64,000 nucleotides of DNA, from NCBI RefSeq assembly GCF_002119805.1, contig NZ_CP021059.1, forward strand, positions 930,001-994,000, read 5' to 3'. The position numbers were made by a program, and so were the translations under genes. How positions within the stretch are numbered: position 1 is the first letter of the stretch; every line of letters starts with the position of its first letter. Shown here in pieces: positions 1 to 64,000 of the stretch. The notes beneath the pieces are model-generated. The model was given only the letters and a program-made list of their open reading frames with translations. It was not told the DNA's origin and did no database searches. This DNA is from Macrococcoides canis (GTDB lineage: Bacteria > Bacillota > Bacilli > Staphylococcales > Staphylococcaceae).

Positions 1-33
1 AAATGGCCATTTAAAATATTAGGAGGAAAAACA

Positions 34-1167
34 ATGTTAGAATTTGAACAAGGCTTTAATCACTTAGCAACTTTAAAAGTTATCGGTGTCGGTGGAGGCG
101 GTAACAATGCCGTCAACCGAATGATCGATCACGGAATGAACAACGTAGAATTTATTGCGATTAATACGGATGGCCAGGCTTTAAACTTATCTAAAGCTGA
201 ATCAAAGATTCAAATTGGTGAAAAGTTAACACGTGGTCTTGGTGCAGGTGCAAATCCTGAAATTGGTAAGAAAGCTGCAGAAGAGTCACGTGAACAGATC
301 GAAGATGCAATCCAGGGTGCGGATATGGTATTCGTTACAGCTGGTATGGGCGGCGGAACAGGAACTGGTGCTGCACCGGTTGTCGCTAAAATTGCAAAAG
401 AGATGGGTGCATTAACTGTAGGTGTAGTTACACGTCCATTCTCATTTGAAGGTCGTAAACGTCAGACACAGGCTGCTGCTGGTGTAGAAGCAATGAAAGC
501 TGCAGTAGATACATTGATCGTTATCCCAAATGATCGTTTATTAGACATCGTTGATAAGTCAACACCGATGATGGAAGCATTTAAAGAAGCAGACAACGTA
601 TTACGTCAAGGGGTACAAGGTATTTCAGACTTAATCGCTGTATCTGGGGAAGTGAACTTAGACTTCGCAGACGTTAAGACAATCATGAGTAACCAAGGTT
701 CTGCTTTAATGGGTATCGGTGTATCTAGTGGTGAGAACCGTGCAATCGAAGCAGCTAAAAAAGCGATTTCTTCTCCATTACTTGAAACATCAATCGTTGG
801 TGCTCAAGGGGTATTAATGAACATTACAGGTGGAGAATCATTAACATTGTTCGAAGCACAAGAAGCTGCTGATATCGTTCAGGATGCTGCAGACGAAGAT
901 GTAAATATGATCTTCGGTACGGTTATCAATCCGGAATTACAGGATGAAATCGTGGTTACAGTTATTGCTACTGGCTTTAATGACAAACCAACACGTTCAG
1001 TGTCTCCTGCAAGCTCATTTGGTCATTCAGCACCAGCTCCTGAGCGTGAAGTACGTAATGAAACACCAGTACAGGAAACAAGAGAACGTCAATCAAACGA
1101 TGAAGGTCTAGATGTACCAAGCTTTATCCGTGATCGTGGTTCAAGAACACGTCGTTCAAGAAGATAA
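34..1167 (+). CDS. ftsZ: Cell division protein FtsZ
   Basis: Bacterial tubulin homologue, a GTPase that polymerises into the cytokinetic Z-ring on the inner face of the membrane. The 377-residue protein has the N-terminal nucleotide-binding segment [13 protein letters not shown] and the tubulin signature GGGTGTG at about residues 106-112. The C-terminal tail is variable and polar and ends with DVPSFIRDR, the conserved peptide that binds FtsA, SepF and other partners, followed by a basic Arg-rich end. An AGGAGG ribosome binding site lies 7 nt before the ATG. It is followed by its own terminator, so it is probably the last gene of the dcw operon whose upstream part is outside the window. Length and motifs are normal for Firmicutes. 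Confidence 0.98.
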
Positions 1168-1185
1168 TGAATGCATTAATATATT

Positions 1186-1219
1186 AGGAGTGGACCATTC
1201 TCATGTTCCACTCCTTTTT
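1186..1219 (+). terminator. Rho-independent terminator after ftsZ
   Basis: A 9-bp perfect stem (AGGAGTGGA at 1186-1194 pairing with TCCACTCCT at 1207-1215) with a 12-nt loop is followed directly by T's. It separates ftsZ from pgeF. Confidence 0.8.
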
Positions 1220-1236
1220 CGATATAGGAGGTCATG

Positions 1237-2043
1237 ATGGATATATTCAAAAGAAAAGCGATTACGTTTAACTATAAGGATGATGAACATATTATCGGGA
1301 TTACAGGTCGTAATGGTGGCGTAAGTGACTTTCCAGAGCATGCTCTGAATATGGCAAGGTATATTGAAGATGCAGCAGAAAATGTATCACAAAATCAGCA
1401 GCGCGTTGCTTTAGAAATTGGTTTTGATAGAGCGAAGTGGGTCTTTCCCATCCAAAAGCACGGAAATCATATTAAAGAAGTTTCGCAAAAAGACAGTGGG
1501 GTAAATATTACTGAATTAACGGAAGCTCTAGATGATGTGGACGGACTGTATACATATGATAAAGACGTGTTATTAACGATGTGCTTTGCAGATTGTGTGC
1601 CAATCTACATCTATAGTGAGCGCGATGATTTTATCGCGCTTGGTCACGCTGGCTGGCGAGGAACTGTAGGGTTGATTACTGAAAAACTTATTGATGTCTA
1701 CAAAGGAGATAAAACGCATCTGCATTGTGTAATCGGACCTTCGATAAGTGGAAAAGCATATGTTGTAAATGATGAGATAAAAGCAAAGTTTATATCACTT
1801 GACCTTAACCTGGAGGATTGTTTTGTACAGAATAAGGATATGCACGAGATTGATCTAAAGGAAATTAATAGACGAATTGCATTGAATGCTGGTATTTCCG
1901 CTGGGCACATCCACGTCTCACAGCGCTGTACATCAACTGAAAGTGATGCCTTCTTCTCATATCGCAAAGAAAAAGGGAATACCGGCAGGATGTTAGCCTA
2001 TATTGGAAAGAGGGATACTGATGGAAGTGAAAAAGAATCTTGA
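1237..2043 (+). CDS. pgeF: PgeF/YfiH family multicopper-type oxidoreductase / purine nucleoside phosphorylase
   Basis: Member of the YfiH/LACC1 family (DUF152). Family members have been described as polyphenol oxidase-like, as purine nucleoside phosphorylases and as a peptidoglycan-editing factor, so the physiological role here is not certain. The family metal-binding motifs are visible: FADCVPIYI, GHAGWRGTVG, IGPSISGKAYVV and the C-terminal RCTSTESDAFFSYRKEKGN. I place the start at the second ATG (1237) because AGGAGG at 1226-1231 is only 2 nt from the first ATG (1234) but 5 nt from the second. It overlaps yggS by 23 nt and lies in the usual ftsZ-pgeF-yggS-sepF order. Confidence 0.9.
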   Translation: MDIFKRKAITFNYKDDEHIIGITGRNGGVSDFPEHALNMARYIEDAAENVSQNQQRVALEIGFDRAKWVFPIQKHGNHIKEVSQKDSGVNITELTEALDDVDGLYTYDKDVLLTMCFADCVPIYIYSERDDFIALGHAGWRGTVGLITEKLIDVYKGDKTHLHCVIGPSISGKAYVVNDEIKAKFISLDLNLEDCFVQNKDMHEIDLKEINRRIALNAGISAGHIHVSQRCTSTESDAFFSYRKEKGNTGRMLAYIGKRDTDGSEKES

Positions 2044-2683
2044 AACAATAATGCAGAAAATTGAATCAGCTAGAGAGAAATCTAATGAACACAAGGCTCC
2101 GACTATTATTGCAGTGACTAAATATGTTACAATAGACCGAGCAAAAGAGGCGATTGAGGCAGGAATTGACCATCTTGGTGAGAATAGAATTGAAGGTTTC
2201 CTGGAAAAGCGTGAAGCTTTCAGCGATGTAACGATGCATTTCATAGGCACGTTGCAATCACGTAAAGTGAAGGAGGTCATCAATCAGGTCGATTATCTGC
2301 ATTCACTTGACCGATTGTCTCTTGCAAAGGAAATTGACAAACGCGCTGAAAAGACGATTAAATGTTTTGTACAGGTTAATGTCAGCGATGAACAGAGTAA
2401 GCATGGCATCAAGCGATATGAAGTGATGGACTTTATTCGTGCCTTAGCATCTTATAGTCAAATTGAAGTTGTCGGTTTAATGACGATGGCACCCGCTGAT
2501 GCAGATGACACTGAGCTAAGAACGTATTTTAAGACGATGAAAAAGCTGCAGCTGGAAGTTCAGGATGCGCACTTATCATATGCACCATGTACAGAATTAT
2601 CGATGGGTATGAGTAATGATTACCAGATTGCAGTAGAAGAAGGTGCGACGTTTATTCGTATCGGTACGAAACTCGTCGGTTAG
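2021..2683 (+). CDS. yggS: YggS/PROSC family pyridoxal-phosphate homeostasis protein
   Basis: Fold-type III PLP-binding protein thought to buffer and deliver pyridoxal phosphate; it has no known catalytic reaction. The PLP lysine lies in IIAVTKYV near the N-terminus. Other family signatures are HLGENRIEGF, MHFIGTLQSRKVK, LMTMAPADAD and the C-terminal ELSMGMSNDY and IRIGTKLVG. An upstream in-frame TTG at 2003 is possible, but the ATG at 2021 has a GAGG about 8 nt before it and gives the family's normal length of 220 residues. It overlaps the end of pgeF, which suggests translational coupling, and is followed 9 nt later by sepF. Confidence 0.93.
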   Translation: MEVKKNLETIMQKIESAREKSNEHKAPTIIAVTKYVTIDRAKEAIEAGIDHLGENRIEGFLEKREAFSDVTMHFIGTLQSRKVKEVINQVDYLHSLDRLSLAKEIDKRAEKTIKCFVQVNVSDEQSKHGIKRYEVMDFIRALASYSQIEVVGLMTMAPADADDTELRTYFKTMKKLQLEVQDAHLSYAPCTELSMGMSNDYQIAVEEGATFIRIGTKLVG

Positions 2684-2692
2684 GAGGAAATA

Positions 2693-3214
2693 ATGGCTTT
2701 TAAAGATGTATTTAAAGGATTCTTTGCATATGAAGATGAAGAAGTCTATGTTGAGGAACAAAGTGATAAAGTAAGAGAACCCGTTCAAAAAAAGGTTGTC
2801 AAAGAAACTTATGTACCTGAAAAAAAGGTTGTACGCACGGAAAGTTTTCAAAAACAATCGAAACCTAAGGTGAAAGTGAATGAAGAAAAAGTGACGAAAG
2901 CGAATGTTGTCAATATGCATGATGATGTAGTGAATGTAAGCTCAAAAGTATGTTTGTTTGAACCACGCGTATTCTCTGATACACAGGATATTGCAGATGA
3001 ATTAAAGAATAGACGTGCAACGTTAGTCAATCTTCAGCGTATCGATAAAATATCGGCAAAGCGTATTATCGATTTCCTAAGTGGTACGGTGTATGCGATC
3101 GGTGGAGATATACAGCGAATCGGACAGGATATCTTCTTATGTACACCAGATAATGTTGAGGTGGCCGGGACGATAACAGAAATGCTGGAAGCACCGGAAG
3201 AGGAGAATGAATGA
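2693..3214 (+). CDS. sepF: Cell division protein SepF
   Basis: FtsZ-binding protein that tethers and bundles the Z-ring at the membrane. It has a short hydrophobic N-terminus ([10 protein letters not shown]) expected to form the membrane-binding amphipathic helix. A long charged, basic linker (about residues 20-80) follows, then the compact SepF domain (about 85-168) with [19 protein letters not shown]. The 173 residues are typical for staphylococci. A GGAGG precedes the ATG. The stop overlaps the start of yggT in an ATGA junction, showing translational coupling. Confidence 0.95.
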
Positions 3215-3504
3215 GTACATATATGATCTTATTTAATTTGTTTAAATTTGTAATGTTTTTTCTGGAAATATTTTACTGGGGTATGATTATCTACTTCTTT
3301 ATGTCATGGCTGCCAGGCGCTAGAGAATCAAAGATCGGTCGCATGATGAGTAAAGTGTATGAGCCGATACTGGACCCTTTTCGAAGAGTGATTCCACCAC
3401 TTGGCATGTTTGATATATCGTCACTCGCAGCATTGATTGTTTTGCGCTTTTTTATGCAAGGTATTGCAGCGATATTTAATATTATATTAAACAGTTTGGC
3501 GTAA
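3211..3504 (+). CDS. yggT: YggT family integral membrane protein
   Basis: Small membrane protein (97 residues) with two hydrophobic segments, roughly residues 5-31 and 68-95, joined by a polar loop containing [27 protein letters not shown] in pieces typical of the YggT family. Family members sit beside sepF/ylmH in Firmicutes and have been linked to cell-envelope or osmotic functions, but the molecular role is unknown. It overlaps sepF by 4 nt and is followed by a prominent hairpin before ylmH. Confidence 0.93.
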
Positions 3505-3508
3505 GTCG

Positions 3509-3553
3509 TACCGGTTGTGATAGCTTTGTATTTACAAACTATTACGGCCGGTA
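3509..3553 (+). other. Long RNA hairpin between yggT and ylmH, no U-tract
   Basis: The outer arms 3509-3523 (TACCGGTTGTGATAG) and 3539-3553 (CTATTACGGCCGGTA) pair over 15 positions when G-U pairs are allowed. The inner arms TTTGTA (3525-3530) and TACAAA (3533-3538) extend the helix past a single bulged C. What follows is AAATTATG rather than a run of T's, so this is not a canonical terminator. It could be an mRNA processing or stability element inside the operon. Confidence 0.7.
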
Positions 3554-3577
3554 AATTATGTTCAGGAAAGGAAAATT

Positions 3578-4351
3578 ATGAGTATTTATCAGCATTTCAG
3601 ACATGAAGAACTTGAAACTGTTAAAGTACTGGAAGACTTGGTCACACAAGCGGAAAGTCAGTATGCACCTATACTCACGCACTTTTTAGATCCGAGACAG
3701 CAGTTTATCTTAACGACACTCGTCAACAGAACGGATTTAAAGCTATCTTTTTATGGTGGAAATGGTGAAAGAGAACGTGTCCGTGCACTCATTTATCCAG
3801 AATACTATGAAGTGCAGCAGGAAGATTTCGAGGTCAGTGCCTATAAGGTGAAATATGCACAGAAGTTTGTGACATTATCACATCGCAATGTTCTCGGTGC
3901 ACTGATGCAGCTTGGTTTCAAGCGTGATTATCTCGGGGATATTATTACGGGAGAAGAACTGCAGATTGTTATTGCAGCCCATCTCGGTGACTATATCGAA
4001 CAGCACTTGACGAAGCTCAAAGGTTCTGCGGTGAAACTTATTGAAATAAACGCTGATGCATTGAATGATTCAGTAGAAATATATCAGTCACATGATGCCA
4101 CAGTATCCAGTTTAAGACTGGACAATATGATTGCAGAAATGATCCGTAAATCAAGAGCTATCGCGCAAAAGCATATTGAAGCAGGCCATGTTAAAGTAAA
4201 TCATGTTATAATAGATAAAGTAAGTTTCGTTATAGAGTCTGGAGATACGATTTCAATTAAAGGATTTGGTCGTGCGCAGCTCACGGAAATAGGAGACGTA
4301 ACGAAAAAGAATAAATACCGTATTACATATAAAACATTATTTAATCAATAG
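3578..4351 (+). CDS. ylmH: YlmH family S4-domain RNA-binding protein
   Basis: RNA-binding protein encoded beside divIVA in many Firmicutes. Homologues are implicated in ribosome-associated quality control and in division. The 257-residue protein has an N-terminal region, a central alpha/beta part (GALMQLGFKRDYLGDI) and a C-terminal S4 domain from about residue 180 (SLRLDNMIAEMIRKSRA, then VKVNHVIIDKVSFVIESGD). A GGAAAGGA ribosome binding site precedes the ATG. rqcH, the central quality-control factor, lies elsewhere in this same window. Confidence 0.9.
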   Translation: MSIYQHFRHEELETVKVLEDLVTQAESQYAPILTHFLDPRQQFILTTLVNRTDLKLSFYGGNGERERVRALIYPEYYEVQQEDFEVSAYKVKYAQKFVTLSHRNVLGALMQLGFKRDYLGDIITGEELQIVIAAHLGDYIEQHLTKLKGSAVKLIEINADALNDSVEIYQSHDATVSSLRLDNMIAEMIRKSRAIAQKHIEAGHVKVNHVIIDKVSFVIESGDTISIKGFGRAQLTEIGDVTKKNKYRITYKTLFNQ

Positions 4352-4365
4352 TATGAGGTGAAACA

Positions 4366-4935
4366 ATGAAATATAGTCCGGAAGAAATTAAGTTAAAGCA
4401 GTTCAATGTCGTGCATAAAGGTTTAAATGAAAATGAAGTACGCAGCTACCTAGAGGAATTGAGCAATGAGCTTGAAACATTACGCCGTGAAAAGAAGATG
4501 CTGGAACAGCTGATTGCTGATAAGGATGAGAATATCAATCGTTTCAAAAATGTCGAGAATACTATTTCTGATGCTATCCTTGTTGCACAGCGTGCTGGAG
4601 ATGAAATTAAAGCTTCTGCAGGGATGCAGGCAGATGTCATTATTAAGGATGCGAAAAGTCATGCCGATCTAATCGTCAATGATGCGATGCAAAAAGCACG
4701 TGAAATCGCTTACCAGACTGAAGATATGAAACGCCAATCCAAAATATTCAGATCACGATTCCAGCTTTTAGTTGAAGCGCAGCTGGATCTGCTGAAAACG
4801 GAAGACTGGGATTATCTACTTAACTATGATCTGGATACACGCCCACTGCAGGAAGATCCGGAAGTTACTCAAATGAATGCAGCTGGAAACAAAGGTGGCG
4901 GAACTGTAGATAAAAATGAAAGTTCAGAAAACTAA
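4366..4935 (+). CDS. divIVA: Division-site / polarity protein DivIVA
   Basis: Coiled-coil protein that binds negatively curved membrane at the septum and poles. The conserved N-terminal lipid-binding domain is visible in residues 1-60 (SPEEIKLKQFNVVHKGLNEN, with NEVRSYLEELSNELE). A predicted coiled coil follows to about residue 150 and then a Gly/Asn-rich tail. The 189 residues are close to the staphylococcal form. An AGGTG site lies before the ATG. It closes the sepF-yggT-ylmH-divIVA cluster; the next element is the ileS T-box leader. Confidence 0.93.
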   Translation: MKYSPEEIKLKQFNVVHKGLNENEVRSYLEELSNELETLRREKKMLEQLIADKDENINRFKNVENTISDAILVAQRAGDEIKASAGMQADVIIKDAKSHADLIVNDAMQKAREIAYQTEDMKRQSKIFRSRFQLLVEAQLDLLKTEDWDYLLNYDLDTRPLQEDPEVTQMNAAGNKGGGTVDKNESSEN

Positions 4936-4958
4936 TACTTACGTTTTTTAAGAATTCA

Positions 4959-4967
4959 TGTTAATAT
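4959..4967 (+). promoter_or_regulatory. Candidate extended -10 promoter element for ileS
   Basis: TG-T-TAATAT at 4959-4967 resembles an extended -10 box and lies just upstream of the T-box stem I. No good -35 is visible, so this is a weak assignment. Confidence 0.4.
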
Positions 4968-4981
4968 TAGGGATAACAAAT

Positions 4982-5173
4982 ATGTAGAACCGAATTGAAG
5001 CATAGTTATGAAAGCGAACAAGGGATAGTGTGAGCCTTGGCATAACGACTTTAATTAGATCAGTCTACATAAAAATTATGAATAAAATCATAAAGTGAGC
5101 TCTGTATGAGTTAATCCAGGTGGTACCGCGGCAACTGTCGTCCTGATTAATGACTATAGGCTCACTTTTTTTA
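4982..5173 (+). promoter_or_regulatory. T-box riboswitch (isoleucine) controlling ileS
   Basis: The leader carries the conserved T-box sequence AGGTGGTACCGCG at 5118-5130. Stem I is closed by ATGTAGA (4982-4988) pairing with TCTACAT (5064-5070). Near the 3' side of stem I, ATC followed by a purine at 5059-5061 fits an isoleucine specifier codon. The terminator pairs AGTGAGC (5094-5100) and TTAATCCAGG with CCTGATTAA and GCTCACT (5160-5166), followed by seven T's. Uncharged tRNA-Ile should stabilise the antiterminator and turn on ileS. Confidence 0.95.
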
Positions 5174-5189
5174 TTAAAGGAGAATGAAT

Positions 5190-7931
5190 ATGGATTATAA
5201 AGACACATTATTAATGCCGAAGACAGATTTTCCGATGCGTGGCGGATTACCGAATAAAGAACCTCAGATTCAGGCGCAATGGGATGACAAAAAGATTTAT
5301 GAGAAGTTATTAAAGAAAAATGAAGGTAAGACTCCATACATTTTACATGATGGACCTCCGTACGCTAACGGACAGATTCACATGGGCCATGCGCTGAACA
5401 AAATCATCAAAGACATGATTATACGTTACAAAGCAATGAATGGTTATTATGCGCCTTATGTACCAGGATGGGATACGCATGGTCTTCCAATTGAAACAGC
5501 ACTCACAAAAAAAGGGGTCGATCGTAAATCGATGTCTGAAGCGGAGTTCCGCGAACTATGCCGAGCGTATGCTTTAGAACAGATTGAATTACAAAAGGCT
5601 GATTTCAAACGATTAGGTGTAAATGGAGACTGGGAAAATCCATATATTACTTTGCAGGAGAAGTTTGAAGCTGAACAGATTCGTCTGTTTGGTGACATGG
5701 CTGATAAAGGGTATATCTATAAAGGTAAAAAGCCAGTCTACTGGTCACCTTCAAGTGAGTCCTCATTAGCAGAAGCAGAGATTGAATATCAGGATAAAGT
5801 TTCACCTTCTATCTATGTTGCATTTGATGTATTAGATGGTAAAGGATTAGTGGATGAAGATGTGAAGTTCGTTATCTGGACGACGACACCGTGGACGTTG
5901 CCGGCAAACGTAGCAATCGCTTTAAATAAAGACCTTGACTATGTTCAGGTACGTGTAAACGATGCATCGTATATCGTTGCACAAGCTTTATTAGATAACG
6001 TTTGTGAAGCAATTGGCTGGGATAAAGCAGGCGTTGAGATCGAAAAGACATTTAAAGGTGCTGACTTAGAATTTGTAAAAGCACGTCATCCATTTATCGA
6101 TCGAGAGTCTTTGATCATCTTAGGAGATCATGTAACGACAGATGCAGGTACAGGATGTGTACATACAGCACCTGGACACGGGGAAGATGACTTTATCGTC
6201 GGACAGAAATATGAATTAGATGTGATTTCACCTGTAGATGGAAAAGGTGTTTATACGAGTGAAGCAGGCGAATTTGAAGGCATGTACTACGATAAAGCAA
6301 ATAAAGTTATCACTGAAAAGCTAGAAGCGTCAGGCCATCTGCTTAAATTAGATTTCTTCAAACATTCATACCCACATGACTGGAGAACGAAAAAACCTGT
6401 TATCTTCCGTGCAACGCCGCAATGGTTCGCATCGATTAATAAAGTACGCCAAGATATTTTGAATGCAATCGAAGAGACTGAATTTAAAGTAGACTGGGGT
6501 AAGACACGTATATACAATATGATTCGTGATCGTGGTGACTGGGTGATTTCACGTCAGCGTGTATGGGGTGTACCACTACCTGTATTCTATGCTGAAAATG
6601 GTGACATCATCATGGATAAAGCAGTAATTGAACACGTAGCGACACTTGTTGAGGAACATGGTACAAACGTGTGGTACGAAAGAGAAGCGAAAGACTTGTT
6701 ACCACAAGACTTCACGCATCCAGGCAGTCCGAACGGCGAGTTTACAAAAGAAACAGATATCATGGACGTTTGGTTCGACTCAGGATCAAGTCACCGTGGA
6801 GTATTAGAAGCGCGTCCGGAATTATCATTCCCAGCTGACTTGTACTTCGAAGGTAGTGACCAGTATCGTGGATGGTTCAACTCATCAATCACAACTGCTG
6901 TTGCAACACGCGGTAAGTCTCCTTACAAGAAATTATTATCGCACGGCTTCGTAATGGATGGACAAGGACGTAAGATGAGTAAATCATTAGGAAACACAGT
7001 ATTACCAGAGAAAGTTGTAAAACAGATGGGTGCAGATATTATCCGTCTATGGGTAATGTCAGTAGATTATTTAGCAGATGTACGTATCTCTGATGATATC
7101 TTGAAGCAAGTCTCTGAAGTGTATCGTAAGATTCGTAACACATTTAAGTTCTTATTAGGTAATGTTAATGATTTCAATCCAGCAACAGATGCTGTTCCTT
7201 ATGCAGAACTTGAAGAGATTGATCAGTTTATGTTAAATAAACTGTATACTTTCGTCAACAATGCACATAAACATTATGATAACAACGATTACTTATTCAT
7301 GTATCAAGAGTTACAGAACTTTATTAACGTAGAATTAAGTAACTTCTATCTTGACTATGGTAAAGACATTCTTTATATCGAAGCAGCGGACAGTCATATC
7401 CGTCGTAGTATGCAGACAGTGATCTATGAAGTATTGACGTCACTTACGAAAATGCTTGCTCCGATTATTCCGCATACTGCTGATGAAATCTGGAGTCATA
7501 CACCGCATGTCTCTGAAGAAAGCGTACATTTAGCAGATATGCCTGCAGTTCAGACTGTGGATACTGCATTACTCCATAAATGGGATCATTTCTTACAACT
7601 TCGTGATGATGTCTTAAAAGCAATAGAAGAGACACGTAACGATAAAGTTATCGGTAAATCACTTGAAGCGGCAGTATATATTCAGGCGAAAAATGAAGAG
7701 GATCAAGCATTGCTCAAATCATTTGATAACTTACATCAACTTTTTATCACATCATATGCAGAAGTTGTCGATGCACCACAAGGAAAAGACTATAACTTAA
7801 GTAACGTACTTGTAAAACATGCTGAGGGCGAGAAATGTGAGCGCTGCTGGAACTACTCAACGGAGCTGACAGAAGAAAGTCATGCACATCCGCACGTATG
7901 TCCAAGATGTTTATCGGTTCTAGAGAAATAA
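5190..7931 (+). CDS. ileS: Isoleucyl-tRNA synthetase
   Basis: Class I aminoacyl-tRNA synthetase charging tRNA-Ile in the cytoplasm, with an editing domain for mischarged valine. The HIGH motif is HMGH at residues 64-67, KMSKS begins at about residue 595, and the editing domain lies between them ([30 protein letters not shown]). The C-terminal zinc site is CERCWNYS and CPRC. I choose the ATG at 5190, 7 nt after AAAGGAG, rather than the ATG at 5184, which is 1 nt away; this gives 913 residues and the family N-terminus [18 protein letters not shown]. The sequence resembles the normal chromosomal staphylococcal enzyme rather than a resistance-associated second IleS. It is regulated by the T-box upstream. 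Confidence 0.98.
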
Positions 7932-7938
7932 AGAAGAT

Positions 7939-7968
7939 AAAGCCAGGTTATCCTGGTTTTATTTTTTT
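7939..7968 (+). terminator. Terminator after ileS
   Basis: Stem AAAGCCAGG (7939-7947) and CCTGGTTTT (7952-7960) with a TTAT loop, followed by ATTTTTTT. Confidence 0.8.
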
Positions 7969-8030
7969 ATAAAAAAAATATATAAAAATATTATGTAAAC
8001 TATTGCTATGAAGACGAAATGATGTTTATA

Positions 8031-8039
8031 TGTTAAAAT
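8031..8039 (+). promoter_or_regulatory. Candidate extended -10 promoter for lspA-rluD
   Basis: TG-T-TAAAAT at 8031-8039 lies 21 nt before the lspA start codon, downstream of the ileS terminator. A TTGCTA at 8003-8008 could be a -35 for an alternative -10 (TTATAT, 8026-8031). Confidence 0.45.
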
Positions 8040-8060
8040 AACAAAGATTGGAGTGAAAAT

Positions 8061-8552
8061 ATGAATCGTAACTATCGAATAATACCAATGGGTTTATTAT
8101 CTATCGTACTGATACTTGTGGATCAGCTGACAAAATATATGATTGTTAAATCAATGGAAATCGGGGAGAGCATCTCGATTATTGGTGATATCTTAAAGAT
8201 TACTTCTCATCGCAATTACGGAGCAGCATGGGGAATGCTTCAAAATCAGATGATATTCTTCTATATTATCACTGTTATCGTACTTATTGCATTGTGCTAT
8301 TTTTATTATAAGGAAGCGGCAGATAATCTACTGATGCAGTCTGGATTAATGCTTATCTTTGCAGGTGCAATCGGAAACTTTATCGATAGATTATTTAGAG
8401 GGAATGTCGTTGATTTTATCGATACGAAGATTATCAACTATGATTTTCCGATATTTAATGTTGCAGACAGCTGTCTGACAATCGGCGTATTTATTTTACT
8501 TTATGAGCTTTTATTCAACCAAAAAGAGGAGAAACAACATGGAAACATTTAA
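8061..8552 (+). CDS. lspA: Lipoprotein signal peptidase (SPase II)
   Basis: Membrane aspartyl protease that removes signal peptides from diacylglyceryl-modified prolipoproteins. The 163-residue protein has four hydrophobic segments. The family blocks are SHRNYGAAWGM, GNFIDRLFRGNVVDFID and FPIFNVADS, which include the two catalytic aspartates. TTGGAGTG precedes the ATG. The stop lies 14 nt inside the rluD start region, so the two genes are coupled. Confidence 0.96.
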   Translation: MNRNYRIIPMGLLSIVLILVDQLTKYMIVKSMEIGESISIIGDILKITSHRNYGAAWGMLQNQMIFFYIITVIVLIALCYFYYKEAADNLLMQSGLMLIFAGAIGNFIDRLFRGNVVDFIDTKIINYDFPIFNVADSCLTIGVFILLYELLFNQKEEKQHGNI

Positions 8553-9444
8553 TTTTGAAATAAATGAAGAAGAAACAGGCTTGCGTATCGATAAGTTCCT
8601 TGCGGATGCGAATCCAGACTGGTCTCGTAGCCAGATTCAGGACTGGATTAAAAATGATCTCGTGCTAGTAAACGGTAAAGTCATTAAATCAAATTATAAA
8701 CTACGTTTAAATGATGAAATCGCAGTAACTGAGAAACCAGTAGAAGAGATTGATCTTGTGGCACAAGACTTAGGCATAGAAATTTATTATGAGGATAAGG
8801 ATGTTGCAATTGTCTACAAGCCAAAAGGGATGGTGGTACATCCAGCACCGGGTCATCCGGATGGAACGTTAGTGAATGGCTTAATGTATGCGATCACAGA
8901 CCTATCAGGGATCAATGGTGAGATTCGTCCGGGCATCGTGCATCGTATCGATAAGGATACTTCTGGGTTACTGATGATTGCTAAAAATGATATCGCACAT
9001 CGCGGTCTAGTCGATCAGCTCGTAGATAAATCTGTAACGCGTAAATATACTGCGCTCGTTCATGGCGTGATTCCACATGAATTTGGTACGATTGACGCAC
9101 CGATTGGGCGCAATCAGAAAGACCGTCAGGAAATGGCGATTGTCGATAATGGTAAACATGCTGTAACACACTTTAATGTGCTGGAAACATTCGATAAGTA
9201 TACACTCGTAGAATGTGTACTTGAAACAGGTCGAACACATCAGATTCGTGTACATATGAAGCATATTGGTTTCCCGCTTGTCGGTGATCCGAAATATGGT
9301 CCGAAGAAGACGATGGACATCGGGGGTCAGGCATTACACGCAGGCGTATTAGGTTTTGAACATCCTGTTACAGGTGAGTATATTGAACGCAGTGCGCCAC
9401 TTCCACAATACTTTGAAGAATTGTTGACAAAGTTAAGAAAGTAA
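8539..9444 (+). CDS. rluD: RluD-type 23S rRNA pseudouridine synthase
   Basis: RluA/RluD family enzyme that isomerises uridine to pseudouridine in large-subunit rRNA. An N-terminal S4 RNA-binding domain (about residues 12-75) is followed by the catalytic domain with GIVHRIDKDTSGLLMIAK, whose aspartate is the nucleophile. GRTHQIRVHMKHIGFPLVGD is also typical. I start at the ATG at 8539, preceded by AGAGGAG, giving 301 residues; the in-frame upstream codon at 8503 lies inside lspA. The gene ends just before the pyr operon leader. Confidence 0.94.
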   Translation: METFNFEINEEETGLRIDKFLADANPDWSRSQIQDWIKNDLVLVNGKVIKSNYKLRLNDEIAVTEKPVEEIDLVAQDLGIEIYYEDKDVAIVYKPKGMVVHPAPGHPDGTLVNGLMYAITDLSGINGEIRPGIVHRIDKDTSGLLMIAKNDIAHRGLVDQLVDKSVTRKYTALVHGVIPHEFGTIDAPIGRNQKDRQEMAIVDNGKHAVTHFNVLETFDKYTLVECVLETGRTHQIRVHMKHIGFPLVGDPKYGPKKTMDIGGQALHAGVLGFEHPVTGEYIERSAPLPQYFEELLTKLRK

Positions 9445-9465
9445 CGTGTAATTTTACGTTTTCAA

Positions 9466-9493
9466 TTGACAAATCAACTCAGAATGTTAGTAT
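9466..9493 (+). promoter_or_regulatory. Probable pyr operon promoter
   Basis: A consensus -35 TTGACA at 9466-9471 is followed after 16 nt by TAGTAT at 9488-9493 as a weaker -10. It lies between the rluD stop and the first PyrR attenuator. Confidence 0.6.
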
Positions 9494-9520
9494 TAGTTTA
9501 AATCAATCACGTTAAGCTTT

Positions 9521-9587
9521 TAAATAAGTCCAGAGAGGCTTAAAAGGCGTCGAGAAAACCTCACGTCTATTTGACGTGAGGTTTTTT
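9521..9587 (+). promoter_or_regulatory. PyrR-dependent attenuator 1, upstream of pyrR
   Basis: The PyrR binding-loop consensus ARUCCNGNGAGGYU is matched exactly by AGTCCAGAGAGGCT at 9527-9540. A strong terminator follows: AAAACCTCACGTC (9555-9567) pairs with GACGTGAGGTTTT (9573-9585) around a TATTT loop, with a T-run to 9587. PyrR with UMP should stabilise the binding hairpin and so favour termination. Confidence 0.93.
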
Positions 9588-9599
9588 AGGAGGAACATT

Positions 9600-10124
9600 A
9601 TGGATAAGCGTATTATTCTTGATGACAAGGCAATTGACCGTACGCTGACGCGAATCGCACATGAAATATTAGAGAATAATAAAGGTGCGCACGACCTCGT
9701 ATTACTCGGTATTAGAACGCGTGGTATTTATCTCGCACAACGTATTCAGTCTAAAATTGAGAAGATTGACGGTATTATTGTGCCGACAGGTGTATTAGAT
9801 GTCACGCAATATCGCGATGATGTGACTGACCGCGTCTCTCAGGAAGTTATTGCCTATACGATTGACACAGACATGAATAATAAACATGTCGTCATCGTTG
9901 ATGATGTGCTCTACACTGGAAGAACAGTTCGTGCCTCACTAGATGCGATACTCGATCATGTACGTCCGAAACGTATCAGTTTAGCGACATTAGTAGATAG
10001 AGGACATCGTGAACTTCCGATACGGGCAGACTTTATCGGTAAGAATATTCCGACAGCATTAAGTGAAGAAATCGTTGTGATGCTGGATGAAATTGACGAC
10101 AAAACACAAGTATATATTAAGTAA
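9600..10124 (+). CDS. pyrR: Bifunctional pyr operon attenuator / uracil phosphoribosyltransferase PyrR
   Basis: RNA-binding regulator that senses UMP and promotes termination in the pyr leader; family members also convert uracil and PRPP to UMP. The PRPP-binding motif is [16 protein letters not shown] at about residues 98-113, and [14 protein letters not shown] is also conserved. The start is the ATG at 9600 after TAGGAGGAAC, giving 174 residues; an in-frame upstream codon at 9576 falls inside the terminator stem. It is the first gene of the operon, flanked by attenuators on both sides. Confidence 0.96.
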
Positions 10125-10125
10125 T

Positions 10126-10213
10126 CCTTTTAAATTGGTACGAGAGACCAGCAAAGGGTTTAAGTGATAACAGACACTTAAGTCTCTTTGCGTACGCAAA
10201 GAGACTTTTTTTA
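10126..10213 (+). promoter_or_regulatory. PyrR-dependent attenuator 2, between pyrR and pyrP
   Basis: A hairpin CCTTT (10126-10130)/AAAGG (10153-10157) with an inner stem TGGT/ACCA presents the loop ACGAGAG (10140-10146). This fits the NGNGAG core of PyrR sites but has U-A rather than C-G at its closing pair. An antiterminator can form from TTTAAGTG and CACTTAAG. The terminator is AAGTCTCTTTGCG (10180-10192) pairing with CGCAAAGAGACTT and ending in TTTTTTT. Confidence 0.85.
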
Positions 10214-10230
10214 TTACATGGAGGGACATT

Positions 10231-12434
<2,204 letters not shown>

Positions 12435-12445
12435 GAGTGTTAAAT

Positions 12446-13729
12446 ATGTCAACTTTATTAAGAGGCGGGAAAGTTTTAGTTAATGGTGAACTTGTTTCAA
12501 AAGATATTCGAATTGAAGATGGGAAAATAGCGGAAATAGGTGAAAATCTTAACGTCTATAATTCAGATATCATTGATCTTAAAGGTAAGTTTGTTACACA
12601 GGGCTTTGTTGATGTGCATGTTCATCTAAGAGAACCTGGTGGTGAACATAAGGAGACGATTGAAACAGGAACACGTGCAGCAGCACGTGGTGGATTTACG
12701 ACGGTTTGTCCGATGCCTAATACACGACCAGTTCCAGATAGTGTCGAACATATTGAAGCATTGAACAAATCGATTAAAGAGAATGCGAAAGTACGTGTAT
12801 TACCTTACGCTTCTATCACTGAACGTCAACTTGGTAAAGACTTAGTTGATTTTAAGGCATTGAAAGAACACGGTGCATTTGCATTTACAGATGACGGTGT
12901 CGGTGTACAGACAGCATCGGTGATGTATGAAGCGATGCAGCAGGCAGCACAGCTTAATATGGCGATTGTCGCACACTGTGAAGATAATTCGCTAATTTAT
13001 GGCGGTGCAATGCATGAAGGAAAAGTATCAAAAGCGCTAAACATCCCTGGCATTCCTTCAATTTGTGAAGCGGTACAGATTGCACGAGATGTGCTTTTAG
13101 CTGAAGCAGCGGACTGTCACTATCATGTGTGCCACGTATCGAGTAAAGAGAGTGTGCGTGTGATTCGTGACGCAAAGCGTGCAGGCATTAAAGTGACAGC
13201 AGAAGTGACACCACATCACCTATTATTAAATGAAACTGCAATTACAGAAGATGATGCGATTCTTAAGATGAATCCACCGCTTCGTAGTGAAGAGGATCAT
13301 CAGGCATTGATCGAAGCATTACTTGACGGAACAATCGACTTTATCGCAACAGACCATGCACCACATGCTGCTGATGAGAAGCAGCAGCCGATGACTAAAG
13401 CACCATTTGGAATCGTGGGCAGTGAAACAGCATTTCCATTGCTATATACGAAATTTGTTAAGAATGGCGACTGGACTTTAAGTCAGCTGATTGACTACTT
13501 AGCAGTAAAACCAGGTGAAGTCTTCGGATTACCTTATGGAAAAGCATTAGAAACTGGAAGTATTGCAGATATCGCTGTTATCGATCTGGACGAGGAATAT
13601 GAAATTAAAGCAGAAGATTTCTTATCAAAATCAAGCAATACACCATTTATCGGAGAACATGTCTATGGCAATGTGAAACTCACACTTGTCGAAGGACAAA
13701 TCGCTTATCAGGAGGGGCAACATGCGTAA
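12446..13729 (+). CDS. pyrC: Dihydroorotase
   Basis: Amidohydrolase that cyclises carbamoyl aspartate to dihydroorotate. The metal-binding [14 protein letters not shown] motif lies near residue 58, followed by [15 protein letters not shown] and [12 protein letters not shown] with the catalytic aspartate. I start at the ATG at 12446, which has AGGAG 8 nt upstream, rather than the GTG at 12437, which overlaps that site; this gives 427 residues. The end overlaps carA by 8 nt. Confidence 0.97.
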
Positions 13730-14816
13730 ACAAAGATATCTAGTATTAGAGGATGGCACGACATTTAAAGGGTACAGATTTGGAAGCGACAAAGAAGTAG
13801 TAGGTGAAATCGTATTTAATACTGCGATGACAGGTTATCAGGAGACATTATCTGATCCGTCATATACAGGACAAATTATCACATTCACTTATCCGTTGAT
13901 CGGGAACTATGGTATTAACCGTGATGACTTCGAAACGTTAAATCCTTCTCTTAAAGGGATGGTTGTACGTGAAGCATGTGATTTACCGAGTAACTTCCGC
14001 AATATGGCGACACTCGACGAAACGTTAAAAAGCTATGACGTTCCTGGTATCGACGGTGTTGATACGAGAAAGTTAACGCGTATTATTCGTCAGCACGGGG
14101 TACTGAAAGCTGCCATCATCAATGATGAAAAAGATATTGATGCCACAATTGAACGTTTGAAAGTAGAATCGCTACCAACTGATGAAGTTGCACAAGTTTC
14201 AACGAAAAGTGCATATGTATCTACAGGAAATGATCTGCGTGTCGTGCTGATTGACTTCGGAAAGAAAGAAAACATTGTGCGTGAACTGAACTTACGTGGC
14301 TGTGACGTAACGGTGATGCCATATACAACAACTGCTGAAGAGATTATCAGGCTTCGACCGGACGGTGTAATGCTGTCGAACGGACCTGGGAACCCAGAAG
14401 TAGTAACTGAAGGAATCGAAATGATAAAAGGGATTTTAGGAAAAGTGCCATTCTTCGGTATATGTCTAGGTCATCAGCTCTTTGCACTCGCAAGTGGTGC
14501 AACGACATTCAAGATGAAATTTGGACACCGTGGTGCAAACCATCCGGTGAAAAACTTAGCGACAGGTAAGATTGAAATCACATCTCAGAACCATGGATAC
14601 TCAGTAGATCCGGAATCAATCAAGAATACAGAGCTGGAAATCACACATACAGCTTTAAATGATGGAACAGTAGAAGGACTGAAGCATAAGTCATTACCTG
14701 CATTCTCTGTGCAGTATCACCCAGAAGCTTCACCTGGTCCACATGATCCAAACTATTTATTTGATCAGTTTATCGATTTAATGAAAGAAAATAAGGAGCG
14801 TGTCACAAATGCCTAA
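13722..14816 (+). CDS. carA: Carbamoyl-phosphate synthase, small (glutaminase) subunit
   Basis: Class I glutamine amidotransferase subunit that supplies ammonia to CarB. The catalytic cysteine lies in [19 protein letters not shown], and the His/Glu of the triad in [12 protein letters not shown]. The N-terminal half has the usual [20 protein letters not shown]. The start is the ATG at 13722 after AGGAGGGG, giving 364 residues. It overlaps pyrC by 8 nt and carB by 8 nt, so the three are translationally coupled. Confidence 0.97.
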
Positions 14817-17800
14817 ACGTAATGATATTAAAACAATTCTCGTAATCGGTTCGGGTCCAATCATTATTGGACAAGCAGCAGAGTTTGACTATGCAGGTAC
14901 ACAAGCATGTCTTGCTTTAAAAGAAGAAGGTTATAAAGTCATCCTTGTGAACTCAAATCCAGCGACAATCATGACGGATACGGAAATTGCAGATAAAGTT
15001 TATATCGAACCGTTAACATTAGACTTTGTCGCACGTATTATCCGTAAGGAGCAGCCAGATGCATTACTGCCGACACTTGGTGGACAGACAGGATTAAACA
15101 TGGCAGTTCAGCTGCATGAAGCGGGAATTCTGGAAGAAAATAATGTTACGTTGCTCGGAACGAAGCTATCTTCAATTGAACAAGCGGAAGACAGAGATTT
15201 ATTCCGTAACTTAATGAATGAATTGAATGAACCCGTTCCTGAAAGTGATATCGTCAATACGGTTCAGCAGGCGATTGATTTTGCGACAAGTATCGGTTAT
15301 CCGGTAATCGTACGCCCAGCGTTCACGATGGGGGGTACAGGAGGTGGTATTTGTCACGATGAAAAAGAACTTGTTGAAATCGTGACAAATGGTCTGAAAT
15401 ACTCACCGGTGACACAGTGTCTAATCGAGAAATCCATTGCAGGCTATAAAGAAATTGAATATGAAGTAATGCGTGACTCAAATGATAATGCCATCGTTGT
15501 ATGTAATATGGAGAATATCGATCCAGTCGGGATTCATACAGGAGACTCGATCGTTGTTGCACCGAGTCAGACGTTAACAGACAAAGAGTACCATATGTTA
15601 CGTGACGTATCGCTGAAGATTATCCGTGCATTAGGGATAGAAGGTGGATGTAACGTACAGCTTGCCCTGGACCCGCATTCTTTCAACTATTACATTATAG
15701 AAGTAAACCCACGTGTATCTCGTTCATCTGCACTCGCATCTAAAGCAACAGGTTATCCAATCGCGAAACTTGCAGCAAAGATTGCCGTAGGACTTACGCT
15801 TGATGAAATGATGAACCCAGTTACAGGTACAAGCTATGCAGCATTTGAACCAGCACTTGATTACGTTGTATCTAAGATACCGCGTTTCCCATTCGATAAG
15901 TTTGAAAAAGGTGAACGTGTGCTAGGTACGCAGATGAAAGCGACTGGTGAAGTTATGGCGATCGGTCGAACATATGAAGAATCATTGCTTAAAGCAATAC
16001 GTTCGTTAGAGTATGGTGTACATCACCTTGGATTACCAAATGGTGAAGACTTTGAACTAGACTTCATTAAACAACGTATCAGTGAACAAGATGATGAGCG
16101 ACTCTTCTTCATCGGAGAAGCAATTCGACGTGGTGTGACATTAGAAGAGATCCATGAGATGACACAAATTGATTATTTCTTCTTAAACAAGTTCCAGCAT
16201 ATCATTGATATCGAGCATGACTTAAAAGACAATGTCGGTGATATTGATCACTTAGTCTGGGCTAAGAAATACGGATTCAGTGATAAAGTGATTGCACATC
16301 GCTGGAATATGACAGAAAAAGAGATCTATGATATCCGTCATGCAAACAATATCCTGCCTGTATACAAAATGGTGGATACATGTGCATCTGAGTTTGAATC
16401 AAATACACCTTACTTCTACGGCACATATGAAACTGAAAATGAATCTATTCGTTCTGATAAGAAGAAGGTTGTCGTTCTTGGATCTGGCCCAATCCGTATC
16501 GGTCAAGGGGTAGAGTTTGACTATGCAACAGTACATGCTGTATGGGCGATTCGTGAAGCGGGTTATGAAGCAATTATCATTAATAATAACCCTGAGACAG
16601 TTTCAACAGACTTCTCGATTTCAGATAAACTGTATTTCGAACCATTAACGGAAGAAGATGTGATGAACATCATTAATCTAGAGCAACCTGAAGGTGTGGT
16701 TGTACAGTTCGGTGGACAGACAGCGATTAACTTAGCTGAGAAATTAACGAAATACGGTGTTAAAGTATTAGGAACATCTTTAGAAAACCTGGACCGTGCA
16801 GAAGACCGTAAAGAATTCGAAGCGTTAATGCAAAGAATTGAAATCCCGCAGCCACTTGGAAAAACTGCAACATCTGTTGAAGAAGCAGTGAGCAATGCGA
16901 ATTATATCGGTTATCCTGTCCTTGTTCGTCCGTCATACGTACTTGGTGGTCGTGCAATGGAAATCGTATATAACGAAGAAGAACTGATCAACTACATGAC
17001 GCAGGCTGTTAAAGCAAGTCCTGAACATCCAGTTCTCATCGATAGATACTTAACAGGAAAAGAGATTGAAGTCGATGCAATATGTGATGGGGACACAGTG
17101 GTAATCCCAGGTATTATGGAACACATTGAACGCGCAGGAGTACACTCAGGTGACTCTATCGCAGTCTATCCGCCACAAACATTGACTGAAGCTCAAATTG
17201 CGACGTTAGAAGATTACACGAAACGTTTAGCACACGGATTAGAGATTAAAGGATTGCTTAATATCCAGTTTGTTATCAGTAATGATGAAGTGTTCGTACT
17301 TGAAGTAAATCCAAGAGCAAGTCGTACGGTACCATTCTTAAGTAAGATTACGGATGTTCCGATGGCAAACTTGGCGATGAAAGCAATATTAGGTGAATCA
17401 CTTACATCTAAAGGGTATCAAGATGGACTTGTACCATTTAAAGAAGGTGTGTATGTAAAAGCACCTGTATTCAGTTTCTCTAAACTGAAAAATGTAGATA
17501 TTACATTAGGACCTGAAATGAAGTCGACAGGTGAAGTAATGGGTAAAGATATTACTTTAGAAAAAGCTTTATATAAAGGACTCGTAGCAAGCGGCTTACA
17601 AGTGAAAGATCATGGAACTGTATTAATCACTGTTGCTGATAAGGATAAGCAGGAGGCGTTAAGTCTTGCAAAACGTTTCCATGAAGTAGGCTACCGTATC
17701 ATGGCTACAAGTGGTACTGCTAAATTACTTAAAGAAAATAATATTCCAGTCGTTGAAGTGAGTAAGATCGGCAGTGAATTTAACTTACTCGATGTTATTC

Positions 17801-17982
17801 GTGATGGACATGTACAGATTGTCATCAATACGATGACAAAAGGTAAACAAATCGAACGTGATGGCTTCCAGATTCGTCGCGATTCAGTAGATAATGGTGT
17901 ACCATGTTTAACATCACTTGATACTGCACGTGCGTTATTAGAAGTAATTGAAAGCATGACATTTAATATGAATCAAATGTAG
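14809..17982 (+). CDS. carB: Carbamoyl-phosphate synthase, large subunit
   Basis: Makes carbamoyl phosphate from bicarbonate, glutamine-derived ammonia and two ATP, feeding pyrimidine and possibly arginine synthesis. It has two homologous ATP-grasp halves, each starting with a [11 protein letters not shown]- or [11 protein letters not shown]-type motif (about residues 10 and 555). The C-terminal MGS-like allosteric domain begins at about residue 930. I choose the ATG at 14809 after AAGGAG, giving 1057 residues. Being in the pyr operon, it is expected to be the pyrimidine-regulated copy. Confidence 0.98.
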
Positions 17983-17993
17983 GGGGTCTATTG

Positions 17994-20350
<2,357 letters not shown>

Positions 20351-20361
<11 letters not shown>

Positions 20362-20962
20362 AGAAATTGCAAAAGCATTGCTAGAAATTGAAGCAGTATC
20401 ATTACAGCCAAATGACATGTTTACATGGTCATCTGGAATTAAAAGTCCAATTTACTGTGATAATCGTCTGACGATGAGTTATCCTGCGGTACGAGATCAG
20501 ATTGCCGAAGGTTTAAAATCATTGATCGAAACGCATTTCAGTGATGCAGAAGTATTAGCAGGAACAGCGACTGCAGGTATTCCACATGCAGCATTTACGG
20601 CACAGAAGATGAACTTACCGATGAGCTATGTACGTTCATCAAGTAAAAAACATGGCAAAGGGAATCAGATAGAAGGACGTGTCCTTGAAGGACAGAAGGT
20701 TGTTGTTGTAGAAGATCTAATTTCTACAGGCGGCTCAGCAATCGAAGCAGCTGATGCTTTAACAGCGCATGGCGCAGACGTACTAGGCATCGTCGCAATA
20801 TTTACGTATGGTTTAACTAAAGGTAAAGAAAGATTAGCTGAAGCAGGATATTCATATTATACGCTATCTGACTTCGATAATCTCGTTGAGGTTGCAAGTG
20901 AAACAGGAAAGATTGAACAAAGTGATATTGAAGGATTAATCAACTGGCGCGATAACTTATAA
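20351..20962 (+). CDS. pyrE: Orotate phosphoribosyltransferase
   Basis: Transfers phosphoribose from PRPP to orotate to give OMP. The PRPP-binding signature [17 protein letters not shown] is at about residues 117-133, and [13 protein letters not shown] lies upstream of it. The 203 residues are typical. It is the last gene of the pyr operon and is followed by a strong terminator. Confidence 0.97.
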
Positions 20963-20970
20963 GCAAAAAG

Positions 20971-21014
20971 GAACTGTTTAATGTATACTAACATTAAACA
21001 GTTTCTTATTTTTT
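20971..21014 (+). terminator. Terminator at the end of the pyr operon
   Basis: GAACTGTTTAATGT (20971-20984) pairs with ACATTAAACAGTTTC (20991-21005), one base bulged, followed by a T-rich run to 21014. Confidence 0.88.
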
Positions 21015-21025
21015 GAGGTGATAGA

Positions 21026-21745
21026 ATGGGGAAATGGGACCACATCAATAAGTTTATTAAAGAAGATGATGACAAGAAGAATGTCGTCAACTATTCATCA
21101 GATAAACAACATGCCAAAGTCAGCAAAAGACAAAAGTTAATTGCACAAGTAAAGAAACCGATTGAAGAATTTGATTATCATATCGATTCTTTTATGAATT
21201 ATGCTTACCGTTCATTTGTCATGCCGAATAAAATAATTGATAACAGCAAAAGCAGTAAATATTTTTATTTTGCTTTTATTAACTACTGTATCTTCTTATG
21301 TATGCTTTATCTGCTTGGTGCATTCCATCTGCATACGTTTAATAACATGGAAGGGATAAATTATGTCATCAGCGGTGGCACATTTGCTTTAATCGCTATA
21401 TTAATGACGTATTTAATTCAGATGCTTGCTTTAAATCGAAGCAATAACTTCTACAAAGTATTTGTAGATACGATCAGTTATTATACGCTGTACAATTTCT
21501 TTATGTTCATCGAGCTCTTAAGTGTCTATCTATATCCCGAATTCGTTATGATCATCTATACGATACGCTTTTTAATTATTATGACCGTGCCGATAAAACT
21601 CTTCTTTACGTATAAGGAGATGAACAAGATAGAGATTGATGTGTTCCCGTTGCATATTATTTTTATCATCATTATGGTCAGCTATATTTATATTACGAGA
21701 GATATGCCGTGGCTGAACTTCTTTAAGTTTGTTCCCGAACAGTAA
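21026..21745 (+). CDS. Uncharacterised membrane protein
   Basis: I do not recognise this 239-residue protein. It has a polar, lysine-rich N-terminal part (about residues 1-75). Four to five hydrophobic segments follow, at roughly 78-98, 112-137, 150-175, 177-195 and 208-225, so it is an integral membrane protein with a cytoplasmic N-terminal arm by the positive-inside rule. No enzymatic motif is seen. A GAGGTG ribosome binding site overlaps the T-run of the pyr terminator and no separate promoter is evident, so expression may depend on read-through. A bidirectional terminator follows. Confidence 0.75.
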   Translation: MGKWDHINKFIKEDDDKKNVVNYSSDKQHAKVSKRQKLIAQVKKPIEEFDYHIDSFMNYAYRSFVMPNKIIDNSKSSKYFYFAFINYCIFLCMLYLLGAFHLHTFNNMEGINYVISGGTFALIAILMTYLIQMLALNRSNNFYKVFVDTISYYTLYNFFMFIELLSVYLYPEFVMIIYTIRFLIIMTVPIKLFFTYKEMNKIEIDVFPLHIIFIIIMVSYIYITRDMPWLNFFKFVPEQ

Positions 21746-21750
21746 TACAT

Positions 21751-21800
21751 TATAAAAATAAGCACTTGAAACCTTTAACGTTTCAAGTGCTTATTTTATA
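21751..21800. terminator. Bidirectional terminator between convergent genes
   Basis: ATAAGCACTTGAAAC and GTTTCAAGTGCTTAT form a perfect 15-bp stem with a 7-nt loop, flanked by A-rich and T-rich runs so that it can end transcription both ways, for the membrane protein and for pgcA. Confidence 0.9.
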
Positions 21801-21804
21801 GTGT

Positions 21805-23460
21805 TTAATTAAAGAATGCATTGTTCATTTCTTGTGCAAGTGACGCGATATCATCAGTAATCAGTGATACGTATAGTTTTATCTTCGGCTCCGTACCAGA
21901 TGGGCGTAACGCAATCCAGCCATTATCAAAGTGAAACTTTAATACATCAGCTTTCGGAAGATCGATCTTTGTTTCAGAACCTTCAGAATAGGAAGTCTGT
22001 GCAAGATAATCATCTACACGAATAACTTTCTGACCTGCGATTTCAGAAGGGAAGTCTGCTCTAGTATCGTTCATTATCTTTTCGATATGTGCTTTACCTT
22101 CCTGACCTTCAAACGTATGTGAGAACAATTGCTCCTGATAATGACCATATCTAGAATAAATATCATTCATCTCATCTACAATTGTACGCTGTTCATTCTT
22201 CAGCTCACTTGCCAGTTTGATTATGAGCGGTACTATCTGTACGGCATCTTTATCACGTACAAATGGCCCGGCCATATATCCATAACTTTCTTCGTAGCCG
22301 AATATATAGTTATACTCAGATGTACTTTCAAACTGTGCAATCTTTTCCGCGATAAATTTAAAACCTGTTAACACATCGAACATTTTCACATTGTTCGCTT
22401 CAGCAATCTTACGTCCAAGTTCACTTGTTACGATTGATTTTACTGCAGCACGATTTTTAAGAGATTCAGTGGACTGAATTCTGTAGTGGAGCAGTAGAGC
22501 ACCTATCTGGTTTCCATTGAAATAATGAAGCTTGCCATCTACATGTGCAACAATACCCATACGATCGGCATCTGGATCAGTTGCAATCAGAAGGTCGGCA
22601 TTTGAGGATTTCGCATATTTGACAGCCATATCAAATGCATCATGATCTTCTGGATTAGCAGATTTCACAGATGTAAAATCACCATCTGGAATGGCCTGTT
22701 CCTTAACCACTTCATATTGCGTAAAGTTAAGCGCATCTAAAAGTTCCGGTACGATAGGTACACTCGTACCATGTAAACTTGTAAAAACAACTTTAAGATC
22801 AGATGCCGGGATATCTTCTACAAGTGAAATAACTTCTGATTTATAGGCATCGATTATCTTGTCATCTAAATATTCAATCATGTTTCGTTGTAACAGTTCA
22901 TCTTTATTCGAATGCTTAAGGGCAAAAATATCATCAATATCATCGATAAAAGCACTTACTCTTTGTGAAGCTTCAAGTGCCAGCTGTCCGCCATCTGGAC
23001 CATAGATCTTTATTCCGTTATATTCAGGTGGATTGTGGCTTGCAGTGATCATTACACCTGCATCCGTATTTAAGTGACGCACAGCAAAAGACAGTTCAGG
23101 TGTCGTATGATATCTGTCGAAGATATACGTCTTAACATTATGATGACCTAATACTTCAGCAATTGTATCACAGAATTCAGGCGAGAAATGTCTCGTATCA
23201 TAAGCAATGACCACGCTTGGGTCTTCTTTAAGTTCAGTAAGATACTGTGCAAGACCTGTTGCGACTTTCTGAACCGTGAATTTATTCAGACGGTTTGGCC
23301 CGAGTCCAATCTTACCTCGTATACCGGCTGTACCGAAAGATAAGTTACCAACATACCCCTCTTTTTTATCTTGTTCGGATAACTTTTCATAAGCTTCAAT
23401 ACTGATTAAACTATCATCGATATGTGATTCCCAAGTACTTTGATTTGTCAAATGTCCCAT
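21805..23460 (-). CDS. pgcA: Phosphoglucomutase (alpha-D-phosphohexomutase family)
   Basis: Interconverts glucose 6-phosphate and glucose 1-phosphate. The catalytic serine loop is TASHNPPEYNGIKIYG, the metal loop is DPDADR, and the substrate-binding GYEESYG and the C-terminal RPSGTEPKIKLY complete the four-domain pattern. Length is 551 residues. The annotated ATG lies directly after AAGGAG; a TTG three codons later has better spacing (9 nt) and may be the true start. The neighbouring glycogen genes suggest it links glycogen to glycolysis, though it would also supply UDP-glucose for teichoic acid and glycolipid synthesis. Confidence 0.95.
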   Translation of the reverse strand: MGHLTNQSTWESHIDDSLISIEAYEKLSEQDKKEGYVGNLSFGTAGIRGKIGLGPNRLNKFTVQKVATGLAQYLTELKEDPSVVIAYDTRHFSPEFCDTIAEVLGHHNVKTYIFDRYHTTPELSFAVRHLNTDAGVMITASHNPPEYNGIKIYGPDGGQLALEASQRVSAFIDDIDDIFALKHSNKDELLQRNMIEYLDDKIIDAYKSEVISLVEDIPASDLKVVFTSLHGTSVPIVPELLDALNFTQYEVVKEQAIPDGDFTSVKSANPEDHDAFDMAVKYAKSSNADLLIATDPDADRMGIVAHVDGKLHYFNGNQIGALLLHYRIQSTESLKNRAAVKSIVTSELGRKIAEANNVKMFDVLTGFKFIAEKIAQFESTSEYNYIFGYEESYGYMAGPFVRDKDAVQIVPLIIKLASELKNEQRTIVDEMNDIYSRYGHYQEQLFSHTFEGQEGKAHIEKIMNDTRADFPSEIAGQKVIRVDDYLAQTSYSEGSETKIDLPKADVLKFHFDNGWIALRPSGTEPKIKLYVSLITDDIASLAQEMNNAFFN

Positions 23461-23530
23461 CTCCTTATATAGATTAACTTCATTAAATCATGAATTAAAT
23501 ACATCGACCACTGATATGCTGATATTTTAT

Positions 23531-25570
23531 TCAAAATTCTTTTTTAAGTAGCAGACATTGGTATGGATTTAATGTCACTTGTGATTGGACGAACTTCTGT
23601 TGAAGACTTTCATTCGTCAATACTACTTCATATTTACCCATTCTTGGCAAGTTCAAGTCATAATTGATCGCTCCTGGATTAAAAAGTAGTATGAACTCAT
23701 CTCTTCTATCGAAAAGTAATATTCCAAGTAGAGGCTGGTCAATATCCAGCTGTATGATACGCTTCACCTTATCTTCAAATGACTGCGTCTTAAATATTTC
23801 ATAGGAGCGTTTTATTTTTATTGCTTGTTTGATGACATCAAGTTCTTTGTCATATTTGATTCTTCTGTTCCAGTCAATTCTATTGATGAAATCACTTAAG
23901 TTGTATGTATTACCATGTCCGTATTTCGTTCTGTAAAACTCCTGACCTGCATGGATGAAAGGTGTTCCAAGAGATAAGATGGTGAATACAGTGATCATCT
24001 GATGAATTTTATGCTGTGACTGTAGATCCGCAGCAGTCGTATAATTAATGCGATCAAATAATGTATGGTTATCATGTACTTCTGCATAGTTGATCGACTG
24101 TACAGCAGGGATACCTGACTGTCCTGTGAAAAGCGAGAACATTCTTTCATAGTATTTACCTTTTCCGTTGAAATAGCCACGATCCTTAAGGTCGAAATTA
24201 TTTCCTTTTAATGTATCACGAAAGAAATCGTTAAAAAAATGAACTTCAGGAACTTGATCGATATTTTCGTGAATGGTCTTTATGGCATCAGGCATGGCGC
24301 TATAAAGATTCCATCCTTCACCTAGGATAAAACCGTATTTATTCTTATCTTTAATTAATGTTTCGATATGCTGCATCGTCTTAATATCAATCACACCCAT
24401 CAAATCAAAACGGAAACCATCAATCTTAAATGTATCGATATAATATTCTATCGTATCCAGTATATATTTGCGCATCATGACACGTTCGGTCTTGATATCA
24501 TTACCGACACCAGTACCATTACTTAATGTGCCATCTCCATGATAGCGGAAATAATATCCAGGCACGAGCTGTTCAAATGGAGAAGTCTCCATCTTATATA
24601 CATGATTAAAGACGACATCTAAAATAACACCCATACCAGATCCATGATATTTCTGTACTACCATCTTTAATTCTTCGATGCGCCTCGCGGGATGTAGTGC
24701 ATCCGTAGAATAACTGCCATCAATCGTCTGATAGAAGTCCGGGTCATATCCCCAGTTGTAATTCGACATGAAATCAATATCATCAACTCGAGCGAAATCA
24801 TTTACGGGTAGTAATTCGATATGACTGACACCTAATGATTTTATATAATCGAAACCAGTACTATGACCCGTATGCGTCTGAGTTCCTTCTTCGATTAATC
24901 CTAATAGTTTACCTTTATGCTGTATGCCACTATTAGGATGCATCGAAATATCTCTCGTGTGAACTTCATAGATTACGACATCGTTACGTTCAATTTCAGG
25001 AAATTGAGAAGGGAAGTCCTGAACTTGATTCAAATCGATGACAACACTTTTCGTACTATTGACTGTTAACCCTTTAGCATATGGATCGTTCACTCTTATT
25101 GTTTTGTTGTTGAGCAATACTTCATATTGATAGGAAATGCCATGGAGATTACTATCGATTACTACCGTGTATGTACCATTGTCCTTACGTGTCATTTCAT
25201 ACGTATTGTGATCTGTCACAACCGATATCGATTGTGCAACTGGTGACCATACGGAAAATGTCGTCTTATTATCTTCAATCGTTGCACCGAGTGTTTCGTC
25301 AGGTGCACTGAATACAGATTCAAAACTAGAAGTTCTCGTGATGTCACCGATAAATAATGGTATTTCTTGTCCATCATATAATATATGATATGCTTGAGAC
25401 AGTCGTATAGGATGTGACATTTTCAATTTATAATAGTAGCTATTTTCAAGCTTAAATTGTTCCAGTAATTCAAGTGAGAAAATACCATCGTTATCGATTT
25501 GAAAAGGGCCATCTAACTGTACTTCTGACTGAACTGTTATAAGATTAAAATCATCAATATAAGCTTGCAA
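23531..25570 (-). CDS. pulA: Type I pullulanase (glycogen debranching, intracellular)
   Basis: GH13 enzyme hydrolysing alpha-1,6 branches. The type I pullulanase signature YNWGYDPDFY is present. The catalytic residues lie in GFRFDLMG (nucleophile), GEGWNLY (acid/base) and AEVHDNHTLFDR. A CBM48-like domain lies at about residues 95-180. There is no signal peptide, so it should act on internal glycogen. The start is TTG, 8 nt after AGGAGG, giving 679 residues. It is divergent from glgBCDAP and is probably co-transcribed with pgcA, 70 nt downstream. Confidence 0.93.
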   Translation of the reverse strand: MQAYIDDFNLITVQSEVQLDGPFQIDNDGIFSLELLEQFKLENSYYYKLKMSHPIRLSQAYHILYDGQEIPLFIGDITRTSSFESVFSAPDETLGATIEDNKTTFSVWSPVAQSISVVTDHNTYEMTRKDNGTYTVVIDSNLHGISYQYEVLLNNKTIRVNDPYAKGLTVNSTKSVVIDLNQVQDFPSQFPEIERNDVVIYEVHTRDISMHPNSGIQHKGKLLGLIEEGTQTHTGHSTGFDYIKSLGVSHIELLPVNDFARVDDIDFMSNYNWGYDPDFYQTIDGSYSTDALHPARRIEELKMVVQKYHGSGMGVILDVVFNHVYKMETSPFEQLVPGYYFRYHGDGTLSNGTGVGNDIKTERVMMRKYILDTIEYYIDTFKIDGFRFDLMGVIDIKTMQHIETLIKDKNKYGFILGEGWNLYSAMPDAIKTIHENIDQVPEVHFFNDFFRDTLKGNNFDLKDRGYFNGKGKYYERMFSLFTGQSGIPAVQSINYAEVHDNHTLFDRINYTTAADLQSQHKIHQMITVFTILSLGTPFIHAGQEFYRTKYGHGNTYNLSDFINRIDWNRRIKYDKELDVIKQAIKIKRSYEIFKTQSFEDKVKRIIQLDIDQPLLGILLFDRRDEFILLFNPGAINYDLNLPRMGKYEVVLTNESLQQKFVQSQVTLNPYQCLLLKKEF

Positions 25571-25760
25571 TGGTTATACCTCCTAATCGTCTAATATTAT
25601 AACGTGTAATACAGAAAATATAAAAGTAAAAAAATTTTGAAGATAAGTAATTTTATTAATTTAACGGGTATAATAAATAAACATACAATTAAATAATGTT
25701 AAATTAACACATCGTTCACATTTTTCAATTATAATGAAATAAATAGGACGGAGGGATGAA
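25571..25760. promoter_or_regulatory. Divergent promoter region between pulA-pgcA and glgBCDAP
   Basis: This 190-nt AT-rich gap separates divergent operons. Towards glgB there are TATAAT boxes at 25671-25676 and 25730-25735, neither with a convincing -35. Towards pulA, the complement of 25596-25601 reads TATAAT. A 13-bp palindrome TGTTAAATTAACA at 25697-25709 just upstream of the second -10 could be an operator. I do not see a convincing CcpA cre site. Confidence 0.55.
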
Positions 25761-27686
25761 ATGGTAACGGATTTAGATCGCTTTTTATTTCATCAAGGGA
25801 CTCATTATGCATCCCAGCAGTTTATGGGTGCACATTTCAACAAAGATAAAGGTGAAACAACTTTTACCGTATGGGCACCCAATGCGCGTAATGTGAGTAT
25901 TGCACTAGATGCGAATGACTGGACCGGTTCTGGATACGAACTTGAGAAAGTACCGGATAGTGGATTATATACAGGTACATTCAATGTAGATATTGGTACA
26001 GTCTATAAATATTTAATAGAAACAGAAGAAGGTAAACAAATTTTCAAGGCAGACCCTTATGCACTTTATGCTGAGAAAAGGCCAGCAACAGCATCGATTG
26101 TCACAGATATTACTTATGAATGGTCAGACGAAGCATGGCAGAAGAAAAAGATGACGAAATCACCTTATGATCAACCAATCAATATCTATGAAGTGCATCT
26201 AGGGACATGGAAGAAACATAATGTCGAGCGCCATGAAGGAGAGTCTATCGATGCGTTTACAGATCGTTCGTACTATACGTATAGAGAGATGGCAGACACT
26301 TTAATCCCTTATGTTAAGAAGCTAGGTTATACGCATATTGAACTGATGCCGATTACTGAACATCCTTTCGATTTGTCCTGGGGTTATCAAGTCACTGGTT
26401 ATTTTGCACCTACAAGCCGATTTGGAACACCTCAGGATTTCAAGTATTTTATCGATCAATGTCATCAGCAGCAGATCGGAGTGATACTGGACTGGGTACC
26501 TGCTCATTTTTGTAAGGATGCACATGGTCTTAGAATGTTTGATGGCACGCCTTTATTCGAACATCCCGATATGTACCGTGCAGAGAAGCGTGGATGGGGG
26601 ACGCTGACATTTGACTTTGGTCGCACAGAAGTCCAGAGTTTTCTCGTGTCAAATGCGTTATTCTGGCTGAATGAATATCATATTGACGGCTTACGTGTGG
26701 ATGCTGTGCATTCTATGACGGATCTTAATTTTGAGAACCATGAAGTACACGAGCGGATCTTTAATGATGAGGGGACAACGATTCATAAAGAAGCGGTCGC
26801 TTTTTTACAGAAGCTGAATACTGAAGTTTTCAAACATTATCCACATACATTGATGATTGCAGAAGACTCTTCAGATATGAAGACGGTCACCACACCAGTT
26901 TCTTCTGGGGGTCTTGGATTTAACTTTAAATGGGATCTAGGTTTTATGCATGATACGCTTGATTATATGGAACTCGATCCTATTATGAGACAGCATCACC
27001 ATAATTATTTAAACTTTCCGCTCGTCTATCGATATGATGAAAACTTTATCTTACCTTTTTCACATGATGAGGTCGTCCATGGTAAACTCAGCATGCTGGA
27101 CAAGATGCCTGGAGATCAGTGGCAGAAGTTTGCACAGTACCGCCTATTATATGGTTATCAAATGACGCAGCCGGGTAAGAAACTTAACTTTATGGGCAGC
27201 GAGATCGGCATGTATGCTGAGTGGAAAGATAAGGAGCAGGTCGATTGGTTTTTGCTTAAATATCCATATCATCAAGGACTGCAGGATTTTGTTCGTGATA
27301 TGAACAAGCTCTATTTAAAAGAAAAACCGCTATTTGAACTGGACTATGAAACCCATGGGTTTAAGTGGATTGATGCAGATGATAGCCAGCAGAACATTGC
27401 AAGTTATATGCGTACAGATCGGAAGGGAAATACTTTAATCATCGTGCTTAATTTCTCGCCGAATGTCTATTATGACTTCACTGTTGCAGTGGATCAGCCA
27501 GGTAAATATAAAGAATATTTTAATTCAGATAAAAAGAATTACGGTGGGTCTAATCAGACGGTTAGTAAGTATCTTTTTTCTGAATCACTTGAAGTAAACG
27601 GTTTCAAACATGCGATAAAAGGGAAAATACCACCGTTCGGATTTGTGATCTATAAGAAAGTTAAAGAAAGAAATAAATCATCTTAA
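25761..27686 (+). CDS. glgB: 1,4-alpha-glucan branching enzyme
   Basis: GH13 transferase that introduces alpha-1,6 branches into glycogen. A CBM48 domain at about residues 25-110 ([14 protein letters not shown]) precedes the catalytic barrel. Active-site segments are [17 protein letters not shown] (nucleophile), MIAEDSSD (acid/base) and [11 protein letters not shown]. The 641 residues are the usual size. GGAGGG precedes the ATG. It is the first gene of the five-gene glg operon. Confidence 0.96.
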
Positions 27687-27724
27687 GATTTACACACAAA
27701 AATATGAATGAGGTAGGGGATATC

Positions 27725-28873
27725 ATGTCAAATGAAGTTGTTGGAATGTTACTTGCAGGTGGAAAGGGAACGAGATTAGGTCAGCTGACAAAAAATATTG
27801 CAAAGCCAGCGGTGCCTTTTGGAGGAAAGTATCGCATCATTGACTTTACATTAAGTAATTTATCGAACTCTAATATATCAACAGTAGGAGTACTTGTTCA
27901 GTACGCACCACTTATGCTGAATCGACATATCGGATTAGGAAAACCGTGGTCGCTTGATAAGCAGGATGGTGGCGTTACTGTTCTGGCACCATTTGCAAAT
28001 CAGGAAGGCGCTTCTTGGTTTGAAGGTACTGCGGATGCGATTACAAAGAATATTCACTTTATCGATCAGTATGATCCGGAATATTTACTGATTCTATCAG
28101 GAGATCATATTTACCAGATGGATTATCAGCAGATGCTGGAATTTCATAAGGAAAAGCAGGCTGATGCGACGATTTCTGTAATAGAAGTGCCGATTGAGGA
28201 AGCAAGTCGATTTGGAATACTGAATACGGAAGCGGATCTTAAGATTTATGAATTCGACGAAAAACCAGAACATCCAAAGAATAATCTTGCATCGATGGGA
28301 ATCTATATCTTTAACTGGAAAGTTTTACGTGAATATTTAATCGCAGATGAACAGGATGAGCAATCTGAACACGACTTTGGTAACGATATCATTCCGAAGA
28401 TGCTGGATGATAACAAACTTCTTTATGCGTATCGTTTCGAAGGTTACTGGAAGGATGTAGGTACAATACAGTCCTATTGGGAAGCGAATATGGATTTATT
28501 GGAAGAAGATTTAAAGCAGCTGTTAAACAGCAAGTCATGGCCGACATATTCTCATGAGGAGAACTTGCCACCACAATATGTTGGAAATAATGCTAATATT
28601 GATAATTCACTCGTCTGTCCAGGATCGTTTATCTTTGGTCATGTCGATCATTCAGTACTTTTCAGCGAAGTTACTGTTGGTGAAGGCGCTGTCGTCCAGG
28701 ATGCAATTATCCATCCGAAGACCGTAATCGGTAAAGAATGTACAATCAAAAAAGCAATAATCATGGATAATATTGTGATTCCAGATGGTGTTACAATTGA
28801 TGGAACAAATGAACAAGAACCAATTGTTGTTGGGCCAAAGAATATTCATGAATTTACAGGAGGTCATGCATAA
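27725..28873 (+). CDS. glgC: Glucose-1-phosphate adenylyltransferase, catalytic subunit
   Basis: Makes ADP-glucose from glucose 1-phosphate and ATP, the activating step of glycogen synthesis. The pyrophosphorylase motif GGKGTRL is at residues 12-18, followed by [15 protein letters not shown] and the substrate-binding WFEGTADA. The C-terminal half is a left-handed beta-helix with hexapeptide-like repeats. The ATG at 27725 has AGGGG upstream, giving 382 residues; an ATG at 27704 lacks a site. The stop shares one base with the glgD start. Confidence 0.95.
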
Positions 28874-29976
28874 TGCGTTCACTTATGGGATTAATCAATA
28901 TATCAAATGAACAGGACTTTTTAGAAGAACTCACGTATTTTCGAAATGGTGCGAGCGTGCCGTTTGCAGGAAGATATCGTCTGATAGATTTCAGTCTTTC
29001 AAATATGGTGAGTTCAGGCGCTGATGAAGTTGCCATCTTTGTCAATCAGAAGTATCGTTCTTTAATGGACCATCTTGAGAATGGTGATAACTTTGGACTC
29101 GACGACCGAAAATCAAGATTATTTGTTCTGCCTCCGGACTGGCATGATCCATCTGATATTTCAAGAGGCGATTTAAGACATTTTCATAATAACCGTGATT
29201 TCTTTATTAGAAGTAACGCTACGGATGTGATTATTTCTGGTTCACAGTTTATTGCAAATACAGACTTTAAAGACGCATTCAAATATCATATTGAAAGTGA
29301 TGCAGACATCACATTGATTGCAGAGAATGTAAGTCAGCTGGAAGAAATGCATCAGCCATTATTACGTGTAAATAATGAAGGGTCAAAAGTAACGTATCTT
29401 AATCATGATACAGGAAATCCACATATTTTCACTGGTACTTATATTATTAAGAAGGATAAGTTATTTGAAATAATGGATTACTGTATACAGAATTATAAAG
29501 ATAATTTCTTCTTTCATGGTATTTTTGAAAGAATGCATGAGCTGGATGTCACATATTATGATATTCAGGAAGTGACAATGTATATCAACTCACTTAAGAC
29601 ATTCTATAAGAATAACTTGAGCATTTTAGACCCTGAACGCTACAAAGCGATATTTATGAAGGAAAATAGAATTAAAACAAAAATCTCTAATCAACCTCCA
29701 ACAAAATATATAGGGGATTGTACCGTTCATAATTCAACGGTTGCCAATGGATGTGAAATTGCAGGTCATGTAGAAAATAGTATTCTTTACCGTGGTGTAT
29801 GTGTTGAACCTGGCGTAACGATAAAAAATTCAATCATTATGACAAATTGTCATATTAAAGCCGGCGCTCTAATTGAGAATGTAATATTAGACAAAGACGT
29901 CATTGTGAATGAACATCAGAAATTAATCGGGTCACAAGACAAGCCGTTTGTTGTTGCGAAAAGACAAACAATATAA
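28873..29976 (+). CDS. glgD: GlgD: non-catalytic ADP-glucose pyrophosphorylase-like subunit
   Basis: Paralogue of GlgC that in Firmicutes forms a heterotetramer with GlgC and changes its activity. The N-terminus keeps FAGRYRLIDFSLSNM but completely lacks the GGxGTRL nucleotide-binding loop present in the neighbouring glgC. It is therefore probably not catalytic on its own. A C-terminal hexapeptide beta-helix is retained (from about residue 270). Length is 367 residues. The TAATG junctions on both sides tie it translationally to glgC and glgA. Confidence 0.93.
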   Translation: MRSLMGLINISNEQDFLEELTYFRNGASVPFAGRYRLIDFSLSNMVSSGADEVAIFVNQKYRSLMDHLENGDNFGLDDRKSRLFVLPPDWHDPSDISRGDLRHFHNNRDFFIRSNATDVIISGSQFIANTDFKDAFKYHIESDADITLIAENVSQLEEMHQPLLRVNNEGSKVTYLNHDTGNPHIFTGTYIIKKDKLFEIMDYCIQNYKDNFFFHGIFERMHELDVTYYDIQEVTMYINSLKTFYKNNLSILDPERYKAIFMKENRIKTKISNQPPTKYIGDCTVHNSTVANGCEIAGHVENSILYRGVCVEPGVTIKNSIIMTNCHIKAGALIENVILDKDVIVNEHQKLIGSQDKPFVVAKRQTI

Positions 29977-31394
29977 TGAAAGTTGGAAAAGTGATGAAAA
30001 AGATATTATTTGTAGCTTCAGAATGTACACCTTTCTTTAAGTCTGGAGGGCTGGCTGATGTTATCGGCAGTCTTCCGCAGTATTTAAATCAAACAGGTGA
30101 CTGTGAAGTACGTGTGATTTTACCACTTTATCGAGACTTAAAACCAGAGTATAAGGAACAGCTTAAAGAAGAGATGATTTTTCAGACACAGGTGGGCTGG
30201 CGTTTTCAATATACTCGCATTCTGTCATTAAAACTGAATGGCATCATTTATTATTTCGTTGATAATATGCAGTATTTTAGTCGTGATGCGCTGTATGGTT
30301 ATGACGATGATGGAGAACGTTTCGTCTTCTTCTCAAATGCGGTAATCGAATTTATCTATCGTGGGGATTATAAACCGGATGTACTTCATGGACATGACTG
30401 GCAGGCAGGGGCCGCAGTTGCTATCTGTAATATAAAGCAGCCCGTTCCGGGAATCCGCACAGTGTTCACGATCCATAATATTAAGTATCAGGGTATGCTC
30501 ATGTACGATGCATTTGACAATCTATTTAACCTCGATCGCATCCATTTCGCTGGTTTCGAGTGGGGTGGCATGCTGAATCTTATGAAAGCAGGTATTTTCC
30601 ATGCTGATAAGATTACGACAGTATCTCCGAGTTATGCTGAAGAAATTAAGTCTCCTTATTATGGAGAAGGACTCGAAGACTTACTGAATATGCGAGCGCG
30701 TGATTTGTCAGGCATTGTTAATGGAATCAACGTCAAAGATTATAATGCACTTACTGATAAGAGCATCGCTGTCAACTTCAAAAGTTCGATACTTAAGAAA
30801 CGAGAGAACAAGACGATACTTCAGGATACTTTTAATCTACCCGTCTCAGCGCAAACACCGATGTATGCAATTATTACGAGAATGGTAGAACAAAAGGGTC
30901 TGCATCTTGTGATGCGTATTATGGAAGAATTTATCCAGAACGATGTACAACTCTTTATCATGGGGAATGGTGAAGCAGAGTTTGAAAACTACTTTAATTA
31001 TCTGCAAGGGAAGTATCCAGATAAGGTGCTTTTCTATAGAGGGTTTGATGAGCAAGTTTCAAGACAAATCTATGCAGCAAGTGATTTCTTTATCATGCCG
31101 TCACTTTTTGAACCATGTGGTTTAAGTCAACTGATTGCACTCCAATATCGCTCAATCCCAATTGTTCGAGAAACTGGTGGTCTGAAGGATACAGTCATTC
31201 CGTTCAATGAAGTATCAATGGAAGGTACAGGATTATCCTTTGCAAACTATAATGCACATGAACTATTAGATAGACTTTATGCGTCACTATTGATCTATCA
31301 TGATGAAAACCGATATAAAGCATTGATTAAGAACATCACAAAGGTCAACCATAGCTGGGATGCTTCAGCACAAAAATATTTAGACATCTATTAA
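29976..31394 (+). CDS. glgA: Glycogen synthase (ADP-glucose)
   Basis: GT5 enzyme that extends glycogen from ADP-glucose. The N-terminal donor-binding KSGGLADVIGSLP is at about residues 23-35, and the C-terminal PSLFEPCGLSQLIALQYRSI with ETGGLKDTV is conserved. The upstream ATG at 29976 overlaps the glgD stop (TAATG). The ATG at 29994 (MKKILFVASEC) matches the usual N-terminus of the family better and may be the real start. Length from the first ATG is 472 residues. Confidence 0.95.
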   Translation: MKVGKVMKKILFVASECTPFFKSGGLADVIGSLPQYLNQTGDCEVRVILPLYRDLKPEYKEQLKEEMIFQTQVGWRFQYTRILSLKLNGIIYYFVDNMQYFSRDALYGYDDDGERFVFFSNAVIEFIYRGDYKPDVLHGHDWQAGAAVAICNIKQPVPGIRTVFTIHNIKYQGMLMYDAFDNLFNLDRIHFAGFEWGGMLNLMKAGIFHADKITTVSPSYAEEIKSPYYGEGLEDLLNMRARDLSGIVNGINVKDYNALTDKSIAVNFKSSILKKRENKTILQDTFNLPVSAQTPMYAIITRMVEQKGLHLVMRIMEEFIQNDVQLFIMGNGEAEFENYFNYLQGKYPDKVLFYRGFDEQVSRQIYAASDFFIMPSLFEPCGLSQLIALQYRSIPIVRETGGLKDTVIPFNEVSMEGTGLSFANYNAHELLDRLYASLLIYHDENRYKALIKNITKVNHSWDASAQKYLDIY

Positions 31395-31404
31395 GGAGAT
31401 TTCA

Positions 31405-33810
31405 ATGAAAACATATACAAAATCAGAATTTCGAAAAGTATTAGAAACTAAGTTGACGAATAAACGTACTGCAACTTTAGAAGAGTCTACGGATAATGAT
31501 ATATTCTATGCAATATGCTCTATATTAAAAGATGAAATTAATCAGGCAGGACTGGATACGAAGCGCCATAATATTGAATCTAAAAGACGCCAGATTAACT
31601 ATCTATCGATGGAATTTCTGATTGGAAGATTAATTGAAAGTAACCTATTGAACGCTGGATTATTAGATGTATGTAATGAAGTGCTAACGGAGCTCGGTCG
31701 AGATCCTAAGAAAATTTACAGCGAAGAAAATGATGCCGGGCTTGGAAACGGTGGTCTTGGAAGACTCGCTGCCTGTTTCTTAGATTCTATCGCTTCTTTA
31801 GGATATATGGGGAACGGTTTTGGCATACGTTATCGTTATGGATTATTCGAACAGCGCATCGTTGATGGCACACAAATTGAATTACCGGATAACTGGTTAC
31901 AGGAAGTGTATCCTTGGGAGACAAGAAGAATAGAAGAAGCGGTGCCTGTAAATTTCGGAGGTCAAGTTACTTCAGAAGTCCTTGAAGATGGCAATCTTAA
32001 ATTTACTTATAGTAATCAGGAGACGGTACTTGCAGTGCCTTACGATGTAGGTGTTGTAGGATATGATAATGATACTGTCAATCAGCTCCGTCTTTGGAGT
32101 GCTGAACTACCGCATGATACCATCGATCATGGAGATTACAAGAACCGACTTGAGCATATGCAGAGTGTAGAACGTATCTCAGGGTTCTTATATCCTGATG
32201 ATTCTACTGAAGAAGGTAGATTCTTACGTCTAAAACAACAATATTTCTTAGTATCCTCTACGATTCAGACGTTGATCAAACAATTCAAAGAACGTTATCA
32301 GCTGCCCGTGACACAATTCCATGAGTATCATTGTATTCAGATCAATGATACGCATCCTACATTTGGGATTCCGGAACTAATGCGTATTCTGATGGATGAA
32401 GAAGGACTTGGGTGGGATGAGGCATGGCACATTGTCACGCATACATTCGCCTATACGAACCATACGATCATGCAGGAAGCTTTAGAGAAATGGCCAGTGT
32501 ACCAAGTGCAGAACGTCAATCCACGAATCTTTATGATCATCAATGAAATAAATGAACGTTTCTGTAAGGATGTATATGAAAGACATCCAGAAATGCGTGA
32601 TAAGATTAGTGATCTTGCAGTCATCAGCAACGATGTGGTTCATATGAGCAAGCTTGCGATCGTTGGCTCATTCAGTGTAAACGGTGTGGCAGCACTGCAC
32701 TCTGAAATTATTAAGGATCATACATTTAATGATTTCTATCAGCTGACGCCTGAGAAGTTTAATAATAAGACGAACGGTATCACACATAGAAGATGGCTGA
32801 TGACTTCTAACCCAGAACTGACGCATTTAATCAGTGATGCTATAGGCGATAACTGGGTGAAACATCCTCAGGAATTAACACAGTTAATGCGCTATTATAA
32901 TGACACATCATTTCTTGATAAGCTCTCAGAAGTTAAGCTGCATAATAAGAAAGTATTAAAAGATGTCATTTATAAGAAAACAGGCATTGAAGTAGATGAA
33001 CATTCTGTATTTGATGTACAGGTGAAACGATTACATGAATATAAACGACAATTATTAAACTTACTGCATATCATTTATCTCTATAATGAAATAAAACGTA
33101 AACCGTCTATAAAAATACAGCCGAGAACGTTTATCTTTGGTGCTAAAGCAGCTCCTGGATATCACATTGCAAAAGAAGTTATTAAACTGATTCATGCTGT
33201 GGCAGATGTAGTGAACAATGATGCAGATGTTGATAATAGAATAAAAGTTGTATTTCTAGAAAACTATAACGTAACATTAGCGGAAGATATTATGCCGGCA
33301 GCAGAAATATCTGAACAGATATCAACAGCATCGATGGAAGCATCTGGGACAGGTAATATGAAGATGATGATGAATGGTGCGATTACACTCGGTACGATGG
33401 ACGGAGCAAATGTAGAGATCGCTGAGCTTGTAGGTAAGGAGAATATCTTTATCTTTGGATTGAGTTCGGAAGAAGTGATCCATTATCAATTAAATGGTGG
33501 CTATAGAGCAGAAGATATCTATAAGACAGATTCACGCGTAAAGACTGCGATGGATGCATTGATCAATGAGCAGTTTGGAAGAGACTTTGCATTCAATGAT
33601 CTGTATTACCACGTACTGACGAACAACGATCCTTACTTCCTGCTTAAAGACTTTAACGCTTATGTTGATATTCATCTGACTGCGATGGCAACATATCAGG
33701 ATAAGAAGAAATGGAATCAGATGAGCTTGATGAATATACTGAAATCCGGTCAGTTCTCAAGCGATCGTACAATTCAGCAGTATGCAACGGATATATGGAA
33801 ATTGAATTAA
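31405..33810 (+). CDS. glgP: Glycogen phosphorylase
   Basis: GT35 enzyme releasing glucose 1-phosphate from the non-reducing ends of glycogen, with PLP as cofactor. The PLP-lysine motif EASGTGNMKMMMNGA is near residue 650, and NDAGLGNGGLGRLAACFLDS is conserved near the N-terminus. The 801 residues are full length. AAGGAG lies before the ATG. It closes the operon. With PulA debranching and PgcA it gives a complete degradation route beside the synthesis genes. Confidence 0.97.
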   Translation: MKTYTKSEFRKVLETKLTNKRTATLEESTDNDIFYAICSILKDEINQAGLDTKRHNIESKRRQINYLSMEFLIGRLIESNLLNAGLLDVCNEVLTELGRDPKKIYSEENDAGLGNGGLGRLAACFLDSIASLGYMGNGFGIRYRYGLFEQRIVDGTQIELPDNWLQEVYPWETRRIEEAVPVNFGGQVTSEVLEDGNLKFTYSNQETVLAVPYDVGVVGYDNDTVNQLRLWSAELPHDTIDHGDYKNRLEHMQSVERISGFLYPDDSTEEGRFLRLKQQYFLVSSTIQTLIKQFKERYQLPVTQFHEYHCIQINDTHPTFGIPELMRILMDEEGLGWDEAWHIVTHTFAYTNHTIMQEALEKWPVYQVQNVNPRIFMIINEINERFCKDVYERHPEMRDKISDLAVISNDVVHMSKLAIVGSFSVNGVAALHSEIIKDHTFNDFYQLTPEKFNNKTNGITHRRWLMTSNPELTHLISDAIGDNWVKHPQELTQLMRYYNDTSFLDKLSEVKLHNKKVLKDVIYKKTGIEVDEHSVFDVQVKRLHEYKRQLLNLLHIIYLYNEIKRKPSIKIQPRTFIFGAKAAPGYHIAKEVIKLIHAVADVVNNDADVDNRIKVVFLENYNVTLAEDIMPAAEISEQISTASMEASGTGNMKMMMNGAITLGTMDGANVEIAELVGKENIFIFGLSSEEVIHYQLNGGYRAEDIYKTDSRVKTAMDALINEQFGRDFAFNDLYYHVLTNNDPYFLLKDFNAYVDIHLTAMATYQDKKKWNQMSLMNILKSGQFSSDRTIQQYATDIWKLN

Positions 33811-33820
33811 TACATTAAGA

Positions 33821-33851
33821 AGCTAGAGACTTTTGTCTCTAGCTCTCTTTT
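33821..33851 (+). terminator. Terminator after glgP
   Basis: A perfect 10-bp stem AGCTAGAGAC (33821-33830)/GTCTCTAGCT (33835-33844) with a TTTT loop, then CTCTTTTT. Its downstream arm includes the stop codon of the convergent minus-strand gene. Confidence 0.85.
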
Positions 33852-34315
33852 TGCTCTATTTTCAGAGTCTGTTGATATTTTTTAACTTTATTTATAACAG
33901 TTTCCTTATCATCAGCATAGTACATCATCTTTGTGCCATATAAATAGGTGTGGCTACTGTCTCTTAACAAATTCGTTTTCTTACGATGTTCATCAGCAAC
34001 GAAATAAACACGATCATTAATCGCATACGTAGATTTGAAGTGATTGTCTACGAGTAAAAAATTGACCTTGTCATTATATTTGAGTTCTGCGACTGTTTGA
34101 TCGCCTTTAGTATAATAATGTTTAACTTTACCGGTATATACTTTGTAATGACGCATACTATATCGACGTAATTCATTTTTCTGAGGTTCTGAAAAATAGA
34201 TTTTATGTCGTGTGATTTTGTCTGTCATCTTATACGTTTCTGGATTCAGTATAAGAAATAATAATAAAGCACATAGAAGTGATACAAATAATGGAATCAT
34301 TTTTTTAAATGTCAT
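33839..34315 (-). CDS. Uncharacterised single-pass membrane protein
   Basis: A 158-residue protein of unknown function. An N-terminal hydrophobic segment (about residues 7-24) could be a membrane anchor or an uncleaved signal. The remainder is basic and tyrosine-rich, with a beta-rich look (about residues 55-110, VYTGKVKHYYTKGDQTVAEL), and is probably extracellular. CTGGTG lies before the ATG. It is convergent with glgP and divergent from the YfhO gene; a TACAAT (complement of 34353-34358) may be its -10. Confidence 0.7.
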   Translation of the reverse strand: MTFKKMIPLFVSLLCALLLFLILNPETYKMTDKITRHKIYFSEPQKNELRRYSMRHYKVYTGKVKHYYTKGDQTVAELKYNDKVNFLLVDNHFKSTYAINDRVYFVADEHRKKTNLLRDSSHTYLYGTKMMYYADDKETVINKVKKYQQTLKIEQKES

Positions 34316-34336
34316 AAATTCACCAGTTACTTTTAA

Positions 34337-34345
34337 TGTTATAAT
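34337..34345 (+). promoter_or_regulatory. Extended -10 promoter for the YfhO gene
   Basis: TG-T-TATAAT at 34337-34345 is a full extended -10 box, 36 nt before the TTG start codon. A TTCACC at 34319-34324 could act as a poorly spaced -35. Confidence 0.6.
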
Positions 34346-34380
34346 GACTTTATTGTACCATATCGGAGGTATTATTCATT

Positions 34381-36978
34381 TTGATATATATAAAAAATCT
34401 CTTAAACCAAATAAGGTGGATATTCTTATTTTTAATTTTATCTATTATATGTCATGCCTTTGATATCGTCAGTTTAGTGACGAAAGGCAGGATAATGACA
34501 GGGAAAGGGGACGGTCTCGCACAGATGATACCGTTTCAGTCCTACTTGTATCATAAGTTTACGAATTTCTCGTTTTTCTACAATATAGATTTTGGCTTCG
34601 GAGGAGATGTCTTTCAGTCACTCGCATATTATTATACAACCTCCCCATTCTTTTATATTAACTTTATCATCGCATTTTTTCTGGATACATTCACATCGGC
34701 AGATTTATCTTCTTCATCGACTTGGACAGTGTTACAGATCATTTTTTCTATTATTAAGCTATGGCTTATATTTATTGTTATGTATCGTTTGCTTATCTAT
34801 TTTAAGCTGAACGTTCTCGCAAGTTTAACGGGTACATTTCTTTATGGTTTCTCATCAATTTATTATTTATATACATTTACGTGGAATTTCTTCAGTGACG
34901 TAATGTTCTATCTTCCACTGACGATATTGGGGATGGAGCGTTTATACAGAGAACGTAAGGCAGGTATACTGGTTTTAGGAATTACGTTAACATTATGCAG
35001 TAATTTTTATTTTAGTTATTATCAATTTATTTTTATTTTCATATACTTTCTTTTCAGAGTAATAGTTAAAGCGGATACAGATCAATTAGAGCGAGTGGAT
35101 AAGATTAAATACACTGTGATATTATCACTTATTTCTGCTGGTATCGCAGCACCGCTTCTTTATTTTGGAATATCAGGATTTCTTCAGAATGACCGTTCCT
35201 TACCGAAGATGGACATACCATTATTTATAGACTATTCATTTCATTACAATGTTTTTTACAATGGTTATTATGTCATTGTATCTGTTCTAGTACTGTTCTG
35301 TATCTGTTCACTGAGTTTATACAGATTATACTACTTTAAATTATGTCTTATGTTTATAGTTATTTTCTTTATCGGTTCATGGTTTCCGTATTTTGACAGT
35401 TTCTATAACGGTTTTTCATATCCTCAGCGCAGATGGGTATATCAGCTCGTATTTATCTGCAGTATTATCAGTGCGATATTTATACATCACCTGAAATATA
35501 TAAAGCGGAAAGAATTGATAGTGGGATCCATCACTGTAATAACGGTATTATTCTTTTCAATGGTTGCTCAAGGAATAGTGTTAATATGGATTTTATTTAT
35601 CCCAGTCATTATTATCGTTATGTTTTATTTTCATCGTACGCACGTCGATAACTATTATTACTTGCTTGTGACATTGATTCTTATGTGTCATTTCTATATG
35701 AATATGGAATATATTAAGCATCACATCAATGAAATCAATCCGGAAGAAGAAATCAACTTAGATTATGTGCGTTCAAGTGAATATGATTCTGCGACACAAA
35801 GACAATTTATAGAGGAATTAAAGCAGATAAACGGAGTGCATAATCGCATTGACTGGCAAGTATCTGAGACAGTCAATTCTCCGATGCTGCAAAATTTTGC
35901 TGGAATAAAACTCTATTCCAGTATATTCGATGAATCAATCTACAAATTCTATGAAAAAGAACTGATGATACCGATGCAATATGATAGTAACAGTTATTTC
36001 AGCGGACTTGGAAACAGGGCAAATCTGTATAGTCTCTTTAATGTAGATGCTGCTGTCAGATTAGGGCACAGTACGACTGTTCCGTATGGTTTTAAGTATT
36101 ACAAAGATTATTTCGAACCTGATATGAGTAAAGTATATACGGCATATACGAATAAATACCAGCTCCCTCGCGTTCGTGTAACAAACAATATATATGAATC
36201 ATCATCATTGAAATCACCAATCGATAAAGAGCATGCGATGCTAAGCGGTGTCGTCCTGGATGGTGATTATACATACAATCAGCTTAGACGTACCGATGAT
36301 GTAAAGTATAAAATTGATATTTCGCGTCGCAATGCTCAATTTGATGGTCATACGATTAATGTTACTGAACATAATGGTGGGCTGACATTCAAGAGTAATA
36401 TAAAAAAGCAAGACGCAAAAACATTATATTTTGATATGACGATTAAACTATTAGAACCAGATAAATATCATTTTATTAGTATGGATGATTATTTCATATA
36501 CAAGCAGACGAAGCATCACGAATATCGCAGACCGAATGACAGAATGCTGATTGCTGCTGACAATAAGAAGAGGATAAAGCTCAAACTACCTGAAGGAAAG
36601 TATGAATTTGAATTACATCATGTATATCCTGAAAATTATGAAGTATTGCGTGCTGCGCATTCATATGAAGCGAATCATGAGATGTATACGAGTAAAGGAA
36701 GCATTTTTATAAAGCTTAAACCACATGACAAAGGATATGCCGTGATTCCGATGCAGTATAAGGACGGTATGACTGCTTATATCGATGGTCAGAAGACGTC
36801 GATTGAACGTGGCAATTATTTAATGACGGCTGTGAAAGTAAAAAGTGGTACGCGTAATGTAGTGATCACTTACAGACCTCCTTATATTGAATTCATGTGT
36901 TTAATCTCAATAGTGAGTCTAATTGGCATGTTCATCTTAATTAGAAAGATAAAATTGGATGCTCATACTAAAGTATGA
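34381..36978 (+). CDS. yfhO: YfhO family membrane protein (GT-C-like)
   Basis: Large polytopic membrane protein (865 residues). In Bacillus and Listeria, YfhO proteins are needed for glycosylation of lipoteichoic acid, acting as a GT-C fold transferase from a lipid-linked sugar. The family N-terminal loop is seen as GKGDGLAQMIPFQSYLYHKF. About 11-12 hydrophobic segments occupy residues 10-440. A large soluble, probably extracytoplasmic domain (about 450-840) and one last transmembrane helix with a lysine-rich tail follow. The start is TTG, 11 nt after GGAGG. No CsbB-like or GtcA-like partner lies in the window, so the acceptor is unknown. Confidence 0.85.
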   Translation: MIYIKNLLNQIRWIFLFLILSIICHAFDIVSLVTKGRIMTGKGDGLAQMIPFQSYLYHKFTNFSFFYNIDFGFGGDVFQSLAYYYTTSPFFYINFIIAFFLDTFTSADLSSSSTWTVLQIIFSIIKLWLIFIVMYRLLIYFKLNVLASLTGTFLYGFSSIYYLYTFTWNFFSDVMFYLPLTILGMERLYRERKAGILVLGITLTLCSNFYFSYYQFIFIFIYFLFRVIVKADTDQLERVDKIKYTVILSLISAGIAAPLLYFGISGFLQNDRSLPKMDIPLFIDYSFHYNVFYNGYYVIVSVLVLFCICSLSLYRLYYFKLCLMFIVIFFIGSWFPYFDSFYNGFSYPQRRWVYQLVFICSIISAIFIHHLKYIKRKELIVGSITVITVLFFSMVAQGIVLIWILFIPVIIIVMFYFHRTHVDNYYYLLVTLILMCHFYMNMEYIKHHINEINPEEEINLDYVRSSEYDSATQRQFIEELKQINGVHNRIDWQVSETVNSPMLQNFAGIKLYSSIFDESIYKFYEKELMIPMQYDSNSYFSGLGNRANLYSLFNVDAAVRLGHSTTVPYGFKYYKDYFEPDMSKVYTAYTNKYQLPRVRVTNNIYESSSLKSPIDKEHAMLSGVVLDGDYTYNQLRRTDDVKYKIDISRRNAQFDGHTINVTEHNGGLTFKSNIKKQDAKTLYFDMTIKLLEPDKYHFISMDDYFIYKQTKHHEYRRPNDRMLIAADNKKRIKLKLPEGKYEFELHHVYPENYEVLRAAHSYEANHEMYTSKGSIFIKLKPHDKGYAVIPMQYKDGMTAYIDGQKTSIERGNYLMTAVKVKSGTRNVVITYRPPYIEFMCLISIVSLIGMFILIRKIKLDAHTKV

Positions 36979-37009
36979 CTGGTTAACACATCTCATAATC
37001 TTAAAATAA

Positions 37010-37018
37010 TGTTATAAT
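37010..37018 (+). promoter_or_regulatory. Extended -10 promoter for lepB
   Basis: TG-T-TATAAT at 37010-37018 lies 31 nt before the lepB start, so lepB probably has its own promoter downstream of the YfhO gene. Confidence 0.65.
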
Positions 37019-37049
37019 GTAAAAGTATCTTGATAGAAGGAGATTATAT

Positions 37050-37634
37050 ATGTTAAAAGAGATTAAAGAGTGGGTTATTTCAATACTTGTTGCACTTGTC
37101 GTTTTCTATGTTGTACATACATTCTTATTTGCTACGTATGCAGTGAACGGTGACTCTATGTTCCCGACGTTTAAAGATAAAGAGCGTGTAATCATCAATA
37201 AGATTGCAACGAAGACAGATAGTATTGACCGCGGAGATATTATTGTCTTTCATACCGATACTAAAAACGATTATATTAAGCGTCTTATCGGTAAGCCTGG
37301 TGATACTGTTGAATATAAGAATGATAAGCTATACATCAATGGACAGTATGTTCAGGAAGATTATCTGAAAGAAAATCGAATGAACAAAACGAATGAAAAG
37401 CTGACGGATGATTTTACAGTTGATATGTTAGTTAATGCGGACGGTAGTAAGAAGATTCCTAAAGGAAAATACCTGGTGCTCGGTGACAATCGTGAAGTCA
37501 GTCTCGATAGCAGAAGAGAGCTAGGGCTTATTGATAAAAGTGATGTCGTAGGTAAAGTATCATTACGTATCTGGCCATTTGATGCATTTGCAAGTGATTT
37601 CTACGAAGATAACTTCGATAAAGTGAATCAATAA
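37050..37634 (+). CDS. lepB: Signal peptidase I
   Basis: Membrane-anchored serine protease that cleaves signal peptides of secreted proteins. An N-terminal transmembrane helix (about residues 9-29) precedes the catalytic Ser36 in GDSMFPTF and Lys77 in YIKRLIGKPGD, the same positions as in staphylococcal SpsB. GDNREVSLDSR is the conserved C-terminal box. The 194 residues are normal. AAGGAG lies before the ATG, and a terminator follows. Substrates encoded nearby would include the alkaline phosphatase and the IsaA-like protein. Confidence 0.97.
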   Translation: MLKEIKEWVISILVALVVFYVVHTFLFATYAVNGDSMFPTFKDKERVIINKIATKTDSIDRGDIIVFHTDTKNDYIKRLIGKPGDTVEYKNDKLYINGQYVQEDYLKENRMNKTNEKLTDDFTVDMLVNADGSKKIPKGKYLVLGDNREVSLDSRRELGLIDKSDVVGKVSLRIWPFDAFASDFYEDNFDKVNQ

Positions 37635-37643
37635 AATTTTCAG

Positions 37644-37675
37644 GACTGAGATGAAATTTATCTCAGTCTTTTTTG
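37644..37675 (+). terminator. Terminator after lepB
   Basis: GACTGAGAT (37644-37652) pairs with ATCTCAGTC (37660-37668), followed by TTTTTT. Confidence 0.88.
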
Positions 37676-37707
37676 TTTACATTAATTTATTAATCCTTAG
37701 CGAAATA

Positions 37708-37746
37708 TTTACAAAGTCAATATATTAACTTAACAAATGATTGTTA
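37708..37746 (+). promoter_or_regulatory. Candidate PhoP box upstream of the alkaline phosphatase
   Basis: Four hexamers occur at exact 11-bp intervals: TTTACA (37708), AATATA (37719), TTAACA (37730) and TTGTTA (37741). Bacillus PhoP boxes are TT(A/T/C)ACA-type direct repeats with this period. Two of the four units fit well and two poorly. The position, 49-87 nt before the start codon, suits phosphate-starvation activation. Confidence 0.5.
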
Positions 37747-37794
37747 ATCTTATTAAGTAATAAAAATTACTTTTACAATTTGGAGGAATTATTA

Positions 37795-39192
37795 ATGACA
37801 AGATTTCGTTATATTACTGCTGGTACTTTAGCAGTATCTACAATTTTATCGGCAATAGCACCGACTAGTGCATTCGCAGGAGGAAAACCTTTACCACAAA
37901 ATAATGGTGTAAAATCAGAAGTCGTTCAATGTGGAAATAAACAGACACCGAAAAACGTTATTTTTATGATTGGCGACGGTATGGGACCATCATATAATTC
38001 AGCATATCGATATATGGAAGATAACAAGGAGACACATGAATTGGATCCTGTTTCTTTTGATCAGTATTTATTAGGTGCCCAACGTACAATTGCTGATGAT
38101 GATCATGAAAATATCACAGATTCAGCATCTGCAGCGACAGCAATGAGTGCAGGTACTAAAACTTATAATAATGCAATTGCTGTAGATAAACAGAAAAAAG
38201 AAGTTAAGACTGTACTGGAACAGGCAAAAGAAGTGGGTAAAGCTACTGGTCTAGTTGCGACTAGTGAAATTACGCATGCGACTCCTGCAGCATTTGGAGC
38301 GCACGATATTTCTAGAAAGAATATGCCGCAAATTGCTGACGATTATTATGATGAAATGATAAATGGACAGCATAAAGTAGATATACTACTTGGCGGTGGT
38401 AAAGAGTACTTTGAACGTAAAGATAGAAATTTAGTCAAAGCATTCCAGAAAGATGGATATCGTTATGTAACAGATAAAGCTTCTTTGACAAAAGCAGAAC
38501 AATCAAAGAATCAACAAATTTTAGGATTATTTTCTAAAGGTGGCATGCCGAAGATGATCGATAGAGATACAAACATGCCGTCACTTAAAGATATGACAAC
38601 AACGGCACTGACAAAATTAAGCAGTGATAAAGATGGATTCTTCCTGATGGTTGAAGGCTCACAGATTGACTGGGCAGGACATGCAAATGATATTACAGGT
38701 GCGATGAGTGAGATGAAAGACTTCGATCTAGCTTTCCAGACAGCGATTGATTTTGCAAAGAAAGACTGTAATACGCTAGTTATTGCAACTGCTGACCATT
38801 CAACAGGTGGAATGTCGATGGGGCAAGGTGGAGAATATAACTTCCTGGTTGATCCTATCAAACAGATGAAGCATACACCTGAATATTTAAGAGCAGAGCT
38901 ACTGAAGAAAGATGCGAATATAGAGCAAATAATTACAGATAATATTGGATTTAAATTAGAAGCTGCTGAACTTAAAGCAATTAAAGATGCTGTTGCAGCA
39001 AAAGATGATGAAAAGATTGAAGATGCAATTGAAGCAACAGTTAACAAACGTAGTTTCACAGGATGGACAACGGATGGTCATACAGGAGAAGATGTGAATG
39101 TCTATGGATATGGTCCAGGTTCAAATGCGTGGAGAGGGAACATGGATAATACAGATAACGCAAAACGAATTTTTGAATATTTTAAGAAATAA
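37795..39192 (+). CDS. phoA: Secreted alkaline phosphatase (PhoA family)
   Basis: Metal-dependent phosphomonoesterase scavenging phosphate outside the cell. A signal peptide occupies about residues 1-29 (hydrophobic core GTLAVSTILSAIAPTS, cleavage after AFA). The metal ligand motif is MIGDGMGPS and the catalytic serine is about Ser110 in TDSASAATAMSAGTKT. Further ligands lie in EGSQIDWAGH, TADHSTGG and TDGHTGEDV. I start at the ATG at 37795, preceded by TGGAGGA, giving 465 residues; an in-frame codon at 37741 would add a non-signal leader. A phosphate-regulated promoter is likely. Confidence 0.94.
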   Translation: MTRFRYITAGTLAVSTILSAIAPTSAFAGGKPLPQNNGVKSEVVQCGNKQTPKNVIFMIGDGMGPSYNSAYRYMEDNKETHELDPVSFDQYLLGAQRTIADDDHENITDSASAATAMSAGTKTYNNAIAVDKQKKEVKTVLEQAKEVGKATGLVATSEITHATPAAFGAHDISRKNMPQIADDYYDEMINGQHKVDILLGGGKEYFERKDRNLVKAFQKDGYRYVTDKASLTKAEQSKNQQILGLFSKGGMPKMIDRDTNMPSLKDMTTTALTKLSSDKDGFFLMVEGSQIDWAGHANDITGAMSEMKDFDLAFQTAIDFAKKDCNTLVIATADHSTGGMSMGQGGEYNFLVDPIKQMKHTPEYLRAELLKKDANIEQIITDNIGFKLEAAELKAIKDAVAAKDDEKIEDAIEATVNKRSFTGWTTDGHTGEDVNVYGYGPGSNAWRGNMDNTDNAKRIFEYFKK

Positions 39193-39194
39193 TA

Positions 39195-39228
39195 AAAGAA
39201 GCTTGAGACTTAAGTCTCAAGCTTCTTT
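39195..39228. terminator. Bidirectional terminator between phoA and the IsaA-like gene
   Basis: A perfect 34-nt palindrome with 15-bp arms (AAAGAAGCTTGAGAC and its complement) around TTAA lies between two convergent genes. Confidence 0.9.
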
Positions 39229-39244
39229 ACTATATATCTTTAGA

Positions 39245-39961
39245 TTATGCTGTAACCCATTGAGATGGACCAGCAGTGTTGTATAATTTAACAGCTGCTG
39301 CATCTTGTACTGCTTCAGGTGCTGCTGCTGGAGATACGCCTCTCCACTCAGCAGGAGCTACTGAATCCCAAGTAGATTGTAAGAATTGATATTTACCAGC
39401 TGCCCCAGAAGTAGGGTTGATAGCACGGATGTTTCCACCAGATTCACGTTGAGCGATTAATTTTAAGTGATCGTTAACTTGTACGTTTGAACCAGTTGAA
39501 GCTTGATAATTTTGTGCTGGTGCTTGATAAGTTTGTGGTGCTTGATAGCTTTGAACTTTTGGTGCTACATAAGTTTGAGCTGGTGCTTGAGCAACAGGTG
39601 CTTTTGCTACAGGAGCTTGTGCTTGAACAGCAGGTGCTTCCTGTTTGAAGTTGTTGTTAACTACTGAGCTGAATGCTTCTGAATCTGCTGCGCCAGTGTA
39701 GTTATATTCCCAAGTCCAGTATGCGCCATTTGAATCAAAGATGAAATGATAGCCATCTTTAGTGAATTCATAGTGGTAAGCACCTTCATGTACAGGGTTT
39801 TCGTTTAACGCTGATGGGTTATTTAAAGCTAAGTTTGCTAATTCAGCTTTGTTGATCTGGTTTGCTTCTGTTGTTTCCATTGATGCATCTGCTTGAGAAG
39901 CTGATACACCAGTTACTCCTAATGCTAATGCTAATGTTGAAGTCATAATTGCTTTTTTCAT
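39245..39961 (-). CDS. isaA: IsaA/SceD-like secreted lytic transglycosylase
   Basis: Cell-wall hydrolase of the staphylococcal IsaA/SceD group, expected to cleave peptidoglycan glycan strands. A signal peptide covers about residues 1-27 (TSTLALALGVTGVSASQADA). A mature N-terminal region follows, then a low-complexity Ala/Pro/Gln linker with repeated QAPV and YQAP units (about 110-155). The C-terminal transglycosylase domain (about 160-238) contains LIAQRESGGNIRAINPTSGA with the catalytic glutamate, and ends in SQWVTA. GGAGG precedes the ATG. A WalR-type box lies upstream, matching the known WalKR control of isaA/sceD. IsaA and SceD cannot be told apart by eye. Confidence 0.9.
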   Translation of the reverse strand: MKKAIMTSTLALALGVTGVSASQADASMETTEANQINKAELANLALNNPSALNENPVHEGAYHYEFTKDGYHFIFDSNGAYWTWEYNYTGAADSEAFSSVVNNNFKQEAPAVQAQAPVAKAPVAQAPAQTYVAPKVQSYQAPQTYQAPAQNYQASTGSNVQVNDHLKLIAQRESGGNIRAINPTSGAAGKYQFLQSTWDSVAPAEWRGVSPAAAPEAVQDAAAVKLYNTAGPSQWVTA

Positions 39962-40067
39962 TATATAAAATCCTCCAGTAATTTGTTTATTTAATATATT
40001 GAATCGATTGTGAGATTCAATTGACCAAGTGACACTATATACACTAACACAATTAAAGTGTCTGTGC

Positions 40068-40084
40068 GTTACAGCTATATAACA
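40068..40084 (-). promoter_or_regulatory. WalR binding box upstream of the IsaA-like gene
   Basis: On the minus strand the sequence reads TGTTAT-ATAGC-TGTAAC, a perfect match to the WalR (YycF) consensus TGTWAH-N5-TGTWAH. It lies about 110-120 nt before the start codon. WalKR activates cell-wall hydrolase genes in staphylococci. Confidence 0.8.
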
Positions 40085-40374
40085 ATTCTTCTCGACATTG
40101 AAATGTTCTCGTAATATTTAATGAAATATACGATTGCTGTAACTGCACATATTAAAACATATTCATTCTGATAATACAAATTATAAGGGGCATATATGAA
40201 TTGCTTTAAATATAAATTGGAAATAAATATTAATCATAAATGATAAATAAAATTTTTTATTTTCATATATACTGCATTAAATTCTTTCATTTCACCATAT
40301 GTTAAATATTGTAATTAATTACAGTTAAAAATAGAAATATTTTTATTTAATGAAGCTAAAGCGTAACATTTAAT

Positions 40375-40391
40375 AGTCAAATATAATCAAA
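40375..40391 (+). promoter_or_regulatory. CtsR operator 1 (one mismatch)
   Basis: AGTCAAATATAATCAAA fits the CtsR heptad repeat RGTCAAANANRGTCAAA with a single mismatch (A for G in the second heptad). It is orientated opposite to operator 2, 7 nt away. Confidence 0.75.
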
Positions 40392-40398
40392 TATTATA

Positions 40399-40415
40399 TT
40401 TGACTATCTTTGACT
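40399..40415 (-). promoter_or_regulatory. CtsR operator 2 (perfect match)
   Basis: TTTGACTATCTTTGACT is the exact complement of the CtsR consensus (AGTCAAAGATAGTCAAA). It overlaps the clpL -35 box, so bound CtsR should block RNA polymerase until heat or other protein-damaging stress. Confidence 0.9.
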
Positions 40416-40428
40416 AATGGTGTACAAT
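40400..40428 (+). promoter_or_regulatory. SigA promoter of clpL
   Basis: A -35 TTGACT (40400-40405) and -10 TACAAT (40423-40428) are separated by an ideal 17 nt. The -35 lies inside CtsR operator 2. Confidence 0.85.
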
Positions 40429-40434
40429 GTAATT

Positions 40435-40458
40435 ACAGAAGTGATAAGAAACTTCTGT
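40435..40458 (+). other. 5'-leader hairpin of clpL mRNA
   Basis: ACAGAAGT (40435-40442) pairs perfectly with ACTTCTGT (40451-40458) around an 8-nt loop. It begins about 7 nt after the -10 box, so it would form at the very 5' end of the transcript. It may stabilise the mRNA. Confidence 0.6.
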
Positions 40459-40495
40459 TAGTGTTACAAAAATTGAATATTGGAGTGATTTTAAT

Positions 40496-42529
40496 ATGAA
40501 TAATGGTATTTTTGATAATAATTTTGATGCAATTTTTAATAGAATGTTTAATGATATGAACGAAGGACATGTATCACGCAAGTTTTATATTAATGGCCAG
40601 GAAGTTCCGGCTGATTCGTTACAACGAATAGTGCAGCCTACTAAAGATATACAACAAACGAACGATAGTTTCTTAAGTAAGATAGGAAGAAATTTAACTG
40701 AGGAAGCAAGAAACAATCAATTGGATCCGGTAATCGGCAGGGAATCGGAAGTACGCCAAGCTGCTGAAGTATTAAGTCGACGTATTAAGAATAACCCGAT
40801 TCTTGTCGGTGAAGCAGGTGTAGGTAAAACGGCAGTTGCTGAAGGTTTGGCGCAGGCCATTGTAAAAGGAGATGTACCAGCTTCAATTAAGGATAAGGAA
40901 ATCATCTCTATCGATGTGTCATCACTTGAAGCAGGAACTCAGTATCGTGGTGCATTTGAAGAGAATGTACAGAAATTGCTGGATGAAGTAAAAGCTCAGG
41001 GAAATGTAGTATTATTCATTGATGAAATTCATCAGATTATTGGCAGTGGGGCAACTGGTGGAGATTCAGGAAGTAAAGGGTTATCAGATATATTAAAACC
41101 CGCACTCAGTCGTGGCGAAATTTCTATTATTGGTGCGACAACACAGGATGAATATCGCAATAATATATTGAAAGATCCAGCACTTGCCCGTCGTTTTAAT
41201 GAGGTCGTTGTCAACGAACCTTCTAAAGCAGATACGATTGAAATCTTAAAAGGTATAAAGGCTAACTATGAAAAGCACCATCATGTTGTGATTGATGATG
41301 CGGTAATTGAAGCGATCGTTGACTTATCGATTCAATATATGCCAGGCCGTATGCTGCCAGATAAAGCAATCGATCTGATGGATATTACGGCAGCACATAT
41401 TTCATCGCGAAATACGGTTGTAGACAAAGTAGAAATTGAGAAAGAGATTGAAGCGATTGAAGCTGAAAAGCTACAGGCAGTTGATCAGGAAGACTTTAAT
41501 CGCGCACATGAATTGCAGATGAAGATTAAAGCCTTACAAGACAGATTATCAACTGGCGTGGAAAGTAATCAAGTATCAAAAGATGATGTATCAGCTACTG
41601 TAGAACGCATGACAGGTGTGCCTGTTTCTCAGATGGACGAGAATGAAATTGAGCGCTTAAAACATATGCAGTCTAGACTGGAAGGTAAAGTTATCGGTCA
41701 GGATGAAGCGGTTAAAGCGGTTGCTAAAGCAATCAGACGTAATCGAGCTGGATTTGATGATGGTAATCGTCCAATCGGTAGTTTCTTGTTTGTAGGTCCG
41801 ACAGGTGTTGGTAAGACAGAACTTGCTAAACAACTCTCATTAGAACTCTTTGGTACGACGGAATCAATGATTCGTCTGGATATGAGTGAATATATGGACC
41901 AGACAGCAGTCTCTAAAATGATTGGGACAACTGCCGGTTACGTCGGTTATGATGACAACTCGAATACGTTGACAGAACGTGTACGTCGTAACCCCTATTC
42001 AGTCATCCTATTAGATGAAATTGAAAAAGCAAATCCTCAGATCTTAACATTATTACTGCAACTGTTAGATGATGGTGCGCTCACTGATGGTCAAGGCAAT
42101 ACAGTAAACTTTAAGAATACGATTATTATTGCTACAAGTAATGCTTCATTCGGTGAGGACCGTGAACGTACAAATATTTATGAAGAGTTAAAAGGGTATT
42201 TCAGACCTGAATTTTTAAACCGCTTCAATGCAATTGTTGAGTTTGAACATTTATCTAAGGAAGACCTGAAAGAAATTGTGGAATTAATGTTACGTGATGT
42301 ACAGGAAACAGTTGCACGTAAATCGATTGAAATTGAAGTTACAGAACGTGCAAAAGACTGGCTCGTAGACAACGGTTATGATAAAAAATTAGGTGCGAGA
42401 CCGTTACGTCGTTTAATAGAAAGTGAAGTGCGTGACTCTATTACAGATTATTATTTAGACCATATTGATGTAAAACAGCTGACTATTGATGTGAATGAAC
42501 AAGAAGATGGGTTGATAGTTAAAGAATAA
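40496..42529 (+). CDS. clpL: ATP-dependent chaperone ClpL
   Basis: Stress-induced Hsp100/AAA+ disaggregase. The 677-residue protein has two AAA+ modules with Walker A motifs GEAGVGKT (about 105-112) and GPTGVGKT (about 434-441). A short middle coiled-coil region (about 320-355) lies between them. It has the Asn/Phe-rich N-terminus ([20 protein letters not shown]) typical of ClpL and lacks the N-terminal double Clp-N domain of ClpC/ClpB. I see no clear ClpP-binding loop, in keeping with chaperone activity independent of ClpP. The double CtsR operator upstream predicts heat-shock derepression. TTGGAGTG precedes the ATG. Confidence 0.93.
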
Positions 42530-42542
42530 TTGTATGATTATT

Positions 42543-42592
42543 AAGTGCAAGTACCAGATTATTAAGTAATCTGGTACTTGCGCTTCTTTTTT
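42543..42592 (+). terminator. Terminator after clpL
   Basis: A 19-bp stem (42543-42561 with 42567-42585, one G-T pair) containing AAGTACCAGATTA is followed by CTTTTTT. Confidence 0.9.
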
Positions 42593-42605
42593 GTATGAAA
42601 ATGAA

Positions 42606-42644
42606 AAGGAAGTACCAAATTAATCATTAATTTGGTACTTCCTT
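42606..42644 (-). terminator. Terminator of rqcH, overlapping its coding end
   Basis: AAGGAAGTACCAAATTAA (42627-42644 on the minus strand) pairs with 42606-42623. The upstream arm is the last codons and stop of rqcH. It is related in sequence to the clpL terminator 60 bp away (shared AAGTACCA.ATTA). Confidence 0.8.
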
Positions 42645-44309
42645 ATTTAGATAGCTATTTCTTAACTTTTCAATATAGCCTTCTTCTGGTGTGATCATTA
42701 CGGTTGTCTGATCAGTATAGGTTACGAATCCTGGTTTCGCACCACTTGGCTTATGCACATGCTTAATTTCTGTATAGTCTACTGGAATTTTAGATGAGCC
42801 TTGTGCTTTTGAGAAGTAACCTGCAAGCATCGCAGCATCTTCAATGGTGCCATCTGTTGGTTTGCTATCAAGAATTACGACATGGCTGCCTGGAATATCC
42901 TTCGTATGGAACCATAGGTAGTTGTTGCGTCCTAATTTATGCGTAATATATTCATTTTGCAGGTTATTGCGACCGACTACGATCTCCTGCCCATCACGTG
43001 ATAAGTAATGGTCGATAGATGACTGCTGTTTCTTTGATTGTTTCGTTTTATGTTTTTTCTTGATCAAGTTTTGTTCTGCGAGCTCTGTACGGATGTCATC
43101 GATATCGTCAACTGAAATGTGATCAAGCTGCATCTGAATCGTTTCTATATAGGCGATTTCATCTTGCGTTGCCTTTATCTGTTCAGCAGCATGCGCTTTA
43201 CGTGTTTTTAGACGATTATATTGCTTGTAATAATACTGAGCATTCTCTGCAGGTGATTTTCTAGGATACAGCGGAATCGTCACAGTTTCTTCATTATAAT
43301 AGTTCGTCGTTGTGAATTCATCCATGCCTTGTTTCAGCTGATACATATTGCTCGTAATGAGTTCGCCATAGAGATTCATCTCATCCATCTGTTTTGTCTG
43401 TTCTAGTTCATCGACAAGTTTCGCGAGCTTCTTCTCATTTTTCTGAAGTAAAGAACTCAAGTGACGCGAGAGGTCGTTTGTCTGATTACGGACACGTTCA
43501 CGTACAGCACGGTCTTTATAATAGATATCGAGCATTTCGCTTAAACTTTGATAGGTTACGATGTTTGTACTGTGTGCTACAGGTCGAAAATAGAAATCTT
43601 CCTTGCCGTCCACTGTGAACATCGCTGCATTCGTCTGAATCGTCTGCATAAACTGAGTGAATGCACGATCGATATCTGCATCCATCGACAGCATCTCTTT
43701 AACTGCGAGTGGACTGAACCCTTCTAGCAATCTTAGTACAGCTTTATTGATAGCAAGCGTATCGTCAAGCTTATCGCTGATCGTATCAACCGTGAATGGA
43801 TTTGTCTTTTTATCGGTTGGCGGAAATTCGTAGTTAAAGCCAGGCATTAAAGTACGTGCGCTGTTAGTATTAGGTGTTAAATGTTTGAAGCTGTCTAAAA
43901 TTTTATTGTTATCATCTGTTAATATAATATTGCTATGTTTACCCATAATTTCCAGGTAGAGATGTCGTTTAATTCGATCACCGATTTCATCCGTATTGTT
44001 GATGGTGAAATGAACAATACGGTCATTTCCCATCTGTTCGATACGTTCGACGATACCACCTTCAATATGTTTACGCAGAACACGCAAGAACATCGGAGGC
44101 TCAAATGGATTATCAAGTTGATTATTTGTAATTTGCATACGCGCAAAGTTTGGATGTATTGAGAGCATCAATTTTTGATTTTTGCGGTTCGCTCTTATCG
44201 TTAAGATAACCGTATATTGATCGGGCTGAGTTATCTTATTGATACGTGCTGTTTCCAAAAATGATATTTCTTCAATCATCTGATGTGTAAATAAGCCGTC
44301 AAAAGCCAT
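42627..44309 (-). CDS. rqcH: RqcH/NEMF family ribosome quality-control factor (fibronectin-binding-like)
   Basis: Homologue of Rqc2/NEMF. In Bacillus RqcH recruits tRNA-Ala to stalled 50S subunits and adds C-terminal alanine tails; older annotations call it fibronectin-binding protein. The N-terminal NFACT-N domain (MAFDGLFTHQMIEEI, about 1-220), a central coiled coil (about 290-430) and the C-terminal NFACT-R domain (GRNNLQNEYITHKLGRNNYLWFHTKDIPGSHVV) are visible. Length is 560 residues. An AGAAGGTG site precedes the ATG. It is divergent from gmk. Confidence 0.94.
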   Translation of the reverse strand: MAFDGLFTHQMIEEISFLETARINKITQPDQYTVILTIRANRKNQKLMLSIHPNFARMQITNNQLDNPFEPPMFLRVLRKHIEGGIVERIEQMGNDRIVHFTINNTDEIGDRIKRHLYLEIMGKHSNIILTDDNNKILDSFKHLTPNTNSARTLMPGFNYEFPPTDKKTNPFTVDTISDKLDDTLAINKAVLRLLEGFSPLAVKEMLSMDADIDRAFTQFMQTIQTNAAMFTVDGKEDFYFRPVAHSTNIVTYQSLSEMLDIYYKDRAVRERVRNQTNDLSRHLSSLLQKNEKKLAKLVDELEQTKQMDEMNLYGELITSNMYQLKQGMDEFTTTNYYNEETVTIPLYPRKSPAENAQYYYKQYNRLKTRKAHAAEQIKATQDEIAYIETIQMQLDHISVDDIDDIRTELAEQNLIKKKHKTKQSKKQQSSIDHYLSRDGQEIVVGRNNLQNEYITHKLGRNNYLWFHTKDIPGSHVVILDSKPTDGTIEDAAMLAGYFSKAQGSSKIPVDYTEIKHVHKPSGAKPGFVTYTDQTTVMITPEEGYIEKLRNSYLNKEVPN

Positions 44310-44430
44310 GATTTCACCTTCTTTTCATAATGTTTATAGTGTAACATGAAATATCAATTTCACAAGGTGAATGTTTCATCTATATTTTTCTCCATTTATA
44401 TGATAAATTTAATTTATATCATTTTTATGA

Positions 44431-45062
<632 letters not shown>

Positions 45063-45063
<1 letters not shown>

Positions 45064-45272
45064 TGTTATATCCACCGTTAGATAAATTAAAAGAGAAAGT
45101 AAATTCAAAGTATTTAATTGTTACGCTCGCAGCGAAGCGTGCACGTGAAATGCAGGACCATCCTGATGTGAAATTAATCGAAAAATATAATTCTTATAAA
45201 CCAGTTGGACAATCATTAGAAGAAATTGCAGCTGGAAAGATTCATATTACAAACGAACACCCTGTTGAATAG
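45063..45272 (+). CDS. rpoZ: RNA polymerase omega subunit
   Basis: Small subunit (69 residues) that helps assemble the beta' subunit. The conserved LVTLAAKRAREM-like segment appears as YLIVTLAAKRAREMQDHPDV, and the C-terminal KPVGQSLEEIAAGKI is typical. It overlaps gmk by one base and is followed by a terminator. Confidence 0.96.
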
Positions 45273-45275
45273 TAT

Positions 45276-45309
45276 AAACTGACAAATGTAATGTTTGTCA
45301 GTTTTTTTA
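45276..45309 (+). terminator. Terminator after rpoZ
   Basis: AAACTGACAAA (45276-45286) and TTTGTCAGTTT form an 11-bp stem followed by a T-run, placed between rpoZ and coaBC. Confidence 0.85.
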
Positions 45310-45327
45310 TAGGAGGACCTTAAACTT

Positions 45328-46506
45328 ATGAAGATTATATTAGGAGTTACTGGTGGAATAGCAGTATATAAAGCAATAGATTTAACGAGTAAGCTTGTGC
45401 AGAATGGTCATGAGGTGCGTGTCATCATGACAGAGAGTGCGCAGCAGTTTGTGACGCCCCTTGCATTTCAGGCGCTCAGCAGAAATCCTGTGTATACAGA
45501 TATCTTCATAGAACAAAATCCAGCAGAAATTCAGCATATTTCTCTTGGTGACTGGGCTGATATTATGGTTATCGCACCATTAACAGCATCGACGCTCGGT
45601 AAGATTGCACATGGCATCAGCGATAATATGCTGACTGCAACTGTACTGGCATTTACGAAGCAGATATATTTAGCACCTGCGATGAACAGTAATATGTACA
45701 GCAATCAAGCGGTACTGGATAATATCAATACATTACAGCAGCGAGGCTTTAAATTTATTGAGCCAGGAGAAGGTTTCTTAGCATGTGGCTATGTAGCTAA
45801 AGGACGTATGAGTGAACCGCCAGATATCATGAAGTACATTACAGAAGATAACAGCGAAAAAGATTTAACAGGAAAGAAAGTACTGATTACTGCAGGACCA
45901 ACGATAGAAACGATAGATCCAGTACGCTATTTGACGAACCGTTCTTCAGGTAAGATGGGCTATAGCTTAGCAGAAGCAGCAAGCTTAAGAGGCGCAGATG
46001 TAACATTAATATCTACGGACGTTGGATTACCTGTACCGAACGGTGTACGTCATATTAACATTGAAAGTGCTGAACAGATGTTTGAAGCAGTCAAAGATAA
46101 TATGAAACAGGATCTGATCATTAAAGCAGCAGCGGTAGCAGATTATACCCCAGTTGAAACATATGATCAGAAGCTGAAGAAACAGGACGGAGACCTGACA
46201 ATTACATTTAAACGTACGCAAGATATACTGAAATATATTGGTGAGCATAAGACGACACAATTTGTTGTAGGCTTTGCAGCAGAGACAGAACAGGTCGAAA
46301 CATATGCACGCGGGAAACTCGTTAAGAAAAATGCAGATGTCATTGTTGCAAATAATGTGGGTGACAAGTCTATTGGCTTCAAATCAAATGATAATGCAGT
46401 GACAATGTATTTCAAGGACGGAACGCACATCGATATTCCAAAGCAGTCTAAGCTGAACATCGCTCATGAAATATTATCACATGTAAAAGAGAAGGGATTT
46501 AAGTGA
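45328..46506 (+). CDS. coaBC: Bifunctional phosphopantothenoylcysteine decarboxylase / phosphopantothenate-cysteine ligase
   Basis: Two consecutive steps of coenzyme A synthesis. The N-terminal CoaC flavoprotein (about 1-185) has GGIAVYKAIDL, the active-site histidine in AEIQHISLGDWAD, PAMNSNMY and the catalytic cysteine in GFLACGYVAKGRM. The C-terminal CoaB domain has ITAGPTIETIDPVRYLTNRS and SSGKMG. Length is 392 residues. AGGAGG precedes the ATG. The stop overlaps the GTG start of priA. Confidence 0.96.
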   Translation: MKIILGVTGGIAVYKAIDLTSKLVQNGHEVRVIMTESAQQFVTPLAFQALSRNPVYTDIFIEQNPAEIQHISLGDWADIMVIAPLTASTLGKIAHGISDNMLTATVLAFTKQIYLAPAMNSNMYSNQAVLDNINTLQQRGFKFIEPGEGFLACGYVAKGRMSEPPDIMKYITEDNSEKDLTGKKVLITAGPTIETIDPVRYLTNRSSGKMGYSLAEAASLRGADVTLISTDVGLPVPNGVRHINIESAEQMFEAVKDNMKQDLIIKAAAVADYTPVETYDQKLKKQDGDLTITFKRTQDILKYIGEHKTTQFVVGFAAETEQVETYARGKLVKKNADVIVANNVGDKSIGFKSNDNAVTMYFKDGTHIDIPKQSKLNIAHEILSHVKEKGFK

Positions 46507-48884
46507 TTGCAAAAATTATCGTAGACGTTAATAGTAAACGTGTTGATAAGCTGTTCGATTATTCTGTACCCGAACATCTAGAATCAGATATCGTACCTGG
46601 CCAGCGTGTCGTCGTGCCATTTGGTCCACGAAAAATACAGGGCTATGTTATCGCGGTGACGGATAATGCAGACTACGACAAGCTAAAACCTATCATTGCG
46701 ATTCAGGACTTTATACCGGAACTTACGCCTGAATTAATAGATTTAAGTGAGTGGATGAGCTATTCTCACGTCTCTAAGCGTATTGCAGTGCTCGATGCGA
46801 TGCTGCCAAATGCAGTAAAAGGGAAATATAAAAAGATATTTCGCCTAATAGACGATGAAACAATGCCTCAAGAACTTACGCAATATTTTAAAGAAGCGAT
46901 ATTGACACTTGAACGCGCACAGCAGCTTGAAATTGTTCCGCTGCTCAAGCCGTATATAGAAGCAGGTGACGTCGTTGAAGATATCGAAGTCTCTCAAAAA
47001 TATCAGAAAAAGACATTTGTCGGTGTGAAGCTTAAACACGCGAATGTAGATGAAATCATTTCACAGCTCAGATCTGAAACTCAGATACGTGCGATTGAAC
47101 TCATCCATGATGCAGGAGAACTGACTTTGATCGAACTGAAAGAAGAGGGCATATCGAATGCTGTCGTTAACACACTTGTGAAAAAAGGATTATTAGAAAA
47201 AATCAATATCGAGACGACACGTGATCCTTATGCGCATAAAGTGTTCTTTGAGGATAAAGAGAAGGCACTGCATGATGAACAGCAGCATGCCTTCGATACT
47301 GTAATGGCTGCCATTCATAATAATCAGTCTGAAACATTCCTGCTGCACGGGATTACCGGAAGCGGAAAGACAGAAGTCTATCTTCAGCTTATAAAAGAGG
47401 TGCTGGATAAAGGACAGGATGCCATCGTACTCGTACCAGAAATTGCGCTGACACCACAGATGGTCAATCGCTTTAAATCGCGCTTTGGTGATGAAGTGGC
47501 TGTGCTGCACTCGGGACTTTCTAACGGAGAGCGCTATGACGAATGGCGCAAGATAAAGATGGGAGAGGCACGTGTATCTGTCGGTGCACGTTCCAGCATC
47601 TTCGCACCCTTCAAGAATATTGGCATTATCATTATTGATGAAGAGCATGAAACGACGTATAAGCAGGAAGATTATCCACGTTATCATGCGCGTGAAATCG
47701 CAGAATGGCGTGCAAAGTATCATCACTGTCCACTCGTGCTCGGCAGTGCGACACCTTCGCTTGAAAGTTATGCCCGTGCTGAAAAAGGTGTCTATACGAA
47801 GCTTGAAATGTTAACACGCGCAAACAAAGCCGCGATGCCGGAGATGATCGTTGCGAATATGCGCGAAGAACTGATGCAGGGCAATCGTTCGATGTTCTCT
47901 AATGTGCTCCGAGATAAGATTCAGGAGAAGATTGATAAAGGAGAGCAAGTCGTCCTGTTCTTAAATAGAAGAGGGCACGCACAGTTTATGCTGTGCCGTG
48001 ACTGCGGGCATGTGCCGATGTGTCCGAACTGCGATATCAGTTTAACGTATCATAAGTTTACTGATGAACTGAAATGTCATTACTGTGGATACAAACAGCC
48101 ACCAGTCAACACATGTCCAAGCTGTGACAGCGAACATATACGTGAGATGGGTGTCGGCACACAGAAGGTGGAAGAAATCATCTATCAGACTTTCAGTAAC
48201 GCGAAAGTGATACGAATGGATAACGATACGACGCGGAAGAAAGGTGCACATGAACGCCTGCTTGAACAGTTTAAGAATGGAGAAGCGAATATATTACTCG
48301 GGACACAGATGATTGCAAAAGGACTGGATTTCCCGAATATTACGCTCGTCGGTGTGCTGAACGCCGATACAATGCTTAACTTACCAGACTTTAGAGCAAG
48401 TGAGAAGACATACCAGCTGATAACACAAGTCGCAGGACGTGCCGGACGCAGTGATAAGACAGGTGAAGTTGTCATTCAGACTTATAACCCTGAACACTAC
48501 GCAATACAGCATGCGGTGAATTATGACTATAAAGCATTCTTTAAAGAAGAGATGGAATTCAGAAGACTCGGCAAGTATCCACCGTACTTCTATATGATCT
48601 ATCTTAATATGCAGCACTATAATCTTAAGACCGTTCTGACTGAAAGTAAGCATATACACGATATACTCATTCAGCACTTATCACCGAAAGCCTACGTACT
48701 CGGCCCCGCACCAAGCCCAATCGCCCGAATTAATAATCAGCACCGTTTCCAGATACTGATTAAATTTAAATCAGAACCAGAACTGTTAAAGGCACTCAAT
48801 TATCTGGATGACCATTATCATGAACTGTTCGTGAAAGATAAGTTCTCGCTGCATATTGATATTAACCCGTATATGATGATGTAA
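46503..48884 (+). CDS. priA: Primosomal protein N' (replication restart helicase PriA)
   Basis: Superfamily 2 helicase that reloads the replisome at collapsed forks. Domains in order are the N-terminal DNA-binding region, the helicase with Walker A GITGSGKTEVYL (about residue 280) and DEEHETTYKQ, a zinc-binding insert (CRDCGHVPMCPNCD, CHYCGYKQPP, CPSCDSEH) and a C-terminal helicase half (LVGVLNADTMLNLPDFRA, QVAGRAGRS). It starts at GTG overlapping the coaBC TGA, giving 793 residues. Confidence 0.97.
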   Translation: MIAKIIVDVNSKRVDKLFDYSVPEHLESDIVPGQRVVVPFGPRKIQGYVIAVTDNADYDKLKPIIAIQDFIPELTPELIDLSEWMSYSHVSKRIAVLDAMLPNAVKGKYKKIFRLIDDETMPQELTQYFKEAILTLERAQQLEIVPLLKPYIEAGDVVEDIEVSQKYQKKTFVGVKLKHANVDEIISQLRSETQIRAIELIHDAGELTLIELKEEGISNAVVNTLVKKGLLEKINIETTRDPYAHKVFFEDKEKALHDEQQHAFDTVMAAIHNNQSETFLLHGITGSGKTEVYLQLIKEVLDKGQDAIVLVPEIALTPQMVNRFKSRFGDEVAVLHSGLSNGERYDEWRKIKMGEARVSVGARSSIFAPFKNIGIIIIDEEHETTYKQEDYPRYHAREIAEWRAKYHHCPLVLGSATPSLESYARAEKGVYTKLEMLTRANKAAMPEMIVANMREELMQGNRSMFSNVLRDKIQEKIDKGEQVVLFLNRRGHAQFMLCRDCGHVPMCPNCDISLTYHKFTDELKCHYCGYKQPPVNTCPSCDSEHIREMGVGTQKVEEIIYQTFSNAKVIRMDNDTTRKKGAHERLLEQFKNGEANILLGTQMIAKGLDFPNITLVGVLNADTMLNLPDFRASEKTYQLITQVAGRAGRSDKTGEVVIQTYNPEHYAIQHAVNYDYKAFFKEEMEFRRLGKYPPYFYMIYLNMQHYNLKTVLTESKHIHDILIQHLSPKAYVLGPAPSPIARINNQHRFQILIKFKSEPELLKALNYLDDHYHELFVKDKFSLHIDINPYMMM

Positions 48885-48888
48885 CTTT

Positions 48889-48925
48889 AAAGGTATTATG
48901 AATTTAATTCATAGTACCTTTTCTA
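48889..48925 (+). terminator. Terminator after priA
   Basis: AAAGGTA...TATGAATT pairs with AATTCATA...TACCTTTT in a long, nearly perfect stem with a very small loop, followed by CTATATTT. Confidence 0.75.
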
Positions 48926-48927
48926 TA

Positions 48928-48957
48928 TTTACAATTTGAAAAACTCCATTTTATAAT
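48928..48957 (+). promoter_or_regulatory. Promoter of hicAB
   Basis: TTTACA (48928-48933) and TATAAT (48952-48957) are separated by 18 nt. It overlaps the tail of the priA terminator. Confidence 0.65.
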
Positions 48958-48971
48958 GTAAAATAACACTA
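48958..48971 (+). repeat. 14-bp direct repeat, left copy, flanking hicAB
   Basis: GTAAAATAACACTA occurs here and again at 49675-49688, on either side of the hicAB pair, each just after a -10-like TATA sequence. Confidence 0.7.
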
Positions 48972-48999
48972 TAAAAGTGACACTATGGACGGTGGCAAA

Positions 49000-49245
49000 A
49001 TGGTTGCTCGTGAGAAATTGTTTCAGAAAGTGAAAAGGAATCCAAGTAATGTTGATAAGCGTTTATTTATTCAGCTTTTGCATAAGTTTGGATTTGTTTT
49101 AGATTCGAGAAGAGGTAAAGGTGGACATCAATGTTATTATCATCCTGATTTTGCACATATCCCTGTCAGAACAGTTAACTTTACGAAACCAATGCGAAAA
49201 CACCATGTTCTCACATTAATTCATGACATCGAGGAGGTGCTATGA
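49000..49245 (+). CDS. hicA: HicA family toxin (mRNA interferase)
   Basis: Small dsRNA-binding-fold toxin expected to cleave or block mRNA. The 81-residue protein has the family pattern of a basic N-terminal helix, FGFVLDSRRGKGGHQCYYHPD with the conserved catalytic-type histidine after glycine, and the C-terminal VPVRTVN-like strand (HIPVRTVNFTKPMRKH). I prefer the ATG at 49000, preceded by GGTGG, over the ATG at 48985. The stop overlaps the hicB start. It lies between the conserved genes priA and def, which points to a mobile acquisition. Confidence 0.85.
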   Translation: MVAREKLFQKVKRNPSNVDKRLFIQLLHKFGFVLDSRRGKGGHQCYYHPDFAHIPVRTVNFTKPMRKHHVLTLIHDIEEVL

Positions 49246-49643
49246 TGAATAATTTAGAATACTATATGTCATTGGATTATACGATGAATATTAGAACAGA
49301 TACTGATTTTGATCAGTCTAAATATTTTATTGCTACGTTTGTTGAACTGGAGGGTTTAGAAGGTACGGGAAATACAATCGAAGCCGCAATTAATGATTTA
49401 AATGATGCGAAAGAAAATTGGTTCAAAGTGAATATTGATTTAAATAGAAATATACCTGAACCACATACTTCTATTAAAAATAATCCGACGAAACTAACAG
49501 TCAGGCTTCCTTATACTTTAAATCAGCAAATTGAAGATTATATGAATTATGAAGGCATTAGTAAAAATAATGCGATTAATAGTCTTATTTCAAGTGGGTT
49601 AATTCGTGAAGCGTCTAAACGTTACGGTATATCTGCTCATTAG
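49245..49643 (+). CDS. hicB: HicB family antitoxin with C-terminal ribbon-helix-helix domain
   Basis: Antitoxin predicted to bind HicA and repress the operon. The N-terminal partial RNase H-like fold is visible as FIATFVELEGLEGTGNTIEA and NDLNDAKENWF, where the canonical form is the HicB PxxxCxxxG-type domain. The C-terminal third (KLTVRLPYTLNQQIEDYMNY, then GISKNNAINSLISSGL) is an Arc/MetJ-type ribbon-helix-helix DNA-binding domain. I choose the second ATG (49245), 7 nt after AGGAGG; the first is at 49242. Length is 132 residues. Confidence 0.85.
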   Translation: MNNLEYYMSLDYTMNIRTDTDFDQSKYFIATFVELEGLEGTGNTIEAAINDLNDAKENWFKVNIDLNRNIPEPHTSIKNNPTKLTVRLPYTLNQQIEDYMNYEGISKNNAINSLISSGLIREASKRYGISAH

Positions 49644-49674
49644 TAAAATCATTCGTCATCTCACTCAAAATATA

Positions 49675-49688
49675 GTAAAATAACACTA
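49675..49688 (+). repeat. 14-bp direct repeat, right copy, flanking hicAB
   Basis: Second copy of GTAAAATAACACTA, 717 bp after the first. Confidence 0.7.
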
Positions 49689-49691
49689 AGC

Positions 49692-49723
49692 ACTCTCTTT
49701 AACTTTGTTTAAGGAGAGTTTTA
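49692..49723 (+). terminator. Terminator after hicAB
   Basis: ACTCTCTTTAA (49692-49702) pairs with TTAAGGAGAGT (49709-49719, one G-T pair), followed by TTTATC. Confidence 0.7.
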
Positions 49724-49800
49724 TCATTTATATCAATACGTGGTAATACAGTGCGTTTTCATGTAAAATAGAATGATTGAAGATATAAAGGAGAAGTTAC

Positions 49801-50283
49801 GTGATTAAACAATTAATAGAAGAACAAAACCCATTGTTACATCGTGAAGTTAAGGATGTTACGCAGTTTGATGCAAGTTTAAAGGCATTGATCAGAGATT
49901 TAGAGGATACTTTATTTCATCATAATGGTGTTGGTATTGCTGCACCTCAGATAGGTGTTGATTTAAAGGTTGCTTTAGTGGATATGGAAGCTGATGGTAT
50001 ATTGCAACTTGTGAATCCGAAGATTGTTTCTTATTCAGAAGAGACAGAAAGCGATGTAGAAGGTTGTCTTTCAATTCCTGGTGTATTCGGTCTTGTTGAT
50101 CGTTCGATTGAGATTGTCATTGAAGCAAACGATTTAGATGGTAATAAGATTGAAATGACTGCTTATGATGATATTGCGCGTATTATTCAGCATGAAGTGG
50201 ATCATTTATATGGTGAACTGTTCACAGAAAAAATGACGAAACAGTTAACTGAGGAAGAATTGGAGGAGATGTACGGTGAGTAA
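49801..50283 (+). CDS. def: Peptide deformylase
   Basis: Metalloenzyme removing the formyl group from nascent proteins. The three motifs are GVGIAAPQIG, EGCLSIPG (metal cysteine) and QHEVDHLYG (HEXXH), in that order. The 160-residue length and neighbours fit the housekeeping enzyme. The start is GTG after AAAGGAGA. The end overlaps fmt by 8 nt, pairing the formylation and deformylation enzymes. Confidence 0.96.
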   Translation: MIKQLIEEQNPLLHREVKDVTQFDASLKALIRDLEDTLFHHNGVGIAAPQIGVDLKVALVDMEADGILQLVNPKIVSYSEETESDVEGCLSIPGVFGLVDRSIEIVIEANDLDGNKIEMTAYDDIARIIQHEVDHLYGELFTEKMTKQLTEEELEEMYGE

Positions 50284-51208
50284 TATTATTTTTATGGGTA
50301 CGCCTGACTTTTCAGCACCAATTTTAAAGGCATTGCATGAAGCGCATTGTGTCAGTCTCGTCATAACACAGCCGGATAAGCCTGTTGGTCGTAAGCGTGT
50401 CCTAACACCGCCTCCTGTTAAAGTAATGGCTGAAAGTTTAGGGATTGAAGTATATCAGCCCGAATCGATGAAAAGTGATGAAGCGTTCGAGAAAGTGCGT
50501 GCGCTTAGTCCTGATTTAATCGTTACAGCCGCTTTCGGTCAGATTTTACCGGAGCGCGTTCTTGATATTCCACGTCTCGGCTGTATAAATGTACATGCAT
50601 CGTTACTTCCGAAGTACCGTGGTGGTGCACCGATTCATAAAGCGATTATTAACGGTGAAAAGTATTCTGGTGTGACGATTATGTATATGGTGAAACGTTT
50701 AGATGCAGGTGATATGATCGACAGCGTAAAAGTACCGATTGAAATCGATGATACTGTCGGAACACTGCATGATAAGTTAAGTGATGCAGGTACGAAGTTA
50801 TTACTTGAAGTAATGCCAAGTGTACTCAATGGTACGAATAACCGCACACCTCAGAATGATGATGAAGCGACATTTGCATCAAACGTCAGCCGTGAAGAAG
50901 AGTATGTCACTTTTGACCGTTCGGCGCTTGAAGTTCATAATCACATTCGTGGTTTAAGTCCTTGGCCTGTTGCATTTGCGAACTTTGACGGTAAGGTCAT
51001 GAAGCTATGGTCTTCAGAAATTGCTGAGGGCAGTGGTGCACCGGGTGAAGTTATTCAGGCAGACAAGACTGGTTTAGTAATAGCCACAAATGATGGTGCT
51101 GTGCGCATCACGTCATTACAACCAGCTGGTAAAAAACGCATGGATGCTGCAAGTTTTGTAGCAGGTGCGAAGTCACAACTTGTTGGGATGAGATTTAATG
51201 AAGCATAA
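50276..51208 (+). CDS. fmt: Methionyl-tRNA formyltransferase
   Basis: Transfers a formyl group from 10-formyltetrahydrofolate to initiator Met-tRNA. The hydrolase-like active site is in INVHASLLPKYRGGAPIHKA (about residues 105-124), with the conserved MYMVKRLDAGDMI downstream. The C-terminal OB-like domain starts at about residue 205. The start is GTG inside the def gene after GGAGGAG; length is 310 residues. It overlaps rsmB by 11 nt. Confidence 0.97.
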   Translation: MSNIIFMGTPDFSAPILKALHEAHCVSLVITQPDKPVGRKRVLTPPPVKVMAESLGIEVYQPESMKSDEAFEKVRALSPDLIVTAAFGQILPERVLDIPRLGCINVHASLLPKYRGGAPIHKAIINGEKYSGVTIMYMVKRLDAGDMIDSVKVPIEIDDTVGTLHDKLSDAGTKLLLEVMPSVLNGTNNRTPQNDDEATFASNVSREEEYVTFDRSALEVHNHIRGLSPWPVAFANFDGKVMKLWSSEIAEGSGAPGEVIQADKTGLVIATNDGAVRITSLQPAGKKRMDAASFVAGAKSQLVGMRFNEA

Positions 51209-52502
51209 CGTGAGAAGTGTTGCACTTGAAATATTGGATGCAGTTTTAACTGAAGGTGCGTATAGTAATTTACTGATTAATGAAGCAATTAAAAAAGGAT
51301 ACGTTGAACCTGTTGACCGTGCACTCTTGACGGAACTTGTATATGGGACACTGCAGCGTAAACTGACGCTCGAGTTTTATGCCGCACCTTACATTAAGAC
51401 GAATATTAAAGGTTGGATGAGAAGGCTTGTTTTAATGAGTATTTATCAGCATGTATATCTTGATAAAGTGCCGGATCACGCGATTATTAATGAAGCTGTT
51501 GAAATTACGAAACGTCGTGGTTCAATTGGTGGTGCAAATACTGTAAATGCGATATTAAGAAACTTTCAGCGTAATCCATTACGTGACTTGAATGAAATTA
51601 AGGATGACCTGAAACGTTTAAGTGTTGCGACAAGTACGCCACTTTGGTTGATCAAACACTGGAATACGCACTTTGGATTCGATACAACGCGTGAGATGGC
51701 GGAAGAATTTTTAAATTACCCGGATACGACTGTGCGCGTAAATACGACGAAGATTACGCCAGAGGACGCAACGAAGCGTTTAATCGAAGCAGGTTATACG
51801 GTGAAACAGTCAGAAATCATACCTGAATGTTTAACGATTGACGGTCCGCCGATTGTACAGCATGAACTATTCAAACATGGATTCTTAAGCGTTCAGGATG
51901 CTTCCAGTATGCTTGTAGCGAATGTGCTGGACCCACAACCAGGTGAATCCATACTTGATACGTGCAGTGCTCCTGGTGGTAAGGCTTGTCATATTGCAGA
52001 GAAGATGAACAGAACAGGGCATATTGATAGCCATGACGTTCATCCACATAAGATTGATTTAATACAGTATAATATTACGCGATTATCACTCCGTAATATT
52101 CATCCGAGCGTGCACGATGCAACAGTTCCGTTTGATAAACAGTACGATCGTGTATTAGTTGATGCACCGTGCTCCGGCTTCGGTGTGATGAAGCGTAAAC
52201 CAGAGATAAAATATGAGAAGACACAGAAGGACATTGATACACTATGGCCGCTGCAGCTGGATATATTGAAGAATGCAGCAGATGCAGTGAAACCTGGCGG
52301 TGTTCTTGTCTATTCAACATGTACGATTGAACAGATGGAAAACGAAAATGTTGTATATTCATTTATCAAACAAAATGATGACTTTGAGATAGAACCAATT
52401 GAACTACCGGTTATCGGTAAGAAAAAATTATTGCAGGTGCTGCCGCAAGACTTTAATTCTGACGGCTTCTTCATTGCAAAACTAAGAAGGAAGTGTAAGT
52501 AA
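51198..52502 (+). CDS. rsmB: 16S rRNA (cytosine-967-C5)-methyltransferase RsmB
   Basis: SAM-dependent methyltransferase of the Sun/Fmu family. An N-terminal NusB-like RNA-binding domain (about 1-145) is followed by the Rossmann methyltransferase with [17 protein letters not shown]. The two catalytic cysteines lie in [18 protein letters not shown] and [12 protein letters not shown]. Length is 434 residues. The start overlaps fmt and the stop overlaps rlmN (TAATG). Confidence 0.96.
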
Positions 52503-53593
52503 TGGCGTTATTAGAAAAGAAAAATAAAAAGTTCATGCCGAACTTTGACAAACCCTCGATATATTCATTGCAACTTGGAGAATTAAAAGACTGGCTTTTA
52601 ATGCACGGCCAGCAAAGCTTCAGAGCGAAACAGATCTACGACTGGTTATATGTGAAACGTGTCGACTCATTTGAAGAGATGTCAAACTTATCGAAAGAAC
52701 TGCGTAAAGTTCTAGAGGATAACTTCACGATGACAACGCTTGAAACTGTTGTAAAGCAAGAAAGTAAAGATGGAACAATTAAGTTCTTATTTGAATTACA
52801 GGACGGTTATACGATTGAAACAGTATTGATGCGTCATGACTATGGAAATTCAGTCTGTGTAACTACACAAGTAGGGTGCCGTATCGGCTGTACATTCTGC
52901 GCATCAACTTTAGGTGGGCTGAAACGTAACCTGGAAGCGGGAGAGATTGTTGCACAAGTATTAAACGTTCAAAAAGCATTAGATGAAGTAGATGAACGCG
53001 TGAGCCATGTTGTTATTATGGGTATCGGTGAACCGTTTGAAAACTATGAAGAGATGATGGACTTCTTAAAGGTTATTAACCATGATGATGGCCTCAATAT
53101 CGGAGCGCGTCATATTACAGTGTCTACGTCCGGTATCATCCCAAGAATCTATGATTTTGCAGATGAAGAACTTCAGATCAACTTTGCACTCAGTCTGCAT
53201 GGACCGAACAATGATATCAGAAGTCGCTTAATGCCGATCAACCGTGCATATGATCTTGAGAAGCTGATGGAGTCCATCGAATATTATGTCAATAAAACAG
53301 GGCGTCGTATCACGTTTGAATACGGACTCTTCGGCGGAGTGAATGATCAGGTTCATCATGCGAAAGAATTAGCTCAGCTGATCAAACATTTAAACTGTCA
53401 TGTGAATCTGATCCCAGTCAACCACGTGCCAGAGCGTGACTACGTTCGTACGCCGAAAGAGGATATTTTTAAGTTTGAAAAAGAATTAAAACGTAATGGA
53501 ATCAATGCTACAATAAGACGTGAACACGGTTCAGATATTGACGCAGCTTGTGGCCAGTTAAGAGCGAAAGAGAGACAAGAAGAAACGAGGTAG
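52502..53593 (+). CDS. rlmN: Dual-specificity 23S rRNA/tRNA adenine-C2 methyltransferase RlmN
   Basis: Radical SAM enzyme methylating A2503 of 23S rRNA and A37 of some tRNAs. The CxxxCxxC cluster is [10 protein letters not shown] (about residues 122-129). [16 protein letters not shown] and the C-terminal [14 protein letters not shown] with the second catalytic cysteine are also present. Length is 363 residues. It looks like the housekeeping RlmN rather than Cfr. It is followed 4 nt later by prpC. Confidence 0.96.
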
Positions 53594-53597
53594 AGAT

Positions 53598-54335
53598 ATG
53601 CATGCACGTTTTTTTACCGATATCGGTCCAGTAAGAGCAAGAAATGAAGATGCAGGTGGCGTTTATTATAACCACACAGGTCAGATGTTAATGGTAATTT
53701 GCGATGGTATGGGTGGACATAATGCAGGGAATGTTGCCAGTGCATTGGTTAACGAAATGCTTAAAACACGTTTTGAAGAAGAAAACTTTATAGAGTTTGA
53801 ATACGCAGAAGGCTGGCTTAGAAATAATATCTCTGAGATTAATCGCGAACTCTACAAACAGTCACATTTAGATGATGATAATCATGGCATGGGTACGACA
53901 CTTGTCTGTGCCTTGCTCTATGATGACCATGTCGTCATTGCGAATGTCGGTGATTCTAGAGCTTACCTTATAAACGAACGCGAACTTAGACAAGTGACCA
54001 GTGATCATACATTTGTCAACCATCTCCTACTGGCTGGTGGTCTGACAAAAGAGGAAGCAAAACACCATCCGCAAAGAAATGTGATTACGAAAGTTATCGG
54101 AAGCGATAAACGCTTACACCCTGATGTATTTATCTATGATTTTAATAGATATAATTATATTATGTTAACTTCAGATGGGTTGACAGATTATGTTGAAGAA
54201 ACACAGATTCATGACATATTTAAGTCTGCACATCTGATTCATGATATCGGTAGTCAGCTGATCGAGACTGCTATAAGCAATATTGCCAAAGATAATGTTT
54301 CGATTGTGATTGCGCCTTTAAAAGGGGGCATGTAA
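53598..54335 (+). CDS. prpC: PP2C-type serine/threonine protein phosphatase
   Basis: Phosphatase that reverses phosphorylation by the adjacent PASTA kinase; known as Stp in staphylococci. Metal-binding motifs are RARNEDAGG, CDGMGGHNAGNVAS, ANVGDSRAYLI and LTSDGLTDYV in the PP2C order. Length is 245 residues. It ends 1 nt before prkC, a universal pairing in Firmicutes. Confidence 0.96.
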   Translation: MHARFFTDIGPVRARNEDAGGVYYNHTGQMLMVICDGMGGHNAGNVASALVNEMLKTRFEEENFIEFEYAEGWLRNNISEINRELYKQSHLDDDNHGMGTTLVCALLYDDHVVIANVGDSRAYLINERELRQVTSDHTFVNHLLLAGGLTKEEAKHHPQRNVITKVIGSDKRLHPDVFIYDFNRYNYIMLTSDGLTDYVEETQIHDIFKSAHLIHDIGSQLIETAISNIAKDNVSIVIAPLKGGM

Positions 54336-54336
54336 T

Positions 54337-56322
54337 ATGCTCGGTACGATAATTAGTGAACGTTATAAACTCCTCAAGTATATTGGTGGAGGAGGCATGA
54401 GCAGTGTCTATCTTGCGGAAGACATTATTCTGGATCAGAAGGTCGCAGTAAAGATCATTAATATTCCTCATGTTGATGTTGATCGTGCGGTTCAAAGATT
54501 TCAGCGTGAAGTTCAAAATGCTACGACATTGTCACATCCTAATATAGTTAAAGTACTCGATGTAGATGAAGATGAACGTCATTATTATTTGGTGATGGAA
54601 TATGTTGACGGTCCAACGCTTCATGAATACATACAGCAGCATGGACCATTAACTCCTGAAGAAGCTGTTTTTTTCACGAAACAGATTTTAAGAGGGATTG
54701 AACATGCGCATTCATATCGTATTGTTCATCGTGATATTAAACCACAGAATATATTGATGGCAGAAGATAAAGAACTTAAGATTTCTGATTTTGGTATTGC
54801 ACGTGCGCTGAGCGAGACTGCGATGACCCAGACGAACCATATAATGGGCAGTGTACATTATTTATCACCAGAACAAGCAAAAGGTATCAGAACCGATGAA
54901 TCAAGTGATATTTATTCTATAGGTATCGTACTCTATGAAATGCTTACGGGTCATCCTCCATTTGAAGGAGAGTCAGCAGTCAGCATCGCGATTAAACATA
55001 TCCAGGAGACAATTCCTTCGATACGTGAGGAAAATAGCGCAATTCCACAAAGTCTCGAAAATGTTGTGAATAAAGCAACGATGAAGGATAAACTCAGAAG
55101 GTATCGAACAACGCAGGAGATGTATGATGATTTAACAACTTCACTCGATGTCTCTAGAACTAAAGAAGATAAAGTCTCAGATATAGATGATAAGACAAAG
55201 ATGATTCCTATTGTAAAAGACAGCACCATTGAGATGACACCTGTTAAGGAAAGTGTGGTACAGGAACACTCCGTGGAGAAACCGATAAAAAGAAAACGAT
55301 GGCTATTATGGCTCATTCCGCTCATTCTTATGCTTGCTCTAAGTACAGTCGTCTATGCGACCTTATTTAAAGTAGAAAAAGTAGCAGTACCTGAATTAAA
55401 TGGAAAATCATTGACGCAGGCAACTCAAATTTTAGATGATAACAATTTGAGGAAAGGTGAGATTAGTTACACGTTCACAACTGACGATGAAAAAAATCAA
55501 GTTGTTGATACAGCACCAAAAGCAGGTAATAAGATTGATGCACATTCTAAAGTAGATTTAAAAATCTCTAAAGGTGCAAAAACTTTAACAGTTGAGGACT
55601 ATGTCGGTGAAAATATTAAAGATGTTAAGCAAGAACTGGAAGATCAGCAGTTTAAACGCATTAAACTTGAGGAAGTCTTTGATATGGCCCCTTCCGGAGA
55701 GATTTTAAAACAAAGTATATCTCCTGGAACAAAGGTTGTTCCCGAGGATACAGAGATTATTCTGACAGTTTCAAAAGGCACAGAACAAGTATATGTTCCA
55801 GATTTCACAGGCCAGTCCTATGAAATTGCAAAAAAAGAACTGGAAGCGCTTGGATTTACCGTCAATGTTACCCGACAATCAACTTCTGAATCTGTACCGA
55901 AGGGCAGAATTATTTCTCAGGATGTCCGAAATATCAATTATCAGTATGGCTCAATCATTAATTTTGTTCTATCTAAAGGTAAGGAAAGTTCAGCTGAGGA
56001 CGAAGAATCATCAGAAGCACCATCAGAAGAGGAAGATACATCAGAAGATAATGATACGAGCGATTCTAATTATGACAAATCATATTTTGGCACATTTACG
56101 ATTCCATATCGTGGCGATGGTTCGAAGCAGAAAGTCGAGATCTTTATTCAGGATAAATCTAATGATATAGATAAAGTGTATGAATCATATGAAACGACAG
56201 AAAGCACGACAAAGAATTTTAATCTTACGATAGGTAAAGATAAAAAAGGCATCATCCTCGTAAAAATTAATGGTGAAACCTATATGAATGAACATATTGA
56301 TTATAATGATCTCGGTAATTAA
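54337..56322 (+). CDS. prkC: PASTA-domain serine/threonine protein kinase
   Basis: Membrane kinase (PrkC/PknB/Stk1) sensing muropeptides or lipid II and controlling wall synthesis and division. The kinase domain (about 1-270) has the glycine-rich IGGGGMSSVYLAE, invariant Lys39 in VAVKI, and the catalytic HRDIKPQN (His131-Asp133). A transmembrane helix lies at about 322-344 (WLLWLIPLILMLALSTVVYA). Three extracellular PASTA repeats cover about 350-545. An acidic Ser/Glu linker (about 548-578) and a C-terminal domain complete 661 residues. FtsZ, SepF and DivIVA, also in this window, are the kind of division proteins these kinases act on. Confidence 0.96.
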   Translation: MLGTIISERYKLLKYIGGGGMSSVYLAEDIILDQKVAVKIINIPHVDVDRAVQRFQREVQNATTLSHPNIVKVLDVDEDERHYYLVMEYVDGPTLHEYIQQHGPLTPEEAVFFTKQILRGIEHAHSYRIVHRDIKPQNILMAEDKELKISDFGIARALSETAMTQTNHIMGSVHYLSPEQAKGIRTDESSDIYSIGIVLYEMLTGHPPFEGESAVSIAIKHIQETIPSIREENSAIPQSLENVVNKATMKDKLRRYRTTQEMYDDLTTSLDVSRTKEDKVSDIDDKTKMIPIVKDSTIEMTPVKESVVQEHSVEKPIKRKRWLLWLIPLILMLALSTVVYATLFKVEKVAVPELNGKSLTQATQILDDNNLRKGEISYTFTTDDEKNQVVDTAPKAGNKIDAHSKVDLKISKGAKTLTVEDYVGENIKDVKQELEDQQFKRIKLEEVFDMAPSGEILKQSISPGTKVVPEDTEIILTVSKGTEQVYVPDFTGQSYEIAKKELEALGFTVNVTRQSTSESVPKGRIISQDVRNINYQYGSIINFVLSKGKESSAEDEESSEAPSEEEDTSEDNDTSDSNYDKSYFGTFTIPYRGDGSKQKVEIFIQDKSNDIDKVYESYETTESTTKNFNLTIGKDKKGIILVKINGETYMNEHIDYNDLGN

Positions 56323-56350
56323 CTGGATGCAGGTGCATCCAGTTTTTTTC
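56321..56350 (+). terminator. Terminator after prkC
   Basis: AACTGGATGCA (56321-56331) and TGCATCCAGTT (56334-56344) form a perfect 11-bp stem followed by TTTTTT. The 5' arm overlaps the stop codon. Confidence 0.9.
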
Positions 56351-56393
56351 TTTTGACTTTCAATGTATAATAATTATAAAAGGGGGAGTGTCT

Positions 56394-57263
56394 ATGAAAT
56401 ACCATCATATTTTTAAGGCGGTATCTGAAAAAATTAGTGAAGTGTTACATATACAGGATGAAGCAACGAAAGATCTGTATACGACGATTGTGAAACAGTT
56501 AGCTCCTGGCAATGACTATACATTTACAGAAATTATGAAAGAATATCTTGCAGAATATCAGCAGAAAAGCTTTAAATTTTATCACCATCAACGTCATAGT
56601 GGATTCATTGTAAATCGAATAGAAGAAGGACTTGAAGTGATTGAAGTAAATGAGGATACACGATTTGTAACTGGAGATATCATTTCACATCTAAGTGGTG
56701 ATTCCGTTGATGTGCTGAGTGACCGTTATCGTAAGCTGCTCTTTCATGATGCGTTCGAGAAACAAGAATGGGCACCCCTCATAATGAAACAGCACGATGC
56801 AGAGGTTAGAAGGGGAAGCGAGCATTATCACTTCACATTAAATAGCTATGCATTACCTGAAGCACAAGTCATTAGTAGAGATGCATATCAGCAGATTATT
56901 ATTTATGCACCTGAGCAGCTTGCACTTATTCAAGAAAATATTAACAGGGATACACCGATTATTTTAGATTTGAGATATACAAAGGGGATACAGGACCTAT
57001 ACGATATCCAGCCGGAATTAATATTGATCAGCAGACATACTGCAGGGAGCGCAGAAGCGTATGCCGCTAAAAGTTCTGCATTAAAGGTAGGGGAAGAGAC
57101 TTTTGGTGCATTAAGCACGTATGAAACCCTTGAACTCGGTCCATATACTTTTGAATATGGTGTAACCGGTGAAAGAACAGCATATCCTGATGTAGAAATT
57201 GACAACGAAGCTGCACAAGATAAGATTTTAGAATTTGCAGTGAATCATGTTAGAAACATCTAA
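56394..57263 (+). CDS. S41 (tail-specific protease)-like protein, probably atypical
   Basis: A 289-residue protein whose C-terminal half resembles peptidase family S41. ILDLRYTKG is followed by SRHTAGSAEAYAAKSS, aligning with the GGxSASASE nucleophile region (Ser219 here), and VGEETFGALS aligns with the usual GEKTFGKG. The lysine expected after FG is an alanine (Ala239), so the Ser-Lys dyad may be missing. There is no signal peptide and no clear PDZ domain, though VNRIEEGLEVIEVNEDTRF to GDIISHL (about 75-105) recalls a degenerate one. GGGGGAG is 5 nt before the ATG. It may be a non-peptidase relative; the function is unknown. Confidence 0.6.
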   Translation: MKYHHIFKAVSEKISEVLHIQDEATKDLYTTIVKQLAPGNDYTFTEIMKEYLAEYQQKSFKFYHHQRHSGFIVNRIEEGLEVIEVNEDTRFVTGDIISHLSGDSVDVLSDRYRKLLFHDAFEKQEWAPLIMKQHDAEVRRGSEHYHFTLNSYALPEAQVISRDAYQQIIIYAPEQLALIQENINRDTPIILDLRYTKGIQDLYDIQPELILISRHTAGSAEAYAAKSSALKVGEETFGALSTYETLELGPYTFEYGVTGERTAYPDVEIDNEAAQDKILEFAVNHVRNI

Positions 57264-57311
57264 TTAAGGGTAGAGTTTACTATTAATTACATAAACTTGG
57301 AGGGTATAACA

Positions 57312-58589
57312 ATGAGTAAGAGAATTCCTAAAGATAGAGGTATTGATAATTCATTAAAGATTATGAAGGAAGGTTATGAATACGTTCCAGCACGTATGAA
57401 GAAATTCAATACGAATATATTCGAGACGCATGTTTTAGGAGGTAAAACTGCTGTTGTTATTAGTGGTAAAGAAGCAGCTGAATTATTTTATGACAACGAT
57501 AAAACAGAACGTAAAGGTACATTACCTAAACGTGTAGTAAAGACGTTGTTCGGTAAAGGTGCAATACATACTACAGCGGGTAAGACGCATATTGATCGTA
57601 AAGCTTTGTTTATGTCGCTGATGACGGATGAGAATTTAGCCTACTTAAGAAAGCTCACACGTAATTACTGGTTCCAGAATATCGAGCATATGCAGTATAA
57701 ACAAAAAGTAAATGTCTACGAGGAAGCAACTGAACTGCTGACTAAAGTTGGATTACGCTGGGCAGGAATCGTTGATAACCCTGATAATATCAAAAAGATG
57801 GCAGATGACATGAATAAGATGATCGATTCATTTAGTGCAATCGGTTCTTTATATGGCGGCTATCGTGAAGCTAAAAAAGCACGTGCACGTGTAGAACAAT
57901 TTCTAGAGGATCAAATTACAGCTGTTCGTAAAGGAAAGCTTCATCCAGAAAAAGGAACTGCGTTGTATGAATTTAGTCATTGGGAAGATATGAATGGTAA
58001 ACCAATGGACGCAAGACTTTGCGCCGTTGATCTGATGAATGTTATTCGTCCGCTTGTCGCAATTAATAAATTTGTGAGCTTTGGCGTCCTTGCGTTACAC
58101 GAGTTTCCTGGAGAACGTGTTCGTGTTGCATTAAATGAAGAAGACTATGCCTATAAATTCGTGCAGGAAGTAAGAAGATATTATCCATTTGTTCCTTTCT
58201 TACCAGGTAAAGCGAAAGAAAATATTACATTTGACGGTTACAAGATTAAAAAAGATACATTGATGATACTGGATATCTACGGTACGTTACATCGAGATGA
58301 TCTATTCAGCGAACCTGAAAGATTTAATCCATACCGTTTTGATAACTGGGATGGAAGTCCATTTGATCTGATACCTCAAGGCGGAGGAGATTATTATACA
58401 AACCATCGTTGTGCAGGTGAATGGATGACGATCATCATCATGGAAGAAACGATGAAATTCTTTGCAAACGAAATCTCTTATGATGTACCACCTCAAGACT
58501 TTACAGTGGATACGACGAAGTTCCCGGGTAAAGTAGCTTCAGGTATGGACATTGAGAATATCAGGGTGAATATTGACCGTACAAAGTAA
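57312..58589 (+). CDS. CYP152 fatty-acid peroxygenase / decarboxylase, OleT-like P450
   Basis: Cytochrome P450 of the CYP152 family, which uses hydrogen peroxide to hydroxylate or decarboxylate fatty acids. From memory it is strongly similar throughout to OleT of Jeotgalicoccus, another member of the Staphylococcaceae. LFGKGAIHTTAGKTHIDRKA places Phe80 and His86 at the OleT Phe79/His85 positions. The carboxylate-binding arginine is Arg246 in IRPLVAINKF. The heme cysteine is about Cys367 in GGGDYYTNHRCAGEW. The His, rather than the Gln of typical alpha/beta hydroxylases, is associated with terminal-alkene formation. GGAGGG precedes the ATG; length is 425 residues. It is a single-gene unit with its own terminator. 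Confidence 0.93.
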   Translation: MSKRIPKDRGIDNSLKIMKEGYEYVPARMKKFNTNIFETHVLGGKTAVVISGKEAAELFYDNDKTERKGTLPKRVVKTLFGKGAIHTTAGKTHIDRKALFMSLMTDENLAYLRKLTRNYWFQNIEHMQYKQKVNVYEEATELLTKVGLRWAGIVDNPDNIKKMADDMNKMIDSFSAIGSLYGGYREAKKARARVEQFLEDQITAVRKGKLHPEKGTALYEFSHWEDMNGKPMDARLCAVDLMNVIRPLVAINKFVSFGVLALHEFPGERVRVALNEEDYAYKFVQEVRRYYPFVPFLPGKAKENITFDGYKIKKDTLMILDIYGTLHRDDLFSEPERFNPYRFDNWDGSPFDLIPQGGGDYYTNHRCAGEWMTIIIMEETMKFFANEISYDVPPQDFTVDTTKFPGKVASGMDIENIRVNIDRTK

Positions 58590-58625
58590 AATGACTGAGG
58601 CGCATGCCTCAGTCATTTTATTTTG
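58587..58625. terminator. Bidirectional terminator between the P450 and the rhodanese
   Basis: TAAAATGACTGAGGC (58587-58601) and GCCTCAGTCATTTTA (58606-58620) form a perfect 15-bp stem between convergent genes. Both stop codons lie within its arms. Confidence 0.9.
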
Positions 58626-58917
58626 TGATTTCACCTTTCCAGTCATCCATTCCTTGATCAACTACTGTAATGTTTAAATGCTCATTATCGAGATATTCAG
58701 CAGCTTGAAGCGCACGACCTCCACGCTTACAGATGATGATATATTCATCTTCATCGTTAAAAGAATCGACTGAAGCAGGTATTGTATCAAGCGGAATATT
58801 CTTTGCACCTTTAATATGCCCTTCATTAAATTCTTCCGGAGTTCTCACATCAATGATATGTGCCTCTGTACCAGTCTGTAACGCATCTTGTAACGCATCT
58901 ATTGTTATATGTTTCAT
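58618..58917 (-). CDS. Rhodanese-like domain protein
   Basis: Single-domain sulfurtransferase of 99 residues. IDVRTPEEFNEGHIKGAKNI is the CH2A-type start, and the active-site loop is CKRGGR with Cys63. It may carry persulfide sulfur or detoxify thiols; the partner is unknown. I start at the second in-frame ATG (58917), 7 nt after AAGGAGG; the upstream ATG (58944) lacks a site. Confidence 0.9.
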   Translation of the reverse strand: MKHITIDALQDALQTGTEAHIIDVRTPEEFNEGHIKGAKNIPLDTIPASVDSFNDEDEYIIICKRGGRALQAAEYLDNEHLNITVVDQGMDDWKGEITK

Positions 58918-58991
58918 ATTATTTTCCTCCTTTTTGTTTATCATACACTGTTTAGGATAAAATTAAAAATATAATCAAAGAGGTGATTAAG

Positions 58992-59279
58992 ATGATATTA
59001 TTTACGAATCCATTGGACACGATGCAGGAATTTATTGCAGATAAAGAAGCACAGCTGCAACATATGGTGGATATGCTCACGACGATGATTCTATTAGGTT
59101 TTGGCGCTATTCTCTTAACTTCAGGAGTCACTTTATATTTACTTTACAAAATATACAGACAGACAAATAAGCACTATGTCGATCGAATTAAAGCAGAGGT
59201 TGAAAAAGAGCTTATCCATAAGTATAATCTCGAACTAAAAGAGGAATATAAATCTTACTTACAAAAAAAAGAGTTGTAA
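58992..59279 (+). CDS. Uncharacterised small membrane protein upstream of kup
   Basis: A 95-residue protein of unknown function. A short N-terminal amphipathic part is followed by one transmembrane helix (about residues 30-54, TMILLGFGAILLTSGVTLYLLY) and a highly charged, probably coiled-coil cytoplasmic tail (about 60-95). AAAGAGGTG precedes the ATG at 58992. A TATAAT at 58970-58975 is a plausible -10. No terminator separates it from kup, 55 nt downstream, so the two may be co-transcribed. Confidence 0.7.
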   Translation: MILFTNPLDTMQEFIADKEAQLQHMVDMLTTMILLGFGAILLTSGVTLYLLYKIYRQTNKHYVDRIKAEVEKELIHKYNLELKEEYKSYLQKKEL

Positions 59280-59334
59280 TGTTTGAGGATTAATCGTAAA
59301 ATGCATTGAATATTAAAAAAAATGAGGCGAATAT

Positions 59335-61314
59335 ATGCAAGGTAATGTTAAACAAAAACTTCGTATTTCAATGCTATTTGTTGCATTAGGGGTTGTATAT
59401 GGTGATATCGGAACGTCCCCGTTATATGTAATGAATGCGATTGTTGCAACAAATGGTGGTATGGCCGCTATGACAGAGGAATATATATTAGGATGTCTAT
59501 CACTAGTTATCTGGACATTAACGATGCTGACGACAGTTAAGTACGTTCTGATATGTATGCAGGCTGATAATCACGGTGAAGGTGGGATTTTCAGCTTATA
59601 TACATTAGTACGTAAACAGAAGAAATGGCTCGTAATTCCTGCGATGATTGGGGGAGCAGCACTACTCGCTGATGGTATTTTAACGCCTGCTGTAACTGTA
59701 TCAGCTGCAATTGAAGGACTAGCAGAAATTCCTTATTTCTATAATGCTTTCGCTTCGAATCAGAAGAATGTTATCATGATTGTTATCGTAATTATTACTG
59801 CAATATTTTTCTTTCAAAGATTCGGTACTGGAAGTATAGGTAAAGTATTTGGTCCGTTGATGTTCATCTGGTTTACGATGATAGGCTTATTTGGTTTAAT
59901 GCAGCTTGTAACTGATTTATCGATATTACGTGCATTTAATCCTTTATACGGTATCAATATTTTGTTCAGTCCAGACAATAAGATGGGACTGTTAATATTA
60001 GGGACAGTCTTTCTATGTGCTACAGGTGCAGAGGCCTTATATTCAGATATGGGTCATGTAGGTAAGAAATCTATCTATGTAACATGGCCGTTTGTTAAGG
60101 TGATGTTAATATTAAGTTATCTTGGACAAGGAGCATGGACGATCAATCATATGAAGGATGATTTTCATGGTGAAACAATCAATCCATTCTTTCAGATTAT
60201 GCCGGAATCATTTATTCTTATCGGCGTAATAATGGCAACAATTGCTGCAATTATTGCATCTCAAGCGTTGATTACTGGTGCGTTTACTCTAGTTTCTGAG
60301 GCAATCCATCTTAGATTTATGCCGAAATTAGACATCAAGTACCCTTCTACGATAAAAGGTCAGATGTATATCCCTGTAGTAACCGGTGTAATCTGGTTTT
60401 TATGTATACTCGTTGTACTATATTTCAAGACTTCAGTTAATATGGAAGCAGCGTATGGTCTAAGTATCACAGTGACGATGATGATGACAACTGTATTGCT
60501 TTGCAACTATTTGATTATGAAACACGTAAATAAGCTATTGATATTTATGATGACACTCTTTTTTATGCTGCTTGAGATGGCGTTCTTCTTCTCAAGTCTT
60601 GCAAAATTTATGCATGGCGGTTATGTCGCAGTACTGATTTCAGGGTTACTCATCTTTGTGATGATAATCTGGTATAACGGCTATCTTATAAAAGACAGAC
60701 AATCTTATGATGTACATATAGAACGTTACTTAGGTCAGCTCAAATCTCTATCAGCTGACCGTAAAGTGCCGAAATTTGCTACAAATCTTGTCTATTTAAC
60801 AACGAATGAAGATATGAATATGATAGAAAAGCAAGTCATCAAATCCATACTTGATGGCCGTCCTAAGCGTGCGGATGTATATTGGTTTGTCAACGTACTT
60901 GTTAGTGATGATCCATTCCAGGTTAATTATCGGATAGAGAAGTTTGGAACAGATAATATCTTTAAAGTACAATTGATTCTAGGATTTAGAATGCATCAAA
61001 ATGTAAATTACTATGTGAAGACGATTGCAAGAAGTTTAATTCAGTCGAAAGAGATGAAGGAGCAGTTTCGTGCATATGGTACGAATAACTTAAAAGTAAT
61101 CAGTGATTTTCAGTTTATAATATTGAAAGATGAAGTACCGCTCGATGCGAATATTGCTTGGTATCAAAAACTCATTTTACAGTGGAAACTGGAGTTAAAG
61201 CGTTATACAGCTTCACCAGTTAAATGGTTTGAACTTCCTTCAAATGAAGTTATATATGAGACGATACCGCTCACGGTTCCATTAGAGAAATCACATTCAA
61301 TTAAAAGAATATAG
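59335..61314 (+). CDS. kup: Kup-type potassium uptake protein
   Basis: K+/H+ symporter of the KUP/HAK/KT family. The signature GVVYGDIGTSPLYVMNAI is at about residues 20-37, and about 12 hydrophobic segments fill residues 15-460. A cytoplasmic C-terminal domain (about 465-659) is soluble, as in other bacterial Kup proteins. The 659 residues are full length. ATGAGGCG precedes the ATG. Its terminator has been split by the insertion sequence just downstream, so kup transcripts may now run into the element. Confidence 0.95.
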   Translation: MQGNVKQKLRISMLFVALGVVYGDIGTSPLYVMNAIVATNGGMAAMTEEYILGCLSLVIWTLTMLTTVKYVLICMQADNHGEGGIFSLYTLVRKQKKWLVIPAMIGGAALLADGILTPAVTVSAAIEGLAEIPYFYNAFASNQKNVIMIVIVIITAIFFFQRFGTGSIGKVFGPLMFIWFTMIGLFGLMQLVTDLSILRAFNPLYGINILFSPDNKMGLLILGTVFLCATGAEALYSDMGHVGKKSIYVTWPFVKVMLILSYLGQGAWTINHMKDDFHGETINPFFQIMPESFILIGVIMATIAAIIASQALITGAFTLVSEAIHLRFMPKLDIKYPSTIKGQMYIPVVTGVIWFLCILVVLYFKTSVNMEAAYGLSITVTMMMTTVLLCNYLIMKHVNKLLIFMMTLFFMLLEMAFFFSSLAKFMHGGYVAVLISGLLIFVMIIWYNGYLIKDRQSYDVHIERYLGQLKSLSADRKVPKFATNLVYLTTNEDMNMIEKQVIKSILDGRPKRADVYWFVNVLVSDDPFQVNYRIEKFGTDNIFKVQLILGFRMHQNVNYYVKTIARSLIQSKEMKEQFRAYGTNNLKVISDFQFIILKDEVPLDANIAWYQKLILQWKLELKRYTASPVKWFELPSNEVIYETIPLTVPLEKSHSIKRI

Positions 61315-61326
61315 AAAAACCGGCAT
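61311..61326 (+). terminator. Left half of the interrupted kup terminator
   Basis: ATAGAAAAACCGGCAT is the exact reverse complement of 62808-62823 on the far side of the insertion sequence. Rejoining them (minus one CAT copy) gives a perfect 16-bp stem with a one-base centre and a T-tract in the second arm. Confidence 0.85.
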
Positions 61327-61356
61327 TGTAGTGAACCCAAAAAGTTGAACTTTTTA

Positions 61357-62166
61357 TTAAGCTACTTTCATTAAAGCAAGATTTCTGTATTCTACAGGAG
61401 TCTTGCTTTTTAATTTTCTCTTCTTTCTGACTAAATTATAATACTCCATATAGTCAATAATCTCCTCTTCTAGTTCATCATAAGAATCAAATGTTTCTCC
61501 ATAAAACATTTCTTGTTTTAAAATACCAAAGAAATTCTCCATCGGAGAATTATCAAGACAATTACCTTTTCTAGACATGCTTTGAATAATTCTATTCTTT
61601 TTCAAGGTTTGTACCCAAGATTTATGCTGATATTGCCACCCTTGATCGGAATGGATTGTAGTTCTATAGGGAAGGTCTGGAATTACACAAATTGCTTTTA
61701 ACAATGATTCCATAACGAATTCCAATGTTGGACGCTTACTAATTGAATAAGAAATAATCTCTTTCGAACATACATCAAAAATTGTTGAAAGATATAGCTT
61801 AGTTCCATTTTTAATGTTGAATTGTGTTACATCAGTAAGTAATTTTTGATATGGGCGATTAGTTACGAATCTACGATTCAATTTATTCTTAGCTGTTTTG
61901 CCAACTTTCCCTTTGTACGACTTATATGTTCTATTTCTATGCTTAAACTTTGTACAAAGTAAATTATTTTCTCTCATTATTCTAAGAACTTTTTTATGGT
62001 TAACTACAAAACCTAACTCTCTTAGTTCGTCGGTTACTGTACGATAACCTATCCTATTTTTATGTTTGTTAATGATTTCTTTAATCAAAGTAATTAAATA
62101 ATTGTCTTTATGTTTAATGACACTAAGTTGTAATTTCCAATAATAGTATACACTTTTCGCTATCAT
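61357..62166 (-). CDS. IS3-family transposase OrfB (DDE integrase domain)
   Basis: Catalytic part of the transposase. The HTH_21-type region (NKHKNRIGYRTVTDELRELG) leads to the rve integrase core with the DDE residues in LLTDVTQF, TIHSDQGWQY and SPMENFFGIL. The C-terminal DYMEYYNLVRKKRKLKSKTP is typical. Coordinates are for the ATG-started 269-residue ORF; the frame is open upstream to the slippery site at 62271-62277, so the active product is probably an OrfAB fusion made by -1 frameshifting. Confidence 0.92.
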   Translation of the reverse strand: MIAKSVYYYWKLQLSVIKHKDNYLITLIKEIINKHKNRIGYRTVTDELRELGFVVNHKKVLRIMRENNLLCTKFKHRNRTYKSYKGKVGKTAKNKLNRRFVTNRPYQKLLTDVTQFNIKNGTKLYLSTIFDVCSKEIISYSISKRPTLEFVMESLLKAICVIPDLPYRTTIHSDQGWQYQHKSWVQTLKKNRIIQSMSRKGNCLDNSPMENFFGILKQEMFYGETFDSYDELEEEIIDYMEYYNLVRKKRKLKSKTPVEYRNLALMKVA

Positions 62167-62231
62167 AGCTACTGATAATATTTCTTTTAACTTATAGTTA
62201 GATTCATTCCTTAACTCGATAATAGCAGCTA

Positions 62232-62750
62232 CTATTTCTTTGTTTGATTTTTTCGAGCTAAGGATTGTAACTTTTTTTCGAGAGCAATTGCGATTTCTAA
62301 TCTCCTGTTTTCCTCACGTAAGCGTATTAATTCTTGTCGTTCACTTTCGTTTAAACGAGTGTTATCAACATCTTTATTTTTCATAGTTTTAGACGCACGA
62401 CCCTTCGGTTTTGATTCTAAACCTAGGATACCATATTGATTGTATTTCATCTGCCACTGAGCTATTAAAGTAGGATTAGTAATCTCAAAGATTCTAGCAG
62501 TTTCTTTATATGAAAGTTGATTAGTAATTCTATACTGAATGATTCTTAATTTTTCATCTGTTGAATATTTCTTTCTGGTCATATTTGATATAAGGCCGTC
62601 AATACCGAAGGTATCAAATTGGTAAGTCCATGTTTTTAGTTGTGAAGGATCGATATCATATTTGTTACTTAATGAATCATAACCAATATTTCCTTCTTTA
62701 TATTCTTTGATTAGTTTTAATTTAATATCAAGATTATACTTTTTATTCAA
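62232..62750 (-). CDS. IS3-family transposase OrfA (helix-turn-helix protein)
   Basis: DNA-binding part of the transposase, 172 residues. Two helix-turn-helix units are visible (YDSLSNKYDIDPSQLKTW and YKETARIFEITNPTLIAQW), as in the IS150 group, with a leucine-zipper-like ERQELIRLREENRRLEIAIA near the C-terminus. I use the TTG at 62750, 8 nt after AGGGG; the GTG at 62759 overlaps that site. The A_AAA_AAG heptamer at 62277-62271 is in the correct frame for -1 slippage into OrfB. Confidence 0.9.
   Translation of the reverse strand: MNKKYNLDIKLKLIKEYKEGNIGYDSLSNKYDIDPSQLKTWTYQFDTFGIDGLISNMTRKKYSTDEKLRIIQYRITNQLSYKETARIFEITNPTLIAQWQMKYNQYGILGLESKPKGRASKTMKNKDVDNTRLNESERQELIRLREENRRLEIAIALEKKLQSLARKNQTKK
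62271..62277 (-). other. Programmed -1 frameshift site A_AAA_AAG
   Basis: On the minus strand the orfA codons GAA AAA AAG contain the heptamer A_AAA_AAG in phase. After slippage the frame stays open into orfB. A second A6 run at 62248-62253 is also compatible. Confidence 0.85.
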
Positions 62751-62756
62751 AATAAA

Positions 62757-62796
62757 CACCCCTAAAGTTGAATTTTAAGGTTCAACTTTAGGGGTG
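62757..62796 (-). other. IS-internal hairpin covering the orfA ribosome binding site
   Basis: CACCCCTAAAGTTGAA and TTCAACTTTAGGGGTG form a perfect 16-bp stem with an 8-nt loop. On the minus strand the second arm contains the AGGGG used by orfA. Confidence 0.85.
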
Positions 62797-62807
62797 CACT
62801 TCACATA

Positions 62808-62823
62808 ATGCCGGTTTTTCTAT
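62808..62823 (+). terminator. Right half of the interrupted kup terminator
   Basis: ATGCCGGTTTTTCTAT, complementary to 61311-61326, including the T-tract that would have ended kup transcription. Confidence 0.85.
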
Positions 62824-62840
62824 ATTCACAGCTAAGAGAA

Positions 62841-62849
62841 TGTTATAAT
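62841..62849 (+). promoter_or_regulatory. Extended -10 promoter of rsgA
   Basis: TG-T-TATAAT, with the TG at 62841-62842 and TATAAT at 62844-62849, lies between the split terminator and rsgA. It implies transcription starts near 62856, so the rsgA start codon must be downstream of that. Confidence 0.65.
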
Positions 62850-62870
62850 TTATGTGAACATGAAGAAGAG

Positions 62871-63746
62871 GTGATATGTATTAAAGGTCAGATCATAAAA
62901 GCTTTAAGTGGTTTCTACTATGTAAAAAGTGATGATAGCATATATCAATGCCGTGCGAGAGGTAATTTTAGGAAACGCGGTATCTCTCCATTAGTAGGTG
63001 ATTTTGTAGAATTTCAGATCGAAAATGAAACGGATGGTTATATCCTGTCGATTGAAGAACGAAATAACAGTATGGTACGTCCGCCTGTAGCCAACATCGA
63101 TCGCGTAATCGTAGTATTAAGTGCAAAAGAGCCCGAATTCAGCTTAAATTTACTGGACAAGTTTCTCGTTAAAGTTGAATCATATGGCATTGAACCTGTG
63201 ATTCTTGTCACAAAGAAGGATCTTATTAATCAAGATGAGACGTTATTTATTGAACGCGCGTTAGGCTATTATGAATCCATTGGATATGAAACATATTTTG
63301 TTACTAATCTTAATGAACAGTCATATGATGCGCTTGTTCAAGGTATTACCGTGCTTGCAGGACAATCAGGTGTAGGGAAGTCTTCATTTATCAATAGTCT
63401 GATACCTGATGCTAATTTAAATACGGGTGTAATCAGCAACGCTTTAAATCGTGGAAAACATACGACAAGGCATGTCGAATTGATACCGTTACAAAATGGT
63501 TATATTGCAGATACACCAGGGTTCAGCTCCCTTGAACTGGATAATATCGATAAGTATGAGCTCAAGAATATGTTCCCTGATTTCGTTAAGCTTGCACCAC
63601 AATGTAAGTTTAGAGAATGTCTGCATCTAAATGAACCGAATTGTGCGATAAAAAAAGCGATTGAGACAGGTGAAGTGCTGCAATCAAGATATGATCATTA
63701 TTTACAGATGATGTCTGAAATCGAGAATAGAAAGGTGAGATATTGA
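62871..63746 (+). CDS. rsgA: Ribosome small-subunit-dependent GTPase A
   Basis: Circularly permuted GTPase that helps mature the 30S subunit. An N-terminal OB domain precedes the GTPase with the G4 motif VTKKDL, the P-loop LAGQSGVGKSSFINSL and G3 DTPGFSS. The C-terminal zinc motif is CKFRECLHLNEPNC. The frame is open back into the IS junction, but the promoter lies inside that stretch. Two starts fit: GTG at 62871, and ATT at 62880, which has AAGAGGTG at ideal spacing and aligns with the N-terminus of Bacillus and Staphylococcus RsgA. I give the GTG; length from it is 291 residues. It shares one base with rpe. Confidence 0.93.
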   Translation: MICIKGQIIKALSGFYYVKSDDSIYQCRARGNFRKRGISPLVGDFVEFQIENETDGYILSIEERNNSMVRPPVANIDRVIVVLSAKEPEFSLNLLDKFLVKVESYGIEPVILVTKKDLINQDETLFIERALGYYESIGYETYFVTNLNEQSYDALVQGITVLAGQSGVGKSSFINSLIPDANLNTGVISNALNRGKHTTRHVELIPLQNGYIADTPGFSSLELDNIDKYELKNMFPDFVKLAPQCKFRECLHLNEPNCAIKKAIETGEVLQSRYDHYLQMMSEIENRKVRY

Positions 63747-64000
63747 TGAAAGTAGCGCCAAGTTTATTATCCTGTAATTTTCTTAAAGTGGAGGAGGAGA
63801 TATCTGCCATCGTTGAAGCAGGTGCAGATTATCTACATTTTGATGTAATGGACGGTAAATTTGTACCAAATATTTCTTTTGCTTTTCCAATTTTACAGCA
63901 AATTAGAAGCATAACAGATTTGACGATTGATACACATTTAATGATACAAGAGCCAGAACAGTATATTCAGGCATTTGCTGATGCTGGAAGTGATATTATC
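63746..64000 (+). CDS. rpe: Ribulose-phosphate 3-epimerase, truncated by the window end
   Basis: Pentose-phosphate enzyme interconverting ribulose 5-phosphate and xylulose 5-phosphate. Only the first 85 residues are present. MKVAPSLLSCNFLKVEEE, HFDVMDGKFVPNISF and LTIDTHLMIQEPEQYI are the standard N-terminal TIM-barrel motifs with metal ligands. It follows rsgA with a TGATG junction, the usual order in staphylococci. Confidence 0.95.
   Translation, partial: MKVAPSLLSCNFLKVEEEISAIVEAGADYLHFDVMDGKFVPNISFAFPILQQIRSITDLTIDTHLMIQEPEQYIQAFADAGSDII

Follow-up and report, generated by a model that had tools for sequence, protein, structure and literature searches.

The kup locus and its split hairpin

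The analysed stretch of 64,000 nucleotides from Macrococcoides canis (hereafter, the window) carries kup, encoding a potassium uptake protein (59335..61314, + strand), followed by a complete IS3-family insertion sequence (IS) of 1,477 bp (61327..62803) with its transposase on the - strand, and by rsgA (62871..63746, + strand). The kup open reading frame (ORF) matches Kup models strongly but below the curated cut-off (TIGR00794, E = 2.4e-106; 356.8 bits vs 539.6), and rsgA matches TIGR00157 above cut-off (5.6e-76). The listed rsgA ORF begins at 62808, but translation more probably starts near 62871.

The IS separates the two arms of a hairpin, recognised by their complementarity and by the fold of the joined empty site. 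The left arm occupies 61307..61326 (+) and the right arm, with a T-tract, 62808..62827 (+), the latter thus containing the listed rsgA start. Complementarity is 100% over 21 nt (61307-61327 and 62807-62827); since 61327 is already the first base of the IS, the host arms comprise 20 nt around A62807. With the IS removed, the joined site folds into a 19-bp stem with a 3-nt loop (-28.5 kcal/mol), beginning inside the last kup codons (the ORF ends at 61314). The original prediction, which placed the IS in the dyad of a terminator on the basis of complementary flanks and held that its removal restores a stem, is upheld on both counts and was slightly understated (host arms of 20 nt rather than 16 nt, stem of 19 bp rather than 16 bp). 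The palindrome score of the site is 47, a value reached by none of 8,887 positions sampled elsewhere in the window. The target core, AAAAACCGGCATAATGCCGGTTTTT, is shaped like an intrinsic terminator: it has A- and T-tracts, and the T-tract directly follows its GC-containing stem. This sequence suggests that the hairpin now split would terminate kup in vivo. None of eight other Macrococcoides genomes yielded the kup site without the IS: three have no kup match and five have a different sequence behind kup.

Anatomy and classification of the element

The 27-nt ends of the IS are 81% complementary, with the left terminal inverted repeat (IRL, 61327..61353, +) paired with the right (IRR, 62777..62803, -). 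They start with TG, an IS3-family trait, and are flanked by two copies of a CAT target duplication (61324..61326 and 62804..62806; no strand assigned) read in the sequence. Short target duplications are likewise a trait of this family, and a 3-bp duplication is present at 8/8 sites of this IS. OrfA, the helix-turn-helix part of the transposase (62232..62759, -), matches HTH_28 and HTH_Tnp_1. OrfB, the catalytic part (61357..62166, -), is an rve-type DDE transposase that matches NF033516 (transpos_IS3, 5e-84) above its curated cut-off, together with rve, rve_2 and HTH_21 (PF00665 and PF13333 included). The OrfB frame stays open to about 62313, overlapping the OrfA frame, and in the overlap lies a run of A followed by G (62271..62278, -), which the OrfA frame divides as A AAA AAG. 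Slippery runs of this kind are used for -1 frameshifting in the IS3 family, and by its sequence the motif at 62277-62271 is likely such a site. Within the IS3 family the element is probably IS150-like, its ends resembling those of IS150.

The host genome contains three full copies of the IS (99-100% identical). A sequence comparison of OrfB with solved structures gave no match at E 0.01, and the plasmid and phage collections, from which close records may have been omitted, yielded no copy with 80% coverage of the IS.

Sampling and scoring of insertion sites

A tblastn search returned 62 hits at 60 loci, of which four were dropped, an end not being found, and 58 were scored. The focal set consisted of eight independent insertions of the IS in four Macrococcoides genomes; eight sister sites belonged to relatives of 67-71% identity (G089, G073 and G013). 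Single-ended or truncated junctions (L012, L021, L026, L045, L046, L050, L058, L060, L191, L192 and L194) were left uncounted, because one flank cannot test a dyad. L040, among the further relatives, was dropped because an end was not found, L109 and L110 represent one site in two genomes, and composites G007 and G002 share a common site that was counted once.

Sites with a palindrome score of 21 or more were taken to pass. The settings were revised once (longer loops, milder penalties), and seven of the eight focal sites passed at this cut both ways; under the earlier settings, at most 40 of 8,887 window positions matched the score of any of these seven. An RNAfold apical-loop test (at least 6 enclosing pairs) was dropped as non-discriminating, being satisfied by 1,546 of 3,888 window positions vs 6 of 8 focal sites.

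Insertion sites of the element and its relatives

Seven of the eight focal sites, which are all that are known, pass the palindrome test, their stems being unrelated (mean identity of 38% over 12 nt). The corresponding share is 1.1% among 12,443 positions of the window and 8.4% among 663 outside ORFs. Against the non-ORF rate the binomial p is 2.3e-7, the null being taken solely from the window and unmatched to the other genomes. The failing site (L003) is part of a tandem array of hairpins and falls at the base of one of them, outside any loop. Natural empty alleles, carried by relatives, of two further sites, L001 (in L170-L172) and L010 (in L179 and L180), are intact intrinsic terminators by sequence. 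It had been predicted that the element selects hairpin or terminator targets, and a survey of other copies had been proposed in which random sites would speak against this; instead, the focal sites lie at palindrome centres in all but one case, and the terminators in the empty alleles of two other sites agree with the prediction.

Among the sister sites 5/8 pass (L093, L095 and L096 fail), as do 4/5 additional bounded relatives (L080, L197, L198 and L200), and two composite transposons likewise lie in terminators with 3-bp duplications. In 11 of the 16 focal plus sister cases, an ORF runs towards the insertion and ends within 35 bp of it. Such positions just behind genes, where little damage is done, are what one would expect if insertion were random and selection spared just those copies that do no harm, as in terminators. 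We consider this highly improbable, given that only 8.4% of non-ORF positions pass, that the duplication midpoint lies no more than 3 nt from the dyad centre in 11 of the 12 sites that pass in these two sets, a precision that avoidance of harm would not give, and that a related element scored identically passes at 0/20 sites with several copies apparently within ORFs. A second group of relatives, under identical scoring, passes at 0/7.

The same location, with targets that are mostly terminator-like, would also suit transcription-dependent targeting, in which a paused polymerase, opened DNA or a nascent hairpin at the terminator attracts the element. This appears quite unlikely; relative G001 targets a dispersed palindromic repeat (6/6 copies in one repeat) that is not known to be transcribed. 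As to whether the IS is inserted in a fixed direction with respect to the terminator, the one-sided cases (4 to 1 by eye) are too few for a claim.

The cue itself is most likely a hairpin or cruciform, or the dyad as such, rather than base sequence, because stems and duplications vary from one target to the next (10 different triplets among the 16), whereas insertion at the dyad centre is constant. In a rather unlikely alternative, no extruded hairpin is involved, and the transposase instead recognises either a pattern along the DNA (an A-tract, GC-rich core and T-tract, or bent DNA) or a symmetric protein site. A- and T-tract bases are indeed enriched about 12-14 nt from the insertion, so the tracts may belong to the cue, and relatives use defined repeats (G001, as above, and G022, whose 7/7 copies fall, by eye, in a single family of tandem repeats). 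However, neither duplications nor stems yield a consensus, and the distance of the A-tract from the duplication midpoint ranges from 5 to 17 nt in the 12 passing sites, with the dyad centre remaining fixed. Since these related elements target sequence-defined repeats, recognition in the clade as a whole is not purely structural.

Terminator-like hairpins carried by the element

An inward-facing, terminator-like hairpin lies just inside each end of the IS. The left one, on the kup side (61373..61409, +), has 17 pairs (-20.9 kcal/mol) followed by TTAATTTTC, a T-rich tail; it sits 46 bp within the junction, faces kup transcription and overlaps OrfB in its last codons only. The right one (62756..62797, -) has 17 pairs (-26.6 kcal/mol) followed by TTATTTTGA. 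Counterparts below -12 kcal/mol on the left occur in 14/15 copies examined (L099 lacks one) and below -17 kcal/mol on the right in 13/15 (L111 and L144 lack one), and in these relatives pairing is maintained despite base changes on both sides.

These hairpins bear on the proposal that the IS removes the kup terminator and may send kup transcripts antisense through the transposase gene. The host terminator as such is broken, because its arms are physically separated by the IS (1.48 kb apart). The sequence nevertheless does not support this part of the original prediction, with putative terminators facing inward at both ends, the left one opposing kup transcription and widely retained among relatives, and we consider read-through of this kind very unlikely.

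Proposed mechanism and significance

We consider it likely that the IS150-like transposase complex of this IS3-family element picks the centres of intrinsic-terminator palindromes, duplicates 3 bp and substitutes its own predicted terminators. The complex would select the centre of the palindrome; insertion, as read from the sequence, falls within a few bases of the dyad centre with a 3-bp duplication, and therefore both arms survive, parted by the IS. Because an inward hairpin lies just inside each end, the broken host terminator is probably exchanged for an IS-borne one and the transposase gene shielded from outside transcripts, provided that the predicted hairpins are active. The element would thereby gain nearly neutral sites behind genes to land in, which would favour its spread.

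More tentatively, an IS150-like clade of Staphylococcaceae and a neighbouring family of the same order may be guided by hairpin shape or dyad, may have switched between generic terminators and palindromic or tandem repeats specific to the host, and may replace terminators with no loss of the target. Given conserved inward terminators in this clade, each insertion would exchange the host's terminator for that of the element.

Intrinsic terminators are a common feature of bacterial genomes; their sequences vary, and they are extragenic. With an IS3-family transposase that seeks them out, one can ask in a tractable setting whether target choice by a DDE transposase can follow DNA shape, and the clade allows one to ask what divided its members into lineages using generic terminators and lineages using specific repeats. 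The element also alters how such insertions should be interpreted: termination can survive one if substitute terminators come with the IS.

Comparison with known systems

Elements that seek terminators or palindromes are already known (IS1272/TnSha1, IS1397/ISKpn1), and the present IS varies that theme. Group IIC introns are retroelements that insert at intrinsic terminators, beside the stem; terminator targeting is shared with the present IS, whereas DDE transposition into the loop is found in the IS only.

IS1397 and ISKpn1, as described in the relevant part of Tobes and Pareja (2006; PMC1525189), are IS3-family elements that target REP palindromic units outside genes, with the choice ascribed to the transposase. 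The present IS resembles them as an IS3-family element entering extragenic palindromes, but where they use one repeated REP family it targets terminators unrelated in sequence (PMC1525189). ISPsy8, also of the IS3 family, and other REP-seeking elements are described there as strongly preferring extragenic palindromes; these are repeat-specific, whereas the present IS uses generic terminators (PMC1525189). The low identity among the focal targets given above rules out a REP-specific IS.

IS1272 and TnSha1, found in the related genus Staphylococcus, enter hairpins without sequence consensus, some of them terminators confirmed by RNA-seq, and carried cargo obeys the same rule, according to the passages concerned in PMC4923244 and PMC5678879. 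These passages assign them to the IS1182 family and describe insertion that removes some or all of the target hairpin and makes no target duplication. The present IS likewise targets terminator hairpins without sequence consensus (PMC4923244, PMC5678879). No IS1182 model was among the families matched at E 0.001 or better, the best match being IS3. Unlike IS1272/TnSha1, the present IS duplicates 3 bp (8/8 sites) and keeps both arms (7/8), which rules out an element of that type.

Insertion of the focal IS behind kup

The IS behind kup (the focal IS) spans 61327-62803 of the window (1,477 bp), has ends of 27 nt each that are 81% complementary, and is bordered by a CAT target duplication. The original prediction placed it in the loop of the kup intrinsic terminator, and its coordinates and hairpin proved correct: the flanks are 100% complementary across 61307-61327 versus 62807-62827 (host arms of 20 nt each, since base 61327 is part of the IS), and once joined they form an empty site with a 19-bp stem, a 3-nt loop, and a folding energy of -28.5 kcal/mol. 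The hairpin starts within the final kup codons (ORF end 61314), both an A-tract and a T-tract are present, and its palindrome score was equalled by none of the 8,887 positions sampled in the rest of the window.

OrfB matches the IS3-family transposase model NF033516 above cut-off, as well as Pfam rve and HTH_21, while OrfA matches HTH_28 and HTH_Tnp_1. Inside OrfA, where the OrfB frame overlaps it, 62277-62271 reads A AAA AAG; in IS3 elements such a run typically marks -1 frameshifting. The host M. canis genome (G000) carries three full copies, 99-100% identical; G004, G007, and G008, three further genomes in the genus, also have full copies, at 98-99% identity. Such near-identity suggests that the focal IS moved recently.

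Insertion sites and palindrome test

Eight independent insertions were identified in four genomes: three in the host (locus L002, which is the kup site, L001, and L003), two in G008 (L009 and the composite L017+L025), two in G004 (L010 and L020/L027, the latter split across two contigs), and one in G007 (the composite L018+L011, at a site shared by genome G002). A 3-bp duplication is present at all eight. Palindromes were scored permitting at most nine unpaired bases on each side of the centre, with a cut of 21. Seven of the eight sites score at least 21. The share is 1.1% among 12,443 window positions and 8.4% among the 663 lying outside ORFs of at least 90 aa; the latter rate gives a binomial probability of 2.3e-7. 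All null positions come from this window, also for the sites in other genomes. With the other copies read in this way, the proposal that the element selects hairpins or terminators as targets is well supported.

The exception, L003, has a score of 10, reached by 2,793 of 8,887 positions, and lies at the foot of one hairpin in a tandem hairpin-repeat array past a gene end, the gene before the array being groEL by eye. This array in the host genome (GTGGCTCGT...ACGAGCCAC; L003:1200-1500, L003:2980-3080) holds one IS copy. Judged by sequence, L009 in G008 adjoins the end of the same gene.

IS-free alleles

IS-free counterparts of occupied hairpins, which the original prediction had proposed as a check, were found in some relatives at L001 and L010, but not at kup. 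Three of the eight relatives read by eye at the L001 site have an IS-free version of the hairpin (perfect in L172, mismatched in L170 and L171); two others show different hairpins, and in the last three neither kind is clear. Seven relatives were read at the L010 site, where the same terminator is intact in L179 and L180, and hairpins that differ from it lie close by in the remaining five. A match to kup was obtained in six of nine genomes, the host among them; no IS-free allele of its hairpin was found in the other five, where the sequence behind kup differs, and in three of these (L163, L164, and L168) a hairpin-like sequence with a T-tract was seen there by eye. Before rsgA, both the gene and the hairpin are different ones in G008 and G004.

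Gene order in the region of kup and rsgA varies within the genus (window 58983-63746; L152, L153, L163-L168). Three genus genomes gave no match to kup. In G008 and G004, the ORF immediately before rsgA is homologous to the 98-aa ORF found upstream of kup in the window.

Target cue

The sites of sister elements (OrfB identity 67-71%; genomes G089, G073, and G013) were pooled with the focal sites. Across the 12 passing sites (score at least 21), the offset of the duplication midpoint from the dyad centre ranges from -5.5 to +3.0 nt, staying within 3 nt in 11, whereas the A-tract lies anywhere between 5 and 17 nt away (11 passing sites having the tract). Over the 12 nt to the left of each focal duplication, mean identity is 38%, and 10 different duplication triplets occur among the 16 sites, focal and sister together. 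These figures favour the dyad or hairpin centre, rather than base sequence, as the cue. A and T are still enriched approximately 12-14 nt from the insertion, which may belong to the cue or may simply be typical of terminators. An ORF end pointing at the insertion lies within 35 bp at 11 of the 16 sites, and six of these 11 are convergent gene pairs.

Related elements

Five of eight sister sites pass. One sister copy (L093; G089:C1:1374800-1379200) interrupts the maturase ORF of a group II intron, where it lies at a short GC hairpin. Sites of further relatives passed at L080, L197, L198, and L200 and failed at L199; L040 was left out as its ends could not be bounded. By genome, passing counts were 6/6 in G001 (L101-L106), 3/5 in G053, 2/2 in G096, 1/1 in G070, 1/5 in G020, 0/1 in both G016 and G032, 0/20 in G018, and 0/7 in G022, with G099 and G100 having one common, passing site. 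Because relatives scored alike range from all passing to 0/20 and 0/7, the method does not itself generate hairpins, and target habits vary across the wider clade.

All G001 copies are centred in one dispersed palindromic repeat, present in 8/9 genus genomes (pattern with at most one mismatch; 12 hits in G000), for which a reversed-pattern control gave one hit across all genomes. This repeat of ~60 bp, dispersed in Macrococcoides, is the target of a distant IS3 relative in G001. By eye, the seven G022 copies read (L131-L137) all lie in one tandem repeat family at nearly the same unit position, and roughly half of those in G018 also fall within a repeat that can be recognised. The pattern of the G022 family matched 94 times in G022 itself and never in three other genomes. 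In the OrfB tree, focal and sister elements group together (support 98/96), followed by G016 (100/98) and then by four elements that come from a different family of the order (100/99); deeper forks are weaker, G001 and G020 form long branches, and the root is a midpoint root only.

Composite transposons

In G008 (L190; G008:C1:1744500-1756500) and G007 (L193; G007:C8:9000-19788), two direct IS copies flank a unit of 4,457-4,461 bp, as they do in G002 judging by contig ends (L013, L019, and L033). The inner unit is 99.6% identical between G008 and G007, has 127-bp perfect inverted ends and, in G008, encodes an ArsR-type regulator, a resolvase, and a P-type ATPase that we take to be of the metal type. 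The outer flanks together form a single terminator at both sites, where the duplications are CCG and ATT; the composite therefore appears to obey the target rule of the single IS. Its inner junctions lack a 3-bp duplication, which suggests that it arose from a circle integrated through one IS.

Terminator-like hairpins at the IS ends

The original prediction also held that kup transcripts may read through into the IS, which the sequence does not support, inward terminator-like hairpins being found at both IS ends: 61373-61409 (+ strand, -20.9 kcal/mol, T-rich tail) and 62797-62756 (- strand, -26.6 kcal/mol). Outward hairpins in the same scan were absent or weak (best -8.6 kcal/mol). Among 15 copies, two of them from one element, 14 have a T-tailed inward hairpin below -12 kcal/mol at the left end (lacking in L099; at a different place in L101) and 13 have one below -17 kcal/mol at the right end (lacking in L111 and L144). 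In eight hand-aligned left hairpins, several pairs changed on both sides (C-G to G-C, A-T to T-A) with pairing kept; these strings were preselected as hairpins, so internal pairing is expected, and the relevant point is that the left-end position retains a hairpin although its bases differ.

Solo short copies of the end hairpins, with the rest of the element absent, occur in several genus genomes (L007, L014, L015, L016, L023, L029, L030, L031, and L035), and some may be remnants now acting as terminators.

Comparison with known systems

Among the best literature matches, which leave most subscription papers and ISfinder uncovered, no title describes an IS3-family element choosing intrinsic terminators, and a prior description is quite possible. 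In published work, the IS3-family elements IS1397 and ISKpn1 use REP palindromes as targets (PMC1525189), and IS1272 and TnSha1 target hairpins, terminators included, without a sequence consensus (PMC4923244, PMC5678879). The latter two are described there as deleting the hairpin partly and making no duplication, whereas the focal IS keeps the stem and duplicates 3 bp. What appears to be new among palindrome-seeking IS is the combination of generic terminator loops as targets, a stem that is kept while 3 bp are duplicated, and terminator-like ends borne by the element itself.
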